Assembly (NCBI RefSeq): GCF_004118375.1
Contig: NZ_SDHX01000001.1
Coordinates: 558,001 to 622,000, forward strand
Origin: Oleiharenicola lentus
Lineage (GTDB): Bacteria; Verrucomicrobiota; Verrucomicrobiia; Opitutales; Opitutaceae
Direction of reading: 5' to 3'
DNA length: 64,000 nucleotides
Part shown: in pieces, positions 1 through 64,000 of the stretch
Layout of the letters: each line of letters starts with the position of its first letter
How positions within the stretch are numbered: position 1 is the stretch's first letter
Program-made: the position numbers and the translations under genes
Notes under the pieces: generated by a model
The model's input: only the letters and a program-made list of their open reading frames with translations
Told to the model about the DNA's origin: nothing
Databases searched by the model: none

Positions 1-1
1 G

Positions 2-2344
2 CTGAGCGCGGTCGAGGAGGTCGCGTCTGCGGCGAACCTCATGCTCGGGATCCTGCTGCGCGATTCGGGACGCACCGGCGAAGCGGCCACGCTCTACGAG
101 AAGATTGGCGATCTGCACAACGCGGGGTGGGCTTATCTGGGGGCCCAGCGGCCGGAGGACGCCGCGCGGGTGATCGAGCGCCAGCTCAAGGACGGTCACA
201 ACCGCAATGCCCTCGTGCAGAAGCTGGTGCTAAATCTGAATTTTCGGGAGGATCTCCACGCGGTGGGCGAGGTCATCGCGCAGTTTACTCCGTCCGACCT
301 GCAACAAGACAGCCCGGCGGGCTTGGCTTTGAATGGATTGCTGGCCGGCCGTAACGCCGACCGCCTGCTCGAGGTGGTGAACGGATTTCCGCGCGAGGTG
401 ATGGCGTCACCCGGCTACCTGGCCCCCAAGCGCGTTTTCTCGGGCTGGGCCCACCACCTCGCGGGACGGGCGGAACTGGCGCGAACGGAATGGAGCGCGG
501 CGCTCGCAACCGTCCAGGAGTTGCGGCGTAACCGGACAGACGATGTGACGCTCTTGCTCTGGCAGGCCCTGCTGCAAAGTCGCTTGGGGCTCGAGGCGGA
601 GGCCGATGCCACCGTGCACCTGATCCGCAGCGTCACGCCCGTCCCGACGCCAGGGCTGATTTTGAGGGTGGAACTGAGCGTGAACGCCGCGCTGGGGCGG
701 ACGGAGCGGTTTTGGGCGACGCTGGCCGCGGGCAAGCTGCCGGCCGACGAGCGCACACCGACCCATTCCTGGCTGCGGTTCTCACCCGATTTCGATGTCT
801 TGCGGGCGGACCCGCGCTTCCAGGCCTTCCTGCGCGAAAACCTGCCCCCGGGCGCCAAAGCCGTGGAGCCTGTGCCTGCTCCTACTCCTTCCTCCCTGCT
901 CCCTGCTCCCGCGCGGCCATCCATGGCTGACGACAAATCCGTCGCCGTCCTCGCCTTCGCGAACCTTTCCGACGACAAGGGCAACGAGTATTTCTCCGAC
1001 GGCATCAGCGAGGAGCTGATGACGGTGTTGCAGAAGATTCCGGGTCTGCACGTGGCGGCACGGTCCTCGGCCTTTTCCTTCAAAGGCACGAAGGCGACGG
1101 CCCAGGAAATCGGGGCGAAGCTCGGCGTGGCGCACCTCGTCGAGGGCAGCGTGCAGAAATCGGGTGGGCGGGTGAAGATCACCGCGCGCCTGAGCCGCGT
1201 GACCAATGGCGAGGAGCTATGGTCGAAGAGTTTCCCGGCGCAGGAGCTGAAGGATGTTTTCGTGGCGCAGGAAGAGATCGCGCGGGCGATCGTGGGTGAG
1301 TTGCGCGAGCGGCTCACCGGGGCGCTGGACGAGAAGGCGAGTGGGGAAATCGCGGCGCTGGTGCGCGCGGCGGAAAGGGGCGGCACGCAGGATCCGGAGG
1401 CGCAGGAGCTGTTCCTGCAGGGGCGCTTCGCCGCGCGCGAGATTTCGGTCGAGGGCGCCGCCCGCGCGGAGAATTTCTACCGCCGGGCGACGGAGCGCGA
1501 CCCCAAGTTTGCGCGGGCCTGGGTGGGTCTCGGGGAATCGGTATTCTGGCAGGCCAGCAACGCCGTGGGCCCACGAACGCTTGACCAGGCCGCCGAGGAC
1601 GCCCGGCGCGCCATCCAGCACGCCCTCGCGCTTGAGCCCGAGCTGCCCGAAGGGCTGCTCGCGCTCGCCGGCATCCAGTATTCCTACGATCTGGACGCGC
1701 AGGCTGCGCGGGCCACGGTCCACCGAGTCCTGGCGGTGGCTCCGACCGCGCCAGTCCTGGCCGCTGCCGCGGGCCTGGAATCGGCCCAGGGGCACCAAGA
1801 GGCGGCGCTCGCTCTCGCCCGCCGGGCGGTGGCACTCGACCCACTCGATGAATTCGCGCGTGAGACCCTGCGTGCGGTGCTCTTCAATTTGGGCCACTTC
1901 GACGAGCTACAGGCCGAATGGCGGCGGGCTTTGGCGGCGAGTCCCGATATGGCCTTCCTGCACGGTGAACTCGCCCGCTGGGCGATCCTGGAGGGCCGGT
2001 GGGATGAGGCGGAGCGGGCGGTGGTGCTGGAGAAAGTGGAGTGGTCGCGGGATTACCTGCGGATAATCCTGCTCTGGCGGCAGGGACGCAAAGCCGAGGC
2101 GGAGGCTCTGCTGCCCACCTACGAGCAGAACCACGCCGGCACCGCGGCCTACCAGATCGCCTTGGTCTACGCCGACCGGGGCGATCGGGAGCAGGCGTTC
2201 GCCTGGCTGGAGCGGGCTTACCGCCATCACGATGGCGGGATCATGGGCCTGCGGGTGAACCCCTTTTGCAAATCACTGCACGGCGACCCGCGCTGGCAGC
2301 CACTGCTGCGCAAACTGGGCCTGGCGGAGGAACAGGTGAAATGA
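2..2344 (+). CDS. TPR / TolB-like / TPR protein, 5' partial
   Basis: The frame is open to the left edge, so the N-terminus is missing. The first visible ATG is at 41 and is probably internal. The visible part has helical TPR-like repeats, a TolB-like (FlgO/CadC-associated) module at about nt 925-1320 with the motifs SVAVLAFANLSDDKG and YFSDGISEELM, and then a second TPR array ending at the stop. The same order (TPR, TolB-like, TPR) is found in the next gene, which begins with a TIR domain and a membrane helix. By analogy this gene may also start with TIR-TM outside the window, but that is inference. The Pro-rich linker before the TolB-like module is low-complexity. Biochemical role is unknown; TPRs suggest protein binding. 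Confidence 0.8.
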   Translation: MSAVEEVASAANLMLGILLRDSGRTGEAATLYEKIGDLHNAGWAYLGAQRPEDAARVIERQLKDGHNRNALVQKLVLNLNFREDLHAVGEVIAQFTPSDLQQDSPAGLALNGLLAGRNADRLLEVVNGFPREVMASPGYLAPKRVFSGWAHHLAGRAELARTEWSAALATVQELRRNRTDDVTLLLWQALLQSRLGLEAEADATVHLIRSVTPVPTPGLILRVELSVNAALGRTERFWATLAAGKLPADERTPTHSWLRFSPDFDVLRADPRFQAFLRENLPPGAKAVEPVPAPTPSSLLPAPARPSMADDKSVAVLAFANLSDDKGNEYFSDGISEELMTVLQKIPGLHVAARSSAFSFKGTKATAQEIGAKLGVAHLVEGSVQKSGGRVKITARLSRVTNGEELWSKSFPAQELKDVFVAQEEIARAIVGELRERLTGALDEKASGEIAALVRAAERGGTQDPEAQELFLQGRFAAREISVEGAARAENFYRRATERDPKFARAWVGLGESVFWQASNAVGPRTLDQAAEDARRAIQHALALEPELPEGLLALAGIQYSYDLDAQAARATVHRVLAVAPTAPVLAAAAGLESAQGHQEAALALARRAVALDPLDEFARETLRAVLFNLGHFDELQAEWRRALAASPDMAFLHGELARWAILEGRWDEAERAVVLEKVEWSRDYLRIILLWRQGRKAEAEALLPTYEQNHAGTAAYQIALVYADRGDREQAFAWLERAYRHHDGGIMGLRVNPFCKSLHGDPRWQPLLRKLGLAEEQVK

Positions 2345-2498
2345 AAACCCCAATCCAAGGCAGTTTGCCGCGGCTGGTGTGGATCGCACGGATCCGAGCC
2401 GCCGGACTTTCACCGGAGGAAACCGCGGGAGCAGCAGGAGGGTTTCCCACCCTCTCCGTTGGCTCCATTACCTTCTGTAAGCGGATTGGAGTAATAGC

Positions 2499-5400
2499 AT
2501 GAGCGAATCCGGCAAAGCCGTCTTCCTCTCCTACGCCTCGCAGGATGCCGAGGCGGCGAAGAGGATTTGCGAGGCGCTCCGCGCGGCCGGAGTCGAGGTC
2601 TGGTTCGACCAGAACGAACTGGTGGGTGGCGATGCGTGGGACCAGAAGATCCGCAAGCAGATCGGCTCTTGCGCACTCTTTGTGCCGATCATCTCCGCCA
2701 ACACGCAGGCGCGGGCGGAAGGGTATTTCCGGCTGGAGTGGCGGCTGGCGGACAAGCGCACCGAGCTGATGGGCAAGTCCAAGGCCTTCCTCTTGCCCGT
2801 GAGCATCGACGATACGCGCGACAGCGAGGCCGACGTGCCGGATTCCTTCCTCGCCGTGCAATGGACCAAGCTGCGGGGTGGGGAAGCAACGCCTGCCTTC
2901 GTGGCGCGCGTGCAGAAGCTGCTCGACGGCGGGACAAGCTCCCGCGAGTCCGCCTCGCGCCCGCCCCTGCCTGAATGGGAGGTGGGACGCCCCCGTCCTG
3001 CACAGCGTGCACGCTGGCCCTGGATCGCGGGCGCGCTCGCCGTGCTCGCAGCCGGCTACGTGGTGTTCACCACCCTGCGCCGTCCGCCGGGCGACGCCGC
3101 GCCGGCCCTCAACTCTCCGGAAGGAACGCCGCAGAAGTCCGCCGCGCCCGCCGTTCTTGACCTCAAGGTTGCCGAGGCACGGGCGTTGATCGCGAAGGCG
3201 CTGCCCTTGCATGAAAATTTGGGCGGGGCCACGCGCAGCGATTTCGAACTCGCGGGTGACCTGTTCAAGCGCGCCCTCGAACTTGCCCCGCTCGATGCGG
3301 AGGTGTGGGCGCACTATTCGTGGTTCTGCATGAATTTTTCCGGCATCGGTTTGGATCGCACACCCGAGCGGGAGGCCGAGGCCAAGCGGGCGGCGGACCG
3401 GGCCTACAAACTTGATCCGGCTCTGCCGATGGCCCGGATGGCTTGGGCCAACTATTATCGCCGGCAGGAGACTACCCGACCCGAGGCCATCCGGATCCTG
3501 GCGGCCTTGGCCGAAGAACAGCCCCAAAACAGCAGCGTCCTGCGAATCTATGCCCTCGCGCTGGATGCGGCCGGCCGGGCTGAGGAAGCTCGCCAGGCCT
3601 ACGAACGCGCCACCGCCACTCCCGGCGGCGATGCCCGCGCGTGGGCGCAGTTGGGCGACTGGCATTACCGGCATGGCGACCCTGCCGCCGCCTGGACGGC
3701 CTACCAGCGCTCCCTCGAGGTCAAGCCGGTGCCCCGGGTGTTGCTTGGGGTGGCGCGACTGCAGATGTCCGAGTTGGGCGATCTGGCCGCCGCCCAGCTA
3801 ACACTGCAGCGGGTGCCCGGCGAGTTCATGCAGGAGGAACAAGCGATTGGCACCGCGGCGGTCCTTGCGCTTTGGCAGCGCAAGCCCGAGGAAGTCCTGC
3901 GGCTGCTCAGTGCCTTTCCGCGCGATTACCTCGAAGCGGGTAATTATCGGAATTTGTCCGCGGCGAAATCGACTCTCATCGGCATGGCCCAATGGCTCGC
4001 GGGCAAGCCGGATCTCGCCCGGCTCGAATGGGCCGAGGCGCTGCGCGTGATTGAGCGGCGGCTGGAGACCCGGCGATCCGTGTTGGAACTGCACTGGGAC
4101 CGCACCCTGTTGCTCGCCATGCTGGGGCGGAAGTCCGAGGCCGAGGCGGCGCTCAAGCTCTACCTGCAGGTGCGGCTGGGAAGTTCGGTCCCGGCCAATC
4201 CCACCGACTCCCCGCTCAAGGCCCTGATCCATGCGTGGTCGGGCGAATTGGACGCGGCTTTCGCCGCCCTGGGTGACAGGAAGGTCACCCCTTGGTTGCG
4301 CTACAGTCCCGAGTGGGAGCCGCTGCGGGCCGATCCCCGTTTTCAGGCGCTGCTAGCAAAAGCAGACGCATCCGCCGCCGCTTCTCCCTCCGCCCCGCTC
4401 CTTGCTCCCCCGAGTCCACCGCCGGTGGACTCGAAGTCCATCGCCGTGCTGCCGTTCGCCAATCACAGCGACGACAAGGAGAGTGGTTATTTCGCCGACG
4501 GGGTGCATGAGGATGTGCTGACCAACCTGGCGAAGATCTCCCAACTCAAGGTCATCGCCCGCACCTCGGTCATGGAGTATCGCGCCACCACGAAGAAGAT
4601 CCCACAGATCGCCCGGGAGCTCGGTGTGGCCTACCTGCTTGAGGGCAGCGTGCGGCGTGCGGGCAATCGGGTGCGGGTGGTCTGCCAGCTGATCGATGGG
4701 CGCACGGGCCAACACGTCCTCGCACCCGATCCCTTCGACCGGGATCTCGCCGACATCTTTGCCATCCAGTCCGAAATCGCCCAGGGTATCGCGGCCAAGC
4801 TGCAGGCGGTCCTGGCCCCGACCGAAAAAGCGACGTTGGAGCGCGCGCCCACCGCCAATCTCGTGGCTTACGAACTTTATCTTCAAGCCCGGGAAATCTG
4901 GGATCGGTCACCCGATCAACGAGCCGGAGAGGAACAAGCGCGACCCTTCCTGGAACGAGCGGTGCGGCTCGACCCGAACTTCGCCATGGCGTGGCAGGGA
5001 TTGGGTTATCTCCATCTCCGCGCTTATTTTCGTTACGACCAGAGCGAATCCCGGCGCCTTTTGGCCAAGCACGCGATTGAGAAAGCCCGCGAATTGGACC
5101 CCCGGGACGGCGTGATTTTCGCGCTGCAGACCAACTACTGCATCGACGTGCGGGATCTGCCCCGGGCGAGGCAGCTGGCGGCCCAGCTCGAACGCGAGCA
5201 TCCGTCCCTCGCGGTGACCTGGCACGTGCTGGCCCGGCTGAGCATCCGCGATGACAACATTCGCGCCGCTCTGGAGTATTACCGTCGGGCGCGAAGCCTG
5301 GATCCGCGCAACGTGGCGGTCTTGGAATCACTGACGACATCCCTGGCCACCGCCCGGCGCTACGAAGAGGTGCAGGTCGTGCTGCGCGACGCCGGGGATT

Positions 5401-6071
5401 TGGTGGAAAAAGCGACGCAGTTGTTGTGGAGCCGCACCGTTCTGCCCTATTACGCAACCGGCTCCACCCGCGAGATGGATGAATTGGCCGGTCGGCTGGC
5501 TCCCGACGCGGCCCGGGGTGACGCCCGGGCGCTCTCTCTGTTGACCGGCTTCGCCAGTATTCGGGGGGATGCGGCGGAACTCGTCCGTCTTTGGGAACAG
5601 CATGGCTCGACGATCACGGTGTCGGGCGGCGATGGAACCTTCACCGTGGCCGTGGCCTTGCTCATTCAGGGTCAGCCCGAGCGCGCCCGGATCCTGTTGG
5701 AGAAGGAACGGGCCCGCTACCGGGAGCGATTGGCCTCCCGCCCCGACAACATCGAGAATTGGTTCTATCTGGCCGCGACGCACGCTGTGTTGGGCGACAA
5801 AGAAGGCACCGCCGCCGTGAAACGCGAAATGCTGGCCGCCAATCCGGGACTGACCCGGCGGGGGCTGTGGCGCTACGAGGAATGCATGCTCTTCGCCTGG
5901 CTGGGCGACAAGGACGCCGCTCTCGCCGACCTCGCCGAAAGACTCGACGAGGGTCCCGCGCCTGGAGCCACCATCGTCCTGCGTTGCGGGTTGCGTTTCC
6001 GGCCCCTGCAGGGCGACCCGCGCTTCGAGGCAATGCTAGCCGATCCCAAAAACAACGCCCCTTTCTTCTGA
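2499..6071 (+). CDS. TIR-TM-TPR-TolB-like-TPR membrane protein
   Basis: 1190 residues. A TIR domain spans residues 6-142 (opening FLSYASQDAEAA). E80, in YFRLEWRLA, sits where the catalytic glutamate of NAD-cleaving TIR domains is expected. One transmembrane helix (about 173-193) follows a Pro-rich linker, so TIR is probably cytoplasmic and the rest periplasmic. TPR-like repeats fill about 225-620, a TolB-like module about 644-772 (KSIAVLPFANHSDDKES), and more TPRs run to the C-terminus. A GGAG ribosome-binding site seven bases before ATG 2499 supports the start. The stop overlaps the next gene's ATG by one base, so the two are probably co-translated. TIR proteins in bacteria are often immune NADases, but no phage-defence partner is visible. 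NADase activity is untested inference. Confidence 0.88.
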   Translation: MSESGKAVFLSYASQDAEAAKRICEALRAAGVEVWFDQNELVGGDAWDQKIRKQIGSCALFVPIISANTQARAEGYFRLEWRLADKRTELMGKSKAFLLPVSIDDTRDSEADVPDSFLAVQWTKLRGGEATPAFVARVQKLLDGGTSSRESASRPPLPEWEVGRPRPAQRARWPWIAGALAVLAAGYVVFTTLRRPPGDAAPALNSPEGTPQKSAAPAVLDLKVAEARALIAKALPLHENLGGATRSDFELAGDLFKRALELAPLDAEVWAHYSWFCMNFSGIGLDRTPEREAEAKRAADRAYKLDPALPMARMAWANYYRRQETTRPEAIRILAALAEEQPQNSSVLRIYALALDAAGRAEEARQAYERATATPGGDARAWAQLGDWHYRHGDPAAAWTAYQRSLEVKPVPRVLLGVARLQMSELGDLAAAQLTLQRVPGEFMQEEQAIGTAAVLALWQRKPEEVLRLLSAFPRDYLEAGNYRNLSAAKSTLIGMAQWLAGKPDLARLEWAEALRVIERRLETRRSVLELHWDRTLLLAMLGRKSEAEAALKLYLQVRLGSSVPANPTDSPLKALIHAWSGELDAAFAALGDRKVTPWLRYSPEWEPLRADPRFQALLAKADASAAASPSAPLLAPPSPPPVDSKSIAVLPFANHSDDKESGYFADGVHEDVLTNLAKISQLKVIARTSVMEYRATTKKIPQIARELGVAYLLEGSVRRAGNRVRVVCQLIDGRTGQHVLAPDPFDRDLADIFAIQSEIAQGIAAKLQAVLAPTEKATLERAPTANLVAYELYLQAREIWDRSPDQRAGEEQARPFLERAVRLDPNFAMAWQGLGYLHLRAYFRYDQSESRRLLAKHAIEKARELDPRDGVIFALQTNYCIDVRDLPRARQLAAQLEREHPSLAVTWHVLARLSIRDDNIRAALEYYRRARSLDPRNVAVLESLTTSLATARRYEEVQVVLRDAGDLVEKATQLLWSRTVLPYYATGSTREMDELAGRLAPDAARGDARALSLLTGFASIRGDAAELVRLWEQHGSTITVSGGDGTFTVAVALLIQGQPERARILLEKERARYRERLASRPDNIENWFYLAATHAVLGDKEGTAAVKREMLAANPGLTRRGLWRYEECMLFAWLGDKDAALADLAERLDEGPAPGATIVLRCGLRFRPLQGDPRFEAMLADPKNNAPFF
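2973..3005. repeat. palindromic repeat inside coding sequence (TIR-TM linker)
   Basis: The linker between the TIR domain and the membrane helix contains a near-palindrome with core GGGACGCCCCCGTCC. The same core lies at the same place in the next paralogue (6516-6534). It encodes the residues GRPRPA. The sequence looks like a dispersed repeat that is tolerated in frame. Confidence 0.5.
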
Positions 6072-9000
6072 TGAGCGACTCCCCCAAAGCCATTTTCCTC
6101 TCCTATGCCTCCCAAGACGCCGAGGCGGCGCAGCGGATTTGCGAGGCGCTGCGCGCCGCCGGGCTGGAGGTGTGGTTCGACCGCAACGAGCTGGTCGGGG
6201 GCGACGTGTGGGATCAGAAGATCCGCAAGCAGATCAAGGAGTGCGCGCTGTTCGTGCCGATCATCTCGGCGAACACCAACGCCCGGGCCGAAGGCTATTT
6301 CCGGTTGGAGTGGAAACTCGCCGTGGACCGCTCGCACCTGATGGCGGATGACCAGCCTTTCCTCTTTCCCATCGTGGTCGGCGATGTGAACGACGCCACG
6401 GCCCGCGTGCCCGACAAATTCCGCGAAGTGCAGTGGACGCGCCTGCGGCTCGACGAAACGCCCGCCGAGCTGGCCGCACGGGTGACGAAACTCTTGAGTG
6501 GGGAGGCCTTGGAGGCGGGACGCCCCCGTCCCGCAGACCGGGGCGAGGCGGCGTTCGGAGAACCCGCCCTACAGCGCAAGAACCGCAAGCGCGAGCGCCC
6601 CGTCTGGTTGCGGCACGCGTGGTCGGTGCTGGCCCTGGCGATTGTGGGCTACTACGCCCTGCGGCCCCTTTGGCGCGAGCGCCGGTCCGAACCGGAAACC
6701 GTGTCCGTTGCGCCGGCTTCACCCGTGGTCGCGGCGCCCAAACCTTCCGAAGCCCACGAACTCGTGACCAAGGCCCGGGCCCTGTTTGTCAACCGGCTCG
6801 ACACGACGCGCGACGATTGCGCTCTGGCCGAGGACCTGCTCAAGCAGGCGCTGGCAAAGGATCCGGCGGACTCCGAAGCTTGGGCCGCGACTTCGCATCT
6901 GCATGCTTACGTGCTCCTGCGCCGCTGGGACAACTCCGACGTCCGGCGCGAATCGGCCCGGCAGGCGGCGCAGCGGGCGGTCCGGCTCGACGCTCAATCC
7001 TTCGAGGCCCGGCTGGCCTACGCCTTTATGCTCGGCGACACCGAGGCAGAGGGCGCGGAGAAGGAACGGCTGTTGCGGTCGCTCCGCGGTGAGCAGCCGA
7101 AGGACCAGCGCCTGCTGCGGGCGTTGGCGCAAACCCTCAACCGGCTGGGCCGAATTGACGAGGCCACCACCTTGCTCGATGAATCGGCCGCCCTGCCCGG
7201 GGGTGATGCTCTGGCCCTCTACGACAAGAGCTTAAATTTTTGGTTCGCGGGCCGGACCGTGGAGGCCGAAGCGGCGATACAGGCCTCGCTGGCGCAGAGA
7301 CCGTTCACCGGGGCGCAGCTGATTGCGGCGTGGTATGCCGTGGATTTGCACGGTGATCTGGCGGGCGCACGGGCGCTTCTAGCGCGGATTCCACCGGCGG
7401 AGATGCAGGAGGACAGGGCGGCCTTCTTTGCCTACTACGTGGAAAAGCTGGCGCGCCAGCCCGACGCGGCGATCGCCCGGTTGCAGGCGGTGCCCCGGGA
7501 CTGGCTCGACGACGCCTGGTATCGTGGACCCAAGGCCCGGCTGGTCGGCGACGTCCTGCACGCCGCACGCCGGCCGGCCGCCGCCGCCGGGGAATGGCGC
7601 TTGGCGCTCAGGCAGGTGGACGAGCGGCTGGAGGCCAATCCCACCGAGGCCGGGTTGCTCATCCATCGCGCCCAATTGCTCGCGCGTCTGGGTGAAAAGC
7701 AGGAGGCTCTCCGGCTCCTGGGCACGCTGAGCGAACGCTATAGTATCGATCCGGTGGGTGACGTGCCCGTGTGGGTGACCAACCTCAATTCATGGCTCGG
7801 GCGCAAACAGGACGCCCTCGCACAGATCTCCCGCGCTTTGAAAAGCGACCGGCGCGCGGTGAATTATACCGCGGCTTCACTGCGGCTTGATCCTTCGTTT
7901 GATCCCCTGCGGGAGGAGCCAGGATTCGCCGCGCTCATCGCCGAGGCGGATAGGATCGAGCAGGCGGCGGCCCTCGCCGCCCGCCCGACCCGCGACTGGC
8001 CGAAGAATCCGGAGCTCAAGCGGGCCATCGCGCTCATCGAGGGCCTGGACGCGATTCCCGACGACCTCGCCCTCGCCGAGCAGATCGTGAAGCCGATCGT
8101 CGAGCGGTCGCCCACTGATCTGGAGGCGGTGACCGTGATGGCGCGCGTGCAGGCCCAGTTCATGCGCCGCGGCTTCGACCGGAGCGATGAACGTTCCGCC
8201 CAGGCCCGGCTTTATGGCGAACGCGCCTTGCAGCTCGATCCCAACGAGCCCGAGGCCATGTTCGCGGTGGCGACCTATCTTTTCAGCCGGGCCACGGGCG
8301 ATACCCGCGCCGAGCGGCTGCTGCGGCGGGCCATGGAGGTTGATCCCGCCAATCCGCGGCCCGGCCGGATGCTGGCGGATTTGCTGAACGTGATTCCAAG
8401 CCGCCGCGCGGAGGCCATCGTCCAATCGCAGGAAAACGTCCGGCGCTTCCCGAATGACGCGCTGACGCGCTACGATCTGGCCCGGCACTACAAGGACCAG
8501 GGGCGCTACGAGGAATCCGACCGGGAGCTGGACGCGACCCTGGCCCTGGCCCCGCTGCCCAATGCCATCGCGTGGAAGGCACGCTTCCAGTTCGGTCTGC
8601 GCAACGATCTCGCGGGCATGAAGCGCTGGCTCGACCAGGTGCCCGAGCGGGTGCGCGGCACCGAGCGCGCGGTGTTCGGCTACTTTCTCTACGCGGCCTT
8701 CGGCGGGGATGCGGAGACGGGCCTGGCGGCGCTGCGGTCGTTCACGCTGAAATGGTTCACGGATTTCGAGTATGCCGGCCCGACCGCCCTGCTGAATGCC
8801 TGCCTGTTGGAGCGGCAGGGGAAAACCGAGCTGGCGCGTCAGCAATATGAGGCGGCCCTGCTGGAAGCCCAGCGCATGAAGGTGACCGATCCGACCCGGA
8901 TCTGGCTCAACCACGCGGAATTCTGGCCCCTGCTCGGGCTCGGAAGAAAGGAGGAGGCCAAGCTGCTCTTCCAGCGTCTGATCGAGGCCCAGGCCAGGCC

Positions 9001-9223
9001 CTATTCACAAAGCTTGGTCAACGGCTGGTGGTTCACGCTGATTCCCGGTGCGCTGTTGCTGGGGGAGCGGGATACGGCGCTGGAACTCCTGCGCGAGTCG
9101 GTCGCCACCCTCCCGGAAAGCCGGGCGTCCTTCCGCGTGCGTTTCCAGCTCGACCCGCGCATGGCGCCGTTCCGCGACGACCCGGAAATCCAGGCGATCC
9201 TGGCGGAGCCGGGGGTGAAGTAA
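6071..9223 (+). CDS. TIR-TM-TPR-TPR membrane protein
   Basis: 1050 residues from ATG 6071, which overlaps the upstream stop (TGATG). An in-frame extension to 5591 runs inside the previous gene and is discarded. The TIR domain (6-142) is almost identical to that of the neighbour over the first 80 residues, with E80 kept in YFRLEWKLA. This suggests recent duplication or gene conversion. A membrane helix lies at about 181-199. Unlike its neighbours it has no TolB-like module. After a first TPR block (about 225-640) a second independent TPR block follows (about 655-1045). The linker at 148-168 is repeat-derived. Likely the last gene of the paralogous operon. Function unknown; a membrane-anchored TIR scaffold or sensor is the best inference. 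Confidence 0.87.
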   Translation: MSDSPKAIFLSYASQDAEAAQRICEALRAAGLEVWFDRNELVGGDVWDQKIRKQIKECALFVPIISANTNARAEGYFRLEWKLAVDRSHLMADDQPFLFPIVVGDVNDATARVPDKFREVQWTRLRLDETPAELAARVTKLLSGEALEAGRPRPADRGEAAFGEPALQRKNRKRERPVWLRHAWSVLALAIVGYYALRPLWRERRSEPETVSVAPASPVVAAPKPSEAHELVTKARALFVNRLDTTRDDCALAEDLLKQALAKDPADSEAWAATSHLHAYVLLRRWDNSDVRRESARQAAQRAVRLDAQSFEARLAYAFMLGDTEAEGAEKERLLRSLRGEQPKDQRLLRALAQTLNRLGRIDEATTLLDESAALPGGDALALYDKSLNFWFAGRTVEAEAAIQASLAQRPFTGAQLIAAWYAVDLHGDLAGARALLARIPPAEMQEDRAAFFAYYVEKLARQPDAAIARLQAVPRDWLDDAWYRGPKARLVGDVLHAARRPAAAAGEWRLALRQVDERLEANPTEAGLLIHRAQLLARLGEKQEALRLLGTLSERYSIDPVGDVPVWVTNLNSWLGRKQDALAQISRALKSDRRAVNYTAASLRLDPSFDPLREEPGFAALIAEADRIEQAAALAARPTRDWPKNPELKRAIALIEGLDAIPDDLALAEQIVKPIVERSPTDLEAVTVMARVQAQFMRRGFDRSDERSAQARLYGERALQLDPNEPEAMFAVATYLFSRATGDTRAERLLRRAMEVDPANPRPGRMLADLLNVIPSRRAEAIVQSQENVRRFPNDALTRYDLARHYKDQGRYEESDRELDATLALAPLPNAIAWKARFQFGLRNDLAGMKRWLDQVPERVRGTERAVFGYFLYAAFGGDAETGLAALRSFTLKWFTDFEYAGPTALLNACLLERQGKTELARQQYEAALLEAQRMKVTDPTRIWLNHAEFWPLLGLGRKEEAKLLFQRLIEAQARPYSQSLVNGWWFTLIPGALLLGERDTALELLRESVATLPESRASFRVRFQLDPRMAPFRDDPEIQAILAEPGVK
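6510..6575. repeat. palindromic repeat inside coding sequence (TIR-TM linker)
   Basis: A perfect inverted repeat at 6516-6534 has arms GCGGGACG and CGTCCCGC around CCC. It is followed by further GC-rich repeat-like sequence ending AACCCGCCCTACAG. It encodes the segment between TIR and the membrane helix and is a fuller version of the element in the upstream paralogue. Confidence 0.55.
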
Positions 9224-9230
9224 GTCACAA

Positions 9231-9314
9231 GGTGGAACGCACTGCTCCCCAGTGCGTTTGTTTGGGAACGAGCGAAGACGAAGAAGAAGCGCGTTGAGGG
9301 CAACGCGCTCCACC
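9231..9314. repeat. REP-like composite palindrome, upstream copy
   Basis: It contains two hairpins: AACGCACTG/CAGTGCGTT and GCGCGTTG/CAACGCGC. The outer ends GGTGGA and TCCACC are also complementary. It lies just after the TIR gene stop and before the transposase. Confidence 0.75.
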
Positions 9315-9356
9315 TGCAGACTTGAAAGCGCTGCGTAGCGTTAGCAGCCTTGGCGC

Positions 9357-9815
9357 GTGGATCAGTATCCACAGCGCTTGGGCCACAAGACACCGGCCTG
9401 GGTGCCGTCCGGTGCGCTGTTTCATATCAGAATCCGAATCGGTAAGCAGCAGTCCGCGCCACTTACCCAAGCCGAGCTCTCGGCTGCCTTGTTGGGTTCA
9501 GCCGCCCATTATCATGGACTCGGCCGCTGGTGGTGTGAGTTGTTCCTGCTCATGCCTGATCATCTCCATGCGTTGATCCGATTCCCGGCCGAGCAAGGCA
9601 TGTCGCGCACAGTTCGCGACTGGAAGCGCGGAGCGGCACGATTTCACAGGGTTAGCTGGCAGGAGAATTTCTTCGATCATCGGATTCGTGATGGTCGACA
9701 GGCTCTTGAGAAGTGGCACTACATCCGGCGCAATCCCGTTGTGAAAGGATTGTGCGCCCACGAAGACAATTGGCCTCATTCGTGGGCTCCGTCGCGGGCG
9801 GAAGAAGCGCGTTGA
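9357..9815 (+). CDS. REP-associated tyrosine transposase (RAYT, Y1/IS200-like)
   Basis: 152 residues from a GTG start at 9357. It belongs to the Y1 transposase_17 (RAYT) group. The metal-binding HUH motif appears as MPDHLHALI, and the catalytic tyrosine lies in WHYIRRNPVVKGL, the YI..NPV signature of RAYTs. RAYTs are single-domain HUH endonucleases that nick at REP palindromes and are thought to spread them within a genome. The last codons and the TGA stop fall inside a palindrome copy (9801-9833), so the repeat supplies the gene's end. No second copy of the gene is in this window. The start is uncertain because no clear ribosome-binding site was found. Confidence 0.85.
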   Translation: MDQYPQRLGHKTPAWVPSGALFHIRIRIGKQQSAPLTQAELSAALLGSAAHYHGLGRWWCELFLLMPDHLHALIRFPAEQGMSRTVRDWKRGAARFHRVSWQENFFDHRIRDGRQALEKWHYIRRNPVVKGLCAHEDNWPHSWAPSRAEEAR

Positions 9816-9833
9816 GGAGCAACGCGCTCCACC
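9801..9833. repeat. REP-like half element overlapping transposase end
   Basis: GCGCGTTG and CAACGCGC flank a short loop, followed by CTCCACC. It matches the right half of the 9231-9314 element and contains the transposase stop codon. Confidence 0.7.
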
Positions 9834-9850
9834 GCGTGAGCAGTTTCAGG

Positions 9851-9973
9851 CGGAACGCACTGCTCCCCGGTGCGCTGGTTTGGGAGCGGGCGAGGTCGGA
9901 GAAGCAGCGCGTTGGGGAGCCATTTCGGCAGGCTCAAGGCCCTGAGCTCGTCGAACGGGCAACGCGCGCCACC
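9851..9973. repeat. REP-like composite palindrome, downstream copy with nested insertion
   Basis: It matches the upstream copy (GGAACGCACTGCTCCCC near its left end, CAACGCGCGCCACC at the right), but a 40-base segment at 9921-9960 interrupts the second hairpin loop. That segment is itself palindromic (TTCGGCAGGCTCAAGG then CCTGAGCTCGTCGAA), a repeat type common in many bacteria. The element abuts the stop of the M1 peptidase gene. Confidence 0.65.
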
Positions 9974-9974
9974 C

Positions 9975-12614
9975 TCAATCCTTCGCGGTCTGGCCGGCGA
10001 ACGTTTCCAGATACTTCACGATATTGGCCTGCTCCTTTGCGCGGAGGCGGAGGCGCAGGGCGAGGCGCTCGCTGGCCTTGGTGATGTTGACCTCGCTGAA
10101 CTCGGTTTTTCGGGCCGGGTCGAGGAGGAAGGCCTTGAGCTGGTTGAACAGCGGGGGCTCGGCGCTGGCGGCGACATTGATGAGTTCAGCGGTGTATTCC
10201 GGCGGCGCCTTGGCGGCGATGGCGTCCCAGTGCTCCATCACCCACGCCACCGCGAGCTCGCGCAGGTCGGGGTCGCCGCCGACCCGGTTCACCACGCGCA
10301 GAAATTCGGTCGAGTTCATCGCCGGCGTGAGTGACCAGGCGAGCGCTTCCCGGGCCAGCGCCGGTTCGTGGAAGCTGCCCAAAGCGCCGATGAGCGACGA
10401 ACGGAAGGCGGGCGTCTGCGGCTTCTCGAACAGGGCCTGGAGCGCGGCGAGGTAGGCTGCGTCGCCATGGTAGGCGGTGATGCTCAGCGCGGTGCCGCGC
10501 AGCGTCGGATCGACCTGAGCGGGGTTCGCGAGACAGAGCGCGGCGAGACGGCGACACTCGGCGACGATCGCCGGGTCGGCGCCGGTGTAGCCGAGCGCGC
10601 CATAAAGCGTCACCCGCAGCGGCCCATGGGACGCCGGCTCGTCGGGTTTCGGCTGGAAACCGAGGCGGTCGAGGATCGGGCGCAGGATGGCGCGGCGGTA
10701 GGCATGGTAGGCCTCGCGCGAGGCGTCGTTGATGAAAGTGTTGTCGAGGCCGGCGACACTGCCCGAGACGACGGCGTTGACGTCGGGGTCGAGGTCGCGG
10801 GCAAAGGCGGTCACGTAGGCGAGGTAGTCATTGCCGTCGATCAGCCCGGCGCTGAAAAGGGCGGACACGTTGTCGAGCAGGCCGACGCGTTCGATGGGCG
10901 CCAGCAACGCCGCCTGGCGGGCGAGGCGGGCGTTGAGCTCGGGTGAGAGGCTCCAGCGATAATAACCGGATTCGTCGGAGTTCGGGTAAATCCAATCGGC
11001 TTCGGCGAGTCCGGGGATGCGGACGAGCTGGGTGGATTCCGTGAACAGGATGCGCTCGCGGTGGATTTCGCCGTGCCGGCTCCAGTTCAGGATGACCGGG
11101 ATGCGCCACTGGCCCGGCAGCTGGGGATCGCCGAGATTGTTGAAGCGACGCTGGGTCAGGCGAAGCTGGCCGTCGGCCTCGAGGGCGACGCTCACGAGCG
11201 GCACGCCGGGCTGCTCAATGAAACTGGCGAGCATGCCGGTGATGTCATCACCCGAGGTCGCGCTGAAGGCGTCCCAGAGATCGTTGGCCACCGTGTTGCC
11301 CCAGCGGTGCTTGAGGAAATAGGTGCGCATGGCGGCGCGGAACTGCTCCGGTCCGATCCAGTTCTCGACCATGTCGAGGATGCCCTTGCCCTTGTTGTAG
11401 GTCAGCACATCGGCGAGTTGGGCGAGGTCGGTCTCGGCCGTGACCTTGCGGCGGATGGCGGTGACCGAGGGCAGGGCGTCGGTCCGCATGGCGGACTTCA
11501 CCCCGCGGCTTTCGCTGATCTTCACGCGGAATTCCGGATACTGGTGCTCGACGATGCGGCCGGCGATCCAGTCGGCGGTGGACTCATTGAGCCAAAGGTC
11601 GTCCCACCAGGCCATGGTAACGAGGTTGCCATACCACATGTGCGCCATCTCGTGGGCGGTGGTGGTGGCGAGCCAGCGCCGGGTGGTGAACGGCGCCTTG
11701 GCCGAGTCCAGCAGGAGGCCGCGGTCGACCCAGGTGATCAGGCCGGCGTTTTCCATCGCACCATAGACGTATTCGGGCACGGCGATCTGGTCGAGTTTGG
11801 CGTAAGGGTAAGGGATGCCGAAGTATTCCTCGAGCCGGGCGAGAATCGGGGCCGCGACCTTGGCGGCCTCGGCGGCGAGCGCGCTCTGGCCCTTGGGGGT
11901 GATGATGCGGCCGGGCACGGAGAGACCGGGGACCGGCACGTATTCGAACGGCCCCACGGCCAGCGCCACGATGTAGCTTTGCATCGGCGGCGTGCGGCCG
12001 AAATGGATCGTCTTCCAGTCGCCGTCACGGGTTTCGTAGGCGACGGCGGCGTTGGTCACGGCTTCAAGCCCAGCCGGCACCGTCAGCGTGAGCTGCCAGG
12101 GAATCTTGAACGACGGCTCGTCCCAGCAGGGGAAGGCCCTGCGGGCGTGGGTGTCCTGCAGCTGCGTGAAGAGATACGGATCGCCGCGGCTCACGGTCTT
12201 GTAGAGGCCGAGCCCGTCGCGGGTGTAACGCGCGGTGTAGTCGATGGTGAGGCGGTATTGTCCGGCCCCGAGTTCGCGCGGGGCGGTCAGCGTCACGAGG
12301 CCGTGTTTGGCGTTGGTCACCTCGGCCGTGAGCGGGACGGAGTCGCCGTCGTTGTTGGCGAGCGTCGCGGTGCCAAGCACAAGGTCCTGCGCGTGGAGGC
12401 GGAAGCTCTTGAAAGGTTGGTTTGCGTGCAGGTCCACGAGCACGCGGCCGGCGTAGTCGTCCTTGGCCGGATCAAGCGTCAGCTCGACGCTTTGCGCGAC
12501 GGGCACGACTTCGCGGGTGAGACGCAGCGGATCAACCGACTCCGCGGCGTAGGGCGAGGGACTGAGAAGCGGAAGGAGCAGCAGGGCGCCCAGACGGCGC
12601 AGGCAGAGGTGCAT
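9975..12614 (-). CDS. M1 family aminopeptidase, secreted
   Basis: A zinc metallopeptidase of the M1 (aminopeptidase N-like) family that removes N-terminal residues from peptides. GAMEN (about 285-289, substrate N-terminus recognition) and HEMAH at 321-325 with the third ligand E344 form the HExxH-x18-E zinc site. The C-terminal half is the helical ERAP1-like domain. The chosen ATG at 12614 gives a clean signal peptide (MHLCLRRLGALLLLPLL, cleavage after SPYA). An in-frame ATG at 12668 would add 18 residues unlike a signal peptide. About 879 residues, normal for the family. Probably periplasmic peptide degradation for nutrition. The gene lies in the same orientation as the M16 peptidase but is separated from it by a terminator and a repeat. 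Confidence 0.92.
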   Translation of the reverse strand: MHLCLRRLGALLLLPLLSPSPYAAESVDPLRLTREVVPVAQSVELTLDPAKDDYAGRVLVDLHANQPFKSFRLHAQDLVLGTATLANNDGDSVPLTAEVTNAKHGLVTLTAPRELGAGQYRLTIDYTARYTRDGLGLYKTVSRGDPYLFTQLQDTHARRAFPCWDEPSFKIPWQLTLTVPAGLEAVTNAAVAYETRDGDWKTIHFGRTPPMQSYIVALAVGPFEYVPVPGLSVPGRIITPKGQSALAAEAAKVAAPILARLEEYFGIPYPYAKLDQIAVPEYVYGAMENAGLITWVDRGLLLDSAKAPFTTRRWLATTTAHEMAHMWYGNLVTMAWWDDLWLNESTADWIAGRIVEHQYPEFRVKISESRGVKSAMRTDALPSVTAIRRKVTAETDLAQLADVLTYNKGKGILDMVENWIGPEQFRAAMRTYFLKHRWGNTVANDLWDAFSATSGDDITGMLASFIEQPGVPLVSVALEADGQLRLTQRRFNNLGDPQLPGQWRIPVILNWSRHGEIHRERILFTESTQLVRIPGLAEADWIYPNSDESGYYRWSLSPELNARLARQAALLAPIERVGLLDNVSALFSAGLIDGNDYLAYVTAFARDLDPDVNAVVSGSVAGLDNTFINDASREAYHAYRRAILRPILDRLGFQPKPDEPASHGPLRVTLYGALGYTGADPAIVAECRRLAALCLANPAQVDPTLRGTALSITAYHGDAAYLAALQALFEKPQTPAFRSSLIGALGSFHEPALAREALAWSLTPAMNSTEFLRVVNRVGGDPDLRELAVAWVMEHWDAIAAKAPPEYTAELINVAASAEPPLFNQLKAFLLDPARKTEFSEVNITKASERLALRLRLRAKEQANIVKYLETFAGQTAKD

Positions 12615-12825
12615 CCGGCTTATGACACAAGGCGTCATAAGGGAATCAAGCCTCGGATGGGAGGACATGACCAGGGAGGCGGGACTATCAGTCCCGCTGG
12701 TGGCCTGTTGCAGATCCTCTGCTCACGGAAAATGAACCCCGTCGCATTCCAGCTGGATCGCAACGGCCCGCAAGGCGGGCCTGCTAATGAAAAGTCCGGG
12801 GGCGTTGTAGGTATTTGATGCCAGG

Positions 12826-12925
12826 CCACACCCCGCCCTGCGGGCACCCCTCTCCAGAGGGGACCTCAAGCCACGCCGCCGAAAATCCCCTCTGGAGAGG
12901 GGTGGCGCGCAGCGCCGGGGTGTGG
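12826..12925. repeat. 100-bp intergenic inverted repeat
   Basis: Two arms with CCACACCCCG, a GC-rich stretch and CCCCTCTCCAGAGGGGA face each other across a short spacer. The 461-base gap at 12615-13075 otherwise holds only a terminator and no convincing gene. Confidence 0.7.
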
Positions 12926-13039
12926 GGGCAAGGTTGCCAGCTTATCATTCGCCGAAACTACCGAAGACCACCGGCTTCCTCCGCCCTCTCGCGATGACAA
13001 CAGTCCAGAAGCTGCAGGCATTTGGTATCAAATCGTATC

Positions 13040-13068
13040 AAAAAAACGCCCGCCGTCTGGCGGGCGTT
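13040..13068 (-). terminator. Rho-independent terminator
   Basis: A perfect 10-bp stem (AACGCCCGCC / GGCGGGCGTT, loop GTCT) is followed on the minus strand by a run of T. It lies just past the stop of the M16 peptidase gene. Confidence 0.85.
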
Positions 13069-13075
13069 ACAGGAA

Positions 13076-15904
13076 TCACTCGAACTTCCGGGTCTTCTTC
13101 CACGCGGGGCGGTCGGTGAAGGTGGGCTTTTGCGCCTCCTTTGACTCGTGCTGGCGGGCGAAGCCGAGGAAGGTGCGCATCTGGCGCGTCGAGAGACCGA
13201 GCGCGTCCTCGAGGATCCGGCCGGCGCGTTCCTTGGTGAGGCCCTCGAGCGCGGCGATGGTTTCGGCCTGGCGGTTCCAGTCGCCCGCGCGGTTGTAGGC
13301 GAGATCGAAGAGGCGCTTGGCCCGGTCGGCGATGGCCTTGTCCTTTTCCTCCAGCTGCGATCGCACGCCGCCGATGATCGTGGTCCAAGCCTCGTCGGGG
13401 AGGCCCTCGAGCATGAGCGGCAGCTTGACGATGAAGTCGTCGGCGCGTTTTTCGAGTTCGTCGGCGGAGTATTCGCCGGACTGCACGATGAAGTAGGCGA
13501 AGTTGGTGTTTTCCTCCCCGCCGGCATTGGCGCCCACGATGTAGCCGAGCTGCTGGCGGGTGCGAAGCTCGGAGTAGAAGGGCTCGCCCATGAAGTTGCC
13601 CAGCACGAGGGTGGCGGCCCGGATCTCGGGCGAGTCGTCGCCGAGCAGGTATTCCCGGCGGAAGGCGGAGTTGTTCACGAGCAGCTTCTCGTTCGTGCGG
13701 ACCGACTCACCGGCGGACTGGGTGAGCAGGCGGCGGCGCAGGAGGTCGGCGTTGGCCACGGGCTGGCTCTTCAGCGCGGCGGCGAGCTGGCGGGCGTGGG
13801 CGATGGCGGCGTCGGCGGTGACGTTGCCGTGCACGAGGGCCTCGAGCTTGCCGCGGGCATAAAGTTTTTTCGCGAAGGCCCGGACGTCGGCCAGCGTGAT
13901 CTTTTCCGCCACGGGCAGCTGCTCGTCGGGGCGGAAGTGGAACTCGCGGATGGCGGCGCGGCGGGTCTCCGTCAGGATCAGGTAGGCGTCGCCGCGGGGG
14001 AAGTTGGCGAGCTCGCGCAGCAGCCGGTCCTTGAGGGCGGCAAAGCGCTCGTCAGGCAGGGAGAAGTCCACGAGGTTGGCGGCGATGGCATCGAGCAGAC
14101 GCGGGGCGGAGGCATCGTAACCGTCCACGGCGAGCTCGACGCCTTCCAGCGCGGCGTTGAAGGCGAAGTTCAGCCCGGCTTCGCGCGCGGTGTAGGCGGT
14201 CTCGTTGAGCGACTCGCGGATGCAGGCCTCGTAGAAGCGGAGCAGCACGGAGGTTTCCAGCGAGGCGAGCGAACGGGGCAGACGAAAGCGATAAACTTCG
14301 GCGGCCATCGGGCGGAGGAATTCGGTGTCTTGGGCGTAGTAGAGGCTGAGCGCGGGTTCGTCGATGAGCTGCACGGGCTGGGTAGGCAGCACGGCGGCGC
14401 TGGCGGGAATGAAGGGATTGGGCTTGGGCAGCTGGATGGCGGCGACGTCGGGCGGGTTGAGCAGCGCCTGATAGGCCGGGCCGGTGTCCTCGGTGTAGCT
14501 GTATTTCGTGCCATAGTAGGGCTCGGTCTTGTCGGTGGCCACGCCCTTGGCGGTGAGCACAGCGAGCAGGTTGTCGGGCCGCAGGTGGCTGAGGATCAGG
14601 CGGTAGGTTGCGGGGTCTTCCTTGAGCCAGAGCCAGGGCACACGGTCGGCGACTTCGAGCGGGTAGTCGCGGATGAGGTTGGCCAGCTGCACGGCGCGGT
14701 CGGCGCCTTCGCCCTTGTCGCGGAAGGTCTCGTCGAGCCGGGCCAGGGTCGCGCGTTCTTGGAAGAGATGCGACGGATAGCCGGCCGCGCGCAGGCGTTG
14801 GAAGGCGGCGAACACGAGCTCGAGCACGCGCGGGTATTTTTCCAGGCCGGCAGGCGTGAGGCTCACGCTGACGTTGAACGAGCTGAACTCGTTCGCACCC
14901 GCCTCGACGCCGGCGCCAAGCGCGGTCGCCAGCCCCTCGGCCTTGAGCGCGGAGAGCAGGCTGCCCTCACCCTCGTGCCCGAGGATGAAGCCGACGAGCA
15001 CGTCGGACTTGCCGGCCCAGAATTTCCTCGTGCCGGGCAGCGGGAATTCAAGCGTGAGCTGGCGCAGGTCCTTGACGGGCTCCATGCGCACGAGCCGCAG
15101 CGCGGCCTTGGGCGGCAGGTAGTCGGCAGGGTAGGCGATGGGGGTGAGTTTCCGGTTCTCGATCGGGGAGAAATGGGTGCGCGCCCACGCCTCGAGCTGG
15201 TCGAGGCCGGCCTTGCCCGCGAGGGCGAGCGTCATGGTGTTGGCGCTGTAGTGCGCGCGGTAGAAGGCGAGGAGCTCCTCGCGCGTCGTGCCGCCGAGCG
15301 TGTCGCGGCTGCCCGTGCTAAAATGGTTGGCCGGGTGGCCGGCGCGGTAGAGGGAGTTGCGCAGCTGGTATTCGCGCCAGAGGTCGTTCTCGAGGTTTTT
15401 CTGGTTCTCGGAGTTCACGGCGTTCATCTCGCGGTCGGTGAACTCCGGCGTGAAGAGCGGGGCGATGAAGAACTGTGCGAGGCGGTCGAGCGCACCCTCG
15501 AAGGCCTCGTGACGGATCTCGAACATGTAGTTGGTGTGGTCGCCGGCGGTGTAGGCGTTGTTGTAGCCGCCGTTGGCGCGGAGGTAATTGCCGTAGTCGG
15601 CCTCGTCGGGGTATTTCTCCGTGCCGAGGAAGAGCATGTGCTCGAGGAAGTGCGCGAGACCCTGGCGGTTCGCGGGGTCGCTGTAGGAGCCCACGCCGAC
15701 GGCGAGCGACGCGGAGGACTTGTTGAGCTTCGGATCGGAAAGCAGGATGACCTTGAGCCCGCTATCGAGCGTGAAGGTGCGGTAGGCGGCCTCGTCGTTG
15801 GGCGCCTGCGGGCGGGGCGGGATATCGGCGGGCGCCGCAGCGCGCAGAACCGGAAGAAGCACGAGCACCAGCAAAAGAACGGGGGCGAAGAATCGTTTTA
15901 GCAT
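13076..15904 (-). CDS. M16 family (insulinase/pitrilysin-like) peptidase, secreted
   Basis: 942 residues, about the size of E. coli pitrilysin. The inverted zinc motif HxxEH is HFLEH at residues 85-89, and the downstream NSENQKNLENDLW segment matches the place of the third zinc ligand. A signal peptide (MLKRFFAPVLLLVLVLLPVL, cleavage near RAAA) predicts periplasmic location. Four M16 domains are expected from the length: catalytic, two middle, and a C-terminal half without the metal motif. The family degrades peptides and small proteins inside a closed chamber. A strong terminator follows. Together with the M1 aminopeptidase it suggests periplasmic peptide scavenging. Confidence 0.93.
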   Translation of the reverse strand: MLKRFFAPVLLLVLVLLPVLRAAAPADIPPRPQAPNDEAAYRTFTLDSGLKVILLSDPKLNKSSASLAVGVGSYSDPANRQGLAHFLEHMLFLGTEKYPDEADYGNYLRANGGYNNAYTAGDHTNYMFEIRHEAFEGALDRLAQFFIAPLFTPEFTDREMNAVNSENQKNLENDLWREYQLRNSLYRAGHPANHFSTGSRDTLGGTTREELLAFYRAHYSANTMTLALAGKAGLDQLEAWARTHFSPIENRKLTPIAYPADYLPPKAALRLVRMEPVKDLRQLTLEFPLPGTRKFWAGKSDVLVGFILGHEGEGSLLSALKAEGLATALGAGVEAGANEFSSFNVSVSLTPAGLEKYPRVLELVFAAFQRLRAAGYPSHLFQERATLARLDETFRDKGEGADRAVQLANLIRDYPLEVADRVPWLWLKEDPATYRLILSHLRPDNLLAVLTAKGVATDKTEPYYGTKYSYTEDTGPAYQALLNPPDVAAIQLPKPNPFIPASAAVLPTQPVQLIDEPALSLYYAQDTEFLRPMAAEVYRFRLPRSLASLETSVLLRFYEACIRESLNETAYTAREAGLNFAFNAALEGVELAVDGYDASAPRLLDAIAANLVDFSLPDERFAALKDRLLRELANFPRGDAYLILTETRRAAIREFHFRPDEQLPVAEKITLADVRAFAKKLYARGKLEALVHGNVTADAAIAHARQLAAALKSQPVANADLLRRRLLTQSAGESVRTNEKLLVNNSAFRREYLLGDDSPEIRAATLVLGNFMGEPFYSELRTRQQLGYIVGANAGGEENTNFAYFIVQSGEYSADELEKRADDFIVKLPLMLEGLPDEAWTTIIGGVRSQLEEKDKAIADRAKRLFDLAYNRAGDWNRQAETIAALEGLTKERAGRILEDALGLSTRQMRTFLGFARQHESKEAQKPTFTDRPAWKKTRKFE

Positions 15905-16008
15905 GGGTAAGGAACGGGTTGATTGGAGCCGAACCTAATACGGGTTCCGCGAGGATGCCAACAGGACAAATGGTGCCTCGACGGGATGGGCGGCGAGGGA
16001 CCGGATAG

Positions 16009-16066
16009 GTAGCGGCGCTCTATGAGCGTCGTTCTTCAAGGCACGGCGGCCATAGACCGCCGCTAC
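16009..16066. repeat. 58-bp intergenic palindrome (GTAGCGGCG...CGCCGCTAC)
   Basis: The left arm begins GTAGCGGCGCTCTATG. The right arm, read in reverse complement, begins GTAGCGGCGGTCTATG, with a loop near TTCAAGG. It sits just before the next gene and argues against an upstream start at 16072. Confidence 0.7.
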
Positions 16067-16125
16067 AGCGGATGAAGCGTGGCTCGACTTGGTGGACGCG
16101 TCCGGTTTGGGTGCGGCGCATTCTC

Positions 16126-16938
16126 ATGCTCAGTCGCCTTTTTCGCCGATTCGCCACCACCTGTCCGCCCGCCGGACGGGAACTCGGGCTGTTGCGGGAG
16201 CACGAGGACATCGCCAAACGTCACGCCCGCGTGCACGCGGCCTGGGCGCCACATCTGGCAGAAAGTCGCAAGACCATCTTGGAAACCGCCGGGCGGTGTC
16301 CGCAGCGCCGGCGCGCGCTGGTCATCGGCGCGGGTGATTGCCTCGATGTGCCGGTGGCGGGACTGGCGAAGCTTTTCGGCGAGATCGTGCTTGCCGACAT
16401 CGTCACCAGTGCCGAGGTGCGGCGCTGGGAGAAAAAGCTCCGCGGCCGCGTGTGCGGCGTGAACTGGGACGCCAGCGGCGCGCTCGCGACGCTGGCCGCC
16501 GTGCGCGAGACCGTGACGGCAGGCGAGGCGCCGGAAATCTTTGCCCGCGCTGATCCGGGCCCGCCGCCGGGCGGCGAGGCGGATTTCATTGTGTCGGCCA
16601 ATTGCATCTCGCAACTCGGCCTCGTGCCCGGGCACTCATTGCCGGCGCAGGCGAAGGACAAGGCGTTACCCGAGCGCTGTGCGAAGGCGGCGGCAAAGCG
16701 GCACCTCGATTGGCTGAAGGCGCGCCCTGGTGTGCGTCTGCTCCTCGCCGACGCCGCGCGATTCGACCTCAGCCCCGACGGGAAACAGCTCAAGAAGGAG
16801 ACCCTGCACGAGCGCTTCGGCCTGCCGAAACCCGACCGCACCTGGCGCTGGAACCTCGCCCCGATCCCCGAATGGTCGCCCGACTTCCACCGCGTGCACG
16901 ACGTGGGGGCGTGGGTGTTCCAACCGACAGCTCCCTGA
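16126..16938 (+). CDS. hypothetical protein, methyltransferase-like Rossmann motif
   Basis: About 270 residues from ATG 16126. An in-frame ATG at 16072 directly abuts a palindromic repeat and is judged less likely. The central segment ALVIGAGDCLDVPV followed by EIVLADI resembles motifs I and II of class I SAM-dependent methyltransferases (glycine-rich loop, then an acidic residue ending strand 2). A later segment (ADFIVSANCISQL) could be motif IV. No family can be named and the substrate is unknown. It precedes the sigma-factor cluster but is separated from it by an operator-like palindrome, so it is probably not part of that unit. Confidence 0.7.
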   Translation: MLSRLFRRFATTCPPAGRELGLLREHEDIAKRHARVHAAWAPHLAESRKTILETAGRCPQRRRALVIGAGDCLDVPVAGLAKLFGEIVLADIVTSAEVRRWEKKLRGRVCGVNWDASGALATLAAVRETVTAGEAPEIFARADPGPPPGGEADFIVSANCISQLGLVPGHSLPAQAKDKALPERCAKAAAKRHLDWLKARPGVRLLLADAARFDLSPDGKQLKKETLHERFGLPKPDRTWRWNLAPIPEWSPDFHRVHDVGAWVFQPTAP

Positions 16939-16942
16939 CGTT

Positions 16943-16961
16943 TGTAACGTAATACGTTACA
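16943..16961. promoter_or_regulatory. perfect 9-1-9 palindrome, candidate operator of the ECF/GH67 cluster
   Basis: The sequence is TGTAACGTA, a central A, then TACGTTACA. It lies 100 bases before the ECF sigma gene and just after the previous stop. The odd-centred GTnnnAC core is the pattern typical of FadR-type GntR regulators. Another pair of palindromes at 31366 and 31486 shares the CGTAATACG centre. The assignment as an operator is inference. Confidence 0.55.
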
Positions 16962-17060
16962 TGTCTTCGGAGCGGTCGAAATTCCCATTAATGGATTTGG
17001 CAGGGAGGAGTGTCGTAATAGATTGAATCCGCATCAGGGTTCCCTCCATCGCGATATCCC

Positions 17061-17603
17061 ATGCCTCCGCCTGATCCGGAAATTGCCCGTTGGTTTGCCG
17101 AGGAAGTGCAGCCGCACGAGGCGGCGCTGCGGGCATGGCTGCGCAGCCGGTTTCCCACGCTCAAGGATGCGGACGACCTCGTGCAGGAATCCTACACCCG
17201 GCTGCTCAGGACGCGGAGAACCGGTTCCATCGCCTGCGCCCGGGCCTTCCTTTTTGTCACGGCGCGCAACCTGGCGCTGAACCAGTTGCGCCACCTGCGC
17301 CACGAACGGCCCGAGGGGATCACTGAATTGGACGCCTCGGGGGTCTTGGATGAGCGCACGGCAATCCCAGAATCGGTGGCCCGTGCCGAGGATCTCCAGC
17401 TTTTGATCCATGCCATCCAAGCCCTGCCCGACCGCTGCCGTCAGATCATGACGCTGCGGAAGATCTACGGCTTTTCCCAGCGGGAAGTTGCCCAGCGGCT
17501 TCATATTTCCGAGCACACGGTTGAGGCGCAGGGAGCCATCGGTCTCCGCAAGTGCATCGAGTATTTTCGACGCAACGGTTACAGTCGTGGCTTTCGCCCA
17601 TGA
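17061..17603 (+). CDS. ECF RNA polymerase sigma factor (FecI-like)
   Basis: 180 residues with only regions 2 and 4. Region 2 contains DADDLVQESYTRLL and ARAFLFVTARNLALNQ. Region 4 is a helix-turn-helix with GFSQREVAQRLHISEHTVEA. It directs RNA polymerase to promoters of a small regulon and is normally held inactive by the FecR protein encoded next. The stop overlaps the fecR-like start (ATGA), so the pair is translationally coupled. With the STN-bearing TonB receptor downstream this forms a cell-surface signalling set of FecI/FecR type. Confidence 0.93.
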   Translation: MPPPDPEIARWFAEEVQPHEAALRAWLRSRFPTLKDADDLVQESYTRLLRTRRTGSIACARAFLFVTARNLALNQLRHLRHERPEGITELDASGVLDERTAIPESVARAEDLQLLIHAIQALPDRCRQIMTLRKIYGFSQREVAQRLHISEHTVEAQGAIGLRKCIEYFRRNGYSRGFRP

Positions 17604-18637
17604 GCACCGATTTTCCATCTCCCGAAGGAGCCGACCCGGTTGCCCAAGCAGCTGCCGAGTGGGTTTTGCGTCATGACCGCGGCTTGGCTGCGGTCGAGCA
17701 GGATGAGTTTTCCCAGTGGCTAGCGGCCGATCCGCACCACAGCTCCGCCTGGGCCGAGCATCGCTGGGGATGGGAAGAATTCGACCGGCTGGCTGGCTTG
17801 CAGACCTCGATGCATGCCGTGTCCGATCCCAATCTGCTTGTTTCGCAACGCCGCGTGGCGCCGCACGCTCGGATGGCGGTGGCGCTGGCAGCGGTGGTCG
17901 TGGTGGCGGTCGGAGCTTTGCTCTATTTCCGTCCTGTCCTGACCGAGGCGCCACCGGAACCGACGCCGGTCAGTTCACTCGCCCTCATCGAGCAGCGTGA
18001 GCTGCCGGACGGCTCGGTCGCAGTATTGAACAGGGGAGCCATCGTTACGGAGCACTACTCTGTCGGGACGCGGCGCGTGCGGCTTGAGCGGGGTGAGGCT
18101 CATTTCAAGGTGGCCAAGGACAGCGCGCGTCCATTTCTGGTTGAGATCGGAGGGGTGACTGTGCGGGCGGTCGGCACGGCCTTCAATGTCCGGCTCGATC
18201 CGGCTTCAGTCGAAGTGTTGGTGACCGAAGGGAAAGTGGATGTGCAACACCGGAACCCCGCGGGCGTGCATCGCGAGGAACTGCTCAATCTCTCGGTGGG
18301 GGAGCGCACAGTCGTCTCGTTGGCCCCGGCACCCCCTCCTCCGCAAGTGGCGGTCGTGCCGCCAGCGGAAATCGAGGCCCGGCTGGCTTGGCAACCGCGC
18401 CTACTGGACTTCACCAACGCGCCACTGTCGGAGATCGTGGCCGAGTTCAACCGGCGCAACCCGGTGCGCCTGTCCTTGCGCGATCCTGCGTTACGAGGGA
18501 TGCGGCTCAGTACAACCTTCCGCTCCGACAATGTCGAGGGCTTTGTCCGCCTGCTGAGGTCGGATTTCGACGTCAATGTCGAATGGCGAGGTGATGGTGA
18601 CATCATCCTGAGCTTGGTGAATCAGGATGGCCGTTGA
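17600..18637 (+). CDS. FecR family anti-sigma / transmembrane signal regulator
   Basis: 345 residues from ATG 17600, overlapping the sigma gene stop by four bases; this start fits the family better than an upstream in-frame start at 17552. The N-terminal cytoplasmic part has the FecR-typical sequence AAAEWVLRHDRG and a Trp-rich stretch (WAEHRWGWEEFDRL). A membrane helix lies at about 90-113. The periplasmic FecR domain (LPDGSVAVLNRGA, VRLERGEAHFKV) follows, and the C-terminal DUF4974/STN-like segment (LLDFTNAPLSEIVAEFNRRN) ends the protein. It should receive the signal from the TonB receptor and control the ECF sigma factor. Confidence 0.92.
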   Translation: MSTDFPSPEGADPVAQAAAEWVLRHDRGLAAVEQDEFSQWLAADPHHSSAWAEHRWGWEEFDRLAGLQTSMHAVSDPNLLVSQRRVAPHARMAVALAAVVVVAVGALLYFRPVLTEAPPEPTPVSSLALIEQRELPDGSVAVLNRGAIVTEHYSVGTRRVRLERGEAHFKVAKDSARPFLVEIGGVTVRAVGTAFNVRLDPASVEVLVTEGKVDVQHRNPAGVHREELLNLSVGERTVVSLAPAPPPPQVAVVPPAEIEARLAWQPRLLDFTNAPLSEIVAEFNRRNPVRLSLRDPALRGMRLSTTFRSDNVEGFVRLLRSDFDVNVEWRGDGDIILSLVNQDGR

Positions 18638-18725
18638 ACGTTCGGTGGACCCCAATCCTGTGGCTTGTGCGGGCCAGTCGTCATCAGTCCCTTTTTTCGC
18701 CACACCTCCCAACTCTTGCGTCTCA

Positions 18726-20876
18726 ATGCGTCCGATCTTCTGCCTGCTTGTATCCTCCCTCCTCCTTCCCCTCTTGCTCCGCGCCGACGACGGTTACCGC
18801 CTCTGGCTGCGCTACGACCCCATCCCTGATGCGTCGCTGCGCCAAGCCTACACCGGCGCCATCTCCGAGATCGTCATCCCCGAGAACCCGCGCCCGCTCG
18901 TCGCCTCCGCGCGCGATGAGCTCGTCGCGGGCCTCCGCGGTCTGCTCGGGGCCGACATCCCGGTCGTCACCAAGGCCACGCGCGACAACGCCCTCATCCT
19001 CGGCATCCCGCGCGACCCGTGGATCGCTGCCGTCGTCAACGAGGCCGATCTGCGCGAAGCCGGTGTCGAGGGCTACGTGCTCCGCCGCATCGCCCACGAG
19101 GGCGGCCACCGCACGCTCATCGTCGCCAACCGCGATTCCGGCCTGCTCTACGGCGCCTTCGCCCTGCTCCGCCATCTCCAGTCGCACCAGTCGCTCGACA
19201 ACCTGAACGTCATCAGCGCGCCGAAGATCCAGCGCCGCCTCCTCAACCACTGGGACGACATGAACCGCCACGTGGAGCGTGGCTACGCCGGCTTCTCGCT
19301 CTGGGAATGGTTCTACCTGCCCGAGATCCGCGACCCGCGCTACCGCGACTACGCCCGCGCCCTCGCCTCAATCGGCCTCAACGGCACGGTCATCACCAAC
19401 GTCAACGCCAACGCACAGATCCTCACCGCGCCCTACCTCGCCAAGGTCGCCGCGCTCGCGCAGGAGTTCCGTCCGTGGGGCGTCCGCATCTACCTCACCG
19501 CCCGCTTCAGCGCGCCCATCGAGATCGGCGGGCTCAAGACCGCCGACCCGCTCGACCCCGCCGTCGCCGCCTGGTGGCAGGGAAAGGTCGCCGAGATCTA
19601 CCGCACCATCCCCGACTTCGGCGGTTTCCTCGTGAAGGCCAACTCCGAGGGCCAGCCCGGCCCGCAGGATTACAAGCGCACGCACGCCGACGGCGCCAAC
19701 ATGCTCGCCGACGCCGTGCAGCCCTACAACGGCATCGTGATGTGGCGCGCCTTCGTCTATTCGCCCGACAACAACGACGACCGCGTGAAGCAGGCCGTCA
19801 CCGAGTTCGCCCCGCTCGACGGCAAGTTCCGCCAGAACGTCATCGTGCAGATCAAGAACGGTCCGCTCGACTTCATGCCGCGCGAACCCTTCTCGCCGCT
19901 CTTCGGCGCGATGCCCAACACCCGCCTCGCCGCCGAGTTGCAGATCACGCAGGAATACCTCGGCCAGTCCATCGACCTCGCCTTCCTCGCCCCGATGTGG
20001 CGCGAGGTCCTCGACGCCGACACCTATGCGAACGGCAAGGGCACGACCATCGCCTCCATCGTGGACGGCTCCGCCAAGCTTCAGCACCCGTCCGTCATCG
20101 CCGGCGTCGCCAACACCGGCACCGACCGCAACTGGACCGGCCACCTGCTCGCGCAGGCCAACTGGTATGCCTTCGGCCGCCTCGCGTGGGACCACCAGCT
20201 CTCCTCCGAGAAAATCGCCGACGAGTGGACGCGCCTGACTTTCGGTCACGACGACACCGCTGTCTCGACCATCAACAAGATGCTCCTTGGCTCGCGCGAG
20301 ACCGTCGTGAATTACTCGATGCCGCTCGGCCTGACGCACATTATGGCCGAAGGCCACCATTACGGACCCGGTCCGTGGGTGGACAAGCTCGGCCGCGCCG
20401 ACTGGACCTCCGTTTATTATCACAAGGCCGACGAGAAAGGCCTCGGCTTCGACCGCACCGCCACCGGCTCCAACGCCCTCGCCCAATACGCGCCCGAATG
20501 GCAGAAACTCTGGGGCAATGTCGAGACCTGCCCCGAGAACCTCCTGCTCTGGTTTCACCACGTGTCGTGGGACCACAAGATGAAGTCAGGTCGCACGCTC
20601 TGGGATGAACTCTGCCTCCGCTACCAGCAGGGCGTGGACGAGGTTCGCGCGCTCCGCCGCGACTGGGATTCGCTCAAGGGCCGCATCGACGAAGAACGCT
20701 TCACGCACGTCGCGCAGCGCCTCGCCCGCCAGGAGAAGGAGGCCATCAACTGGCGCGACTCATGCCTGCTCTACTTCCAGCAGTTCTCTAAGCGCCCGCT
20801 CCCCACCGGCGTCGAACCCGCCACTCACCCGCTCGAACACTACAAGCAGATCCTGCGCAACATGCCCGGTTTCTGA
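18726..20876 (+). CDS. alpha-glucuronidase, GH67, secreted
   Basis: 716 residues from ATG 18726, which opens a signal peptide (MRPIFCLLVSSLLLPLLLRA, then DDG). A longer frame from 18627 would hide this and overlap fecR. GH67 enzymes remove 4-O-methyl-D-glucuronic acid from the non-reducing end of xylo-oligosaccharides. Diagnostic motifs are GFLVKANSEGQPGPQ (about 298-312; its Glu probably belongs to the catalytic set), GIVMWRAFVY and LWFHHVSWDHKM near the C-terminus. Length and three-part layout (N-terminal alpha/beta, TIM barrel, helical C-terminus) match the family. Its place between FecR and a TonB receptor makes glucuronoxylan fragments the likely inducer and substrate. The signal peptide suggests periplasmic action. 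Confidence 0.95.
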   Translation: MRPIFCLLVSSLLLPLLLRADDGYRLWLRYDPIPDASLRQAYTGAISEIVIPENPRPLVASARDELVAGLRGLLGADIPVVTKATRDNALILGIPRDPWIAAVVNEADLREAGVEGYVLRRIAHEGGHRTLIVANRDSGLLYGAFALLRHLQSHQSLDNLNVISAPKIQRRLLNHWDDMNRHVERGYAGFSLWEWFYLPEIRDPRYRDYARALASIGLNGTVITNVNANAQILTAPYLAKVAALAQEFRPWGVRIYLTARFSAPIEIGGLKTADPLDPAVAAWWQGKVAEIYRTIPDFGGFLVKANSEGQPGPQDYKRTHADGANMLADAVQPYNGIVMWRAFVYSPDNNDDRVKQAVTEFAPLDGKFRQNVIVQIKNGPLDFMPREPFSPLFGAMPNTRLAAELQITQEYLGQSIDLAFLAPMWREVLDADTYANGKGTTIASIVDGSAKLQHPSVIAGVANTGTDRNWTGHLLAQANWYAFGRLAWDHQLSSEKIADEWTRLTFGHDDTAVSTINKMLLGSRETVVNYSMPLGLTHIMAEGHHYGPGPWVDKLGRADWTSVYYHKADEKGLGFDRTATGSNALAQYAPEWQKLWGNVETCPENLLLWFHHVSWDHKMKSGRTLWDELCLRYQQGVDEVRALRRDWDSLKGRIDEERFTHVAQRLARQEKEAINWRDSCLLYFQQFSKRPLPTGVEPATHPLEHYKQILRNMPGF

Positions 20877-20913
20877 CCGCATGTTCCGCAGCATCGGCCC
20901 GAATGCCTTAGAA

Positions 20914-21050
20914 CGCGTCTAAAAAGCCTCCTGAGTTTGTCATTCTGAGCCGGGCGAAGAATCCATCAGGAGTATCGCCCCCCTGAAAACGCCTCGTTAA
21001 TCCAACTGGATTCTTCGCTACGCTCAGAATGACAGACCTTTTTGGACGCC
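20914..21050. repeat. long intergenic inverted repeat (TGTCATTCTGAGC type)
   Basis: Both arms carry GCGTC(T/C)AAAAAG, TGTCATTCTGAGC and CGAAGAATCCA in opposite orientation. The core TGTCATTCTGAGC...GAAGAATCC is a repeat seen across many unrelated bacteria. It fills most of the gap between the GH67 and TonB receptor genes and could form a long mRNA hairpin. Confidence 0.8.
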
Positions 21051-21058
21051 CTCTTAGC

Positions 21059-21086
21059 GGAAAGAACCCCGTGAGGTTTCTCTATA
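21059..21086 (+). promoter_or_regulatory. possible ECF-type promoter of the TonB receptor gene
   Basis: GGAAAG (21059-21064) resembles the GGAAAT -35 box recognised by FecI, and TCTATA lies 16 bases downstream, about 23 bases before the ATG. The match is weak and unsupported by other copies in the window. Confidence 0.25.
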
Positions 21087-21108
21087 GTGTAACCCCACCT
21101 TAATCCCC

Positions 21109-23670
21109 ATGCGTGCCATCTCGGCGTATATTCATCTCCCCCACAACTTCGTTCGGATAATCATCGTTGCACTGCTGCTGGTCGTGACCGCGGCAGGCGC
21201 TGATAGCGGTAGGAAGCACTTCGATCTGCCGGGGGGGGCGGCACCGGATATACTCAAGAGCTTTGCGAAACAGGCCGGACATGAGATCATGTTCTCAGAC
21301 GAAGTGGTCGGCTCCGTAAAGACCAACACGGTGAAGGGCGAGTTCACTCCGAAGGAAGCCTTGGACCTGCTGCTGGCCGACACTGGACTGATCGCGTCGC
21401 AGGACACGAGGACAGGGGCCTTTGCGGTGAGGCGCGGGATGCCTAACCCGAATGCCGACCCAAACGGGGCAAGGGTGGCGTCAACCAGAAGCCAGGACGA
21501 CCGCCCCGTTGAAACCAGTGGTTCGAAGGCGAAGGACGATATCGTGGTGCTTTCACCCTTCGAGGTGCGGGCGAGCGAGGACAAGGGTTATCATGCCGCC
21601 AACTCGGTCAGCGCGACGCGCGTCGCCGTGCAGATCAAGGATCTGCCGATGAACATCACCGCGCTGACCGACGAGTTCATCCGGGACCAGACGAGCTACG
21701 ATCTCTACGACGTCGTGAAGTGGGCCGGCGTCCATCAGGACAACGTCTCGCAGAGCGGGTGGGTGCGCTGGAACCTGCGCGGTTTCACCAACACCGCCAT
21801 CCAGCGCAACGGCATCACCACAAACTTTCGCTTCCTTGATCCCGCCAACATTGAGCGCGTCGAAATCGTGAACGGGCCGGCCTCGCTGCTCTACGGACAG
21901 TTGAATCCCGGTGGCATCATCAACTACATCACCAAACGGCCGCACCACAAGGCGGAGACCTCCCTCAGCGTTGCCGGCGGCAGCCACGCCTACAACCGGT
22001 TCCTGTTGGACACGACTGGCCCGCTGCCGGGCACAGATGGCAAGCTGCTCTACCGCGCGGTGGCGATGCGGGAAAACATCTCGCGCTTCTCCCAACTTGC
22101 CAAGGGGCACAAGCAGACGCTGGCCGCCGCCATGACCTGGCGCCCGACCCCGCGGATCACCTTCAATGCCGAGTTCGAGGAATTCCGCCGTGACGAGCCG
22201 AACACCCCCAGCTCGCTACTCATCGTCTACGTGAATGGCGTGGCCACGCTGCCTTATCCCGGTTTGCCTCGCAATTTCAGCTTCACCGGGCTTGGTGACT
22301 GGCAGGAATACGCCAGTCGCGCGTTCTCCGCCGACATGTCCGTCGCCCTCACCGAGGACATCCAACTCCGGGTCGCGTTCGAGCAGAGCAAGTTCCGGCA
22401 GGAGGATCGCATCACCGGGCAGGCTGGCACCGGTATCCTGTCACAAGCGGTCATTGATCAGTTTTATCCCCCGGGCACGCTTACGCCCAAGGATGCAATG
22501 TTCCGCCGCAACCGTTACGATCTGCAGGACGGCGACGAGCGCACCGGCCAGGTTGAACTCACTGGCAAGTTCCACCTCGGCGGCGTCCGCCTCACCCCCC
22601 TCATTGGCTACCGCAAGAACTTCCACACGGACACGCGGAATATTTTCAAAACCAACACGACCCTCGCGCCGTGGGACATGCGCAACCCGGCCACTTGGAA
22701 CCGCATCGTGCCGTTCGGTCTGGATGCGCTCAACCTGAACTCCGACAGCAGCAGCTTTGCGGACAACGACTCCTATTATACGGTGCTGACCGCCGCGGCG
22801 TTCGATGAGCGGCTGCAAGTGCTCGCCGGCTACGGACGCTACAACGTCCACAGCTCGCCGGCCCGCAACAACATCACCGGTGTGCTGACTTCGCCGGACA
22901 GCAGCCGCTCCGCCAACGTGCCCCAGCTAGGAGCGCTGGTGCGGCTCACGCCGGGGGTTTCCGCTTTCGTTTCCTACAGCGAGTCTTTTCTCGCCAATAC
23001 GGCGTTCCTGCGCGTCAACAGTGATGTGCGCACCGTCCCGGCCAAACCCTCGGTTGGCAAGGGCTATGAGGGTGGTTTCAAGGTGGAGTTGCTCGACGGT
23101 CGCGTCTCGGGCACCGTCACTTACTTTTCCACCAAGGCGAACCCCACCGCCGTGTTCGAGGTTTTCGGTGGCACCGCGCCCGACGGCCGCATGCTTTTCA
23201 CGGACGTGCAGGGCGGATCCCAGAGAAGCAGCGGCATCGATGCTAACATGTTGTTGACGGTGGCCCCCGGAGCCCAGGTCTACATCAATTACAACCGCAT
23301 CAAGGCCGTCTATGCAGAGCACCCCACCAATGCAGCCTTCAATGGCACCCGCTTGGTGGGCACGCCCGATGAGTCCTTCAACATCTGGGGCAAATACACG
23401 TTCGATGGCGGCGCGCTGAAGGGGTTCTTCTTCGGCGGCGGCGTCAGCTACGTGGGCAGCTTCGTCAGCCAAGCGAGCAATCCCGTTGTCAGCCGCATGC
23501 CGGGCTACACGACGTTTGACGCCATGGTCGGCACCAGTTTCACCGTCTTCCAGCATCCGTGGAAGGTGGACCTAACTGTGCGCAACGTCGGCGACAAGTT
23601 CTACTACGCCTCCGCCTCCAGCTTCGGCTCTCCCCGCCATGGCGTCGTCACGCTCAGCACCAAGTTCTGA
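21109..23670 (+). CDS. TonB-dependent outer-membrane receptor with STN signalling domain
   Basis: 853 residues. The N-terminus has a signal sequence ending near TAAGA. An STN (secretin and TonB N-terminal) domain at about 37-106 includes DILKSFAKQAGHEIMFSDEV and the ALDLLLADTGL helix. The plug domain (about 165-275) contains NLRGFTNTAIQRNG, IERVEIVNGPASLLYGQ and NPGGIINYITKRP. A beta-barrel follows and ends with the usual C-terminal Phe. STN domains contact FecR-type proteins, so this is a transducer as well as a transporter. Given the GH67 neighbour, uptake of glucuronoxylo-oligosaccharides is the best inference; a siderophore ligand cannot be excluded. Confidence 0.92.
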   Translation: MRAISAYIHLPHNFVRIIIVALLLVVTAAGADSGRKHFDLPGGAAPDILKSFAKQAGHEIMFSDEVVGSVKTNTVKGEFTPKEALDLLLADTGLIASQDTRTGAFAVRRGMPNPNADPNGARVASTRSQDDRPVETSGSKAKDDIVVLSPFEVRASEDKGYHAANSVSATRVAVQIKDLPMNITALTDEFIRDQTSYDLYDVVKWAGVHQDNVSQSGWVRWNLRGFTNTAIQRNGITTNFRFLDPANIERVEIVNGPASLLYGQLNPGGIINYITKRPHHKAETSLSVAGGSHAYNRFLLDTTGPLPGTDGKLLYRAVAMRENISRFSQLAKGHKQTLAAAMTWRPTPRITFNAEFEEFRRDEPNTPSSLLIVYVNGVATLPYPGLPRNFSFTGLGDWQEYASRAFSADMSVALTEDIQLRVAFEQSKFRQEDRITGQAGTGILSQAVIDQFYPPGTLTPKDAMFRRNRYDLQDGDERTGQVELTGKFHLGGVRLTPLIGYRKNFHTDTRNIFKTNTTLAPWDMRNPATWNRIVPFGLDALNLNSDSSSFADNDSYYTVLTAAAFDERLQVLAGYGRYNVHSSPARNNITGVLTSPDSSRSANVPQLGALVRLTPGVSAFVSYSESFLANTAFLRVNSDVRTVPAKPSVGKGYEGGFKVELLDGRVSGTVTYFSTKANPTAVFEVFGGTAPDGRMLFTDVQGGSQRSSGIDANMLLTVAPGAQVYINYNRIKAVYAEHPTNAAFNGTRLVGTPDESFNIWGKYTFDGGALKGFFFGGGVSYVGSFVSQASNPVVSRMPGYTTFDAMVGTSFTVFQHPWKVDLTVRNVGDKFYYASASSFGSPRHGVVTLSTKF

Positions 23671-23671
23671 C

Positions 23672-25789
23672 GTGAAAGCAACCACAGCCACCCGGTCCGG
23701 TTTGGGCTTGCTGGGGAGCCTGCTGCTGGTGGCCGGGCTGACCGCCGCGGTCCCACGGGTCGCCGATCGAGACGTGCAAGCCATTGCAGACGGCTTTGCG
23801 GGCCGCCGGCTCGTGGCATTGGAAAGCATAATCCATGCGGAGCCCCCCGACAACCTGGGCGGCGGTTTTTTGGCGGACCAGATCAAGGCTCTCGCCCTGT
23901 TGCGGCAAGCCGAGCTGACCGGTGACCATACGCACGTGCCGGAGGCAAACGAGTTGCTGCTGCGATTTTGCCGCCAACTCGAGCAGCCCAACTGGTGGGG
24001 TCGGATTAACCATGGCGGCGGTCTGTTCGCGATGCGCGCGCTGATCACCTACGGTAACCGCCCCGACCTCCTCTTCCCGGCCACGGTCGCAAAGCTGCGC
24101 GATGGGCGTGAACCAGACGGACGTGTCATCCCCGGGCAATCCCTGAGGCACTTCCTGCCCGAGACCTGTTTCAACCGTCATATCCGCATCGGTCTCTACA
24201 CGTGGCCGAAACCGTTCGAGGGAGCGGTGGGATACACCGAGAATCACCGACTGCAATACATGGTGCACGCCCTGTTGCTGTGCCAGATCTATGGTGACGA
24301 AACCTATACCCCGCCTGATGGTCCGCCCGCACCCCTGCGCAGCAAGCAGCCCGGGCAGCGGGATTTCTACGGCTATTGGCGGCAGGCCTTCTACGAATAC
24401 CTCATCGGCTACCGGAAACCCCAAATCCCGATCGAGCCTTGGCAGTTCGAGGAATTCCGCCATTTCGACTGGGGCGTGACGGAGAAGGACGGGGCCACCT
24501 ACTTGCACGTTTTTCTCGGTGATTTCTGGTTCCTGCGCGACCTTTCCGACGACCCTGTGCTGCGGACATACTGCGAAATGTTCATCGACCTCCTCCTTGC
24601 CGACTACGCTGAGGAAGCAATCCGCGGCGTCTATGCGGGGGCGCATGAGAACTCCGAGAAGCACACGAACCGCCTGCCGGGCCTCATGCACATTTTCAAC
24701 CATCTGCTTTTTGACGACCTGCCCTACGTGCCCGCCGGACACGAATATTACGAGTGGGGAGCGTGGTCCTACCTGTCCTTGCTCACCACCGAATATCATC
24801 CCGGGCACCCCGACTTTCCCAAGGTGCTGATCGACTTGGCGGTAAACAAGCCCCGCGAGGGGTATCTTGTGCGCGAGGCGATCGCCGAGACCCGCGACGG
24901 ACTACCGGGCAAACCGAAGGCGACTTGGGTCATGCCCGACCATGCACTCGGATTTGGAATCAAATCGTGGAACGGATGGGGCTACCACGCGGGAGGCGCC
25001 TATGTGGCCACACCGGGCGCGAAACTCGGCGACGTCGGGCTGGCCGTGATTCCCTTTGGTCTCAGTGACAACAACCAGTTCGACCTCAAATACAGCCTGA
25101 TCTGCCCCATGCAGAGCGTGGTCGGGCGCGGGGCAGCCATCACCCAGAATGGCGTCGACCAGTTGCCCTCCAAGATATGGATCAAAGACGGCTTCACGGA
25201 AGATTTCCAATCCTTCCCTCCGTGGCTGTTCTTCTCCGCCCGCTCAAGCATCGGTCGCGAGGTATATCTTGCGATCCGCCCCGTCTTGGGCGGTTGGCAA
25301 GCTGATACGCCCCGGCAGCCTGGCACCACTATCCTCCAGTTCCGGGTGGCGCCGGGGGAAAGGCTGCCGGAGCTGGCCCACTCGAAGGTCCCGGCCGAGG
25401 GCTTGGGCCGGATCATCCGGTTCGAGCAGGCTTCCGACTTCCTCGTCTGGGAAATGGCCGACTCGGACCGCTTCACGTCTTTCGATGACTTCAAGCGCTC
25501 CGTCGTGGCGGCCTCCCTGTCGGTCGATGCCGAATCGGTCTCCTACACTTCGACCGCGGGCGAAAAATTGCGGTTTGATCGTTATGATTTCCGCCGGCAC
25601 AGCGTGGACGGAAGGGTGATCGATTACGACGAATACCGTTACGTGATCCACAATCCGTGGGTGACTTGGCGCCAAGGAGCCAAGCGGGCCCGGATCGAAC
25701 GCGGCGCGCGGGCGGCGGAATACGACTTCAATCCGGACGACTCCGGCATCTTTGTCGACCGCATGCCGGCCAAGACTGTTCGGCAATAG
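23672..25789 (+). CDS. secreted protein of unknown function in the xylan cluster
   Basis: 705 residues from GTG 23672, one base after the receptor stop. This start yields a signal peptide with hydrophobic core GLGLLGSLLLVAGLTAA; an earlier in-frame start at 23639 would overlap the receptor. The N-terminal two thirds is helix-rich with Trp/His/Tyr patches (NWWGRINHGGGLFAMRAL, HENSEKHTNRLPGLMHIFNH), suggestive of an (alpha/alpha) toroid as in polysaccharide lyases and unsaturated-glucuronyl hydrolases. The C-terminal third looks beta-rich. I do not recognise a family. Tight coupling to the receptor gene suggests it acts on the same glycan. Confidence 0.85.
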   Translation: MKATTATRSGLGLLGSLLLVAGLTAAVPRVADRDVQAIADGFAGRRLVALESIIHAEPPDNLGGGFLADQIKALALLRQAELTGDHTHVPEANELLLRFCRQLEQPNWWGRINHGGGLFAMRALITYGNRPDLLFPATVAKLRDGREPDGRVIPGQSLRHFLPETCFNRHIRIGLYTWPKPFEGAVGYTENHRLQYMVHALLLCQIYGDETYTPPDGPPAPLRSKQPGQRDFYGYWRQAFYEYLIGYRKPQIPIEPWQFEEFRHFDWGVTEKDGATYLHVFLGDFWFLRDLSDDPVLRTYCEMFIDLLLADYAEEAIRGVYAGAHENSEKHTNRLPGLMHIFNHLLFDDLPYVPAGHEYYEWGAWSYLSLLTTEYHPGHPDFPKVLIDLAVNKPREGYLVREAIAETRDGLPGKPKATWVMPDHALGFGIKSWNGWGYHAGGAYVATPGAKLGDVGLAVIPFGLSDNNQFDLKYSLICPMQSVVGRGAAITQNGVDQLPSKIWIKDGFTEDFQSFPPWLFFSARSSIGREVYLAIRPVLGGWQADTPRQPGTTILQFRVAPGERLPELAHSKVPAEGLGRIIRFEQASDFLVWEMADSDRFTSFDDFKRSVVAASLSVDAESVSYTSTAGEKLRFDRYDFRRHSVDGRVIDYDEYRYVIHNPWVTWRQGAKRARIERGARAAEYDFNPDDSGIFVDRMPAKTVRQ

Positions 25790-25875
25790 GAGGCGGCCGG
25801 GGGCCGCCGCGAGGACTTCTCGTGCGGGTGGGTGCCTCCTCCTTCGCCAAGGCCACGTAGGACAGGCCTTGTTCT

Positions 25876-28368
25876 TCAGGCGCCAAGGATCTTCTGGCGA
25901 AGATGCGTGCAACGGGCCTTTGATTCGACGTTGCGGACGGCCATGCCCCAGGCGGCGGGCTCGCCGACGACGAAGACCTTTTTCCGGCCGCGCGTGATGG
26001 CGGTGTAGATCAGGTTTCGCTGGAGCATCATGAAGTGGCCCTTGAGCAGCGGGATCACGACGACGGGATACTCGCTGCCCTGCGACTTGTGGATGCTGAT
26101 GGCGTAGGCGAGCGCGACGTCGCCGAACTCGCCGCGCTCAAAGACGTGCTGCTCGCCGTCGAAGTCGGCGATGAGCGTGCCCTTCTGGAGGTCCGCGCTG
26201 ACGACGGTGCCGATGTCGCCGTTGAAGAGGTTTTTGTCGTAGTTGTTTCGCAGCTGGATGAGCTTGTCGCCCGGGCGGTATTCGCCGCTGACGGTCTTGA
26301 TGCCGCGGGCGTGGGGATTCAGCGCGGCTTGGAGCTGCGTGTTGAGGTTGGCGACCCCGGCCACGCCCTTGTGCATCGGCGCAAGCACCTGCACCTCGGC
26401 GATCGGATTGAACCAGTGGAGGTGTTGCGGGATGAACCGGGTGCACAGCTCGATCACTTTCGCGAGGCAGTCATCGGCGGAGGAGGCGGCGATGAAGTTG
26501 AGGTCGCTCCACGCCTGCGCCTTGCCGACTTCGCCCAGAATGGGCGGCGGCTGGCTGATGCCCTCGTTGATGGCGTGCGCGGTGGTGACGATGGCGCTCT
26601 CCTTGCCCTGGCGATAGACGAACTGGAGCCTCGTCACGGGAATGAGTGACGAGGCGGGAGACCGGAGACCGGAAACTGGAGGCCGGGAGAGTGTCTCTGC
26701 CTTTTGTAGGGTCGGTGCTTGCGTCGACCTAGCACCCGAGGTCGGCGCAAGCGACGACCCTACATGAATCAAATCCTTCAGCACGTTGCCGGCGCCGACG
26801 CTGGGGAGTTGGTCGATGTCGCCGACGAGCAGCAGGTGCGCGCGCACGGGCACGGCCTGGAGCAGGGCGGCGGCGAGACGCGTGTCGAGCATCGAGGACT
26901 CGTCCACAATGAGGAAATCGGTCGCCAGAGGCTTGGACTCGTTGTGCACGAAGCCGCCGCCAGCCGGGTCGTAGGCGAGCAGGCGGTGGATGGTGGACGC
27001 GAAGCCGCCGGTCGTTTCGGCGAGGCGCTGGGCCGCGCGACCGGTAGGGGCCGCAAGAGTGACGCGCGCCTTCTTGGCCTTCAGGATGTCCACAAGTGCG
27101 CGGAGGATCGTGGTTTTTCCCGTGCCGGGTCCGCCGGTGAGAATGGTGAACTTGTGCGCGAGAGCGTGGGAGATGGCGGCGGATTGCAGCGGGTGGAATT
27201 CGAAGCCGGCCTTGTCCTGCGCCCACTTCACGGCGGCGTCGATCTTGATGGCCGGCAGGCCGGAAGGCACGGCGTTGAGGCGCTGGACGACGGCGGCGAT
27301 CTTGGTTTCGAAGCGGTCGTTGTGGGGCAACTGCACGACGGCGTCGTGCAGTTGTCGGTTATTGGTTGTTGGTTGAGGGTTATTGGATTCAGCACGCGAT
27401 GCTTTTTCTCTCGGTCCTCCCTGATAACCCGCAGCTGATAACGAATAACTGGCACCATGCTGCACCAGCTCCTTCGCCGCGATCAGGGCGTCAATGCGGG
27501 CCTCGATGCGCTCGGCGGAGGTTTCGAGCATCGTGGCGGCGTGGGTCACGAGGTCGCCGCGCGGGAAGGCGGTGTGGCCCTCCTCCTCGAGCGTCTGCAG
27601 CGCGTAGATCAGGCCGGCATCGAGGCGGGGCGGGGCGTCGTTGGCGAAGCCGAGGTTGATGGCGAGGCGGTCGGCGGTCTTGAAGCCGATGCCGTCGATC
27701 TCGCGGGCGAGACGGTAGGGCTCGGCCGAGATGATTTTCTGCGCGGCGGCGTCCCACTTCTTCACGATGCGCACGCACTGGGCGGTGGTGACGCCGTAGG
27801 TCTGGAGAAAGATGTGCACTTCGCGCAGTGTGCGCTGTTCGTCCCAGGCCTGCTTGATGGAGGTGGCGCGGACCTTGCCGATGCCGGGGACCTTGCGGAG
27901 CTTGCTCGACTCCTCGCTGAGCACGCGGAAGGTGTCGGTGCCGAAGGCGTCCACGATCTTGTTGGCGTAAACCTTGCCGATGCCCGGCACGAGGCCGCTG
28001 CCGAGGTATTTGCGGATGCCGTAAACGGAGGAGGGCAGCTCGCTCTTGAACGTGACGACCTTGAACTGTGCGCCGTGCTGGGCGTGCTTGGTCCATTCGC
28101 CGGTGAGCTGGAGCGTCTCGCCGCACTGCACGCCGGGCAACGGGCCGGTGATGGTGACGCGGGCGTCGGCGCCCTTCACGCCGTCGGGCTTCAGCTCCGC
28201 GATGGTGTAGTGGTTCTCCTCGTTGAAGAAGATGATGCGCTCGAGGACGCCGGTCAGGGTTTCTGCAGGGGGGGCCGCCACGGATGACACGGATAAGCAC
28301 GGATGGGGGGAAGGGAAGCGCGGAACAACGTTCTCGCCAAGCAAGCCCGCGCGGAGCGCGAGCTCCAC
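25876..28368 (-). CDS. RecD2-like ATP-dependent DNA helicase (SF1B)
   Basis: 830 residues. Like other RecD2/YrrC proteins, which occur without RecBC, it has an N-terminal OB-like part (TGVLERIIFFNEENHYTIAE), helix-hairpin-helix segments (LVPGIGKVYANKIV, KVPGIGKVRATSIK) and two RecA-like helicase domains. Walker A is GGPGTGKTT (about 409), motif II is LIVDESSMLD, and the C-terminal motif is SIHKSQGSEYPVVV. It unwinds DNA 5'-3' in repair. Two stretches are repeat-derived insertions: about residues 306-339 (nt 27353-27452) and about 534-575 (around nt 26706-26763), the latter between VLKDLI and the TRLQFVYRQ motif. The start is unclear: ATG 28368 gives about 30 N-terminal residues that look repeat-derived, and GTG 28281 is an alternative. 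Confidence 0.9.
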   Translation of the reverse strand: MELALRAGLLGENVVPRFPSPHPCLSVSSVAAPPAETLTGVLERIIFFNEENHYTIAELKPDGVKGADARVTITGPLPGVQCGETLQLTGEWTKHAQHGAQFKVVTFKSELPSSVYGIRKYLGSGLVPGIGKVYANKIVDAFGTDTFRVLSEESSKLRKVPGIGKVRATSIKQAWDEQRTLREVHIFLQTYGVTTAQCVRIVKKWDAAAQKIISAEPYRLAREIDGIGFKTADRLAINLGFANDAPPRLDAGLIYALQTLEEEGHTAFPRGDLVTHAATMLETSAERIEARIDALIAAKELVQHGASYSLSAAGYQGGPREKASRAESNNPQPTTNNRQLHDAVVQLPHNDRFETKIAAVVQRLNAVPSGLPAIKIDAAVKWAQDKAGFEFHPLQSAAISHALAHKFTILTGGPGTGKTTILRALVDILKAKKARVTLAAPTGRAAQRLAETTGGFASTIHRLLAYDPAGGGFVHNESKPLATDFLIVDESSMLDTRLAAALLQAVPVRAHLLLVGDIDQLPSVGAGNVLKDLIHVGSSLAPTSGARSTQAPTLQKAETLSRPPVSGLRSPASSLIPVTRLQFVYRQGKESAIVTTAHAINEGISQPPPILGEVGKAQAWSDLNFIAASSADDCLAKVIELCTRFIPQHLHWFNPIAEVQVLAPMHKGVAGVANLNTQLQAALNPHARGIKTVSGEYRPGDKLIQLRNNYDKNLFNGDIGTVVSADLQKGTLIADFDGEQHVFERGEFGDVALAYAISIHKSQGSEYPVVVIPLLKGHFMMLQRNLIYTAITRGRKKVFVVGEPAAWGMAVRNVESKARCTHLRQKILGA
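26706..26763. repeat. 58-bp palindrome inserted in frame in recD2
   Basis: The arms start GTAGGGTCGGTGCTTGCG and, in reverse complement of the other end, GTAGGGTCGTCGCTTGCG. The same family lies between genes at 61437-61502. Here it is translated as part of an insertion between two conserved helicase motifs. Confidence 0.75.
27353..27452. repeat. degenerate 100-bp inverted repeat inside recD2
   Basis: The left arm (GTTATTGG...GGGTTATTGG) and the reverse complement of the right arm (AGTTATTCGTTA...GGGTTATCAGG) share spaced GTTATT and GGGTTAT blocks. The region translates into a polar linker rich in N, Q, P and T. Confidence 0.5.
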
Positions 28369-28415
28369 CTTGAGCCGGATTGACCGGACACGACCGGCAC
28401 GACAAGTTGCCGCCG

Positions 28416-28802
28416 ATGCAAAACCAGACCTGGATCTATGCGGCGGCGGGCTACGATGTGGCGTTGGCCATGTTCCACCTGGGTTTCTGGAGGCTGTTCC
28501 GCTGGAGGGAGGAGCTGCCCAAGCTGCACCCGGTGAACCGCGGGGTCATGCAGGTGCTGAACATCATGCTGATGGCGTTCCTGCTGTTGCTGGCGGCGGT
28601 GCTGGTCCTGAATGCCGCGGAGCTCACGACGACTGCGTTGGGCCGACTGTTGCTGGGCGGTTTGACCGCCATGTGGGTGCTGCGCGCGATGCTGCAGCCG
28701 TTGTTCTGGAAAGAAGTCCCGAAGGCGACCAACGCCGCCTTCATCTGCCTGTTCATGCTGGGGGCCGGGTTGCATGCGCTGGCGTTCGGGCCGGGGGCGT
28801 GA
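28416..28802 (+). CDS. small four-helix integral membrane protein, unknown
   Basis: 128 residues from ATG 28416 (MQNQTWIYAAAGYDVALAMF). Hydropathy suggests four membrane helices: near the N-terminus, around VLNIMLMAFLLLLAAVLVL, around LLLGGLTAMWVLRAML, and the C-terminal ICLFMLGAGLHALAF. It is transcribed divergently from recD2, whose start is only 47 bases away, so the two may share a control region. No family recognised. Confidence 0.8.
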   Translation: MQNQTWIYAAAGYDVALAMFHLGFWRLFRWREELPKLHPVNRGVMQVLNIMLMAFLLLLAAVLVLNAAELTTTALGRLLLGGLTAMWVLRAMLQPLFWKEVPKATNAAFICLFMLGAGLHALAFGPGA

Positions 28803-28814
28803 CGGAGCGGGCAT

Positions 28815-28842
28815 AAAAAAGCCCGCCGGGGTGCGGCGGGCC
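28815..28842 (-). terminator. Rho-independent terminator
   Basis: The stem GCCCGCC/GGCGGGC (28821-28841) has AAAAAA on its left, which reads as a T-run on the minus strand. It lies just past the stop of the DUF2059 gene between convergent genes. Confidence 0.8.
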
Positions 28843-28858
28843 GAAAGAAGCGGGCGAA

Positions 28859-29350
28859 TCAGGGAGCGGCCGGCTTGGCAGCGGCCTTGGTTTCCTCGAC
28901 GAGTTTCTGGATCTTCGGCATCAGGCTCTGCTGCATGCCTTGGATCAGGGGCATCATCTGGGCCATGACCTGCGGCTGCTTCGCCATCATGGACTGACCC
29001 TCGGAGGACTTGAAGAACGCGACCATGGCCTTGAGCTCGGCCTCGCTGTAAACGGAGGCGTAGATTGCGTCCATCTTGCCGATCATGGCCTTGGCCTCGC
29101 TCATGGAGAGATCGAGGATCTTGCCCTGCAGCTCCTCGGCCTGCTTGATCTGCTCGGGGGTGGCCGAGGCGGGCAGACGGGTCTGCTGGGCGGCCATCTG
29201 TTTCATCTGGGCGGCCATGCCGTCGAACATCTTGTCGGCCTGCATGGCACTGATGGCTTCGCGGGCGAGGGCCAGCTTGGCGGCGTTGTCGTCGGCGAAT
29301 GCCGCCGGGGAGAGGGCGAGCACCGCGATAAGGAGGAGGGATTTTTTCAT
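28859..29350 (-). CDS. periplasmic DUF2059-type protein
   Basis: 163 residues from ATG 29350, which opens a signal peptide (MKKSLLLIAVLALSPAAFA). The mature part is helical and Met/Gln-rich. It contains the DUF2059-like segment AIYASVYSEAELKAMVAFFK followed by SSEGQSMMAKQPQVM, where such proteins carry a conserved Y-x-x-x-F/S-x-x-E-L pattern. Function of the family is unknown. A terminator follows immediately, so it is probably monocistronic. Confidence 0.85.
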   Translation of the reverse strand: MKKSLLLIAVLALSPAAFADDNAAKLALAREAISAMQADKMFDGMAAQMKQMAAQQTRLPASATPEQIKQAEELQGKILDLSMSEAKAMIGKMDAIYASVYSEAELKAMVAFFKSSEGQSMMAKQPQVMAQMMPLIQGMQQSLMPKIQKLVEETKAAAKPAAP

Positions 29351-29451
29351 GGGGGGTGGCAACAGGCCGGCGGGTGGCCCCACGCCGGTGAGTGAAAGCG
29401 GAGGTTGCGGCCTAAACGGGCGTGCTGCAACCTCCGAACCGCACAAGCACC

Positions 29452-29898
29452 ATGCTGTATTTCGAGGATCTCAAGCCGGGAGACCGCTTCAACACGCCGG
29501 AGCACACCGTGACGGAGGAGGAGATCGTGGAGTTTGCCCGGCGTCACGACCCGCAGCCGTTCCACACCGATGCCGAGGCAGCCAAGGGCACGTTTTTCCG
29601 CGGTCTCGTGGCCAGCGGCTGGCACACGGCGGCGGTCAGCATGGGCCTGATGGTGCGCGGCGAGATGCCGCTCCGCGACGGGGTCATCGGCCAGGGCGTG
29701 GACAACCTGCGGTGGCCGCGCCCCGTCAGACCCGGCGACCGCCTGCGCGTGGTCATGGAGGTCGCGGGCCTCGAACCGCACCCTGTGCGCCTGGGTTTCG
29801 GCAACCTGCTCCTGCGCTGCCGCACGCTCAACCAGGACGGCAAGGCCGTGCAGGAAATGACGGCGAACCTGCTGATCGCGCGCCGGCCCTCCGCCTGA
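29452..29898 (+). CDS. MaoC-like (R)-specific enoyl-CoA hydratase family protein
   Basis: 148 residues from ATG 29452. It is a single hot-dog fold MaoC dehydratase. The catalytic Asp/His pair typical of (R)-hydratases appears in RRHDPQPFHTD, followed by FFRGLVASGWHTAA, the usual substrate-tunnel segment. C-terminal RTLNQDGKAVQEMTANLLI is the conserved last strand. Likely reaction: reversible hydration of 2-enoyl-CoA; the exact acyl chain is unknown. It is followed after four bases by a DUF1304 gene, so the two form an operon. Confidence 0.9.
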   Translation: MLYFEDLKPGDRFNTPEHTVTEEEIVEFARRHDPQPFHTDAEAAKGTFFRGLVASGWHTAAVSMGLMVRGEMPLRDGVIGQGVDNLRWPRPVRPGDRLRVVMEVAGLEPHPVRLGFGNLLLRCRTLNQDGKAVQEMTANLLIARRPSA

Positions 29899-29902
29899 TT
29901 TT

Positions 29903-30259
29903 ATGCCAATGCTCGCCACACTCCTCACGGGCCTCGTCGCCCTCCTGCACCTCTGGTTCCTCGTGCTGGAAATGTTCCTGTGGACGAAGCCGCTCGGGCG
30001 CCGCGTGTTCAAGCTGACCGAGGAAAAGGCGCAGCTCACGAAGGCGCTCGCGGCCAACCAGGGGCTATACAACGGATTTCTCGCCGCGGGGCTGGTGTGG
30101 GGGCTTTGGCTGGGCGCGGATGGCCAGGCGATCCGGGTGTTCTTTCTGGGCTGCGTGATCGTGGCGGGGGTGTTTGGTGCGGCGACGGTGGGGCGGAAGA
30201 TTTTGTTCGTGCAGGCGCTGCCGGCGGCCGTGGCGTTGGGGTTGACGTGGGTAGCCTGA
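29903..30259 (+). CDS. DUF1304 membrane protein
   Basis: 118 residues with four predicted membrane helices. The sequence W(F)LVLEMFLWTKPLGRRVFKL followed by NQGLYNGFLAAGLVWGL is the DUF1304 signature. Function unknown. It starts four bases after the MaoC gene stop, so the two are likely co-transcribed. Confidence 0.9.
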   Translation: MPMLATLLTGLVALLHLWFLVLEMFLWTKPLGRRVFKLTEEKAQLTKALAANQGLYNGFLAAGLVWGLWLGADGQAIRVFFLGCVIVAGVFGAATVGRKILFVQALPAAVALGLTWVA

Positions 30260-30394
30260 GGATTGGGGGAGCGCGCGCGTCTCGACGGATCTGTTGCCAT
30301 CGGTTGCCGGGTCCGGTTACCGACTTCGACGATCCTCGCTGTTCTGCGGACCGACGCTTGCAGCGACTGGCGTCATCGCGCATCATCGCATGCC

Positions 30395-31327
30395 ATGCTC
30401 GTCCTCAACACCCTGGCGCCGGTCTTCCTGCTCATCGCGGCCGGCGCGGCGATGCAGGCGACGAAGCTGGTGTCGGCGGATTTTTTGAAAGAGGCGAATC
30501 GCGTCACCTACTGGCTGGGCCTGCCCGCGCTGCTCTTCTCGCAGCTCGCCGGTTCCTTCCGCGACGCGGCGGGTGCGGGCGCGATGTTCACGGTCATGCT
30601 GGCCGCCACGCTGCTCGTGACGGCGGCGGCCTACGGGGTGGCTGCGCTGCTGCGCGTGCCGGGCGCGGCGCTGGGGACCTTCGTGCAGGGCGGGTTTCGC
30701 GGCAACCTGGCCTTCGTGGGCCTGCCGGTGATTTTTTCGCTGCCCGACGCGCCGCTGGCGTGGGGCGTGTCGGCGCGCACGGCGGCGGTGCTCACGGTCG
30801 CGCCGATGATGGTGTTCTACAACGTGGCCGGCGTGGTCGTGCTGCTGCTGAGCCAGCACCGGCTGGGCTGGGGCATGGTGAAACCGTTCGTGAAACAACT
30901 CATCACGACGCCCCCGTTGCTTGCGACGCTCGCCGGCATCGGCTGGGCGCTCGCGGGCTGGACGCTGCCGGCGGCGGTGGACAAGGCCTTCTCCGCGCTC
31001 GGCGAGATGGCGCTGCCGCTCGGCCTGCTTGGGGTGGGCGGCTCGCTCGTGGCGGTGAAGCTCGGTGCCACGTGGCGCCGGCCGCTGGGATCCGCACTGG
31101 TGAAGACCGCGCTCGCGCCGGTGCTCGGCTGGGTGGTGGGCCGCGCGCTCGGCCTCGGCGCCGCCGAACTCAAGCTCGTGCTCATCCTCCTGGCCTGCCC
31201 CACGGCGATTGTCTCCTACACAATGGCCCTCGAGCTGAAAGGCGACGAGTCCCTCGCCGCCGGCACGATCTCCCTGAGCGTGCTCACGTCGCTGGTCTCG
31301 CTGGCGGTCATCGTAGGCTGGTTCTGA
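30395..31327 (+). CDS. AEC family (auxin efflux carrier-like) transporter
   Basis: 310 residues from ATG 30395 (MLVLNTLAPVFLLIAAGA); a longer frame from 30263 has no family similarity at its N-terminus. About ten membrane helices in two inverted halves. Typical AEC motifs include GLPALLFSQLAGS, FRGNLAFVGLPVIFS and LLACPTAIVSYTMALEL near the C-terminus. AEC proteins move organic anions; the substrate here is unknown. A second AEC gene lies at 59498. Confidence 0.9.
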   Translation: MLVLNTLAPVFLLIAAGAAMQATKLVSADFLKEANRVTYWLGLPALLFSQLAGSFRDAAGAGAMFTVMLAATLLVTAAAYGVAALLRVPGAALGTFVQGGFRGNLAFVGLPVIFSLPDAPLAWGVSARTAAVLTVAPMMVFYNVAGVVVLLLSQHRLGWGMVKPFVKQLITTPPLLATLAGIGWALAGWTLPAAVDKAFSALGEMALPLGLLGVGGSLVAVKLGATWRRPLGSALVKTALAPVLGWVVGRALGLGAAELKLVLILLACPTAIVSYTMALELKGDESLAAGTISLSVLTSLVSLAVIVGWF

Positions 31328-31365
31328 ACCAGCCTGCCCCATAACTCCATCAGTGCACCAGAAAC

Positions 31366-31390
31366 GCCAATGTTCGTAATACGAACATTG
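31366..31390. promoter_or_regulatory. perfect 12-1-12 palindrome, copy 1
   Basis: The arms are CCAATGTTCGTA and TACGAACATTGG around a central A. The TnGTnnnACnA core fits FadR-type GntR operators. It lies in the 302-base gap between two convergent genes (31328-31629), which also holds a second copy 120 bases on and a terminator; I see no gene there. Confidence 0.55.
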
Positions 31391-31485
31391 GGGCCGGTGG
31401 CTTGCTCCGGCTATTGACCAAGCAACGGACTTTTCCCCTCTGAAAAGGCGTCAGCGTGCAGGTCGGGGAAGGAGGGGCGAAATGG

Positions 31486-31510
31486 CCAATGTTCGTAATA
31501 CGAACATTCG
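31486..31510. promoter_or_regulatory. palindrome copy 2 (10-1-10 perfect)
   Basis: AATGTTCGTA, A, TACGAACATT is identical to copy 1 over 21 bases, with CC on the left and CG on the right. It is exactly 120 bases from copy 1. Confidence 0.55.
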
Positions 31511-31560
31511 GGTTGGAGTGAGGGTCGGGTGGATTCGCGGGGGGAGGCGAAGGGGTTGGG

Positions 31561-31591
31561 AAAAGAAAAAGGCGGGATCAGTGATCCCGCC
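31561..31591 (-). terminator. Rho-independent terminator of the coiled-coil gene
   Basis: The 10-bp stem GGCGGGATCA/TGATCCCGCC has AAAAGAAAAA on the left, reading as a T-rich tail on the minus strand. It is 39 bases past the stop at 31630. Confidence 0.8.
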
Positions 31592-31629
31592 TTGGAGCGG
31601 TTGGGCGGAGGGGGTGGTCCGACGCTGTT

Positions 31630-34600
31630 TTAGGGGATGCGCAGCTCGGTGCCGATGCGGAGGGTGCCGGTGGGGCCGAGTTTTTCGGCGTTGGCGGTGT
31701 AGATCTCCTGCCAGCGGGCGGCGGTGCCGTAGTAGCGCTGGCTGAGGCGCGAGAGGGAGTCGCCGGCAACCACGACGTGCGTGCGGGCACCGGGGGGCGT
31801 GACGGGCACGGTGACCGACGCCGGGGCGCCGGGCGTGCGGGCGAGCGCGGTCTTGAGCTGGTAGTTTTCCTGCGCGAGGACGGCGTTGGCGCCGCGGAGC
31901 TGCTCGACGAGGGCGCGGGTGCTGACGGTTTCGCCGGCGGCCTGGCTGCTCGTGCGCTGGAGGGCGGCGAGGGTCTCGTTCAGACGGGTCAACTCGGCCT
32001 GGGTCGAGGCGACCTGGCTTTCGGCCGCGGTGAGGCGGGTGGTGAGGGCGTCGCGTTCCTGCGCAAGCGTGCCGGCGGTGGCGGCCTGTTCGGCGGACGA
32101 GGCGGCGGCGGACTTCAGCTGCTCCAGCTGCGCATTCAGCGCGGCGAGCTGCTCGTCGAGCGCGCGCTTCTGTGCCGTCGTGGCTTCCTGTTCGCGCTGG
32201 AGCAGGGCGTATCCGCGCAACGCGGTGGTGAGCTTGCCTTCGGTTTCGGCGAGGCGTTTCTGCAGGTCGGAAGCGTCGGCGGCGGGTGCGGTTTCGGCCG
32301 GGGCAGGGGTCGGGGCGCTCGCGGCCGCGGCGAGGCGGGCCTCGGTGTCGCCCAGCTGGCGGCGGGCGTCGGCGAGCTGGCCCTCGAGCTCGGCGACGCG
32401 ACCGGCGAGGTTCGGGTAGGTCGGGCCGCGACGACGGCTTTCCGCCTCGGCGAGCTTCGTCTCAAGATCGCGCACCTTGTCGGTCAGGTCGGGATAAGCC
32501 GGCTTGGCCTTGCGGGCGGCGGCGAGCTGGGACTGGAGGTCCTCGATCTGGCCGCGGCTGGCGCCGAGATTCTTTTCGAGCGAGTCGTTGCGGGTCTCGA
32601 GTTCCTTCACGCGGCTGGCGGCGGACGAGGCGTCGCGCAGCTGCCGGCCGGAGTCGGCGAGCATCTTCTGCATCCGCTCGCGGTCGTCTCGCAACCGGGT
32701 GAGTTCCTGGTCGAGTTCCGCCACCTTGCCGGAAAGGTCGGGATAAGCCGGGGCCTTGGTCTCGCTGCGGGCGGCGGCCAGCGCGGTTTCGAGGTCCTTC
32801 ACGCGGCCGGAGAGGTCGGGGTAGTTCGGGGCGACGGGCTTGGCGGCGACCTGTTCCTTGAGGCCGGCCACCTGGGTGCGGAGCTGGGCGAGTTCGCTCT
32901 CGGAGGTGTCGAGTTGGCGGCGAAGCGAGGTCTTGTCGGACTCGAGCAGCTTTACGCTGGCCTGCAGGTTGGTGCGCTCGCGCTGGGCGGCGGCATTGGC
33001 GCTGCGGAACTCCTCAAACTCGCGGGCGAGGGAAAGGCGGGCCTGTTCCGCGGCGCCGGCCTTTTGCTGGGCGGCGATCAGATCGCGTTCCAACTCGGTG
33101 ACCTTGCCGGAAAGATCAGGATACGCGGGCTGGGCGTTGCCGGCGGTCTTGAGCGCAGCCTCCAGTTCGGCCACCCGGGCGCTCAGGTCAGGATAAGCCG
33201 GCCGGGCGTTTCGGGCGGTGGTGAGCGCCGCTTCAAGTTCGGCGACCTTGCCGCTGAGATCGGGATAAGCCGGGGCCGCGTTGCGCGCGGCGGTGAGCTC
33301 GGATTCCAGGCTCGTGACGCGATCGCGCAGATCCGGGTAGCCGGGCGCGGCGGGTTTGGCGGCAAGGGCGTCGTTGGCCTTGGCGAGCGCGCTCTTGGTG
33401 ACGTCGAGTTCGCGGGTGAGCGTGCGCTGCGCCGACTCGGCCTGGCGGGATTGCTCCTCCAGTTTGCGCCGGGCATCCTGTCCGGCGTCGTCCTTCGCCT
33501 TGGCCAGGGCGGCGAGTTGCTGTTCCAACTCAGCGACCTTGCCTGAGAGGTCGGCGTAGGCGGGCTGGGCGTTGCGGGCGGTCGAGAGCGCGGATTCCAG
33601 TTCGGCGACCCGACCGGAGAGATCCGGATAAGCCGGCGCCTTGGGCTCGCGGGCGGCGGCGAGGGCGTTTTCCAATTCCTTCACGCGGTCGCTCAGGTCG
33701 GGGTAGGCCGGAGCGGCCGGCTTGGCGGCGAGCTGTTCGCGCAGGCCGGCGAGCTGGGTGCGGAGCTGGGCGGCTTCGTTGCCGGCGGTCTCGGCCTGGC
33801 GGCGGAGGGAGGCTTTGTCGGACTCGAGCAGTTTCACGCTGGCCTCGAGGTTGGTGCGGTCGCGCAGTGCGCCGGCGGTGGAGGTCTTGTATTCGTCGAA
33901 CTGGCGGGCCAGGGCGTCGCGGGATTTTTCGGCCTCGGTGCGGGCCTCGGCGAGCGTGGTGGTCTCGCGCTGGCGCAGGGCGGCCTCGGCGGTGAGGGCG
34001 GCGACGCGGGCCTCGAGGTCGCGGGTCTTCGGCGCGGCGGCGAGGGCGGACTCCAGCTCGGCCACCTTGGCGCGCAGGTCGGGATAGGCCGGGGCGGCGG
34101 GCTGGGTGGCGAGAGCGTCGTTGGCCTTGGCGAGGGCGGCCTTGGTGGCGTCCACCTCGCGGGCGAGGTTGCGCTGGGCGTTCTCCAATTCACGGACCTG
34201 CCCGCGCAGATCCGGGTAGTTGGGCTGGGCGTTGCGGGCGGTGGCGAGCTGTTGTTCCAATTCGCCCACCCGGCCGCGCAGGTCCGGGAAGGCCGGTTTC
34301 GCGGCGACCTGGGCTTCGAGTTCCTTCACGCGGGGGCTCAGATCGGGATAGGCGGGTTTCGCGTTGCGGGCGGCGACAAGGGCGGTCTCGAGTTCGGCGA
34401 CCCGGGCCGTCAGATCCGGATAAGCGGGCTTGGCGGATTTCGCCGCGGTGAGCTGCTGTTCCAGTTCGCCCACGCGGTTGCGCAGATCCGGATAAGCCGG
34501 CCGGGCATTTTGGGCGGCGGTCAGGGCGCCTTCGAGTTCCTTCACGCGGCCAGAGAGGTCGGGATAGGCCGGCCGGGCGTTGCGCGCCGCGGCGAGCGCG

Positions 34601-35661
34601 GTCTCCAGCTCGGCGACCTTGTCCGCGAGGTTGGGATAGGCGGGGCGGGCGTTCTGGGCCGCGGTGAGTTGCTGCTCGAGTTCGGCGACGCGTTTGCGGA
34701 GGTCCGGGTAGGCGGGCGCGGGAGCGGGTGCGGGCTGGGCGGCCTGCTGCTCGAGGACTGCGAGGCGGTTTTTCGCGCCCTCGAACTCGCGAGCCAGCGC
34801 GTCGCGGGTCTGCTCCGCGGCACGGAGCCGGGCTTCGGCGGCGGCCTTTTCGTCGGCCACGCGATTGAGCGTCCCCTCGACCTGTTCGCCAAAGGCCCGG
34901 GCGGTTTTCAGGGAATTTTCCAGCGCGGTCTTTTCGTCGGTGATGCGGTTGAGGGTTTTCTCCACCTCCTCGCCAAAGGCGCGGGCGGTCTGGAGTTCGG
35001 CGCGGGTGGCTTGCAACTCGCGGGTGCGCTGGTCGAGCGCGGTGTTGTCGATCGTGGGCCGGGGGGCGTTTTGGGCCGCGGCCAGGGCCTGGCGGGCGCG
35101 TTGCAACTCGGTCTGGGCGGAGGCGGCGTTTTGCGCGAGGCGCTCCCGGTCGGCGCGCAGGGCGGAGACTTCGGCCGTCAGCTCGGTGGTGCGGCGGACG
35201 AGGGCCTCGCGCTCGGCCTCGGGATTCGCCGGGGCCGGAGCGGGGGTCGGCGCGGCCACGGGAGCGGGGGCGGATTTGGCGGGAGCGGCCGGCTGGGTCG
35301 TCCCCGCCGTCGGGGCCGGTGTGCTGGCCGGGCGAACGCCGAGCACGACCCGGCGTTCCTCGAGGCGGGTTTCGCCAGCGGCGATGGCGCCGCGATCGAG
35401 ATTGGCGAGCAGGGAGTCGAGGGCTCGGCCGCGCGCGCCGTTATCGCGCGCGAGCGAGAGCCACACGAAAGCCTCGATCGGGTCGGCGGCGACTCCGCGA
35501 CCCTCGGCATAGGCGAGGCCGAGATTGTATTGGGCGATGCCGTTGCCGCGTTCGGCCTTGGCGCGAAGGGAGGCCACCTCGGCGCTATCCTGGGCCAGGG
35601 TGGGGGTGACGGCGAGGGAGGCGGCCAGCAGGGCCGTCGTGAAACAAAAAGTCTTCTTCAT
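31630..35661 (-). CDS. giant secreted coiled-coil protein with Sel1-like N-terminus and C-terminal LysM
   Basis: 1343 residues from ATG 35661, which opens a signal peptide (MKKTFCFTTALLAASLAVTPTLA). Residues about 30-105 contain Sel1-type repeat sequence (NGIAQYNLGLAYAEGRGVAA). A long Ala/Glu/Leu/Arg-rich coiled coil follows, built from about 20 copies of a unit starting AYPDL(S/R)xxVxELE, some separated by longer heptad segments. The last 50 residues are a LysM domain (HVVVAGDSLSRLSQRYYG) that should bind peptidoglycan. The layout suggests a periplasmic rod anchored to the wall. Function unknown; the repeat number may vary between strains. Confidence 0.9.
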   Translation of the reverse strand: MKKTFCFTTALLAASLAVTPTLAQDSAEVASLRAKAERGNGIAQYNLGLAYAEGRGVAADPIEAFVWLSLARDNGARGRALDSLLANLDRGAIAAGETRLEERRVVLGVRPASTPAPTAGTTQPAAPAKSAPAPVAAPTPAPAPANPEAEREALVRRTTELTAEVSALRADRERLAQNAASAQTELQRARQALAAAQNAPRPTIDNTALDQRTRELQATRAELQTARAFGEEVEKTLNRITDEKTALENSLKTARAFGEQVEGTLNRVADEKAAAEARLRAAEQTRDALAREFEGAKNRLAVLEQQAAQPAPAPAPAYPDLRKRVAELEQQLTAAQNARPAYPNLADKVAELETALAAARNARPAYPDLSGRVKELEGALTAAQNARPAYPDLRNRVGELEQQLTAAKSAKPAYPDLTARVAELETALVAARNAKPAYPDLSPRVKELEAQVAAKPAFPDLRGRVGELEQQLATARNAQPNYPDLRGQVRELENAQRNLAREVDATKAALAKANDALATQPAAPAYPDLRAKVAELESALAAAPKTRDLEARVAALTAEAALRQRETTTLAEARTEAEKSRDALARQFDEYKTSTAGALRDRTNLEASVKLLESDKASLRRQAETAGNEAAQLRTQLAGLREQLAAKPAAPAYPDLSDRVKELENALAAAREPKAPAYPDLSGRVAELESALSTARNAQPAYADLSGKVAELEQQLAALAKAKDDAGQDARRKLEEQSRQAESAQRTLTRELDVTKSALAKANDALAAKPAAPGYPDLRDRVTSLESELTAARNAAPAYPDLSGKVAELEAALTTARNARPAYPDLSARVAELEAALKTAGNAQPAYPDLSGKVTELERDLIAAQQKAGAAEQARLSLAREFEEFRSANAAAQRERTNLQASVKLLESDKTSLRRQLDTSESELAQLRTQVAGLKEQVAAKPVAPNYPDLSGRVKDLETALAAARSETKAPAYPDLSGKVAELDQELTRLRDDRERMQKMLADSGRQLRDASSAASRVKELETRNDSLEKNLGASRGQIEDLQSQLAAARKAKPAYPDLTDKVRDLETKLAEAESRRRGPTYPNLAGRVAELEGQLADARRQLGDTEARLAAAASAPTPAPAETAPAADASDLQKRLAETEGKLTTALRGYALLQREQEATTAQKRALDEQLAALNAQLEQLKSAAASSAEQAATAGTLAQERDALTTRLTAAESQVASTQAELTRLNETLAALQRTSSQAAGETVSTRALVEQLRGANAVLAQENYQLKTALARTPGAPASVTVPVTPPGARTHVVVAGDSLSRLSQRYYGTAARWQEIYTANAEKLGPTGTLRIGTELRIP
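32374..34713 (-). repeat. about 20 copies of a ~24-codon YPDL coiled-coil unit
   Basis: Within the LysM protein the motif (A/N/G/T)(Y/F)(P/A)(D/N)L recurs about 20 times, usually followed by RVxELExxLxAARNAxP. Seven units are nearly tandem at the 34.2-34.7 kb end. Later ones are spaced by longer segments, two of which (containing LEASVKLLESDKASLRRQ and LQASVKLLESDKTSLRRQ) are themselves duplicated. Confidence 0.85.
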
Positions 35662-35775
35662 GCGGCGGGCAGTGGGTGCACAGGCAGAATTGGCGGAAGC
35701 AACCGGCCCTGCAAGCCCGCCGTGTAAAAACTGCGGTCGGGCCAACGCCAAACATTTGCCGTGGCCGCGCCGGGA

Positions 35776-37257
35776 TCAGGCTTTCGTGCGCGCGACGGCG
35801 GCCTGCCACCCGGCGCGGAGACGTTTCACGCGTGCGGGGTTTGCCGAGGGGCGGAAAGTGCGGTCGGCGGACCAGAGGGCGGCGATTTCGGCGCGATTTT
35901 TCCAGAAGCCCACCGCAAGGCCGGCGAGGTAGGCGGCGCCGAGGGCGGTGGTCTCGGTCGTGCGCGGGCGGACGACTGGCACGCGGAGCAGGTCGGACTG
36001 GAACTGCATGAGCGCGTTGTTCACCGTCGCGCCGCCGTCCACGCGGAGTTCGCGGAGTTTGTGGCCGCAATCGGCCTGCATGGCGCCGAGCAGGTCGGCG
36101 CTCTGGTAGGCGATGCTCTCGAGCGCGGCGCGGGCGAGGTGACCGGCGGTGCTGCCACGGGTGAGGCCGGTCACAATGCCGCGCGCGTCGGCGTCCCAAT
36201 GCGGCGCACCGAGGCCCGCGAACGCGGGCACGAGATAGACGCCCCCGTTGTCGGGCACGGTGGCCGCGAGTTTCTCCACGTCGGACGAACGCGCGATGAC
36301 ACCGAGGCCGTCGCGCAGCCACTGGACGACGGCGCCGCCGATGAACACGGAGCCCTCGAGGGCGTATTCGATCTTGCCGCCGAGGCGCCACGCGATGGTG
36401 GTGAGCAAATTGTTCTTCGAGGCGACGGGCCGGTCGCCGGTGTGCAGGAGCAGGAAGCAACCGGTGCCGTAGGTGTTCTTGGCCATGCCGGGTCTCCAGC
36501 AGGCCTGGCCGAAGAGGGCGGCTTGCTGGTCGCCCGCGATGCCGCCGATGGGCACGCCGCGCAGGGCGGGCACGCTGGTGACTTCGCCGAAGAGGCCGCT
36601 GCTGTCGCGCACCTCCGGAAGCACCTCGCGCGGGATGTGCAGGATTTTCAGGAGCTCCGGGTCCCAGTCGGCGGTGCGGAGGTTGAGGAGGAGCGTGCGC
36701 GAGGCGTTTGAGACATCGGTGGCGTGGACGCGTCCGCCGGTGAGTTGCCAGAGCAGCCAGGTGTCCACGGTGCCGAAGGCGAGTTCGCCGCGTCCGGCGC
36801 GTCGGCGGGCGCCGGGCACGTGGTCGAGCAGCCAGGCGAGCTTGGTGCCGGAGAAATACGGGTCGAGGAGCAGGCCGGTCTTTTCCCGGAAGAGCGGTTC
36901 GAGGCCGGCGCGTTTGAGTTTCGCGCAGAGGCCGGCGGTTCGCCGGTCCTGCCAGACGATGGCGCGGTGAAGCGGCCGGCCGGTGCGACGGTCCCAGAGG
37001 AGGGTGGTTTCGCGCTGGTTGGTGAGGCCGAGCGCGGCGACGTCGCGGGCCGTGAGGTTGGCCTCGGCCAGGGCGGCGAGGGCGGTGCGGCGGGTGGATT
37101 CCCAAAGGTCGCGCGGGTCGTGCTCGACCCAGCCGGGCTGCGGAAAATGCTGGGCAAACTCCTGCTGGGCGGAACCGCGGGCGCGGCCGCGGCGGTCGAA
37201 GACGATGGCGCGCGACGAGGTCGTGCCTTGGTCGAGGGCGAGGACGCAGCGGGGCAT
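35776..37257 (-). CDS. glpK: glycerol kinase
   Basis: 493 residues, the usual length. It phosphorylates glycerol with ATP to sn-glycerol 3-phosphate in the cytoplasm. FGGY-family signatures are clear: [16 protein letters not shown] (phosphate 1), [15 protein letters not shown] and AIVWQDRRT (glycerol site), the FGGY motif [17 protein letters not shown], and [20 protein letters not shown] in the C-terminal domain. No glpF or glpD is next to it. It is upstream of and co-directional with the coiled-coil gene, with 114 bases between them. Confidence 0.95.
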
Positions 37258-37310
37258 GGGAGTAAACGAAACCTGAAGCTTGAAACCTGAGACCTGAAAA
37301 TGGAGGCGGA

Positions 37311-38018
37311 TCAGTTTTTGCCGGATGCGGCCGGCGGGGACGGGGACGGATCGTCGTTTTCGAAGAGGCTGCCCGAGGACACGGGAGCGGTGCGCCAGTT
37401 GAACGCGATGGTCAGCATGCGCGTGACGAAGGTGAGCGTGACGGTGGCGATGGCCGAGACGTTGGCCGACCAGCCGAGCGTGACGGTGCAGAAGAGGAAA
37501 ACCACGGCCCCGGCGAGGGCGATGAGGAAGTAGAACTGGCCCGGCTTGAAGAGCAGCGGCTCCTCGCGGCAGAGCAGGTCGCGCAGCACGCCGCCGCCCA
37601 CGGCGTTGACGAGCCCCACGAGGATGGCGGCCGGCGGGGCGAGGCCGGCGAGCAGGGATTTTTGCACGCCAAAGGCCGCGTAGGCGCCGAGGCCGAGGGC
37701 GTCCACGATCACGATGAGCCGGGCGAAACGGTGGATGCGTCCGCCGAGCACCACGCCGCAGACGGCAGCGAGCACGACGGCCTCCAGGTAGCGGGAATTG
37801 GTGAGCAGGGGGGTGGGGCCGACATCGAGGAAGAGGCCGTCGCGGATCAGGCCGCCGCCGAGGCCGGTGACCAGCGCCAGGGCGAGCACGCCCACGATGT
37901 CGTAGTGGCGCTTGATGGCGGCGAGCGCGCCGGAGAGCGCGAACGCGAAGGTGGCGCCGAGGTCGAACAGCACCGGCAGGGCAAAACCGCCCGAGAGCGC
38001 GGTCGCGGTGCTGCTCAT
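37311..38018 (-). CDS. UPF0126 / TRIC-like membrane protein
   Basis: 235 residues from ATG 38018; a longer frame to 38468 contains the neighbouring gene. Two UPF0126 repeats each carry a Gly-rich signature: [16 protein letters not shown] and [16 protein letters not shown]. About seven membrane helices, as in bacterial TRIC-type cation channels (YicG/YadS group). The C-terminal tail is polar ([17 protein letters not shown] region). The start overlaps the stop of the upstream gene by four bases, so the two are translationally coupled. Ion selectivity is not inferable. Confidence 0.88.
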
Positions 38019-38395
38019 GGCTGCTTCGCGGGCTGGGCCGGCGGAGCGGCCTTCGGCTTGGGCGTTGGTTCGAAGGTCACTTCCTTGGAGGCGGCGGCGA
38101 TGTCCTTCATCGCCTCGTCGATCGCGGCGCGGTCCGCGGCGGAGTCCTTCACGACGGCCTGGCCGGTGGAGAAATCCACGGTCTTGCGCTCCGTCTGCGG
38201 GCCCAGCACGACCGGCTCCTGCGGCGGCCGCACGGTCTGCGTGCCGGCGGACGGAGGTTCGGGCGAGAGGTTGCGCGTGACCGGAGCGGGTGCGGCACGG
38301 TTTTTCGCGCGACGGTCGATCACATACCAGAGCACGAAGCCCATGGCGCCGACGAGCAGAGCGAGCAGGACGATGATTTCCTTGGAGCGACGCAT
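38015..38395 (-). CDS. small single-pass membrane protein, Pro-rich
   Basis: 126 residues. The N-terminal membrane helix ([20 protein letters not shown]) is followed by a basic stretch and a Pro/Ala-rich, charged tail. The stop overlaps the UPF0126 gene start (ATGA). No family recognised; co-translation suggests it may accompany the UPF0126 channel-like protein. Confidence 0.75.
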
Positions 38396-38516
38396 GACGG
38401 GAATCTAGCGCAGCCGGCGGAACCGGCGCCAGCGCAATCCCGTCACGGCCCGCTTGACCGGTCTCCACGCTTGCGGAATAAACCCGGCACGGGCCACCAC
38501 CTCAACCTCATCCCCC

Positions 38517-39488
38517 ATGCATCTGACTCGTTGTCTGCTCCTGGCGACCTGTGTCGCCCTCACCGCCGTCGCACAGGATAAACCCAAGGAGGCCAGGCCC
38601 AAGGAGGCACAGCCCGCCGCCGCCGCGACCGAACCGGCTCCCGACACGGCCAACGGGCCCCGTCCGCACACTCGTGAAGAAGTCTACGCCAATGCCGGCA
38701 TCAAGCTCGTCAACGGCCCGACCACCGTGACCCTCGGCCAGGCCGCCGAACTCAAGCTGCCCGAGGGCTACGCCTTTGTCGGCCCCGACTCGCTCGACCG
38801 TTATTATGAGCTCACCCAGAATTCCCGCAGCGGCAACGAGGTCGGCGTCGTCCTCTCGCCCAACAACTGGACACTCTTCTTCGACTACGACGACATCGGC
38901 TACGTGAAGGACGACGACAAGGACAAGCTCAACGCCGACAAGCTCATGTCCTCCATGACCGACAACCAGAACGCGGCGAATGAGGCCCGCAAGGAGCGCG
39001 GCTGGGACGAACTGCGCCTGAACGGCTGGGCCACGCCGCCGCACTACGATGCGAAGACGAACAACCTCAAGTGGGCCATCAACCTCACCTCCTCGCAGGA
39101 CCAGTTCAAGGAGGTGTGGATCAATGGCAGCATCCGTCTGCTCGGGCGGGGTGGCGTGATGAACGTCACGCTCGTGAGCGACTCGGCCGTCTTCAAGCAG
39201 GCTGAAACGGAGGCCGACCAGCTGCTGGCCGGTGGTTTCAACTACGTGTCCGGGCAGAAATACACGGAGTTCAAGGCGGGTGACAAGGTAGCCCAATACG
39301 GCCTCGCCGCGCTTGTGCTCGGCGGCGGCGTGGCGGCGGCGGCCAAACTGGGCTGGCTGGCCCAGTTCACCGCGTTCTTTGGCAAGGCGTGGAAGGCCGT
39401 CGTCGCCGCCCTCGTGGCCGTCGGCGTGGGCATCAAGAAGCTGCTGAACAAGTTCACCGGCGCCCGCCCCGACGAGCCCTCGGCGTGA
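38517..39488 (+). CDS. DUF2167 membrane-anchored protein
   Basis: 323 residues from ATG 38517, with a signal peptide (MHLTRCLLLATCVALTAVA). The DUF2167 core includes LPEGYAFVGPDSLDRYY, NNWTLFFDYDDIGYVKDDD and GWATPPHYDAKTNNLKWAI. A C-terminal hydrophobic region (LAALVLGGGVAAAAKLGWLAQ and WKAVVAALVAVGVGIKKLL) would anchor it, with a basic tail. Family function is unknown. It is followed after 19 bases by another membrane protein gene, suggesting an operon. Confidence 0.9.
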   Translation: MHLTRCLLLATCVALTAVAQDKPKEARPKEAQPAAAATEPAPDTANGPRPHTREEVYANAGIKLVNGPTTVTLGQAAELKLPEGYAFVGPDSLDRYYELTQNSRSGNEVGVVLSPNNWTLFFDYDDIGYVKDDDKDKLNADKLMSSMTDNQNAANEARKERGWDELRLNGWATPPHYDAKTNNLKWAINLTSSQDQFKEVWINGSIRLLGRGGVMNVTLVSDSAVFKQAETEADQLLAGGFNYVSGQKYTEFKAGDKVAQYGLAALVLGGGVAAAAKLGWLAQFTAFFGKAWKAVVAALVAVGVGIKKLLNKFTGARPDEPSA

Positions 39489-39507
39489 GCCCGCCCCTCG
39501 CGCCGGC

Positions 39508-40632
39508 ATGAGTGAGTGGGCTTCAGTGCTGCTGGTCTTCTGGGCACTCTGGCTAGCGGACGGCCTCAAGCTGCCGCCGGCGGCGCGTTTCAACCTGAAC
39601 GGCCGCGGCCGGCGCGCGCGGCTGGTCTTCGGCCGCCTGCTCCGGCCCGGTTGGTCGCCGACGGGCTGGCGCGTGCTGGCGGACGACGTGCCCTTCGCGC
39701 TATCGCCCCGGGGCATCAGCAACCGTCCCGTCGGTTCCGCCGGCCGGCCCGCCGAGGCGCCCGCTCGCGCCACGGCCTGGGCCTGGGAGGAAATCCGCGA
39801 GACCGGCGTGCAGCGCGGCTGGATCACGATCAACGGCGCGCGTTTCTGCCGCGACACCGGCCACCTGCGCGCCTCGCAGATCCTCGGTCTCGCGCGCATG
39901 CCGGAGCCGGTGCGCACGCCACGGATCGGCTGGTGGCTCGCCCGCTGGCTGCGGCCCGCGCATCTGCGGCGACGGGCCAAAATCCTGGTCGGACGCACGA
40001 TGGTGCCGGCCGTCTTCAACGGCGTGTTTCTCGCGCTGGCGGTTGTCCTCACGGTTTACCTGCTCGCCGACGGTGCCAGCCGGCTGGCGCCGAAGCAGGC
40101 GGAGCTGGTGGCGCGGCTGCTGCCGCTGATCCTCGGGTATCTGGTCCTGCTGCATCTGGCCGGCGTCGTGACGGCGTGGCGGGCGACGCGCCGGCTCCAG
40201 GTGCCGGGCGAGGACCAGCGCGGCATTGCGCTCTTCAGCGCCGTGCTGCTTCCGCCGCAGGCCCTGCGGCTGCGGGCGCTGGCCGGAGACGGCTGGTTTC
40301 CGGCGCAGCACCCGCTGGCCTGCGCGCTGGCGTTTGCGCCGAAGCGGGAACTGGCCGAACTCGCCTTCCAGGTGGTCGGCGACCTGCGCTGGCCGATCGG
40401 CGACGCCGAGGATGCGCCGTTGGCGCGTGAGATTGCCGCCTGGCACCGCACGGAGCTGGGTCAGCGGCTGGGACCTTTGCTCGCCGCGGCCGGCGTGGAG
40501 GAAGAAAAGCTATTCGCCGCTCCGCGTGCCGACGGCCCGGCGAGCTGCCGCTATTGCCCGCGCTGCCGCAGCCAGTTCACGAGCGAGGCGGCGCGGTGTC
40601 CGCACGGGGTGGAGTTGAAGCCGGTGAAGTAG
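39508..40632 (+). CDS. membrane protein with C-terminal Cys cluster, unknown
   Basis: 374 residues. The N-terminus is a hydrophobic helix (VLLVFWALWLADGL), and two central helices lie around VFNGVFLALAVVLTVYLL and LLPLILGYLVLLHLAGVV. The C-terminus has CRYCPRCRSQFTSEAARC, a possible zinc ribbon or Cys4 site. I do not recognise the family. It is co-directional with and close to the DUF2167 gene. Confidence 0.8.
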   Translation: MSEWASVLLVFWALWLADGLKLPPAARFNLNGRGRRARLVFGRLLRPGWSPTGWRVLADDVPFALSPRGISNRPVGSAGRPAEAPARATAWAWEEIRETGVQRGWITINGARFCRDTGHLRASQILGLARMPEPVRTPRIGWWLARWLRPAHLRRRAKILVGRTMVPAVFNGVFLALAVVLTVYLLADGASRLAPKQAELVARLLPLILGYLVLLHLAGVVTAWRATRRLQVPGEDQRGIALFSAVLLPPQALRLRALAGDGWFPAQHPLACALAFAPKRELAELAFQVVGDLRWPIGDAEDAPLAREIAAWHRTELGQRLGPLLAAAGVEEEKLFAAPRADGPASCRYCPRCRSQFTSEAARCPHGVELKPVK

Positions 40633-40720
40633 CCGCGCCGGGGCGCCGCGATCGCGTGACCCCGTGTTCGGCCACGCTTTCATCCCGCGCGGCGGGATTG
40701 AATCGCGGCTACAAATCGAT

Positions 40721-41587
40721 TCACCCCAAGGCCAGCGCGAGGATGCCCACGGCCATGCCGGCGGCGGCGAGGAGACGGCGCGGGGCGTCGGACTCATTCA
40801 GGAGCTTCGCCCCGAAGAACGCCCCGATGACGATGCTGATCTCGCGTGCGGGCGCGATGTAGCTCACGGGCGTGAAACTCATCGCGTAGAGAATGAGCAC
40901 ATAGGCGACCGGACTCAGCAGGCCGACGATGGCGGCCTTGCCGCGGTGGTCGCGCCAGGCGGCCACGACTTCGTCGCGGCGCCGCCAGGCAAAGGGCGTG
41001 AGGATGAGGAAGAGCACGAGCTGGGTGCCGCCGTCGTAGAGAATCGGCGGCAGTTTCAGGTGGGCGACGGCGCGCTGGTCCCAGACGGTATAAAGGCCGA
41101 CGCAGGTGGCGCAGGCGAGGCCGTAGAAAATGCCCTGCCGCAGGTGCGCACGGTCGGTCTTCAGCAGCTGCGGGCCGCCGGTGAGCAGGAACACGCAGCC
41201 AATGATGATGCCGCCGCCGGCGAGCGCCAGCGGAGTGGGGCGTTCGCCGAAGAACAGGATCGCGCCCACCGTCGCGAGCAGGGGCGCGGTGCCGCGGGTG
41301 AGCGGGTAGACGAGCGAGAAATCGCCGCTGCGATAGGCGCGCTGGAGCAGAAGCGAGTAGAGCGTCTTGAGCGCACCGCTGCCGGCGATCACCCACCACA
41401 CGCGGACCGGCAGTTCCGGCTTTTGCCAGAGCCAGTAGCCCAGACCTCCCACCGCGTAGAGCCCGAGCGCGAAGACGCTGGAGACCCAGACGAAGGGCAG
41501 GCCGCCCGCCGAGCGCTTGGCCGCGTAGTTCCACGTCGCGTGGATGAATGCGGCGACGAGGACGAGGGCGAGGGCGGCGAGGGTCAT
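40721..41587 (-). CDS. EamA/DMT family transporter
   Basis: 288 residues, ten predicted membrane helices in two EamA repeats. Typical features are the N-terminal AAFIHATWNYAAKRS, the end of the first repeat (YPLTRGTAPLLATVGAILFF then GERPT) and its counterpart in the second (AREISIVIGAFFGAKLLNES). Drug/metabolite transporters export small metabolites such as amino acids. The substrate is unknown. Confidence 0.9.
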   Translation of the reverse strand: MTLAALALVLVAAFIHATWNYAAKRSAGGLPFVWVSSVFALGLYAVGGLGYWLWQKPELPVRVWWVIAGSGALKTLYSLLLQRAYRSGDFSLVYPLTRGTAPLLATVGAILFFGERPTPLALAGGGIIIGCVFLLTGGPQLLKTDRAHLRQGIFYGLACATCVGLYTVWDQRAVAHLKLPPILYDGGTQLVLFLILTPFAWRRRDEVVAAWRDHRGKAAIVGLLSPVAYVLILYAMSFTPVSYIAPAREISIVIGAFFGAKLLNESDAPRRLLAAAGMAVGILALALG

Positions 41588-41600
41588 GGGGATGACGGGT

Positions 41601-41762
41601 CACCACGAAATACACGGAACACACGAAAGGAAAGCACGAGGGTGGTTGCTCTCCTCCACCAGCAGGAATCCTGTCACTGTTATCTGTAACGGACCGGTCG
41701 GTGGAGTGCTGCCGCAGTCCGGGGGACGAATTTTTCGTGTCTTTCGGCGGTTTCGTGCTGTC
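41601..41762. repeat. diverged inverted repeat (CACGAAA-rich)
   Basis: The left arm has CACCACGAAATACACGGAA and CACACGAAAGG. The right arm (from 41731) reads in reverse complement as CACGAAACCGCCGAAAG and ACACGAAAAA. It fills the gap between the divergent EamA and MATE genes. Similar sequence lies at 60461-60572. Confidence 0.5.
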
Positions 41763-41773
41763 CTGCCCTCTCC

Positions 41774-43084
41774 ATGCAAATTGTGCTCAAGGAACTCCGG
41801 CTGACGCTCGCGCTGGCCCTGCCCATGGTCGTGGCGCAGGTGAGCCAGATGCTGATCGGCATCACGGATGCGGCCATGATCGGCCGCGTGGGCACGGTGG
41901 AGCTGGCGGCGTCGGCCTTCTCGGGCGGCGTGTTCGGCCTGTTCTACGTCGCCGGCATCGGGCTGCTGATCCCGGTGGGTGTGTTCACGGCGCGCGACCA
42001 CGGGGCGGGCGACGACGCCGGCTGCGCGGCGTGGCTGAAGCACGGCAAGGCGGTGGCCCTGGTGGCCGGCACGGGTTGCGCCGGGCTGATGGCGGCGCTT
42101 ACCCCGTGGCTGCACCGGTTCGGTCAGCCGGCGGAAGTCGTGGCGGTGGTGAAGCCCTTTTATCTGCTCTACGCGCTGTCGCTGATCCCGGTGTTTTATT
42201 TCCAGGTGCAGCGGCAGTATCTCGATGCACTCGGCCGGCCGTGGGTCGGCACAACCATCATGCTGGCGGACGTCGCGTTGAACGCCCTGTTAAACTGGGG
42301 GCTCATCTGGGGTCACTGGGGCCTGCCGGCGCTCGGGTTGACCGGCGCGGGCGTGGCGACGCTGACGGTGCGGGTGCTGGCCGTGGCCACGATTGCCTTC
42401 TGGCTGCGGCGCGAGCGCCCGGCCCAGGGCGGGTGGGAGCGGGCGCGGTTCCGCGAGATGCTGCACATGGGCGTGCCGGCGTCGGGCAGCCTGCTGTTCG
42501 AGTGCGGGGCGTTTTCCGCGGCCATGCTGATGATGGGCTGGCTGGGTGCGACGGCGCTGGCTGCGCATCAGGTCGCGCTCAGCTGCGCGGCGTTCACCTT
42601 CATGTTTCCTCTCGGTCTGTCCATGGCGACGAGCATCCGCATCAGCAAGGCGCGGGGCGAGGGCCGGATGGAGGCGCTGCGGCCGATTGGGTTTGGTTCG
42701 CTGGGTTTCACGAGCCTGCTCATGCTGGCGTTTGCCGTCGTCTTCGGTTTCGGCGGCACGGTGCTGGCCCGGGGTTTCACGCCGGACCCGGCGGTCGTGG
42801 CGCTGGCGGCGCAGCTGCTCGTGGTCGCGGCGATCTTCCAGCTGTTCGACGGCGGACAGGTCGTGTCGGTGGCCGCGTTGCGCGGCCTGACCGACGTGAA
42901 GGTGCCGACGGTGATCACCTTCATCGCCTACTGGGTGGTGTCGCTGCCGCTGGCCTATGTGCTGGCCTTTCACACGCGGCTTGGCGCCATCGGGGTCTGG
43001 GCGGGGCTGGCGAGCGGACTCGCCTGCGCGGCGGTGCTGCTGGCTTGGCGGTTCCGGGGGCTGACGCGCAGCCGCGCGGCCTAG
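41774..43084 (+). CDS. MATE family efflux transporter (NorM-like)
   Basis: 436 residues, twelve membrane helices. MATE features include the start LRLTLALALPMVVAQVSQML, TDAAMIGRVGTVELAA and, in the second half, GFGGTVLARGFTPDP and FQLFDGGQVVSVAALRGL. MATE proteins export cationic compounds in exchange for Na+ or H+. The stop TAG shares the bases CTAG with the stop of the convergent response-regulator gene. Confidence 0.92.
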   Translation: MQIVLKELRLTLALALPMVVAQVSQMLIGITDAAMIGRVGTVELAASAFSGGVFGLFYVAGIGLLIPVGVFTARDHGAGDDAGCAAWLKHGKAVALVAGTGCAGLMAALTPWLHRFGQPAEVVAVVKPFYLLYALSLIPVFYFQVQRQYLDALGRPWVGTTIMLADVALNALLNWGLIWGHWGLPALGLTGAGVATLTVRVLAVATIAFWLRRERPAQGGWERARFREMLHMGVPASGSLLFECGAFSAAMLMMGWLGATALAAHQVALSCAAFTFMFPLGLSMATSIRISKARGEGRMEALRPIGFGSLGFTSLLMLAFAVVFGFGGTVLARGFTPDPAVVALAAQLLVVAAIFQLFDGGQVVSVAALRGLTDVKVPTVITFIAYWVVSLPLAYVLAFHTRLGAIGVWAGLASGLACAAVLLAWRFRGLTRSRAA

Positions 43085-43713
43085 GACTGGGGCGTGATTT
43101 TCTCCAACACCGAGGTGACGGCGGCGGTGCGGTTTTCCACGCCCAGCTTGGTGAAGATGCTCTCGAGGTGTTTTTTGACCGTCGTGAGCTGGATGCCGAG
43201 GATGGTGCCGATCTCCGGGTTGGTCTTGCCCTGCACGACCCACGAAAGGATCTCCGCCTCGCGGGCGGTGAGGCCGAGGGCGCGTTCGATCGCGCCCGGG
43301 GTGGCGTCGGCCACCGAGGCGGCGCGGGTGGCGCCGGTGGTCTGCTGGCGGCGGCGCAGGCGGGCCTGCACGGCGCCCAGCAGGTCCACGGGCTCGACGG
43401 GTTTCACGAGGTAGTCGTCGGCGCCGAGGTTCATGCCCGTGCGCTGGTCGCTCCGCTCGCTCCAGCCCGTCAGAAAGATGAAGGGCAGGTGGGCCGTGGC
43501 GGGGTCCTGGCGGAGGGACTCGACCACGCGGTGGCCGTTCATCTCGGGCATGGTGATGTCGCAGAGCACCAGGGCGGGCTTTTCGCTGCGGGCGAGCGTG
43601 ATGCCCTCGCGGCCGTTGCGGGCCTCGACCGTCGTGTAACCCTCGCTCTGGAGCAGCGCGCAGGTCTGCTTCCGGATCTTCGGGTCGTCGTCGATGACGA
43701 GGATTTTTTCCAC
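43081..43713 (-). CDS. LuxR/NarL-type response regulator
   Basis: 210 residues from GTG 43713 (VEKILVIDDDPKIRKQ). The receiver domain has the acidic pair D8-D9, phosphoacceptor D52 (LVLCDITMPEMNG) and Lys near 103 (ADDYLVKPVEP). A linker leads to a LuxR-type HTH (LTAREAEILSWVVQGKTNPE, TTVKKHLESIFTKLGVENR). A longer upstream frame to 44025 runs through the globin gene and has no homology. No kinase is adjacent on the same strand; the hybrid kinase at 45036 is a possible partner. Confidence 0.9.
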   Translation of the reverse strand: MEKILVIDDDPKIRKQTCALLQSEGYTTVEARNGREGITLARSEKPALVLCDITMPEMNGHRVVESLRQDPATAHLPFIFLTGWSERSDQRTGMNLGADDYLVKPVEPVDLLGAVQARLRRRQQTTGATRAASVADATPGAIERALGLTAREAEILSWVVQGKTNPEIGTILGIQLTTVKKHLESIFTKLGVENRTAAVTSVLEKITPQS

Positions 43714-43831
43714 GAGGCCGGAGCTTGGCGGCGGGAGGCGCGATGTAAAGCAGGCCGTGTGACCTAGCCGATCGGCCACCCCCGGCCGGCCCATGGCGGG
43801 CGGCGGCGTTTCCGGGCATACTGACAGCATC

Positions 43832-43960
43832 ATGAATCTCCTCTCCCTTCCCGCTGTGCTCCTCACCCTTCCGGCCGAAACCGGCGGCATCTTTCTCACG
43901 ATGCTTTTCATCACCATGACGGTGGCGTTTCCGCTCCGCATGGAGCGCCGCCGCAAGTAA
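43832..43960 (+). CDS. 42-residue small membrane peptide
   Basis: ATG 43832 to TAA 43960, 42 residues. It has two hydrophobic stretches (MNLLSLPAVLLTLPAE, and GGIFLTMLFITMTVAFPL) ending in a basic MERRRK tail, consistent with a single-pass inner-membrane peptide. It lies 21 bases before the globin gene, so the two are probably co-transcribed. Not homologous to anything I recognise. Confidence 0.5.
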   Translation: MNLLSLPAVLLTLPAETGGIFLTMLFITMTVAFPLRMERRRK

Positions 43961-43981
43961 CCGTCTGCGCCTTCCCCCGCC

Positions 43982-44416
43982 ATGACCACCGCCGAAATCA
44001 CCCTTGTCCAGGATTCCTTCCGCAAGGTCGCGCCGATCGCCGACCAGGCCGCCTCGCTCTTCTATGCGCGCCTTTTCGAACTCGATCCCGCGTTGCGCCA
44101 CCTTTTCCACAGCGACATGGCCGACCAGGGCCGCAAGCTCATGCAGATGCTCGGCCTGGCCGTCGCCGGCCTGAACCGGCTCGACGACCTGGTGCCGGCC
44201 GTCCGGCAGCTGGGCCTGCGCCATGCCGGTTACCGGGTGCGCGACGAGCACTACGAGACCGTGGGCGAGGCGTTGCTCTGGACGCTGGGCCGCGGGCTCG
44301 GGGCGGCCTTCACCGCCGACATGCAGGCGGCGTGGGCCAAGGCCTACTGGACCCTCGCCGAAACCATGAAGGCCGGGGCCCGCGACGGCGCCGCCCAACA
44401 GCATCGCGTCGCCTGA
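43982..44416 (+). CDS. single-domain bacterial globin
   Basis: 144 residues. Globin fold with the B10 tyrosine in LFYARLFELDP (Y28), CD1 phenylalanine in LRHLFHSDM (F42) and proximal histidine H81 in LGLRHAGYRV, as in Vitreoscilla-type hemoglobins and the globin part of flavohemoglobins. There is no reductase domain. It binds heme and O2 or NO and may help oxygen supply or NO detoxification. It lies between a small membrane peptide and a cytochrome c gene, followed by a large sensor kinase. Confidence 0.92.
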   Translation: MTTAEITLVQDSFRKVAPIADQAASLFYARLFELDPALRHLFHSDMADQGRKLMQMLGLAVAGLNRLDDLVPAVRQLGLRHAGYRVRDEHYETVGEALLWTLGRGLGAAFTADMQAAWAKAYWTLAETMKAGARDGAAQQHRVA

Positions 44417-44461
44417 AACCAACGCTCCCTTTTCCCTAAAAACTTAAAACCTGATTCACGC

Positions 44462-44899
44462 ATGAAAACCCGCCTGCTCGTCCTCCTCCTTGGCATTGTC
44501 ACCACCGTTCCGCTCGCCGCGGCCGACCCCGTGGCGCCGGCCGCCCTGCTCAATCGCGGCCGCTATCTCGTCGAGGGCATCGGCCTGTGCGCCGACTGCC
44601 ATTCCCCCCGCAATGAAAAGGGCGAGTTCGTCACCGCGCACTGGCTGCGCGGCGCGCCCATCGGCTTCACGCCGGCGGTGCCGATGCCCGTCTGGGCGCC
44701 GGTGGCCCCGCCGATCGCCGGCCTGCCGTCCATGACAGCGGAGCAGGCCGTGAAATTCCTGATGGAAGGCAAGCGTCCCGACGGCACGATGCCGCGTCCG
44801 CCCATGCCGGCCTACCGGCTCAACGAGGAGGATGCGCGCGCCATGGTGGCCTACCTCAAGTCGCTGGGCGACGCACCCGCGGTCGCCGCGCAACCCTGA
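44462..44899 (+). CDS. monoheme c-type cytochrome, periplasmic
   Basis: 145 residues with a signal peptide (MKTRLLVLLLGIVTTVPLAA). The heme site CADCH is at 43-47 (GLCADCHSPRNEKGE), and the distal methionine is probably in RPPMPAYRLNEED (about 113). The layout resembles alcohol-dehydrogenase-associated and other class I cytochromes c. Likely an electron carrier. It lies 45 bases after the globin gene. Confidence 0.9.
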   Translation: MKTRLLVLLLGIVTTVPLAAADPVAPAALLNRGRYLVEGIGLCADCHSPRNEKGEFVTAHWLRGAPIGFTPAVPMPVWAPVAPPIAGLPSMTAEQAVKFLMEGKRPDGTMPRPPMPAYRLNEEDARAMVAYLKSLGDAPAVAAQP

Positions 44900-45035
44900 T
44901 TTTTCCGTCCCGCCGCCCGTCCCCGCGCGGGCGGCAATCGTAACCGGGGCCGGGTCCGCGATGACGGCATCGCCACCCGGCCTCGTTTGATTTTCCCACC
45001 CCAGTCCGGCATTGCCTGCTTCTGTGCCGCCCGCC

Positions 45036-48608
<3,573 letters not shown>

Positions 48609-48624
48609 ACCCGCTTGCCCGCCC

Positions 48625-49701
48625 ATGCCCGAGACCATCCTGATCGTTGATGATACGCCCGCCAACATCAGCGTGCTGGTGGACGCCCTCGCGGGCACCG
48701 GCCACCAGCTGCTCGTGGCCGAGGACGGGGAGGACGCGCTGGAACAGACCACGCGCGTGCTGCCCGACCTGATCCTGCTCGACGTGATGATGCCCGGGCT
48801 CGACGGCTACGAGACCTGCCGCCGGCTGAAGGCGCGGGCCGACACGCGGGACATTCCCGTGATTTTCATGACGGCGCTGCACGAGACGGCGGAAAAGGTG
48901 AAGGCCTTCGCCGCCGGGGCGGTGGACTACATCACCAAACCCATTCAGCACGAGGAGGCGCTGGCGCGCATCCAGGCCCACATGACGCTCCGCCGCCTGC
49001 GGCGCGAGCTCGAGCGCGAGTTGCTCCTGAAGCAGCGGTTCATGTCCATCGCCGCGCACGATCTGAGGAATCCGCTCTGCCTGATCCTGATGTCGGGCGA
49101 GATGGCGCGGCGGAAGGGCGCGGCCGGGCCGCTGGCGGAGTATTTTGAGAATATCGACAGCTCCGCGCGGCAGATCCGCCGCATCATCGACACGTTCCTG
49201 AGCGGGCAGCGCGGCGGCGAGGCGCGCGGGCAGCCCGGCCGCACCGACCTCAATCTCATCGCGACCGCCGTGGCCGCGCAGAACGAGCCCGCCTGCGAGC
49301 GCAAGCAGCTCACGGTCGAGTTCGAGCTCGGCGAAAACCTGCCGCCGGTGCGGGGTGATGCCGGCTATGTGTATCAGGCGTTCACGAACTATTTCAGCAA
49401 TGCCATCAAGTTCCTGCCGACCGGCGGGCTCATCCGGGTCCGCTCGACGCTGGGTGAAACAGCCGTGCGCTGTGAGGTGGCGGATAACGGTCCCGGCGTC
49501 CCTGCCGGGGAGCGCGACCGGCTGTTCACCGAGAATGCCCGGCTCAGCAACCGTCCGACCGGTGGCGAGGAGAGCACGGGCCTCGGGCTCTCGATCGTGA
49601 AGCAGCTGATCGAGTCGGACGGCGGGCGCGTGGGCGCCGATTTCCCGGCGGCGGGCGGTTCGGTGTTCTGGTTCGAGCTGCCGATCGCGCCGGGGCCGTG
49701 A
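48625..49701 (+). CDS. REC-histidine kinase hybrid
   Basis: 358 residues. The N-terminal receiver (TILIVDDTPANISVLVDAL; phosphoacceptor D53 in LILLDVMMPGLDG; Lys in VDYITKPIQ) is fused to a histidine kinase with H145 in FMSIAAHDLRNPL, N-box YFSNAIKFLP and G-box DNGPGVP and STGLGLSIVKQL. It probably receives phosphate from the upstream hybrid kinase and continues a relay; no output domain is present. Sixteen bases separate the two genes. Confidence 0.93.
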   Translation: MPETILIVDDTPANISVLVDALAGTGHQLLVAEDGEDALEQTTRVLPDLILLDVMMPGLDGYETCRRLKARADTRDIPVIFMTALHETAEKVKAFAAGAVDYITKPIQHEEALARIQAHMTLRRLRRELERELLLKQRFMSIAAHDLRNPLCLILMSGEMARRKGAAGPLAEYFENIDSSARQIRRIIDTFLSGQRGGEARGQPGRTDLNLIATAVAAQNEPACERKQLTVEFELGENLPPVRGDAGYVYQAFTNYFSNAIKFLPTGGLIRVRSTLGETAVRCEVADNGPGVPAGERDRLFTENARLSNRPTGGEESTGLGLSIVKQLIESDGGRVGADFPAAGGSVFWFELPIAPGP

Positions 49702-49719
49702 GCGGAAGGCGGGCAGATT

Positions 49720-49986
49720 TCAGCGGCTGAGCTGCGCGCGCACAGCCGCCGCGTCGAGGCCGGCGATGCGCACGACTTTCTGGCGCGACTTGTCGCCGCG
49801 CACGAGGGTGACGCTGCGGCGCGGGAGGCCGAGGGTCTCCGCGAGGAAATCGAGCAGCTCGTCGTTGGCGCGGCCCTCGAGCGCGGGGGCGTGGATCTTC
49901 ACCTTCAGCGCGGTGCCGAGCCAGCCCACGACCTCGTTGCGCGGGGCGTTGGGGATGACCTTCAGCTCGAGGGTGCAGTCGGGCAT
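49720..49986 (-). CDS. DUF167 (YggU family) protein
   Basis: 88 residues. Typical DUF167 sequence: LKVIPNAPRNEVVGWLG, LKVKIHAPALEGRANDELLDF and VTLVRGDKSRQKVVRI. Small cytoplasmic alpha/beta protein of unknown role. Confidence 0.9.
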   Translation of the reverse strand: MPDCTLELKVIPNAPRNEVVGWLGTALKVKIHAPALEGRANDELLDFLAETLGLPRRSVTLVRGDKSRQKVVRIAGLDAAAVRAQLSR

Positions 49987-50002
49987 TAGCGTCAGGGAGG
50001 CT

Positions 50003-50095
50003 TCAATCGTTCTCTTTCTCTCAATCTTTCTCGTTCTCGCGGTCTGACGGCTTGGAAGAGAGAAGGATTGCGAGATTGAGAACGAGAACGATTGA
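50003..50095. repeat. 93-bp intergenic inverted repeat (TCAATCGTTCTC)
   Basis: Both ends read TCAATCGTTCTC in opposite orientations, with further CTC/TTC-rich blocks in each arm. It occupies the gap between two minus-strand genes, the DUF167 gene and the trans-sulfuration gene, reaching to a few bases past the latter's stop. Confidence 0.65.
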
Positions 50096-50098
50096 CGG

Positions 50099-51616
50099 TC
50101 AGCCCAGCGCCTCGGCGAGCGCGCCGATGATTTCCTCCACCGGCTCGGTGCCGACGCAGAGGCGGAGCAGGTCGGGATCGAGTTTGCTGGCGGCGAGCTC
50201 GGCCAGGCCGGCGGGCGTGGTGACGAGGTCGTAGTGCGCGAGATACATGAAGGGGCAGATGAGCGTGGTCTTCATGCCGAAGCTCGGGCCCTTGGGCAGG
50301 CGCAAGCGGTCGTAGAACTTCTCCAGGCCGCCGAGTTGTTTCAGCGTGAACGTGATCATGCCGCCGGTGGCGTCGGGCGAGCGGGCGAGCCTGAGGTAAT
50401 TCTCCCGGCTGCCGGGCTGGAGGGCCCAGTAAACGTCCTTCACGGCCGGGTGTTGGGCGAGGAAGGCCACGACCTGGGGCGTGGCGGCGTGGATCCTGGC
50501 GAGCACGTCGCGCGTCTGGCCGATTTGCCAGGCGAGACGCGCGGCGTCGCGCGCGTAGAGCGGCTCGACCAACGGAGCGAGGCCGGCGCGCAGGGCCGCG
50601 GCGTCGGGACCGGCGGGGTTCACGGCGACGAGGCCGGCGGTGAGATCGCCCTCGCTGGCCGTGTATTTGGTGAGGCTGCTGATGACGAGGTCGGCGTGGG
50701 GCAGCACATCAAGCGCGAAGACCGAGCTCATCGAGGGATCCACCAGCAGACGCGCGCCGTGCTGGCGGCAGAGCGCGGCGATGGCCGGCAGGTCGGGCGT
50801 CTGGATGAGCGGGTTGGTCGGCACCTCGGTGACGACGCCGGCGATGCGCGTGCCGTGGGCGGCGAAGATGCGGCGCAGGCCGTCGAGGTCGGCCACGTCG
50901 CGCACATAGACATAGTCGGCGGGCTTCGACGTGAACTTCTGGAGGATCGCGATGGTGTCGAGGTAGAGCCAGCCGAGCTGGAGCCAGACGGTGCGGCCGC
51001 GCGGGGCCTGGAGGGCGTTGACGGCCCGGAAGGCGGCGTTCACCGCGCTCATGCCGCAGTTGGCGAGGAAGAGATCGGCGTCGGACGCACCGGTCAGCGC
51101 ACTGCGGAGCTGGCGGCGGATCTCGGCGGAGGCGTCGCCCTTGAACACGTCCTCGGGGTGCGGGGCGGGCAGCAGGCCGAGCGCGACGAGATGGTCCTCG
51201 GCCTCGCGGGAGGAGAGAAAGCCGCCGATGTTCTGGAGAAAAACCTTGGCGCGGGCGGAGGTGTCGGCCGACTCGGGGTGCGACACGCCGAAGAGGCCGT
51301 GCTGGGTGTAGAGCTCGGCGCCGCGGGCCGAGGTCAGGTGCGCGACCAGTGCGCGGGCCATGGCGGCCGACGACGTGAGCCAGAGGGTGCGGCCGTGGAG
51401 CGCGGGGGTGGAAGCGGTGAAGTGCTTCACCAGCTGCCGGGCAAACGGGTGCACCACGAAGCGCGGGTAGCCGTTGGTGAGGTGCTTCACGACCTCCGGG
51501 TTCTTTTCCTCGTAGCCGCGCACGTCGTGCATCGTGGGCAGGCTGCACGACACGGCGTGCGGACTGGCCGGAATGGAATGCCCGAGGGGCAGATGCGGAA
51601 AGCAGGAGGAACTCAC
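50099..51616 (-). CDS. PLP-dependent trans-sulfuration enzyme, fungal STR2-like cystathionine gamma-synthase
   Basis: 505 residues. The core belongs to the Cys/Met metabolism PLP family, with the PLP lysine K317 in SSLTKYTASEGD and a preceding strand (HGARLLVDPSM). The N-terminal part (PLGHSIPASPHAVSCSLPT and VRGYEEKNPEVV, then GYPRFVVHP) matches the arrangement of fungal cystathionine gamma-synthases (STR2) rather than the shorter bacterial MetB. Such enzymes join an O-acyl-homoserine with cysteine to form cystathionine. Reaction is inferred from family; desulfhydrase activity is also possible. The start at 51616 is supported because the STR2-like motifs begin within the first 12 residues. 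Confidence 0.87.
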   Translation of the reverse strand: MSSSCFPHLPLGHSIPASPHAVSCSLPTMHDVRGYEEKNPEVVKHLTNGYPRFVVHPFARQLVKHFTASTPALHGRTLWLTSSAAMARALVAHLTSARGAELYTQHGLFGVSHPESADTSARAKVFLQNIGGFLSSREAEDHLVALGLLPAPHPEDVFKGDASAEIRRQLRSALTGASDADLFLANCGMSAVNAAFRAVNALQAPRGRTVWLQLGWLYLDTIAILQKFTSKPADYVYVRDVADLDGLRRIFAAHGTRIAGVVTEVPTNPLIQTPDLPAIAALCRQHGARLLVDPSMSSVFALDVLPHADLVISSLTKYTASEGDLTAGLVAVNPAGPDAAALRAGLAPLVEPLYARDAARLAWQIGQTRDVLARIHAATPQVVAFLAQHPAVKDVYWALQPGSRENYLRLARSPDATGGMITFTLKQLGGLEKFYDRLRLPKGPSFGMKTTLICPFMYLAHYDLVTTPAGLAELAASKLDPDLLRLCVGTEPVEEIIGALAEALG

Positions 51617-51685
51617 GGTCGGCCAGATTCTACGCAGGGCCGCGGGAAGACAACTGCGGGTTTTGTCTTATGGCGAGGCACGCGC

Positions 51686-51754
51686 GTGGGCGGCGAGCTT
51701 GCTCGCGCCGGGAGCCACCAAGGATAATCGTGGCGCCAGCGCGCTGGCCGCCCC
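51686..51754. repeat. palindromic repeat, copy A (GTGGGCGGCGAGCTTG...)
   Basis: The left arm is GTGGGCGGCGAGCTTGCTCG and the right arm CGTGGCGCCAGCGCGCTGGC followed by CGCCC. A second copy is at 56917-56985. It lies in the gap between the divergent trans-sulfuration and exonuclease genes. Confidence 0.7.
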
Positions 51755-51812
51755 CTTGGCCGGAGGGGAAAATGGGTTGCCGCGCGGACCGGTTTGGCCC
51801 GGACTGGCCGCC

Positions 51813-52568
51813 ATGAAATTGCTTTCCTGGAACGTGAACGGCGTGCGCGCCGCCCTCGGCAAGGGCCTGCTGGACTGGATGAACGCGAGCAAGGCCGACG
51901 TGATCACCCTGCAGGAGGTCAAGGCCACCGCCGGCGACGTGCAGGGCGTGACCTGGCCCAAGGGCTACGAGCTGGTGTGGAACGCCGCGCAGAAAAAGGG
52001 CTACAGCGGCACCGCGCTGTTCAGCCGCAAAAAGCCGCTCAGTGTGACGCTCGGCCTCGGTTCGCCGGAGCACGATGCCGAGGGCCGCGCCATCACGGCG
52101 GAGTTCGACGAGTGCCATGTGGTCGGCGTCTATGTGCCCAACGCGCAGCCGGAGCTCGCGCGCCTCGGTTTCCGCCAGGCCTGGGACAAGGCGCTGCTCG
52201 CCCACGCGAAGAAGCTGGAGAAGAAGAAGCCCGTGCTGTTCTGCGGCGACCTGAACGTCGCCCACGAGGAGATCGACCTGGCGCGGCCGAAGGAAAATGT
52301 CGGCAACCCCGGCTTCTCCGACGAGGAGCGCGCCGGATTCCGCGACTATCTCGCCGCCGGTTTCATCGATACGTTCCGCCAGTTTGAGAAAGGCGCCGGT
52401 CACTACAGCTGGTGGACCTACCGCGCGAATGCCCGCGCCAACAACGTCGGCTGGCGCATCGACTACGTCATGGCCTCGGCCGCGCTAAAACCACGGCTGA
52501 AGCGTGCGTGGATCGAGTCCGACGTGCACGGCAGCGACCACTGCCCGGTGGGCGTGGAGTTGAAATGA
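51813..52568 (+). CDS. xth: exodeoxyribonuclease III
   Basis: 251 residues from ATG 51813 (MKLLSWNVNGVRAALGKG). Endonuclease/exonuclease/phosphatase fold with the XthA signatures ITLQEVKA (metal-binding Glu), YSGTALFSRKKP, FCGDLNVAHEEIDLARP, NVGWRIDYVMAS and the C-terminal GSDHCPVGVEL. It is an AP endonuclease and 3'-5' exonuclease of base excision repair. The stop overlaps the next gene's ATG (ATGA), so a SET-domain protein is translationally coupled. Confidence 0.95.
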   Translation: MKLLSWNVNGVRAALGKGLLDWMNASKADVITLQEVKATAGDVQGVTWPKGYELVWNAAQKKGYSGTALFSRKKPLSVTLGLGSPEHDAEGRAITAEFDECHVVGVYVPNAQPELARLGFRQAWDKALLAHAKKLEKKKPVLFCGDLNVAHEEIDLARPKENVGNPGFSDEERAGFRDYLAAGFIDTFRQFEKGAGHYSWWTYRANARANNVGWRIDYVMASAALKPRLKRAWIESDVHGSDHCPVGVELK

Positions 52569-53071
52569 GCCGCGGTGCGGTGCGGGCAAAACTGCCCGCC
52601 AATATTTGCCGCCTCCGCTCGGGCCTGCACGGGTGGGGGCTCTTTGCGCGCGATTTTATCGCGCAGGACACCCGCATCATCGAGTATGTCGGCGAGCGCA
52701 TCACGAAGGCCGAGGCGCAGCGGCGCGAGGACCGCCGCCTGGCGCGCCGGGCGGCCGGCGGGGACGGGTGTGTGTATGTTTTCGAGGTCAACCAGCGCCA
52801 CGACATCGACGGCCAGGTGCAGTGGAATCCCGCGCGGCACATCAACCACTCCTGCGCGCCGAACTGTGAGGCGCAAATGGGCCGGGGGCGGATCTGGATC
52901 GTCGCGCTCCGCGATATCGCGCCGGATGAGGAACTGACCTACGATTACGGCTTCAGCTATGCCGAGTCCCGGCATCATCCGTGCCATTGCGGGGCCAAGG
53001 ACTGCGTGGGCTTCATCGTGGATCAGGCCCAACGCTGGCGGGTGCGGCGGGCCTCCCGGGGTTTGAAGTAA
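52565..53071 (+). CDS. SET-domain protein-lysine methyltransferase
   Basis: 168 residues from ATG 52565, overlapping the xth stop. A complete SET domain: LHGWGLFARDFIAQDTRIIEY (start), the SAM-binding RHINHSCAPNC, the catalytic Tyr in ELTYDYGF, and a post-SET CHCGAKDCVGF that can bind zinc. SET enzymes methylate lysine using SAM; bacterial targets are mostly unknown. Coupling to exonuclease III is unusual. Confidence 0.92.
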   Translation: MSRGAVRAKLPANICRLRSGLHGWGLFARDFIAQDTRIIEYVGERITKAEAQRREDRRLARRAAGGDGCVYVFEVNQRHDIDGQVQWNPARHINHSCAPNCEAQMGRGRIWIVALRDIAPDEELTYDYGFSYAESRHHPCHCGAKDCVGFIVDQAQRWRVRRASRGLK

Positions 53072-53109
53072 GCCGGAAACTGGCTACGTCTTGCGCCACC
53101 CCATACCCC

Positions 53110-54012
53110 ATGCGCCCCTTATTCGCCGTGCTGCTGGTGGTCGTGTTGAACGCAACCGTCCTCGCCGCTCCTTCCGAACCGCAATTGCTCCGCGTCACCT
53201 ACCCGAGCCCGGCGCTCAAGGCCGAGCGCGACTACTTCGTGTATCTGCCGCCGGGTTTCGAGAAGCAGGAGAAGTGGCCGGTGATTCTTTTTCTCCACGG
53301 CAACGGGCAGCGGGGTGACGGCAAAGGCGAGCTCGATTATGTGCTGGAACACGGACCGCTCTTCGAGGCCTGGTGCCAGCGGCGGGATCTGCCGTTCGTG
53401 ATCATCGCCCCGCAGATGCCGATGCAGGACCAGGGCGGGCTGGACTACATCAAGGACCGGACGCCCGACCAGATCCCGCGCCGGAAGCCGGAAGGCACCA
53501 ACCCGCTGCGTTGGTTTCCCCGCAGCCAGTTGCCGATGGACGGCGTGCGGTCCGAGCCGTTGCCGGCCGAGCTGGGTGACTTGCGGCAGGATCCGCGGGG
53601 GTGGAACATCCTGGAGCGCGACCTGCTCGCGATGATCGACACGGTGATCGCCCGATACCGGGGCGACCCCCGACGGGTTTACCTGACCGGTCTGAGCCTG
53701 GGCGGGGAGGGCAGCTGGGCGCTCGCGGCCGCCCACCCGTCGCGGTTCGCCGCGGTCGCCCCCGTCGTGGGTTATGGCCCGCCGTCCGTTGCCCCCGCGC
53801 TGGTGGCGGCGCGCCTGCCCGTGTGGGTGTTTGCCGGTGGTCGCGACACCGCGGAGCCGCTGCAGTACTTTTACCCGCTGGTGAACGAACTCGAAAGACT
53901 GGGCCATCCCGGCGTGCGCTTCACCATCGAGGCCGATCTCGGCCACGATGCGTGGATGCGCGTCTATGCCGGCCAGGACCTCTACGACTGGTTTCTCGCG
54001 CACACGAAGTGA
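53110..54012 (+). CDS. secreted alpha/beta hydrolase (esterase-like)
   Basis: 300 residues from ATG 53110, with a signal peptide (MRPLFAVLLVVVLNATVLAA). The alpha/beta-hydrolase motifs include ILFLHGNGQRGDG (oxyanion), nucleophile Ser in GLSLGGEGSW, Asp in FAGGRDTAEP and His in LGHDAWMR. It resembles the feruloyl-esterase / LpqC-like group of periplasmic esterases. Substrate unknown; a role in removing ester groups from plant polysaccharide would fit the xylan cluster, but it is far away. Confidence 0.88.
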   Translation: MRPLFAVLLVVVLNATVLAAPSEPQLLRVTYPSPALKAERDYFVYLPPGFEKQEKWPVILFLHGNGQRGDGKGELDYVLEHGPLFEAWCQRRDLPFVIIAPQMPMQDQGGLDYIKDRTPDQIPRRKPEGTNPLRWFPRSQLPMDGVRSEPLPAELGDLRQDPRGWNILERDLLAMIDTVIARYRGDPRRVYLTGLSLGGEGSWALAAAHPSRFAAVAPVVGYGPPSVAPALVAARLPVWVFAGGRDTAEPLQYFYPLVNELERLGHPGVRFTIEADLGHDAWMRVYAGQDLYDWFLAHTK

Positions 54013-54019
54013 GCGGTCC

Positions 54020-54490
54020 TCACTTCGCCGGGGCGAACAGTCCGGCCAGTTCCTTCTTCGGATTGATGAAGCGGATGGCGGTGATCTTGCCGGCATCGTC
54101 GAGCGTGAGCACGGTGAGCTTGTCCTCCTCCGTCGGGTAACGGGCGAGGAAGTTCTCGGCGTCGGCGAGGAGGATGCGATGCGGGTATTTGCGCATCTTC
54201 GGCAGGGCGAAGGCGCGGCCGATGCCCGGCATGCCGTGGATGTTCGCGATGAAGAGGGCCCGGTGCTGGTCAAGGAACCCGGCGGGCTGCTCCTCGAAGT
54301 AGCCGTTGGCCGCCTTGCCGCTGCCCATCTCGAACGAGACGATGACCAGGCGAGCACCGCCGGTGTAGGTGAAGGTGCGGTCGTGCTGGTCCTTGGTCGT
54401 GAAGGCTTCGAAGGTGTCGCCCACCCGGTAGGGCGCGGCGGCGAGGCCGAGGGTGACCAGGCAGAAAAGGAGCAGGGTGCGGATTGGCAT
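54020..54490 (-). CDS. secreted thioredoxin-like-fold protein, unknown
   Basis: 156 residues from ATG 54490, with a signal peptide (MPIRTLLLFCLVTLGLAAA). The mature protein has a thioredoxin-like pattern (YRVGDTFEAFTTKDQHDRTF, then RLVIVSFEM, and VLTLDDAGKITAIRF near the C-terminus) but no CxxC. It may be a YtfJ-like periplasmic protein. It is encoded opposite and close to the end of the esterase gene. Confidence 0.75.
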   Translation of the reverse strand: MPIRTLLLFCLVTLGLAAAPYRVGDTFEAFTTKDQHDRTFTYTGGARLVIVSFEMGSGKAANGYFEEQPAGFLDQHRALFIANIHGMPGIGRAFALPKMRKYPHRILLADAENFLARYPTEEDKLTVLTLDDAGKITAIRFINPKKELAGLFAPAK

Positions 54491-54574
54491 GGCCGGAGCG
54501 AAGCAAAGATGCCGGCGAAAGGACACCGCGAAAACAAGCGTGCGCCGGGTGCCGGACCACGCCAACATCGACGC

Positions 54575-55069
54575 ATGAGCACCGCCGCCGAGATCAAGTC
54601 ACTCATCCTGCGTCACCCGAAGCTGACCTTGGCCGCGGCCGAAAGCCTCACGGGCGGGCAGGTGCAGGCGCGCCTCACGTCGGTTTCGGGCGCTTCGGAG
54701 TATTTTCTCGGCGGGGTCACCGCCTACTCGCTCGCACAAAAGGTGAAGCTGCTCGGGGTGAACCGCGTGCACGCGAAGACGGTGGACTGCGTGTCGCAGC
54801 GCGTGGCGGTCGAGATGGCCGCCGGTGCGGCGCAGCTGTTCGGCGCCGACCTCGCGGTGGCCACGACCGGCTATGCCGAGCCCGCACCCGCGAAGAAGGT
54901 GCGCACGCCGCAGGCGTGGTGGGCGCTTTGCCACCGGCATCGGGGTGCGGCCGTGGTGCTCTCGGGACAGATCGAGATACCGGGCGCCGATCGCGTCACC
55001 GTGCAGGAGCGTGTCGCCGAGGCCGTGCTAGCCGAGGTGGTGAATTATCTGCGGCAATTTCGCGGCTAG
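54575..55069 (+). CDS. CinA C-terminal family (PncC-type) amidase
   Basis: 164 residues from ATG 54575; a longer frame to 53948 is an artefact. CinA_C features are TLAAAESLTGGQVQARLTSV, SEYFLGGVTAYSLAQKVKLL and AVATTGYAEPAP. The stand-alone domain is a nicotinamide-mononucleotide deamidase (PncC) in NAD salvage. Reaction inferred from family. The usual G-P-x-GG ending of the STG-type loop is replaced by YAEPAP, so activity may differ. Confidence 0.88.
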   Translation: MSTAAEIKSLILRHPKLTLAAAESLTGGQVQARLTSVSGASEYFLGGVTAYSLAQKVKLLGVNRVHAKTVDCVSQRVAVEMAAGAAQLFGADLAVATTGYAEPAPAKKVRTPQAWWALCHRHRGAAVVLSGQIEIPGADRVTVQERVAEAVLAEVVNYLRQFRG

Positions 55070-55193
55070 ACCGGAAGCGGGTGGGTCGCGCTGTAAGAAA
55101 TCCCGGCGTTTCGCTACGTGGCTCCACGTATGGCGGAGAGTGCAAACGATTGGTATCTTGGAGGTGTCACTCAACTCCCTGACTTCTCCACGC

Positions 55194-56006
55194 ATGCACC
55201 TGCTCCGCGCCCTCCGCACATCCTCCCTTTGGCTTGCTGCCGCCCTCGCGTCGCAGGCTCTCGCCAGCCCGATCCTCTATTACACGCCGTCGTTGGTGAG
55301 CAACGGCTTGGGCAAGCCCAGTTCAAGCCAGTTTACCACCGCGGTGACGAATGCGTTCGGTGCGGGCAACGTGATTGAGATCCCGACCTTCAACAACGCC
55401 GCCGACTTCGATGACGGCGCGGCGCTCTTTGTGAACGCGCGTCTTGGTGCCGACAGTCTGTCGGCGGCGGAGAAATCCAACCTTTTCAGTTTCATCAACG
55501 ATGGAGGTGCGGTCTTCTTCATCGGCGACCACTCCGGCTGGACCACTTGGGACGACTCCTTTCTCAACCTTTTTGGCGACAGTTTTCTGCACTGGAACGG
55601 GGTCAATGCTGCGTCGCTTGTGACTGGCAACGCTCCGGCCCAGTTCGCATCGGCCGGACAGGTTCTTCTCAGCGCCCCGGGGGCGATTGCGGGAGGCAAT
55701 GGCAAGAAACTCTACACCGTCTTTGGAAACGGAGGGGGCCGGGCCATGTCCGCGCTCTACGGCCCGGAAGATAACGCCATCGCGTTCCTCGACACGAGTG
55801 CCCTCAGCGGCAACACCGCCAGTCATCTCGCTTTCTACAGCGGCCTCAGCTCCTGGCTCTTCGAGACGGCCAGCGCCTACGAACTGTCCAAGCAGCCCGT
55901 TGTGACTCCTCCTTCAGGCAACACCGTGCCCGACTCGATGCCGGTGCTCGCGATTGCGCCGGTGCTTTTCGGCTTCGCGTGGTTCCGCCGCCGGGTGCGA
56001 ATCTGA
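55194..56006 (+). CDS. secreted protein with VPDSG-CTERM-like C-terminal sorting signal
   Basis: 270 residues from ATG 55194 with a signal peptide (RTSSLWLAAALASQALAS). The middle resembles a ThuA/GATase1-like fold (GAVFFIGDHSGWTTWDDSFL). The C-terminus is a VPDSG-CTERM-type tail: VPDSM, a hydrophobic stretch (LAIAPVLFGFAWF), then basic RRRVRI. Here the fifth residue is Met instead of Gly. Such tails target proteins to an exosortase, probably for export with polysaccharide. No exosortase is in the window. Confidence 0.85.
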   Translation: MHLLRALRTSSLWLAAALASQALASPILYYTPSLVSNGLGKPSSSQFTTAVTNAFGAGNVIEIPTFNNAADFDDGAALFVNARLGADSLSAAEKSNLFSFINDGGAVFFIGDHSGWTTWDDSFLNLFGDSFLHWNGVNAASLVTGNAPAQFASAGQVLLSAPGAIAGGNGKKLYTVFGNGGGRAMSALYGPEDNAIAFLDTSALSGNTASHLAFYSGLSSWLFETASAYELSKQPVVTPPSGNTVPDSMPVLAIAPVLFGFAWFRRRVRI

Positions 56007-56022
56007 GGCGAGGTATCGGTCC

Positions 56023-56055
56023 AAAAGAAAACCCGCCGGGATCAGGCCGGCGGGT
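56023..56055 (-). terminator. Rho-independent terminator
   Basis: The 9-bp stem ACCCGCCGG/CCGGCGGGT has AAAAGAAA on the left, a T-rich tail on the minus strand. It ends the SYLF-domain gene. Confidence 0.8.
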
Positions 56056-56081
56056 CGAGGTGACCAGAAGGTTGCGCGCGC

Positions 56082-56768
56082 TTACTGCGTGAGGCGCGTG
56101 ACGTAGTCCATGAGGAACTTCGCCTCGGCCGGGGGCTGCACCCAGTCGCTGTAAAGCAGCTCGGGCATGCGGTGGGTGGCGTTGTAGAAGAGTTCGTTGG
56201 CTTTCTGGTTGGGCGTGAGGTAGCCGGTCTTGAGGGTCGCGCCGGCATAGAGCCCTTCCTGCGTGGAATACATGTAAACGTTCGCGTCGCCCGGCAGATA
56301 CTTGGTGACGGCCTCGCTCTCGGCGGCGCGGATGCCGGCCACGGCCTTGGCGTCGGCGCCGAGGTTCATGCGGTTGCGCAGGAGCAGGCGCGCGGTGTTG
56401 TCGTCCATGAGCAGATAGACCGCGTTGATGGCCTTGGCGCCGGCCTGCAGGCCGAAGCTGAACTCGCCCGCCTTCAGGAAGGCCGGGACCGACCATTTGC
56501 CATTGGGACGGCGCACCATGGCGACGCCGTAGCCGTCCTTGATGCCGAAGATCAGGCCGCCTTGAAACTGGTTGATGATCACAATGCCCTTGGCGCGGCG
56601 GAGGTCCTGCGGGGCGATGGCGGTTTTGACGTTGCCCTGGATTTCCTGGAGGATGGCCTCGCAGGAATCGAGCTGCGTGATGACGTTTTTGCGCGTGAGA
56701 TTGCTGGCGGCGGGCAGGCTGACAGCCAGGGCGACCAGGCAGAGAACGGCGGTGAGGAACTTCTTCAT
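56082..56768 (-). CDS. SYLF (Ysc84) domain periplasmic protein
   Basis: 228 residues with a signal peptide (MKKFLTAVLCLVALAVSLPA). SYLF features are AKGIVIINQFQGGLIFGIK and GYGVAMVRRPNGKWSVPAF, FSFGLQAGAKAINAVYLLM and MYSTQEGLYAGATLKTGYL. SYLF domains bind lipids, and periplasmic versions are common but of unclear role. Confidence 0.92.
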   Translation of the reverse strand: MKKFLTAVLCLVALAVSLPAASNLTRKNVITQLDSCEAILQEIQGNVKTAIAPQDLRRAKGIVIINQFQGGLIFGIKDGYGVAMVRRPNGKWSVPAFLKAGEFSFGLQAGAKAINAVYLLMDDNTARLLLRNRMNLGADAKAVAGIRAAESEAVTKYLPGDANVYMYSTQEGLYAGATLKTGYLTPNQKANELFYNATHRMPELLYSDWVQPPAEAKFLMDYVTRLTQ

Positions 56769-56916
56769 TGGTTGGTGATGGACAGCAATCGGACCGGGTG
56801 GTGCCAGAATGCTGTTTGGGGACTAAACACATTCACCGGGCGAAAGAAAGCCTGAGTTAGCACCCCCGGAGGACGAGGTTGGGTTTGCCTTCAGGCAGGA
56901 GGAGGGCCCTTGAGTT

Positions 56917-56985
56917 GTGGGCGGTGAGCTTGTTCACGCACGAAATCCGGAAAGTAAACGTGGCGCCAGCAAGCTGGCCGCCCAC
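56917..56985. repeat. palindromic repeat, copy B
   Basis: The left arm is GTGGGCGGTGAGCTTG, the right arm CGTGGCGCCAGCAAGCTGGC followed by CGCCCAC. It is the same family as 51686-51754, downstream of the zincin gene. Confidence 0.7.
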
Positions 56986-56998
56986 CCGTAAGCCACCC

Positions 56999-57373
56999 TC
57001 ACTCCAAGCCCCGTTCGGCGACCTCGTCTTCGTCCCAACCGAGGTAGTGGCCGAGCTCGTGCAGGTAGGTCAGGCGCACCTCGTCACGGTAGATGGTTTC
57101 GTCGCCCTCGGCGTAGTCCCAGAGGTTTTCGAGGAAGAGCAGGATTTGGGGTGGCAGCGGAGTTTCATCGGAGCGCAGCTCGGCGCCATGCTCGTGGCCC
57201 ACAAACAGTCCGAGGATGTCCGGCTCCCAGCCCTCGGCGACGATGGCCTCGTTGGGGTGAGGTTCGTAGCACACCGGCACCTGTTCCGCCACGGTGCGCA
57301 CTTCCGGCGGCAGGCGCCGCGGGGCGGCGCCGACGACCTGGCGGGCGAGGGTGGTGAGGCGGGAAAAATCCAT
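56999..57373 (-). CDS. minimal zincin-like metallopeptidase family protein
   Basis: 124 residues. The zinc motif is HELGHYLGWDED (H105, E106, H109, D113-D115), the signature of the small zincin-like (PF06262) family. The upstream part includes LPPQILLFLENLWDYAEGDE. Predicted cytoplasmic; substrate unknown. Confidence 0.9.
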   Translation of the reverse strand: MDFSRLTTLARQVVGAAPRRLPPEVRTVAEQVPVCYEPHPNEAIVAEGWEPDILGLFVGHEHGAELRSDETPLPPQILLFLENLWDYAEGDETIYRDEVRLTYLHELGHYLGWDEDEVAERGLE

Positions 57374-57513
57374 GGCGGCAAAATCAGTAAATCACAGATG
57401 GACACGGATGCACGCAAGTCGTCGAAAGAAAATCCGGCGGCCGAGAAACCTCCTGCGGGGCGCTGCGTCTCTTCCCCCGTAACCAACAGTAAGTCTACCT
57501 CATCACTATCCTC

Positions 57514-57963
57514 ATGAAAAACTCACGTTCCCTCCTCCTCGCGCTCAGCGCCGTTCTGATTTCTGTCACACCCGTCCTGCGGGCCGCCGATCAAGCCCGT
57601 CCCGATGGTCCGCCTCCCGGCGAGCGTCGTGAGCGGATGGAAAAGGCTGGCGACCGCATGGCCGAGGCCCTCGGCCTGAGCGACGACCAGAAGGTCCAGA
57701 TGAAGGCGATCGGCGACCAGGAGCGCGCCGAGATGCAGGCCCTTCGGGCCGATACCGCCCTCGCCAAGGAAGAGCGCAAGGCCAAGGTCCAGGCCATTCA
57801 CCAAAAATACAAGGCGCAGCGCGATGCCCTGCTTACGCCCGAGCAGAAGGTGAAGGCCGACAAGTTCCGCGAAAAGGGCCGCGAGCGCATGGAGAAGGGC
57901 GGCTTCGGCGACGGCCCCGGCGCCGAGCGCCGCAAGGAGCGCCGCGAGCAGTCCGGCACCTGA
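57514..57963 (+). CDS. Spy/CpxP-like LTxxQ periplasmic protein
   Basis: 149 residues with a signal peptide (MKNSRSLLLALSAVLISVTP). The helical mature part has two LTxxQ-like motifs (LSDDQKVQMKAI and LLTPEQKVKADKF), the family's hallmark, separated by a charged helix. Such proteins act as periplasmic chaperones or stress sensors. A strong terminator follows, so it is probably monocistronic. Confidence 0.88.
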   Translation: MKNSRSLLLALSAVLISVTPVLRAADQARPDGPPPGERRERMEKAGDRMAEALGLSDDQKVQMKAIGDQERAEMQALRADTALAKEERKAKVQAIHQKYKAQRDALLTPEQKVKADKFREKGRERMEKGGFGDGPGAERRKERREQSGT

Positions 57964-58005
57964 CCGACTTAACTTAGCCACGGGTTCGACACGTGGTGTG
58001 TGCAG

Positions 58006-58044
58006 ACGCCGCAACCCAGGGGTGGGTTGCGGCGTTTCCTTTTT
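58006..58044 (+). terminator. strong Rho-independent terminator
   Basis: A perfect 13-bp stem (ACGCCGCAACCCA / TGGGTTGCGGCGT) with a GGGG loop is followed by TTCCTTTTT. It ends the Spy-like gene. Confidence 0.9.
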
Positions 58045-58114
58045 CGTGGACAGCCCGCTGGCGTGCGCCGGTCTTTAGTCTTCCCAGTCCGCCGCCGGCC
58101 GGCACGCTCGCCGC

Positions 58115-59383
58115 ATGCAGAAGCGTCACATCGCAGTCGTCGGCGGCGGGGCCGCGGGCTTCTTCGCCGCCATCACGGCGGCGGAGGCGTCGCCCGATTG
58201 CGTGGTCACGATCTACGAGGCCACCGCGCACCTGCTGGCGAAGGTGAAGGTGTCCGGCGGCGGCCGCTGCAACGTCACCCATGCCTGCTTTGAGCCACGC
58301 GAACTGGTGAAGCGCTACCCACGCGGCGGACGCGAACTGCTCGGCGCCTTCTCGCGCTGGCAGCCGCGCGACACGGTCGAGTGGTTTGAGGCGCGCGGGG
58401 TGAAGTTGAAAACGGAGGAGGACGGCCGGATGTTTCCGGTGACCGACAGTTCGCAGACGATCATCGACTGCCTGATGGGTGCTGCGCGCACGGCGGGCGT
58501 GGTGATCCGCACGAGCTGCGGGGTGAAACAGGTGGATGGCACGCTCCGCGCGCCGTCGGCGGAGACCGCGCGCGAAGCGCACGGTCCACCCTTTACGCTG
58601 CGCCTTACCACCGGCGAAACCGTCACGGCCGACCGCGTGCTGTTGGCGGCGGGCGGCAACCGGTCCAACGCTGGCTTCACGATCGCCGCGCAGTTCGGGC
58701 ATACGATCGAGCCGACCGTGCCGTCACTGTTCACCTTCAACATCAAGGATCCGCGCCTGACGGATCTCGCCGGCGTGTCGGTGGAGGAGGCGGCCACGGA
58801 AGTCGTCGGCCAGAAGGCGTTGCGGGAACGCGGCCCGGTGCTGGTGACGCACTGGGGCCTGAGCGGTCCGGGCATCCTGAAACTTTCCGCGTGGGGCGCG
58901 CGCACGCTCAGCGCATGCGGTTACAAGTTCACGCTGCGCGTGAACTGGGCGCCGAGGTTCAATCCTGAAACGGCGCGCGCCGCGCTCGAGCAGGCGCGGG
59001 CGGCGAATCCGAAAAAGCAGCTCACGACCTGGAGCCCGCTCGGGGTGCCGTCGCGGCTGTGGGAGCGCCTGGTCGTCGCCGCCGGGCTCGCGCCGGACGC
59101 CATCTGGACCGGCGTGGGCAACCCGGCACTGCGCGCGCTCGCTGCCCAGGTCTGCGAGGCGGAGTTCGCCGTGGACGGGAAGAGCACGTTCAAGGATGAG
59201 TTTGTCACCTGCGGCGGCGTGCGGCTCGGCGAGGTGGATTTCAAGACGATGGAAAGCCGCCTCGTGCCCGGCCTGCACTTCGCCGGTGAGTTCCTCGACG
59301 TGGACGGCATCACGGGCGGTTTCAATTTTCAGAACGCGTGGACCACGGGGCGGTTGGCGGGACTGGCGATGGCGGGCGGGTAG
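58115..59383 (+). CDS. HI0933/YhiN family FAD-dependent flavoprotein
   Basis: 422 residues. An N-terminal dinucleotide fold (IAVVGGGAAGFFAAITAA), the family motif KVKVSGGGRCNVTHACFEP and GRMFPVTDSSQTIIDCL in the middle, and a C-terminal end GLHFAGEFLDVDGITGGFNF and NAWTTGRLAG. These match the BaiN/RdsA-like HI0933 family of predicted reductases. Substrate unknown. The stop TAG lies inside a palindromic repeat. Confidence 0.92.
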   Translation: MQKRHIAVVGGGAAGFFAAITAAEASPDCVVTIYEATAHLLAKVKVSGGGRCNVTHACFEPRELVKRYPRGGRELLGAFSRWQPRDTVEWFEARGVKLKTEEDGRMFPVTDSSQTIIDCLMGAARTAGVVIRTSCGVKQVDGTLRAPSAETAREAHGPPFTLRLTTGETVTADRVLLAAGGNRSNAGFTIAAQFGHTIEPTVPSLFTFNIKDPRLTDLAGVSVEEAATEVVGQKALRERGPVLVTHWGLSGPGILKLSAWGARTLSACGYKFTLRVNWAPRFNPETARAALEQARAANPKKQLTTWSPLGVPSRLWERLVVAAGLAPDAIWTGVGNPALRALAAQVCEAEFAVDGKSTFKDEFVTCGGVRLGEVDFKTMESRLVPGLHFAGEFLDVDGITGGFNFQNAWTTGRLAGLAMAGG

Positions 59384-59433
59384 GGCGAGTCGTCCCGGAC
59401 GAGCCGCGGCTCATCCTGAGGATTCGCCCTACC
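59379..59433. repeat. intergenic palindrome containing a stop codon
   Basis: The arms GGTAGGGCGAGTC and (reverse complement) GGTAGGGCGAATCC bracket an inner hairpin GAGCCGCGGCTC. It overlaps the end of the flavoprotein gene, whose TAG comes from the repeat. It belongs to the GTAGGG-type elements also seen at 26706, 61437 and 62034. Confidence 0.65.
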
Positions 59434-59497
59434 TAACCTGTCGGGTGGGAAATTGGGATTGTTTCCGTCCACTGTCGTCTGTGCTCTGTTTCCCTCC

Positions 59498-60451
59498 ATG
59501 ATGTCCTACGGCCAGTTGTTCCTCGCGGTGGCGCCGGTGATCGCGCTCATCGGGCTCGGGCTGCCGTTGCGGCGGCTGAACTGGATCAGCGAGGCCGGTG
59601 AGGAGACGCTGCTCAACCTCATCGTGCGCGTGCTCACCCCGGCGCTGATCTTCGAGTCGGTGGTGCGGCGCGCCACCGTGAGCGACGCGGGCGATGTGCT
59701 CTTGCCACCGCTGGCGGGTTTTCTGCTCACCACGGTCTCGCTGACGGTCGGCTGGTATGCGGCGAAGGCGCTGGGGCTGACCATCGGACACGGGCTGCGG
59801 ACCTTCGCGCTGGCAGTCGGCCTGACGAACTACGGCTATTTGCCGCTGCCGATCATGGACCAGGTGTTCGGGCCCGAAAGCCGGGCCTGGCTGTTCATGC
59901 ACAACGCCGGCGTCGAGGCGGCGATCTGGACGACCGGTGTGCTGATCGTCACCGGCGAGTCGCCGCGTTCGGCCTGGCGGAAACTTTTGAACATGCCGCT
60001 GCTCGCGCTCGGGGTGGCGCTGGCGGTGAAACTCACGGGCCTTGGGGCGCACATTCCCGAGGTGGTGTGGACCTTCATCCACGCCCTGGCCGTGTGCGCG
60101 GTGCCGCTCGGCCTGCTCATGACCGGCGCCAGCTTCGCCCCGCATCTCAACGATCCCAAGCAGCTCGTGAATCCCCGGGTGATCGCCACCGCGTGGCTGC
60201 TGCGCCTGGCGGTGTTGCCGTGGATTTTCCTGCTCGCGGCCCGCTACGCCCCGGTGCCGGTGGAGCTCAAACAGGTGCTCGTCGTGCAGGCGGCCATGCC
60301 GACGGCGGTTGTCTCGGTGATCGTCGCGCGGATTTATGGCGGGCAGCCGTTGGTAGCGGTGCAGATCATCCTCGGCACGACCGCGCTGGCGGTGTTCACC
60401 ATTCCGTTTTGGATCAAGTTCGGCCTGGCGTTCGTCGGATTGGTGCCGTGA
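59498..60451 (+). CDS. AEC family transporter
   Basis: 317 residues from ATG 59498. Ten predicted membrane helices. AEC-like motifs are RVLTPALIFESVVRR, GLTNYGYLPLPIMDQVFG and AAMPTAVVSVIVARIYGG. Substrate unknown. It shares the fold of the AEC gene at 30395 but diverges clearly in sequence. Confidence 0.88.
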   Translation: MMSYGQLFLAVAPVIALIGLGLPLRRLNWISEAGEETLLNLIVRVLTPALIFESVVRRATVSDAGDVLLPPLAGFLLTTVSLTVGWYAAKALGLTIGHGLRTFALAVGLTNYGYLPLPIMDQVFGPESRAWLFMHNAGVEAAIWTTGVLIVTGESPRSAWRKLLNMPLLALGVALAVKLTGLGAHIPEVVWTFIHALAVCAVPLGLLMTGASFAPHLNDPKQLVNPRVIATAWLLRLAVLPWIFLLAARYAPVPVELKQVLVVQAAMPTAVVSVIVARIYGGQPLVAVQIILGTTALAVFTIPFWIKFGLAFVGLVP

Positions 60452-60460
60452 GCAGTGTCG

Positions 60461-60572
60461 TCACCACAAATACACGAAAGTCGGGCCAGGTCCGGGTGGC
60501 GCTGATGCCCGGGCGGCATTTTTGTCTCTGAGTTGGACGGCTTTTCGCGTGGTTGGCGTTTTTCGTGGTTAA
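60461..60572. repeat. diverged inverted repeat (CACGAAA-rich)
   Basis: The left arm has TCACCACAAATACACGAAAG. The right arm, in reverse complement, reads AACCACGAAAAACGCCAACC. A weak hairpin ATGCC/GGCAT with five T (60504-60522) between them may terminate the AEC gene. Similar sequence lies at 41601-41762. The 225-base gap shows no gene. Confidence 0.45.
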
Positions 60573-60676
60573 CAGACTGGCAGGTGGTTTGGAAACGATC
60601 CCGCGGCTATCCACCGGCTGGCGGATTGACGGGCGGGGTGGGTTCCGACTGACTCCGCGGGCACACACCTTCCACC

Positions 60677-61420
60677 ATGGATTTTCTCGCTGATCCCCAG
60701 ATCTGGATTTCTCTCTTCACGCTCACCGCGCTCGAAATCGTGCTCGGCATCGACAACGTGATCTTCATTTCGATCCTCGCCGGCAAGCTGCCGGTCGCGC
60801 AGCAGGACAAGGCCCGCAAGACCGGCCTCATGCTCGCGCTCGTCACGCGCATCCTGCTCCTCTGCAGCATCACCTGGGTGATGAGCCTCACCAAGGTGCT
60901 CTTCACGCTGCCGGTCATGGATGTGCCGGTCACGGGCAAGAGCCTGATCCTGCTCGCCGGCGGCCTGTTCCTGATCGGCAAGAGCGTCATGGAAATCCAC
61001 GAGAAGCTCGAGGGCGCGGACGGCCACGCTACCAGCACCCTGGGCAAGGTCTCGTTCAACGGCGTGATCTTCCAGATCCTGCTCCTCGACATCGTGTTCT
61101 CCCTCGATTCCGTGATCACGGCCGTCGGCATGGCCAACCAGCTCTGGGTGATGATCGTCGCGGTGATCATCGCCCTCGGCGTGATGCTGGCCTTCGCCGG
61201 CGCGGTCAGCGACTTCGTGAACAAGCATCCGACGCTCAAGATGCTCGCGCTGAGCTTTCTGATCCTGATCGGCGTGATGCTGGTGGGCGATTCGCTCGGC
61301 CACCACATCCCGAAGGGTTACATCTACTTCTCCATGGCCTTCGCCTTCGGTGTCGAGATGCTCAACCTGCGCCTGCGGGCCAAGGCCAAGCCGGTCGAAC
61401 TGCACCAGCCGTATCGGTGA
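60677..61420 (+). CDS. TerC family integral membrane protein
   Basis: 247 residues, seven to eight membrane helices. TerC motifs with acidic residues in the membrane are EIVLGIDNVIFISILAGKLP and ILLLDIVFSLDSVITAVGM. TerC proteins are linked to metal (manganese) export or metalation of secreted proteins. The substrate here is unknown. Confidence 0.93.
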   Translation: MDFLADPQIWISLFTLTALEIVLGIDNVIFISILAGKLPVAQQDKARKTGLMLALVTRILLLCSITWVMSLTKVLFTLPVMDVPVTGKSLILLAGGLFLIGKSVMEIHEKLEGADGHATSTLGKVSFNGVIFQILLLDIVFSLDSVITAVGMANQLWVMIVAVIIALGVMLAFAGAVSDFVNKHPTLKMLALSFLILIGVMLVGDSLGHHIPKGYIYFSMAFAFGVEMLNLRLRAKAKPVELHQPYR

Positions 61421-61436
61421 GGGTCGCGTTTTCCCG

Positions 61437-61502
61437 TGTAGCAAGGGTCGGCCCTTGGGCCGACCTCGCTTGGTTAGGTCGCCACAAGCGGCGACCCTAC
61501 CA
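61437..61502. repeat. GTAGGGTCG-family palindrome
   Basis: The reverse complement of the right arm is GTAGGGTCGCCGCTTGTGGC, close to the arms of the copy inside recD2 (26706-26763). Inner hairpins GGGTCGGCCC/GGGCCGACC and GGTCGCC/GGCGACC. It follows the terC stop. Confidence 0.75.
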
Positions 61503-61535
61503 GGAAAATGCGGGGACCGGTGACCCGCGCTGCAA

Positions 61536-61919
61536 TCAAACCTTCGGCAACGGCGCGCCGAGCTCGGCGGCGTGCGGGTGGTTGCGGTTGTCCTTGCGGC
61601 GGCCGTGGCGCTCGCGGAGCAGGGCGTCGAGCTTGTCCACCAGCAGGTCCACCGACTTGTAGGCGTCCTCGCTCTGCACGCTGGCAATCAGGTCGGGGCC
61701 GCTGATCTCGATCCGGCCCTTGGCGATGAACTGGTCCTTGGCGCCGCGCGTCTTGTCGAGCTCAAGGTCGAGGCGGATGCGCAGGATGTGGTCGTTGTGG
61801 CGGAGGAGGCGGGCGGCCTTTTCCATCGTGATCCGGCGCAGGGCGTCGGTCAGGTCGAGGTGGATGCCGCGGATGATGAACTTCGTTTCGTCGATGGGCT
61901 GGGAGGTGGGATGGGTCAT
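61536..61919 (-). CDS. ribosome hibernation promoting factor-like protein (short HPF/RaiA family)
   Basis: 127 residues from ATG 61919 (ATG 61937 is also in frame). The HPF/RaiA beta-alpha-beta-beta-beta-alpha core is visible: KFIIRGIHLDLTDALRRI, RIRLDLELDKTRGAKDQFIA, and the C-terminal helix SEDAYKSVDLLVDKLDALLR. The family binds the 30S subunit and blocks translation in stationary phase. The long-form C-terminal dimerisation domain is absent. Confidence 0.87.
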   Translation of the reverse strand: MTHPTSQPIDETKFIIRGIHLDLTDALRRITMEKAARLLRHNDHILRIRLDLELDKTRGAKDQFIAKGRIEISGPDLIASVQSEDAYKSVDLLVDKLDALLRERHGRRKDNRNHPHAAELGAPLPKV

Positions 61920-62033
61920 ACGCTGAGTATGACTCATCGTGCGCCAAAACGTGCGATGGAATCGTCGCCCAAAATCCAACTTGCAGGATTCGGAATGTGC
62001 AAAATCAGGCGCGCTTGTTGCAGTGCGGATCGT

Positions 62034-62139
62034 TGTAGGGCGGGATTTTCAAATCCCGCCTCGGGCACGATGTTGCCCTCGATGAAGGCGGGGTTGCTTC
62101 GCCAGCTCCGCCAAGCCTCCGTCGGAGACCCCGCCCTGC
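62034..62139. repeat. GTAGGGCGGG-type composite palindrome
   Basis: It begins TGTAGGGCGGGATTTTC followed by its complement AAATCCCGCC, and ends CCCCGCCCTGC, whose complement GCAGGGCGGGG resembles the start. It lies in the 237-base gap between the HPF-like and tex genes. Confidence 0.6.
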
Positions 62140-62156
62140 AAAAAGATCGTTCCGTC

Positions 62157-64000
62157 CTACTTCTTCTTGTTCAGCGCGGCGGTGAACCAGTCGTTGTTGA
62201 GCGACTGGGGGGCGGCGGGTGGGCGAGTGACGGGCGGCGCGCTGCGCACGCCGCTGACCGGGCGCGGAGCGCCCGGTCCACCTTGGCCCAGCGGTGCCTT
62301 CGGACCGAGCACCGGCTTGCTGCGCATCGAGAGGGCGATGCGCTTCCGCGCGAGGTCCACCTCGGTGACGGTGACCATCACCTTCTGCTGCGGCTTCACG
62401 ACCTCGGCGGGATCCTTCACGAAATTGTCGGCGAGCTGAGAGACATGGACGAGGCCGTCTTGGTGGACACCAATGTCCACGAAGGCGCCGAAGGCCGTGA
62501 CGTTCGTCACGATGCCGGGGAGCTTCATGCCGGGTTTCAGGTCCTCCGGCTTGTTCACGCCCTCCTGGAAACTGAAGGCCTCGAACTTCTGGCGCGGGTC
62601 GCGGCCGGGCTTGGCCAGCTCGGCCATGATGTCCTTGAGCGTGGGCAGACCGACGTCGGTCGTGACGTATTTCTCCAGTTTGATCTGTTTGCGCAGCTTC
62701 TCCTCGCGCATGAGTTCGGCGACGCTCGTGCCGAGGTCGGCAGCCATCTGCTCGACGAGCGCGTAGCGTTCGGGGTGCACGGCGGAGCCATCGAGCGGGT
62801 GGGCGGCGTCGCGGATGCGGAGGAAGCCGGCGGCCTGCTCGAAGGCCTTGGGTCCGAGGCGCGGCACGTCGAGCAGCTCGGCACGCGTCTTGAACGCGCC
62901 CTTCTCGTTGCGGCGCGCGACGATCGCGGCGGCGGTCGTGGCGTTGAGCCCGGAGACATAGCTAAGGAGCTGCTTCGAGGCGGTGTTGAGCTCGACGCCG
63001 ACGCCGTTCACGGAGCTGATGACGGTGTCATCAAGCGAGCGCTTGAGCGCGGGCTGGTCCACGTCGTGCTGGTATTGGCCGACGCCGATGGACTTCGGGT
63101 CGAGCTTCACGAGCTCGGCGAGCGGGTCCATGAGGCGCCGGCCGATGGAAACGGCGCCGCGGACGGTGAGGTCGTGGTCGGGGAACTCCTCGCGCGCGAC
63201 GTCGCTCGCGGAGTAAATGGACGCGCCGGACTCGTTGACCATGACGACCGGGATATGCGGCGGCAGGCCGAGCGCGCGCACGAAGGCCTCGGTCTCTCGG
63301 CCCGCCGTGCCGTTGCCGATGGCGACGGCCTCGACGTTGAAGAACTTCACAAAGCCGAGCAGCTTCTCCTTGGCCTCCTCGGCATGGCGGTCGGGGAAGA
63401 CGACGTCGTTGTGCAGGAGCTTGCCCTGGCGGTCGAGCAGCACGGTCTTGCAGCCGGTGCGGAAGCCCGGGTCGATGGCCATGACGGCCTTCTGCCCGAG
63501 AGGGGCGGAAAGGAGCAGCTCGCGGAGGTTGTCGGTGAAGACCTTGATCGCGGCCTCGTCGGCGCGCTTCTTCGACTCGATGCGCATCTCCGTCTCGATG
63601 GCGGGCGCGAGCAGGCGCTTGCAGGCGTCGGCGGTGGCGAGGCGCACCTGTTCGCCGCAGGACGACTTGTTCTTCACGAAGAGCGTCTCGACCTCGGCGA
63701 GGGCGGTGAGTTCGTCGGCCAGCGTGATGCGCATGATGAGGAACCCTTCCTTTTCGCCGCGGCGCATGGCGAGCACGCGGTGCGACGGGGCCTTGGCGAG
63801 CGGTTCGGACCAGTCGAAGTAGTCCTTGAACTTCGCGGCCTCGGGATCGGTGTCCTTGCCGTAAAGCACCTTGGAGGAGACGGTCGCTTGCGCGCGGTAA
63901 ACGACGCGCAGCTTCTCGCGGGCGGTGGCGTCGTCGCTGATGCGCTCGGCGAGGATGTCGCGGGCGCCGGCGAAGGCTTCTTCGGCGTTCTCTATCTTGC
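62157..64000 (-). CDS. tex: Tex family RNA-binding protein, 5' partial
   Basis: The frame stays open to the right edge, so the N-terminal HTH part lies outside the window; an internal start at 63869 is not the true one. Visible are the Tex-specific GARDILAERISDDATAREKL, a YqgF/RuvC-like domain (VMAIDPGFRTGCKTVLLDRQ), a helix-hairpin-helix part (LLSYVSGLNATTAAAIV) and an S1 RNA-binding domain (PGIVTNVTAFGAFVDIGVHQ then DGLVHVSQLAD). Tex is a conserved transcription accessory protein binding nucleic acids. A Pro/Gly-rich tail follows S1. Confidence 0.95.
   Translation of the reverse strand, partial: KIENAEEAFAGARDILAERISDDATAREKLRVVYRAQATVSSKVLYGKDTDPEAAKFKDYFDWSEPLAKAPSHRVLAMRRGEKEGFLIMRITLADELTALAEVETLFVKNKSSCGEQVRLATADACKRLLAPAIETEMRIESKKRADEAAIKVFTDNLRELLLSAPLGQKAVMAIDPGFRTGCKTVLLDRQGKLLHNDVVFPDRHAEEAKEKLLGFVKFFNVEAVAIGNGTAGRETEAFVRALGLPPHIPVVMVNESGASIYSASDVAREEFPDHDLTVRGAVSIGRRLMDPLAELVKLDPKSIGVGQYQHDVDQPALKRSLDDTVISSVNGVGVELNTASKQLLSYVSGLNATTAAAIVARRNEKGAFKTRAELLDVPRLGPKAFEQAAGFLRIRDAAHPLDGSAVHPERYALVEQMAADLGTSVAELMREEKLRKQIKLEKYVTTDVGLPTLKDIMAELAKPGRDPRQKFEAFSFQEGVNKPEDLKPGMKLPGIVTNVTAFGAFVDIGVHQDGLVHVSQLADNFVKDPAEVVKPQQKVMVTVTEVDLARKRIALSMRSKPVLGPKAPLGQGGPGAPRPVSGVRSAPPVTRPPAAPQSLNNDWFTAALNKKK

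Follow-up and report, generated by a model that had tools for sequence, protein, structure and literature searches.

The window, a 64,000-nucleotide stretch of the Oleiharenicola lentus genome (contig NZ_SDHX01000001.1, positions 558,001 to 622,000 of the forward strand), encodes a Fec-type cell-surface signaling set of a known kind, made unusual by its rare secreted partner and by a GH67 alpha-glucuronidase gene that was probably inserted. The favored reading, considered probable with appreciable room left for others, is that four genes (encoding a sigma factor, FecR, a receptor, and a secreted protein, here termed P5) constitute a module that most likely senses plant-wall oligosaccharides, and that a paralogue of a host GH67 gene was inserted later between fecR and the receptor gene. 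FecIR signaling is usually interpreted in terms of iron, and substrates are commonly assigned to such sets from their gene neighborhood. The most telling neighbor in this instance, GH67, was probably a later addition; therefore, naive substrate calls can mislead. The comparison isolates a small four-gene module with an uncharacterized secreted partner, a candidate glycan sensor in Verrucomicrobiota.

Five genes, all on the + strand, occupy positions 17061-25789. The first encodes a FecI-like ECF sigma factor of 180 residues (17061-17603) with sigma-70 regions 2 and 4 (Pfam Sigma70_r2 and r4_2). Its stop codon is overlapped by the start ATG (ATGA) of the gene for a FecR-like anti-sigma factor of 345 residues (17600-18637), which harbors an N-terminal DUF4880 domain, FecR and FecR_C domains, and one hydrophobic segment. 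These are followed by a secreted GH67 alpha-glucuronidase of 716 residues from its likely start (18726-20876; open frame from 18627), a TonB-dependent receptor of 853 residues with plug, beta-barrel, and N-terminal STN signaling domains (21109-23670), and the secreted P5 (23672-25789; open frame from an ATG at 23639), whose likely GTG start lies one base past the receptor stop. None of the five reading frames is interrupted, and the domains are complete. The gene list and coordinates of the preliminary description are borne out by the open reading frames and Pfam, as is the order it gave: ECF sigma, FecR, secreted GH67, STN receptor, and secreted unknown protein, with the glycosidase lying between regulator and receptor. 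Pfam finds no xylanase, xylosidase, or transporter among the five, so that GH67 is the sole xylan-type gene; such genes (GH8, GH43, and a transporter) occur instead in the xylan locus of the same genome, L074.

The sigma protein exceeds the cut-off of the NCBIfam sigma70-ECF superfamily model and falls below those of the FecI equivalogs. FecR_C is recognized at 24.5 bits against a Pfam cut-off of 24.4, and the hydrophobic segment of FecR is a 19-mer at residue 108 (numbered in the frame from 17552). The STN domain of the receptor is detected with E values of 5.7e-5 / 1.5e-5 and scores of 23.3 / 27.5 bits, short of the Pfam curated cut-off of 28.4; an STN domain is independently found in the relative of this receptor on contig PLMW01000059.1 of an Opitutia metagenome-assembled genome (26.6 bits). 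The genome of O. lentus encodes 48 plug-bearing receptors and 3 FecR genes, and it contains 3 STN matches at E <= 0.001, 2 of which are in receptors. Both receptors with a detectable STN (2/48) are the two that lie directly behind FecR, namely that of the window and that of a second set (L075, C1:1.22 Mb) consisting of sigma factor, FecR, and receptor with no GH67. Under random labeling of two of the 48, the chance of this pairing is 1 in 1128 by our own arithmetic. Judged by domain content and this pairing, the window holds a genuine Fec-type cell-surface signaling set, as the preliminary description had proposed. FecR matches are present in 236 of the 252 family genomes; thus, the signaling set as such is ordinary.

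The frame 18627-20876 contains all three GH67 domains (Pfam, E 3e-23 to 2e-147), aligns over nearly its full length with the solved alpha-glucuronidase 1gqi (E 8.6e-250), and begins with a signal peptide, as judged by eye. The motifs SEGQPG (340), GPLDF (412), and QITQEY (439), numbered in the frame from 18627, harbor residues E341, D415, and E443, which are aligned to 1gqi and which we take to be the catalytic residues. A second GH67, 90% identical to that of the window, is located ~175 kb away in L074 (C1:751-764 kb), together with a LacI-type gene, an AP_endonuc_2 xylose-isomerase-type protein, GH52, MFS_2, two GH8, and GH43; the same locus also holds a receptor and a sigma gene, some kb away from its GH67. 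A tree of 69 GH67 sequences places the window enzyme in one clade (SH-aLRT 100) together with the L074 copy and two same-genus copies (88-89%), and its DNA similarity to other GH67 loci is confined to 18738-20869, inside the coding region. By these sequence relationships, the window GH67 is a recent paralogue of the xylan-locus enzyme. The third-position GC content is 0.908 for GH67, 0.814 for the receptor, 0.771 for P5, 0.740 for the sigma factor, and 0.717 for FecR, relative to 0.848 (sd 0.070) for 56 called genes from three stretches of the same genome, module genes included. The module genes deviate by 0.5 sd (receptor) to 1.9 sd (FecR); on this measure, GH67 looks native, FecR, the sigma factor, and P5 less so, and the receptor differs by less than one sd.

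The closest counterpart of the module lies on that Opitutia contig, PLMW01000059.1 (genome G123; loci L078 and L154), where sigma factor (179 bits), FecR (210 bits), receptor (1255 bits), and P5 (1046 bits) follow one another in this order with no GH67; the sole GH67 match of that genome is on a different contig (L079). The nearest relative of the window receptor, 71% identical, belongs to another genus. Fourteen more distant receptor neighborhoods (identity 48% or less, with one at 50%) harbor neither GH67 nor P5. FecR directly precedes the receptor in six of them (L159, L160, L167, L170, L175, and L176), and in the other eight no FecR lies within the fetched stretch. Pfam confirms FecR in four of the six (L159, L167, L175, and L176), these four being themselves part of the seven-sequence FecR profile, and a fragment in L160 matches that profile with no Pfam match. 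STN is detected at E <= 0.001 in L159, L175, and L176 but not in L160 and L167 (five scanned). GH67 matches occur in 66 of the 252 family genomes. Among the 76 GH67 loci found by phmmer in the family, window included (L153, a 24-bit match missed by phmmer, was left out), just one, that of the window, has FecR within the fetched stretch; in 28 of these loci at least one flank is shorter than 4 kb. Three other GH67 genes have a sigma-like match (23-33 bits) at a distance of 1.3 kb (L134), 4.7 kb (L135), or 6.3 kb (L074).

Given the GH67-free closest relative, the six of fourteen distant relatives, and the second set of the same genome, insertion of GH67 is the parsimonious reading, and most likely the gene entered an existing four-gene sensing module of sigma factor, FecR, receptor, and P5. 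Gene content, domains, the states with and without GH67, the paralogy, the composition, and the hairpin described below are observed directly, whereas the direction of the change is what we infer; with the P5 module present in just two genomes, the choice between insertion and loss rests on parsimony from distant, P5-less receptor relatives. Further points that weigh against the favored reading are the eight distant neighborhoods in which no FecR was found, the short flanks of 28 GH67 loci, the sigma-like matches near other GH67 genes (in L074 with a receptor as well), and composition differences of less than 2 sd. The view of GH67 as an integral part of the system is not supported by this comparison.

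The 88-bp gap between fecR and GH67 contains no terminator-like site. The gap between GH67 and the receptor gene (20877-21108) harbors a dispersed REP/MITE-like palindrome (20935-21037), recognized by its repeat matches in the genome and by folding; it has 91 genome matches, many of which are the two arms or strands of one element. The folding energy of the whole gap is -86.2 kcal/mol (z -7.7); the gap is not reported by the terminator scan, which yields 4 terminator-like sites compared with 6.9 in shuffles and none in the two gaps around GH67. A sigma-70 scan gives one promoter-like site (16997-17024), which lies 5' of the sigma gene, compared with 1.9 in shuffles. When the fecR-receptor gaps were compared side by side by letters, no common promoter was demonstrable, and the similar stretches within those of L160, L175, and L176 look coding.

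The region singled out in the preliminary description starts at 16943, where a perfect 19-bp inverted repeat (9-1-9; 16943-16961) begins 5' of the sigma gene. It has one match in the window, with 0.03 expected at up to 3 mismatches, and inverted repeats of this class occur in 3 of 100 shuffles; across the fetched loci, 2.26 Mb with overlaps counted, no second place was found, the additional match in L014 being the identical site. Two assignments of this palindrome were rejected, a Fur box and the operator of the xylan LacI. It bears no close likeness to the E. coli Fur consensus, with which 8 of 18 letters agree, and its half-site dyad is absent from L074 and six other scanned GH67 loci. It is regarded as a candidate operator of the sigma-led unit.

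The likely transcription units are sigma-FecR-GH67 and receptor-P5. In E. coli, fecIR is reported not to be autoregulated (PMC9249621), and a gene behind fecR therefore need not, on that account, be under the control of FecI. Moreover, the strong hairpin between GH67 and the receptor gene means that sigma control of GH67 is not given by the gene order. By analogy with the Fec and Fox systems, binding of the ligand at the receptor would change how STN contacts the periplasmic portion of FecR; processing of FecR would follow and free the sigma factor. The freed sigma factor would then direct transcription of the receptor and P5 genes as one unit. GH67 would probably be co-read with fecI-fecR, after which the hairpin separates the receptor.

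In the first alternative, the receptor binds aldouronic acids released from glucuronoxylan, the sigma factor switches on GH67, the receptor, and P5 together, and GH67 was recruited to serve the system. GH67 lies within the module and is co-oriented with it, 88 bp past fecR with no intervening terminator-like site, and its motifs are intact; both points are consistent with this alternative. So is the recurrence of xylan genes beside the module: directly behind P5, G123 has a xylose-isomerase remnant of 51 residues that is 80% identical to the L074 protein. An MFS_2 sugar transporter encoded there as well was not used as proof of a link to xylan. Its best matches by score (45-48% identity) lie outside GH67 loci and its nearest by identity (51%) are two copies in GH67 loci of its own genus; its type is ambiguous because score and identity point to different relatives. 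The alternative is opposed by the existence of the core module without GH67, by the hairpin between GH67 and the receptor gene, by the presence of a separate LacI-type gene in the xylan locus that holds the second GH67, and by a published chimera with the same neighbors (PMC4855328). It is thus considered rather unlikely. The interpretation proposed in the preliminary description is retained in part: the Fec-type set stands and the surroundings favor a carbohydrate over iron, while the integral role of GH67, glucuronoxylan fragments as the signal, and the control of GH67 are unsupported. That substrate call is possible, with most of its weight coming from a neighbor that probably arrived late, and xylan is kept as a possible source of the ligand.

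P5 is, by sequence searches, a rare protein outside the Pfam families. It begins with a hydrophobic leader, as judged by eye, and has no Pfam or NCBIfam match at E <= 0.1; 17 members of its family have no Pfam match at E <= 0.05. Highly similar proteins are present in 2 of the 252 family genomes, own genome counted, and at 1e-15 in 1 of 387 phylum genomes, which is the own genome, G123 not being included in that sample. Two peptide patterns gave one close relative in genome_contigs (90 pattern matches examined, 1 confirmed). Relatives at E <= 0.001 are found in 106 of the 252 family genomes. Ten P5-like neighborhoods were fetched, and ten genes out of four of them were scanned. These include alpha-L-rhamnosidases (L211 and L214), GH127, GH43, and an arabinofuranosidase (L211), and GH38 (L213); L207 gave a solute symporter only.

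The family of 17 sequences shares an invariant Asn-His pair (202-203) and Tyr288, numbered from 23639, and PDB titles of toroid lyases name mutants of neighboring Asn and His, or of Tyr. Profile comparison of P5 with the PDB gives nothing up to E 10, and its profile matches none of 24 PF05426 proteins (of 30 loci). A full-length model from a two-row alignment is poor (pLDDT 43), and its best Foldseek match, a chondroitinase (E 0.015, prob 0.92), is at that pLDDT a hint only. The model of the N-terminal half (pLDDT 57, pTM 0.67) has no Foldseek match at E <= 0.001. By VIA, its matches at Z 8-11 are toroid lyases and hydrolases plus a few other folds, the values being 11.0 for a chondroitinase and 10.6 and 10.2 for alginate lyases, a range (below ~13) in which helical models may share the arrangement only. 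P5 is perhaps an (alpha/alpha)-toroid lyase, which serves as a lead; in view of the weak half model and the empty PF05426 comparison, this assignment is not claimed. A bolder proposal, speculative and unlikely, is that sigma factor, FecR, receptor, and P5 form a transferable cassette that senses glycans containing uronic acids and comes to rest next to xylan genes, GH67 in the window and the xylose-isomerase remnant in G123, with P5 founding a new family of (alpha/alpha)-toroid lyases or hydrolases that makes or presents the signal at the receptor.

Alternatively, the set could be an iron system that responds to a ferric siderophore, with GH67 as a mere bystander and P5 serving either iron or some other purpose. 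Siderophore or heme receptors make up most of the solved structures that the receptor matches, its best NCBIfam model is that of a TonB-dependent siderophore receptor (below its cut-off), and most FecI/FecR systems with a transducer receptor are reported to be iron systems (PMC1790865). However, Pfam finds no iron gene among the five, the relatives of P5 neighbor plant-polysaccharide enzymes, and 16939-17060, 5' of the sigma gene, contains no site within 6 mismatches of the Fur box, the consensus used being that of E. coli, which may not be that of the host phylum. An iron system is accordingly regarded as improbable. GH67 itself, the xylose-isomerase remnant and the transporter of ambiguous type behind P5 in G123, and the enzyme genes beside P5 relatives make a carbohydrate the more likely ligand, well above iron; the siderophore-type profile of the receptor weighs the other way. 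The neighbors of the receptor relatives (GH2 in L167 and L168; a SASA esterase in L166) are too mixed to serve as a substrate clue. Finally, a horizontally acquired, decaying cassette that has lost signaling and carries GH67 as a spare copy would fit the lower third-position GC of sigma factor, FecR, and P5, the patchy occurrence, and the operon split by GH67 and the repeat element, but with five open frames and complete domains it is very improbable.

Titles and abstract starts of the papers listed on GH67 or alpha-glucuronidase with FecR or an anti-sigma factor do not describe this arrangement, and those on Verrucomicrobia or Opitutaceae with FecR describe no such system among the matches listed. 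The favored four-gene module shares with FecIRA and FoxIRA of E. coli and Pseudomonas the ECF sigma factor, the DUF4880-FecR-FecR_C anti-sigma factor, and the STN receptor, in the same order. Unlike in those systems, GH67 lies between anti-sigma factor and receptor, and a Pfam-less secreted protein replaces fecBCDE. The host xylan locus L074 has a GH67 90% identical to that of the window, set among LacI, GH52, GH8, GH43, and MFS_2 genes with no FecR. In PUL 70 of Bacteroides xylanisolvens, a GH67 core adjoins an ECF-sigma/anti-sigma pair and SusC/D, SusC being a TonB-type receptor as here, and was first taken as one locus. On the basis of expression, a regulator mutant, and synteny, PUL 70 is reported to be a chimera in which a xylan core adjoins a locus unrelated to it (PMC4855328), whereas the case made here draws on synteny, phylogeny, and composition. 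In Bacteroidota, ECF sigma/anti-sigma pairs are reported to control TonB-dependent glycan transporters and carbohydrate loci (PMC10766802). The module of the window differs from these in its phylum, in the siderophore-type profile of its receptor, and in having no SusD among its five genes, yet it appears to follow the same logic.

In the neighborhood of a relative of the window receptor (locus L166), a single open frame on the minus strand (7256–8563) encodes ECF sigma regions 2 and 4 as well as a TonB C-terminal domain. Its product is a sigma–TonB fusion. The gene adjoins the receptor relative, which shares 44% identity with the TonB-dependent receptor with STN of the window. In a single-sequence search of the loci fetched up to that point, matches to the fusion were restricted to L166 and L158, which overlap at this gene, such that both matches represent one place.

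A perfect 19-bp palindrome, TGTAACGTAATACGTTACA (window 16943–16961), lies upstream of the sigma gene and has no second place within 2.26 Mb of fetched loci. A REP/MITE-like element whose inverted arms (~29 bp) are nearly perfect is dispersed through the genome, occupying window 20935–21037 and many further places (91 matches, arms and strands counted). Window 2499–6068 and 6071–9220 encode related proteins in tandem, each harboring an N-terminal TIR domain and TPR repeats.

Distant relatives of P5, the secreted protein of the module, form a widespread family of roughly 600–650 aa without a Pfam match (L207–L216), with matches in 106 of the 252 Opitutaceae genomes searched. Rhamnosidase genes adjoin the P5-like genes in two of four scanned neighborhoods, and arabinose-type enzymes and a BNR-repeat protein do so in one of the four. 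The P5-like proteins are a candidate new carbohydrate-active family.
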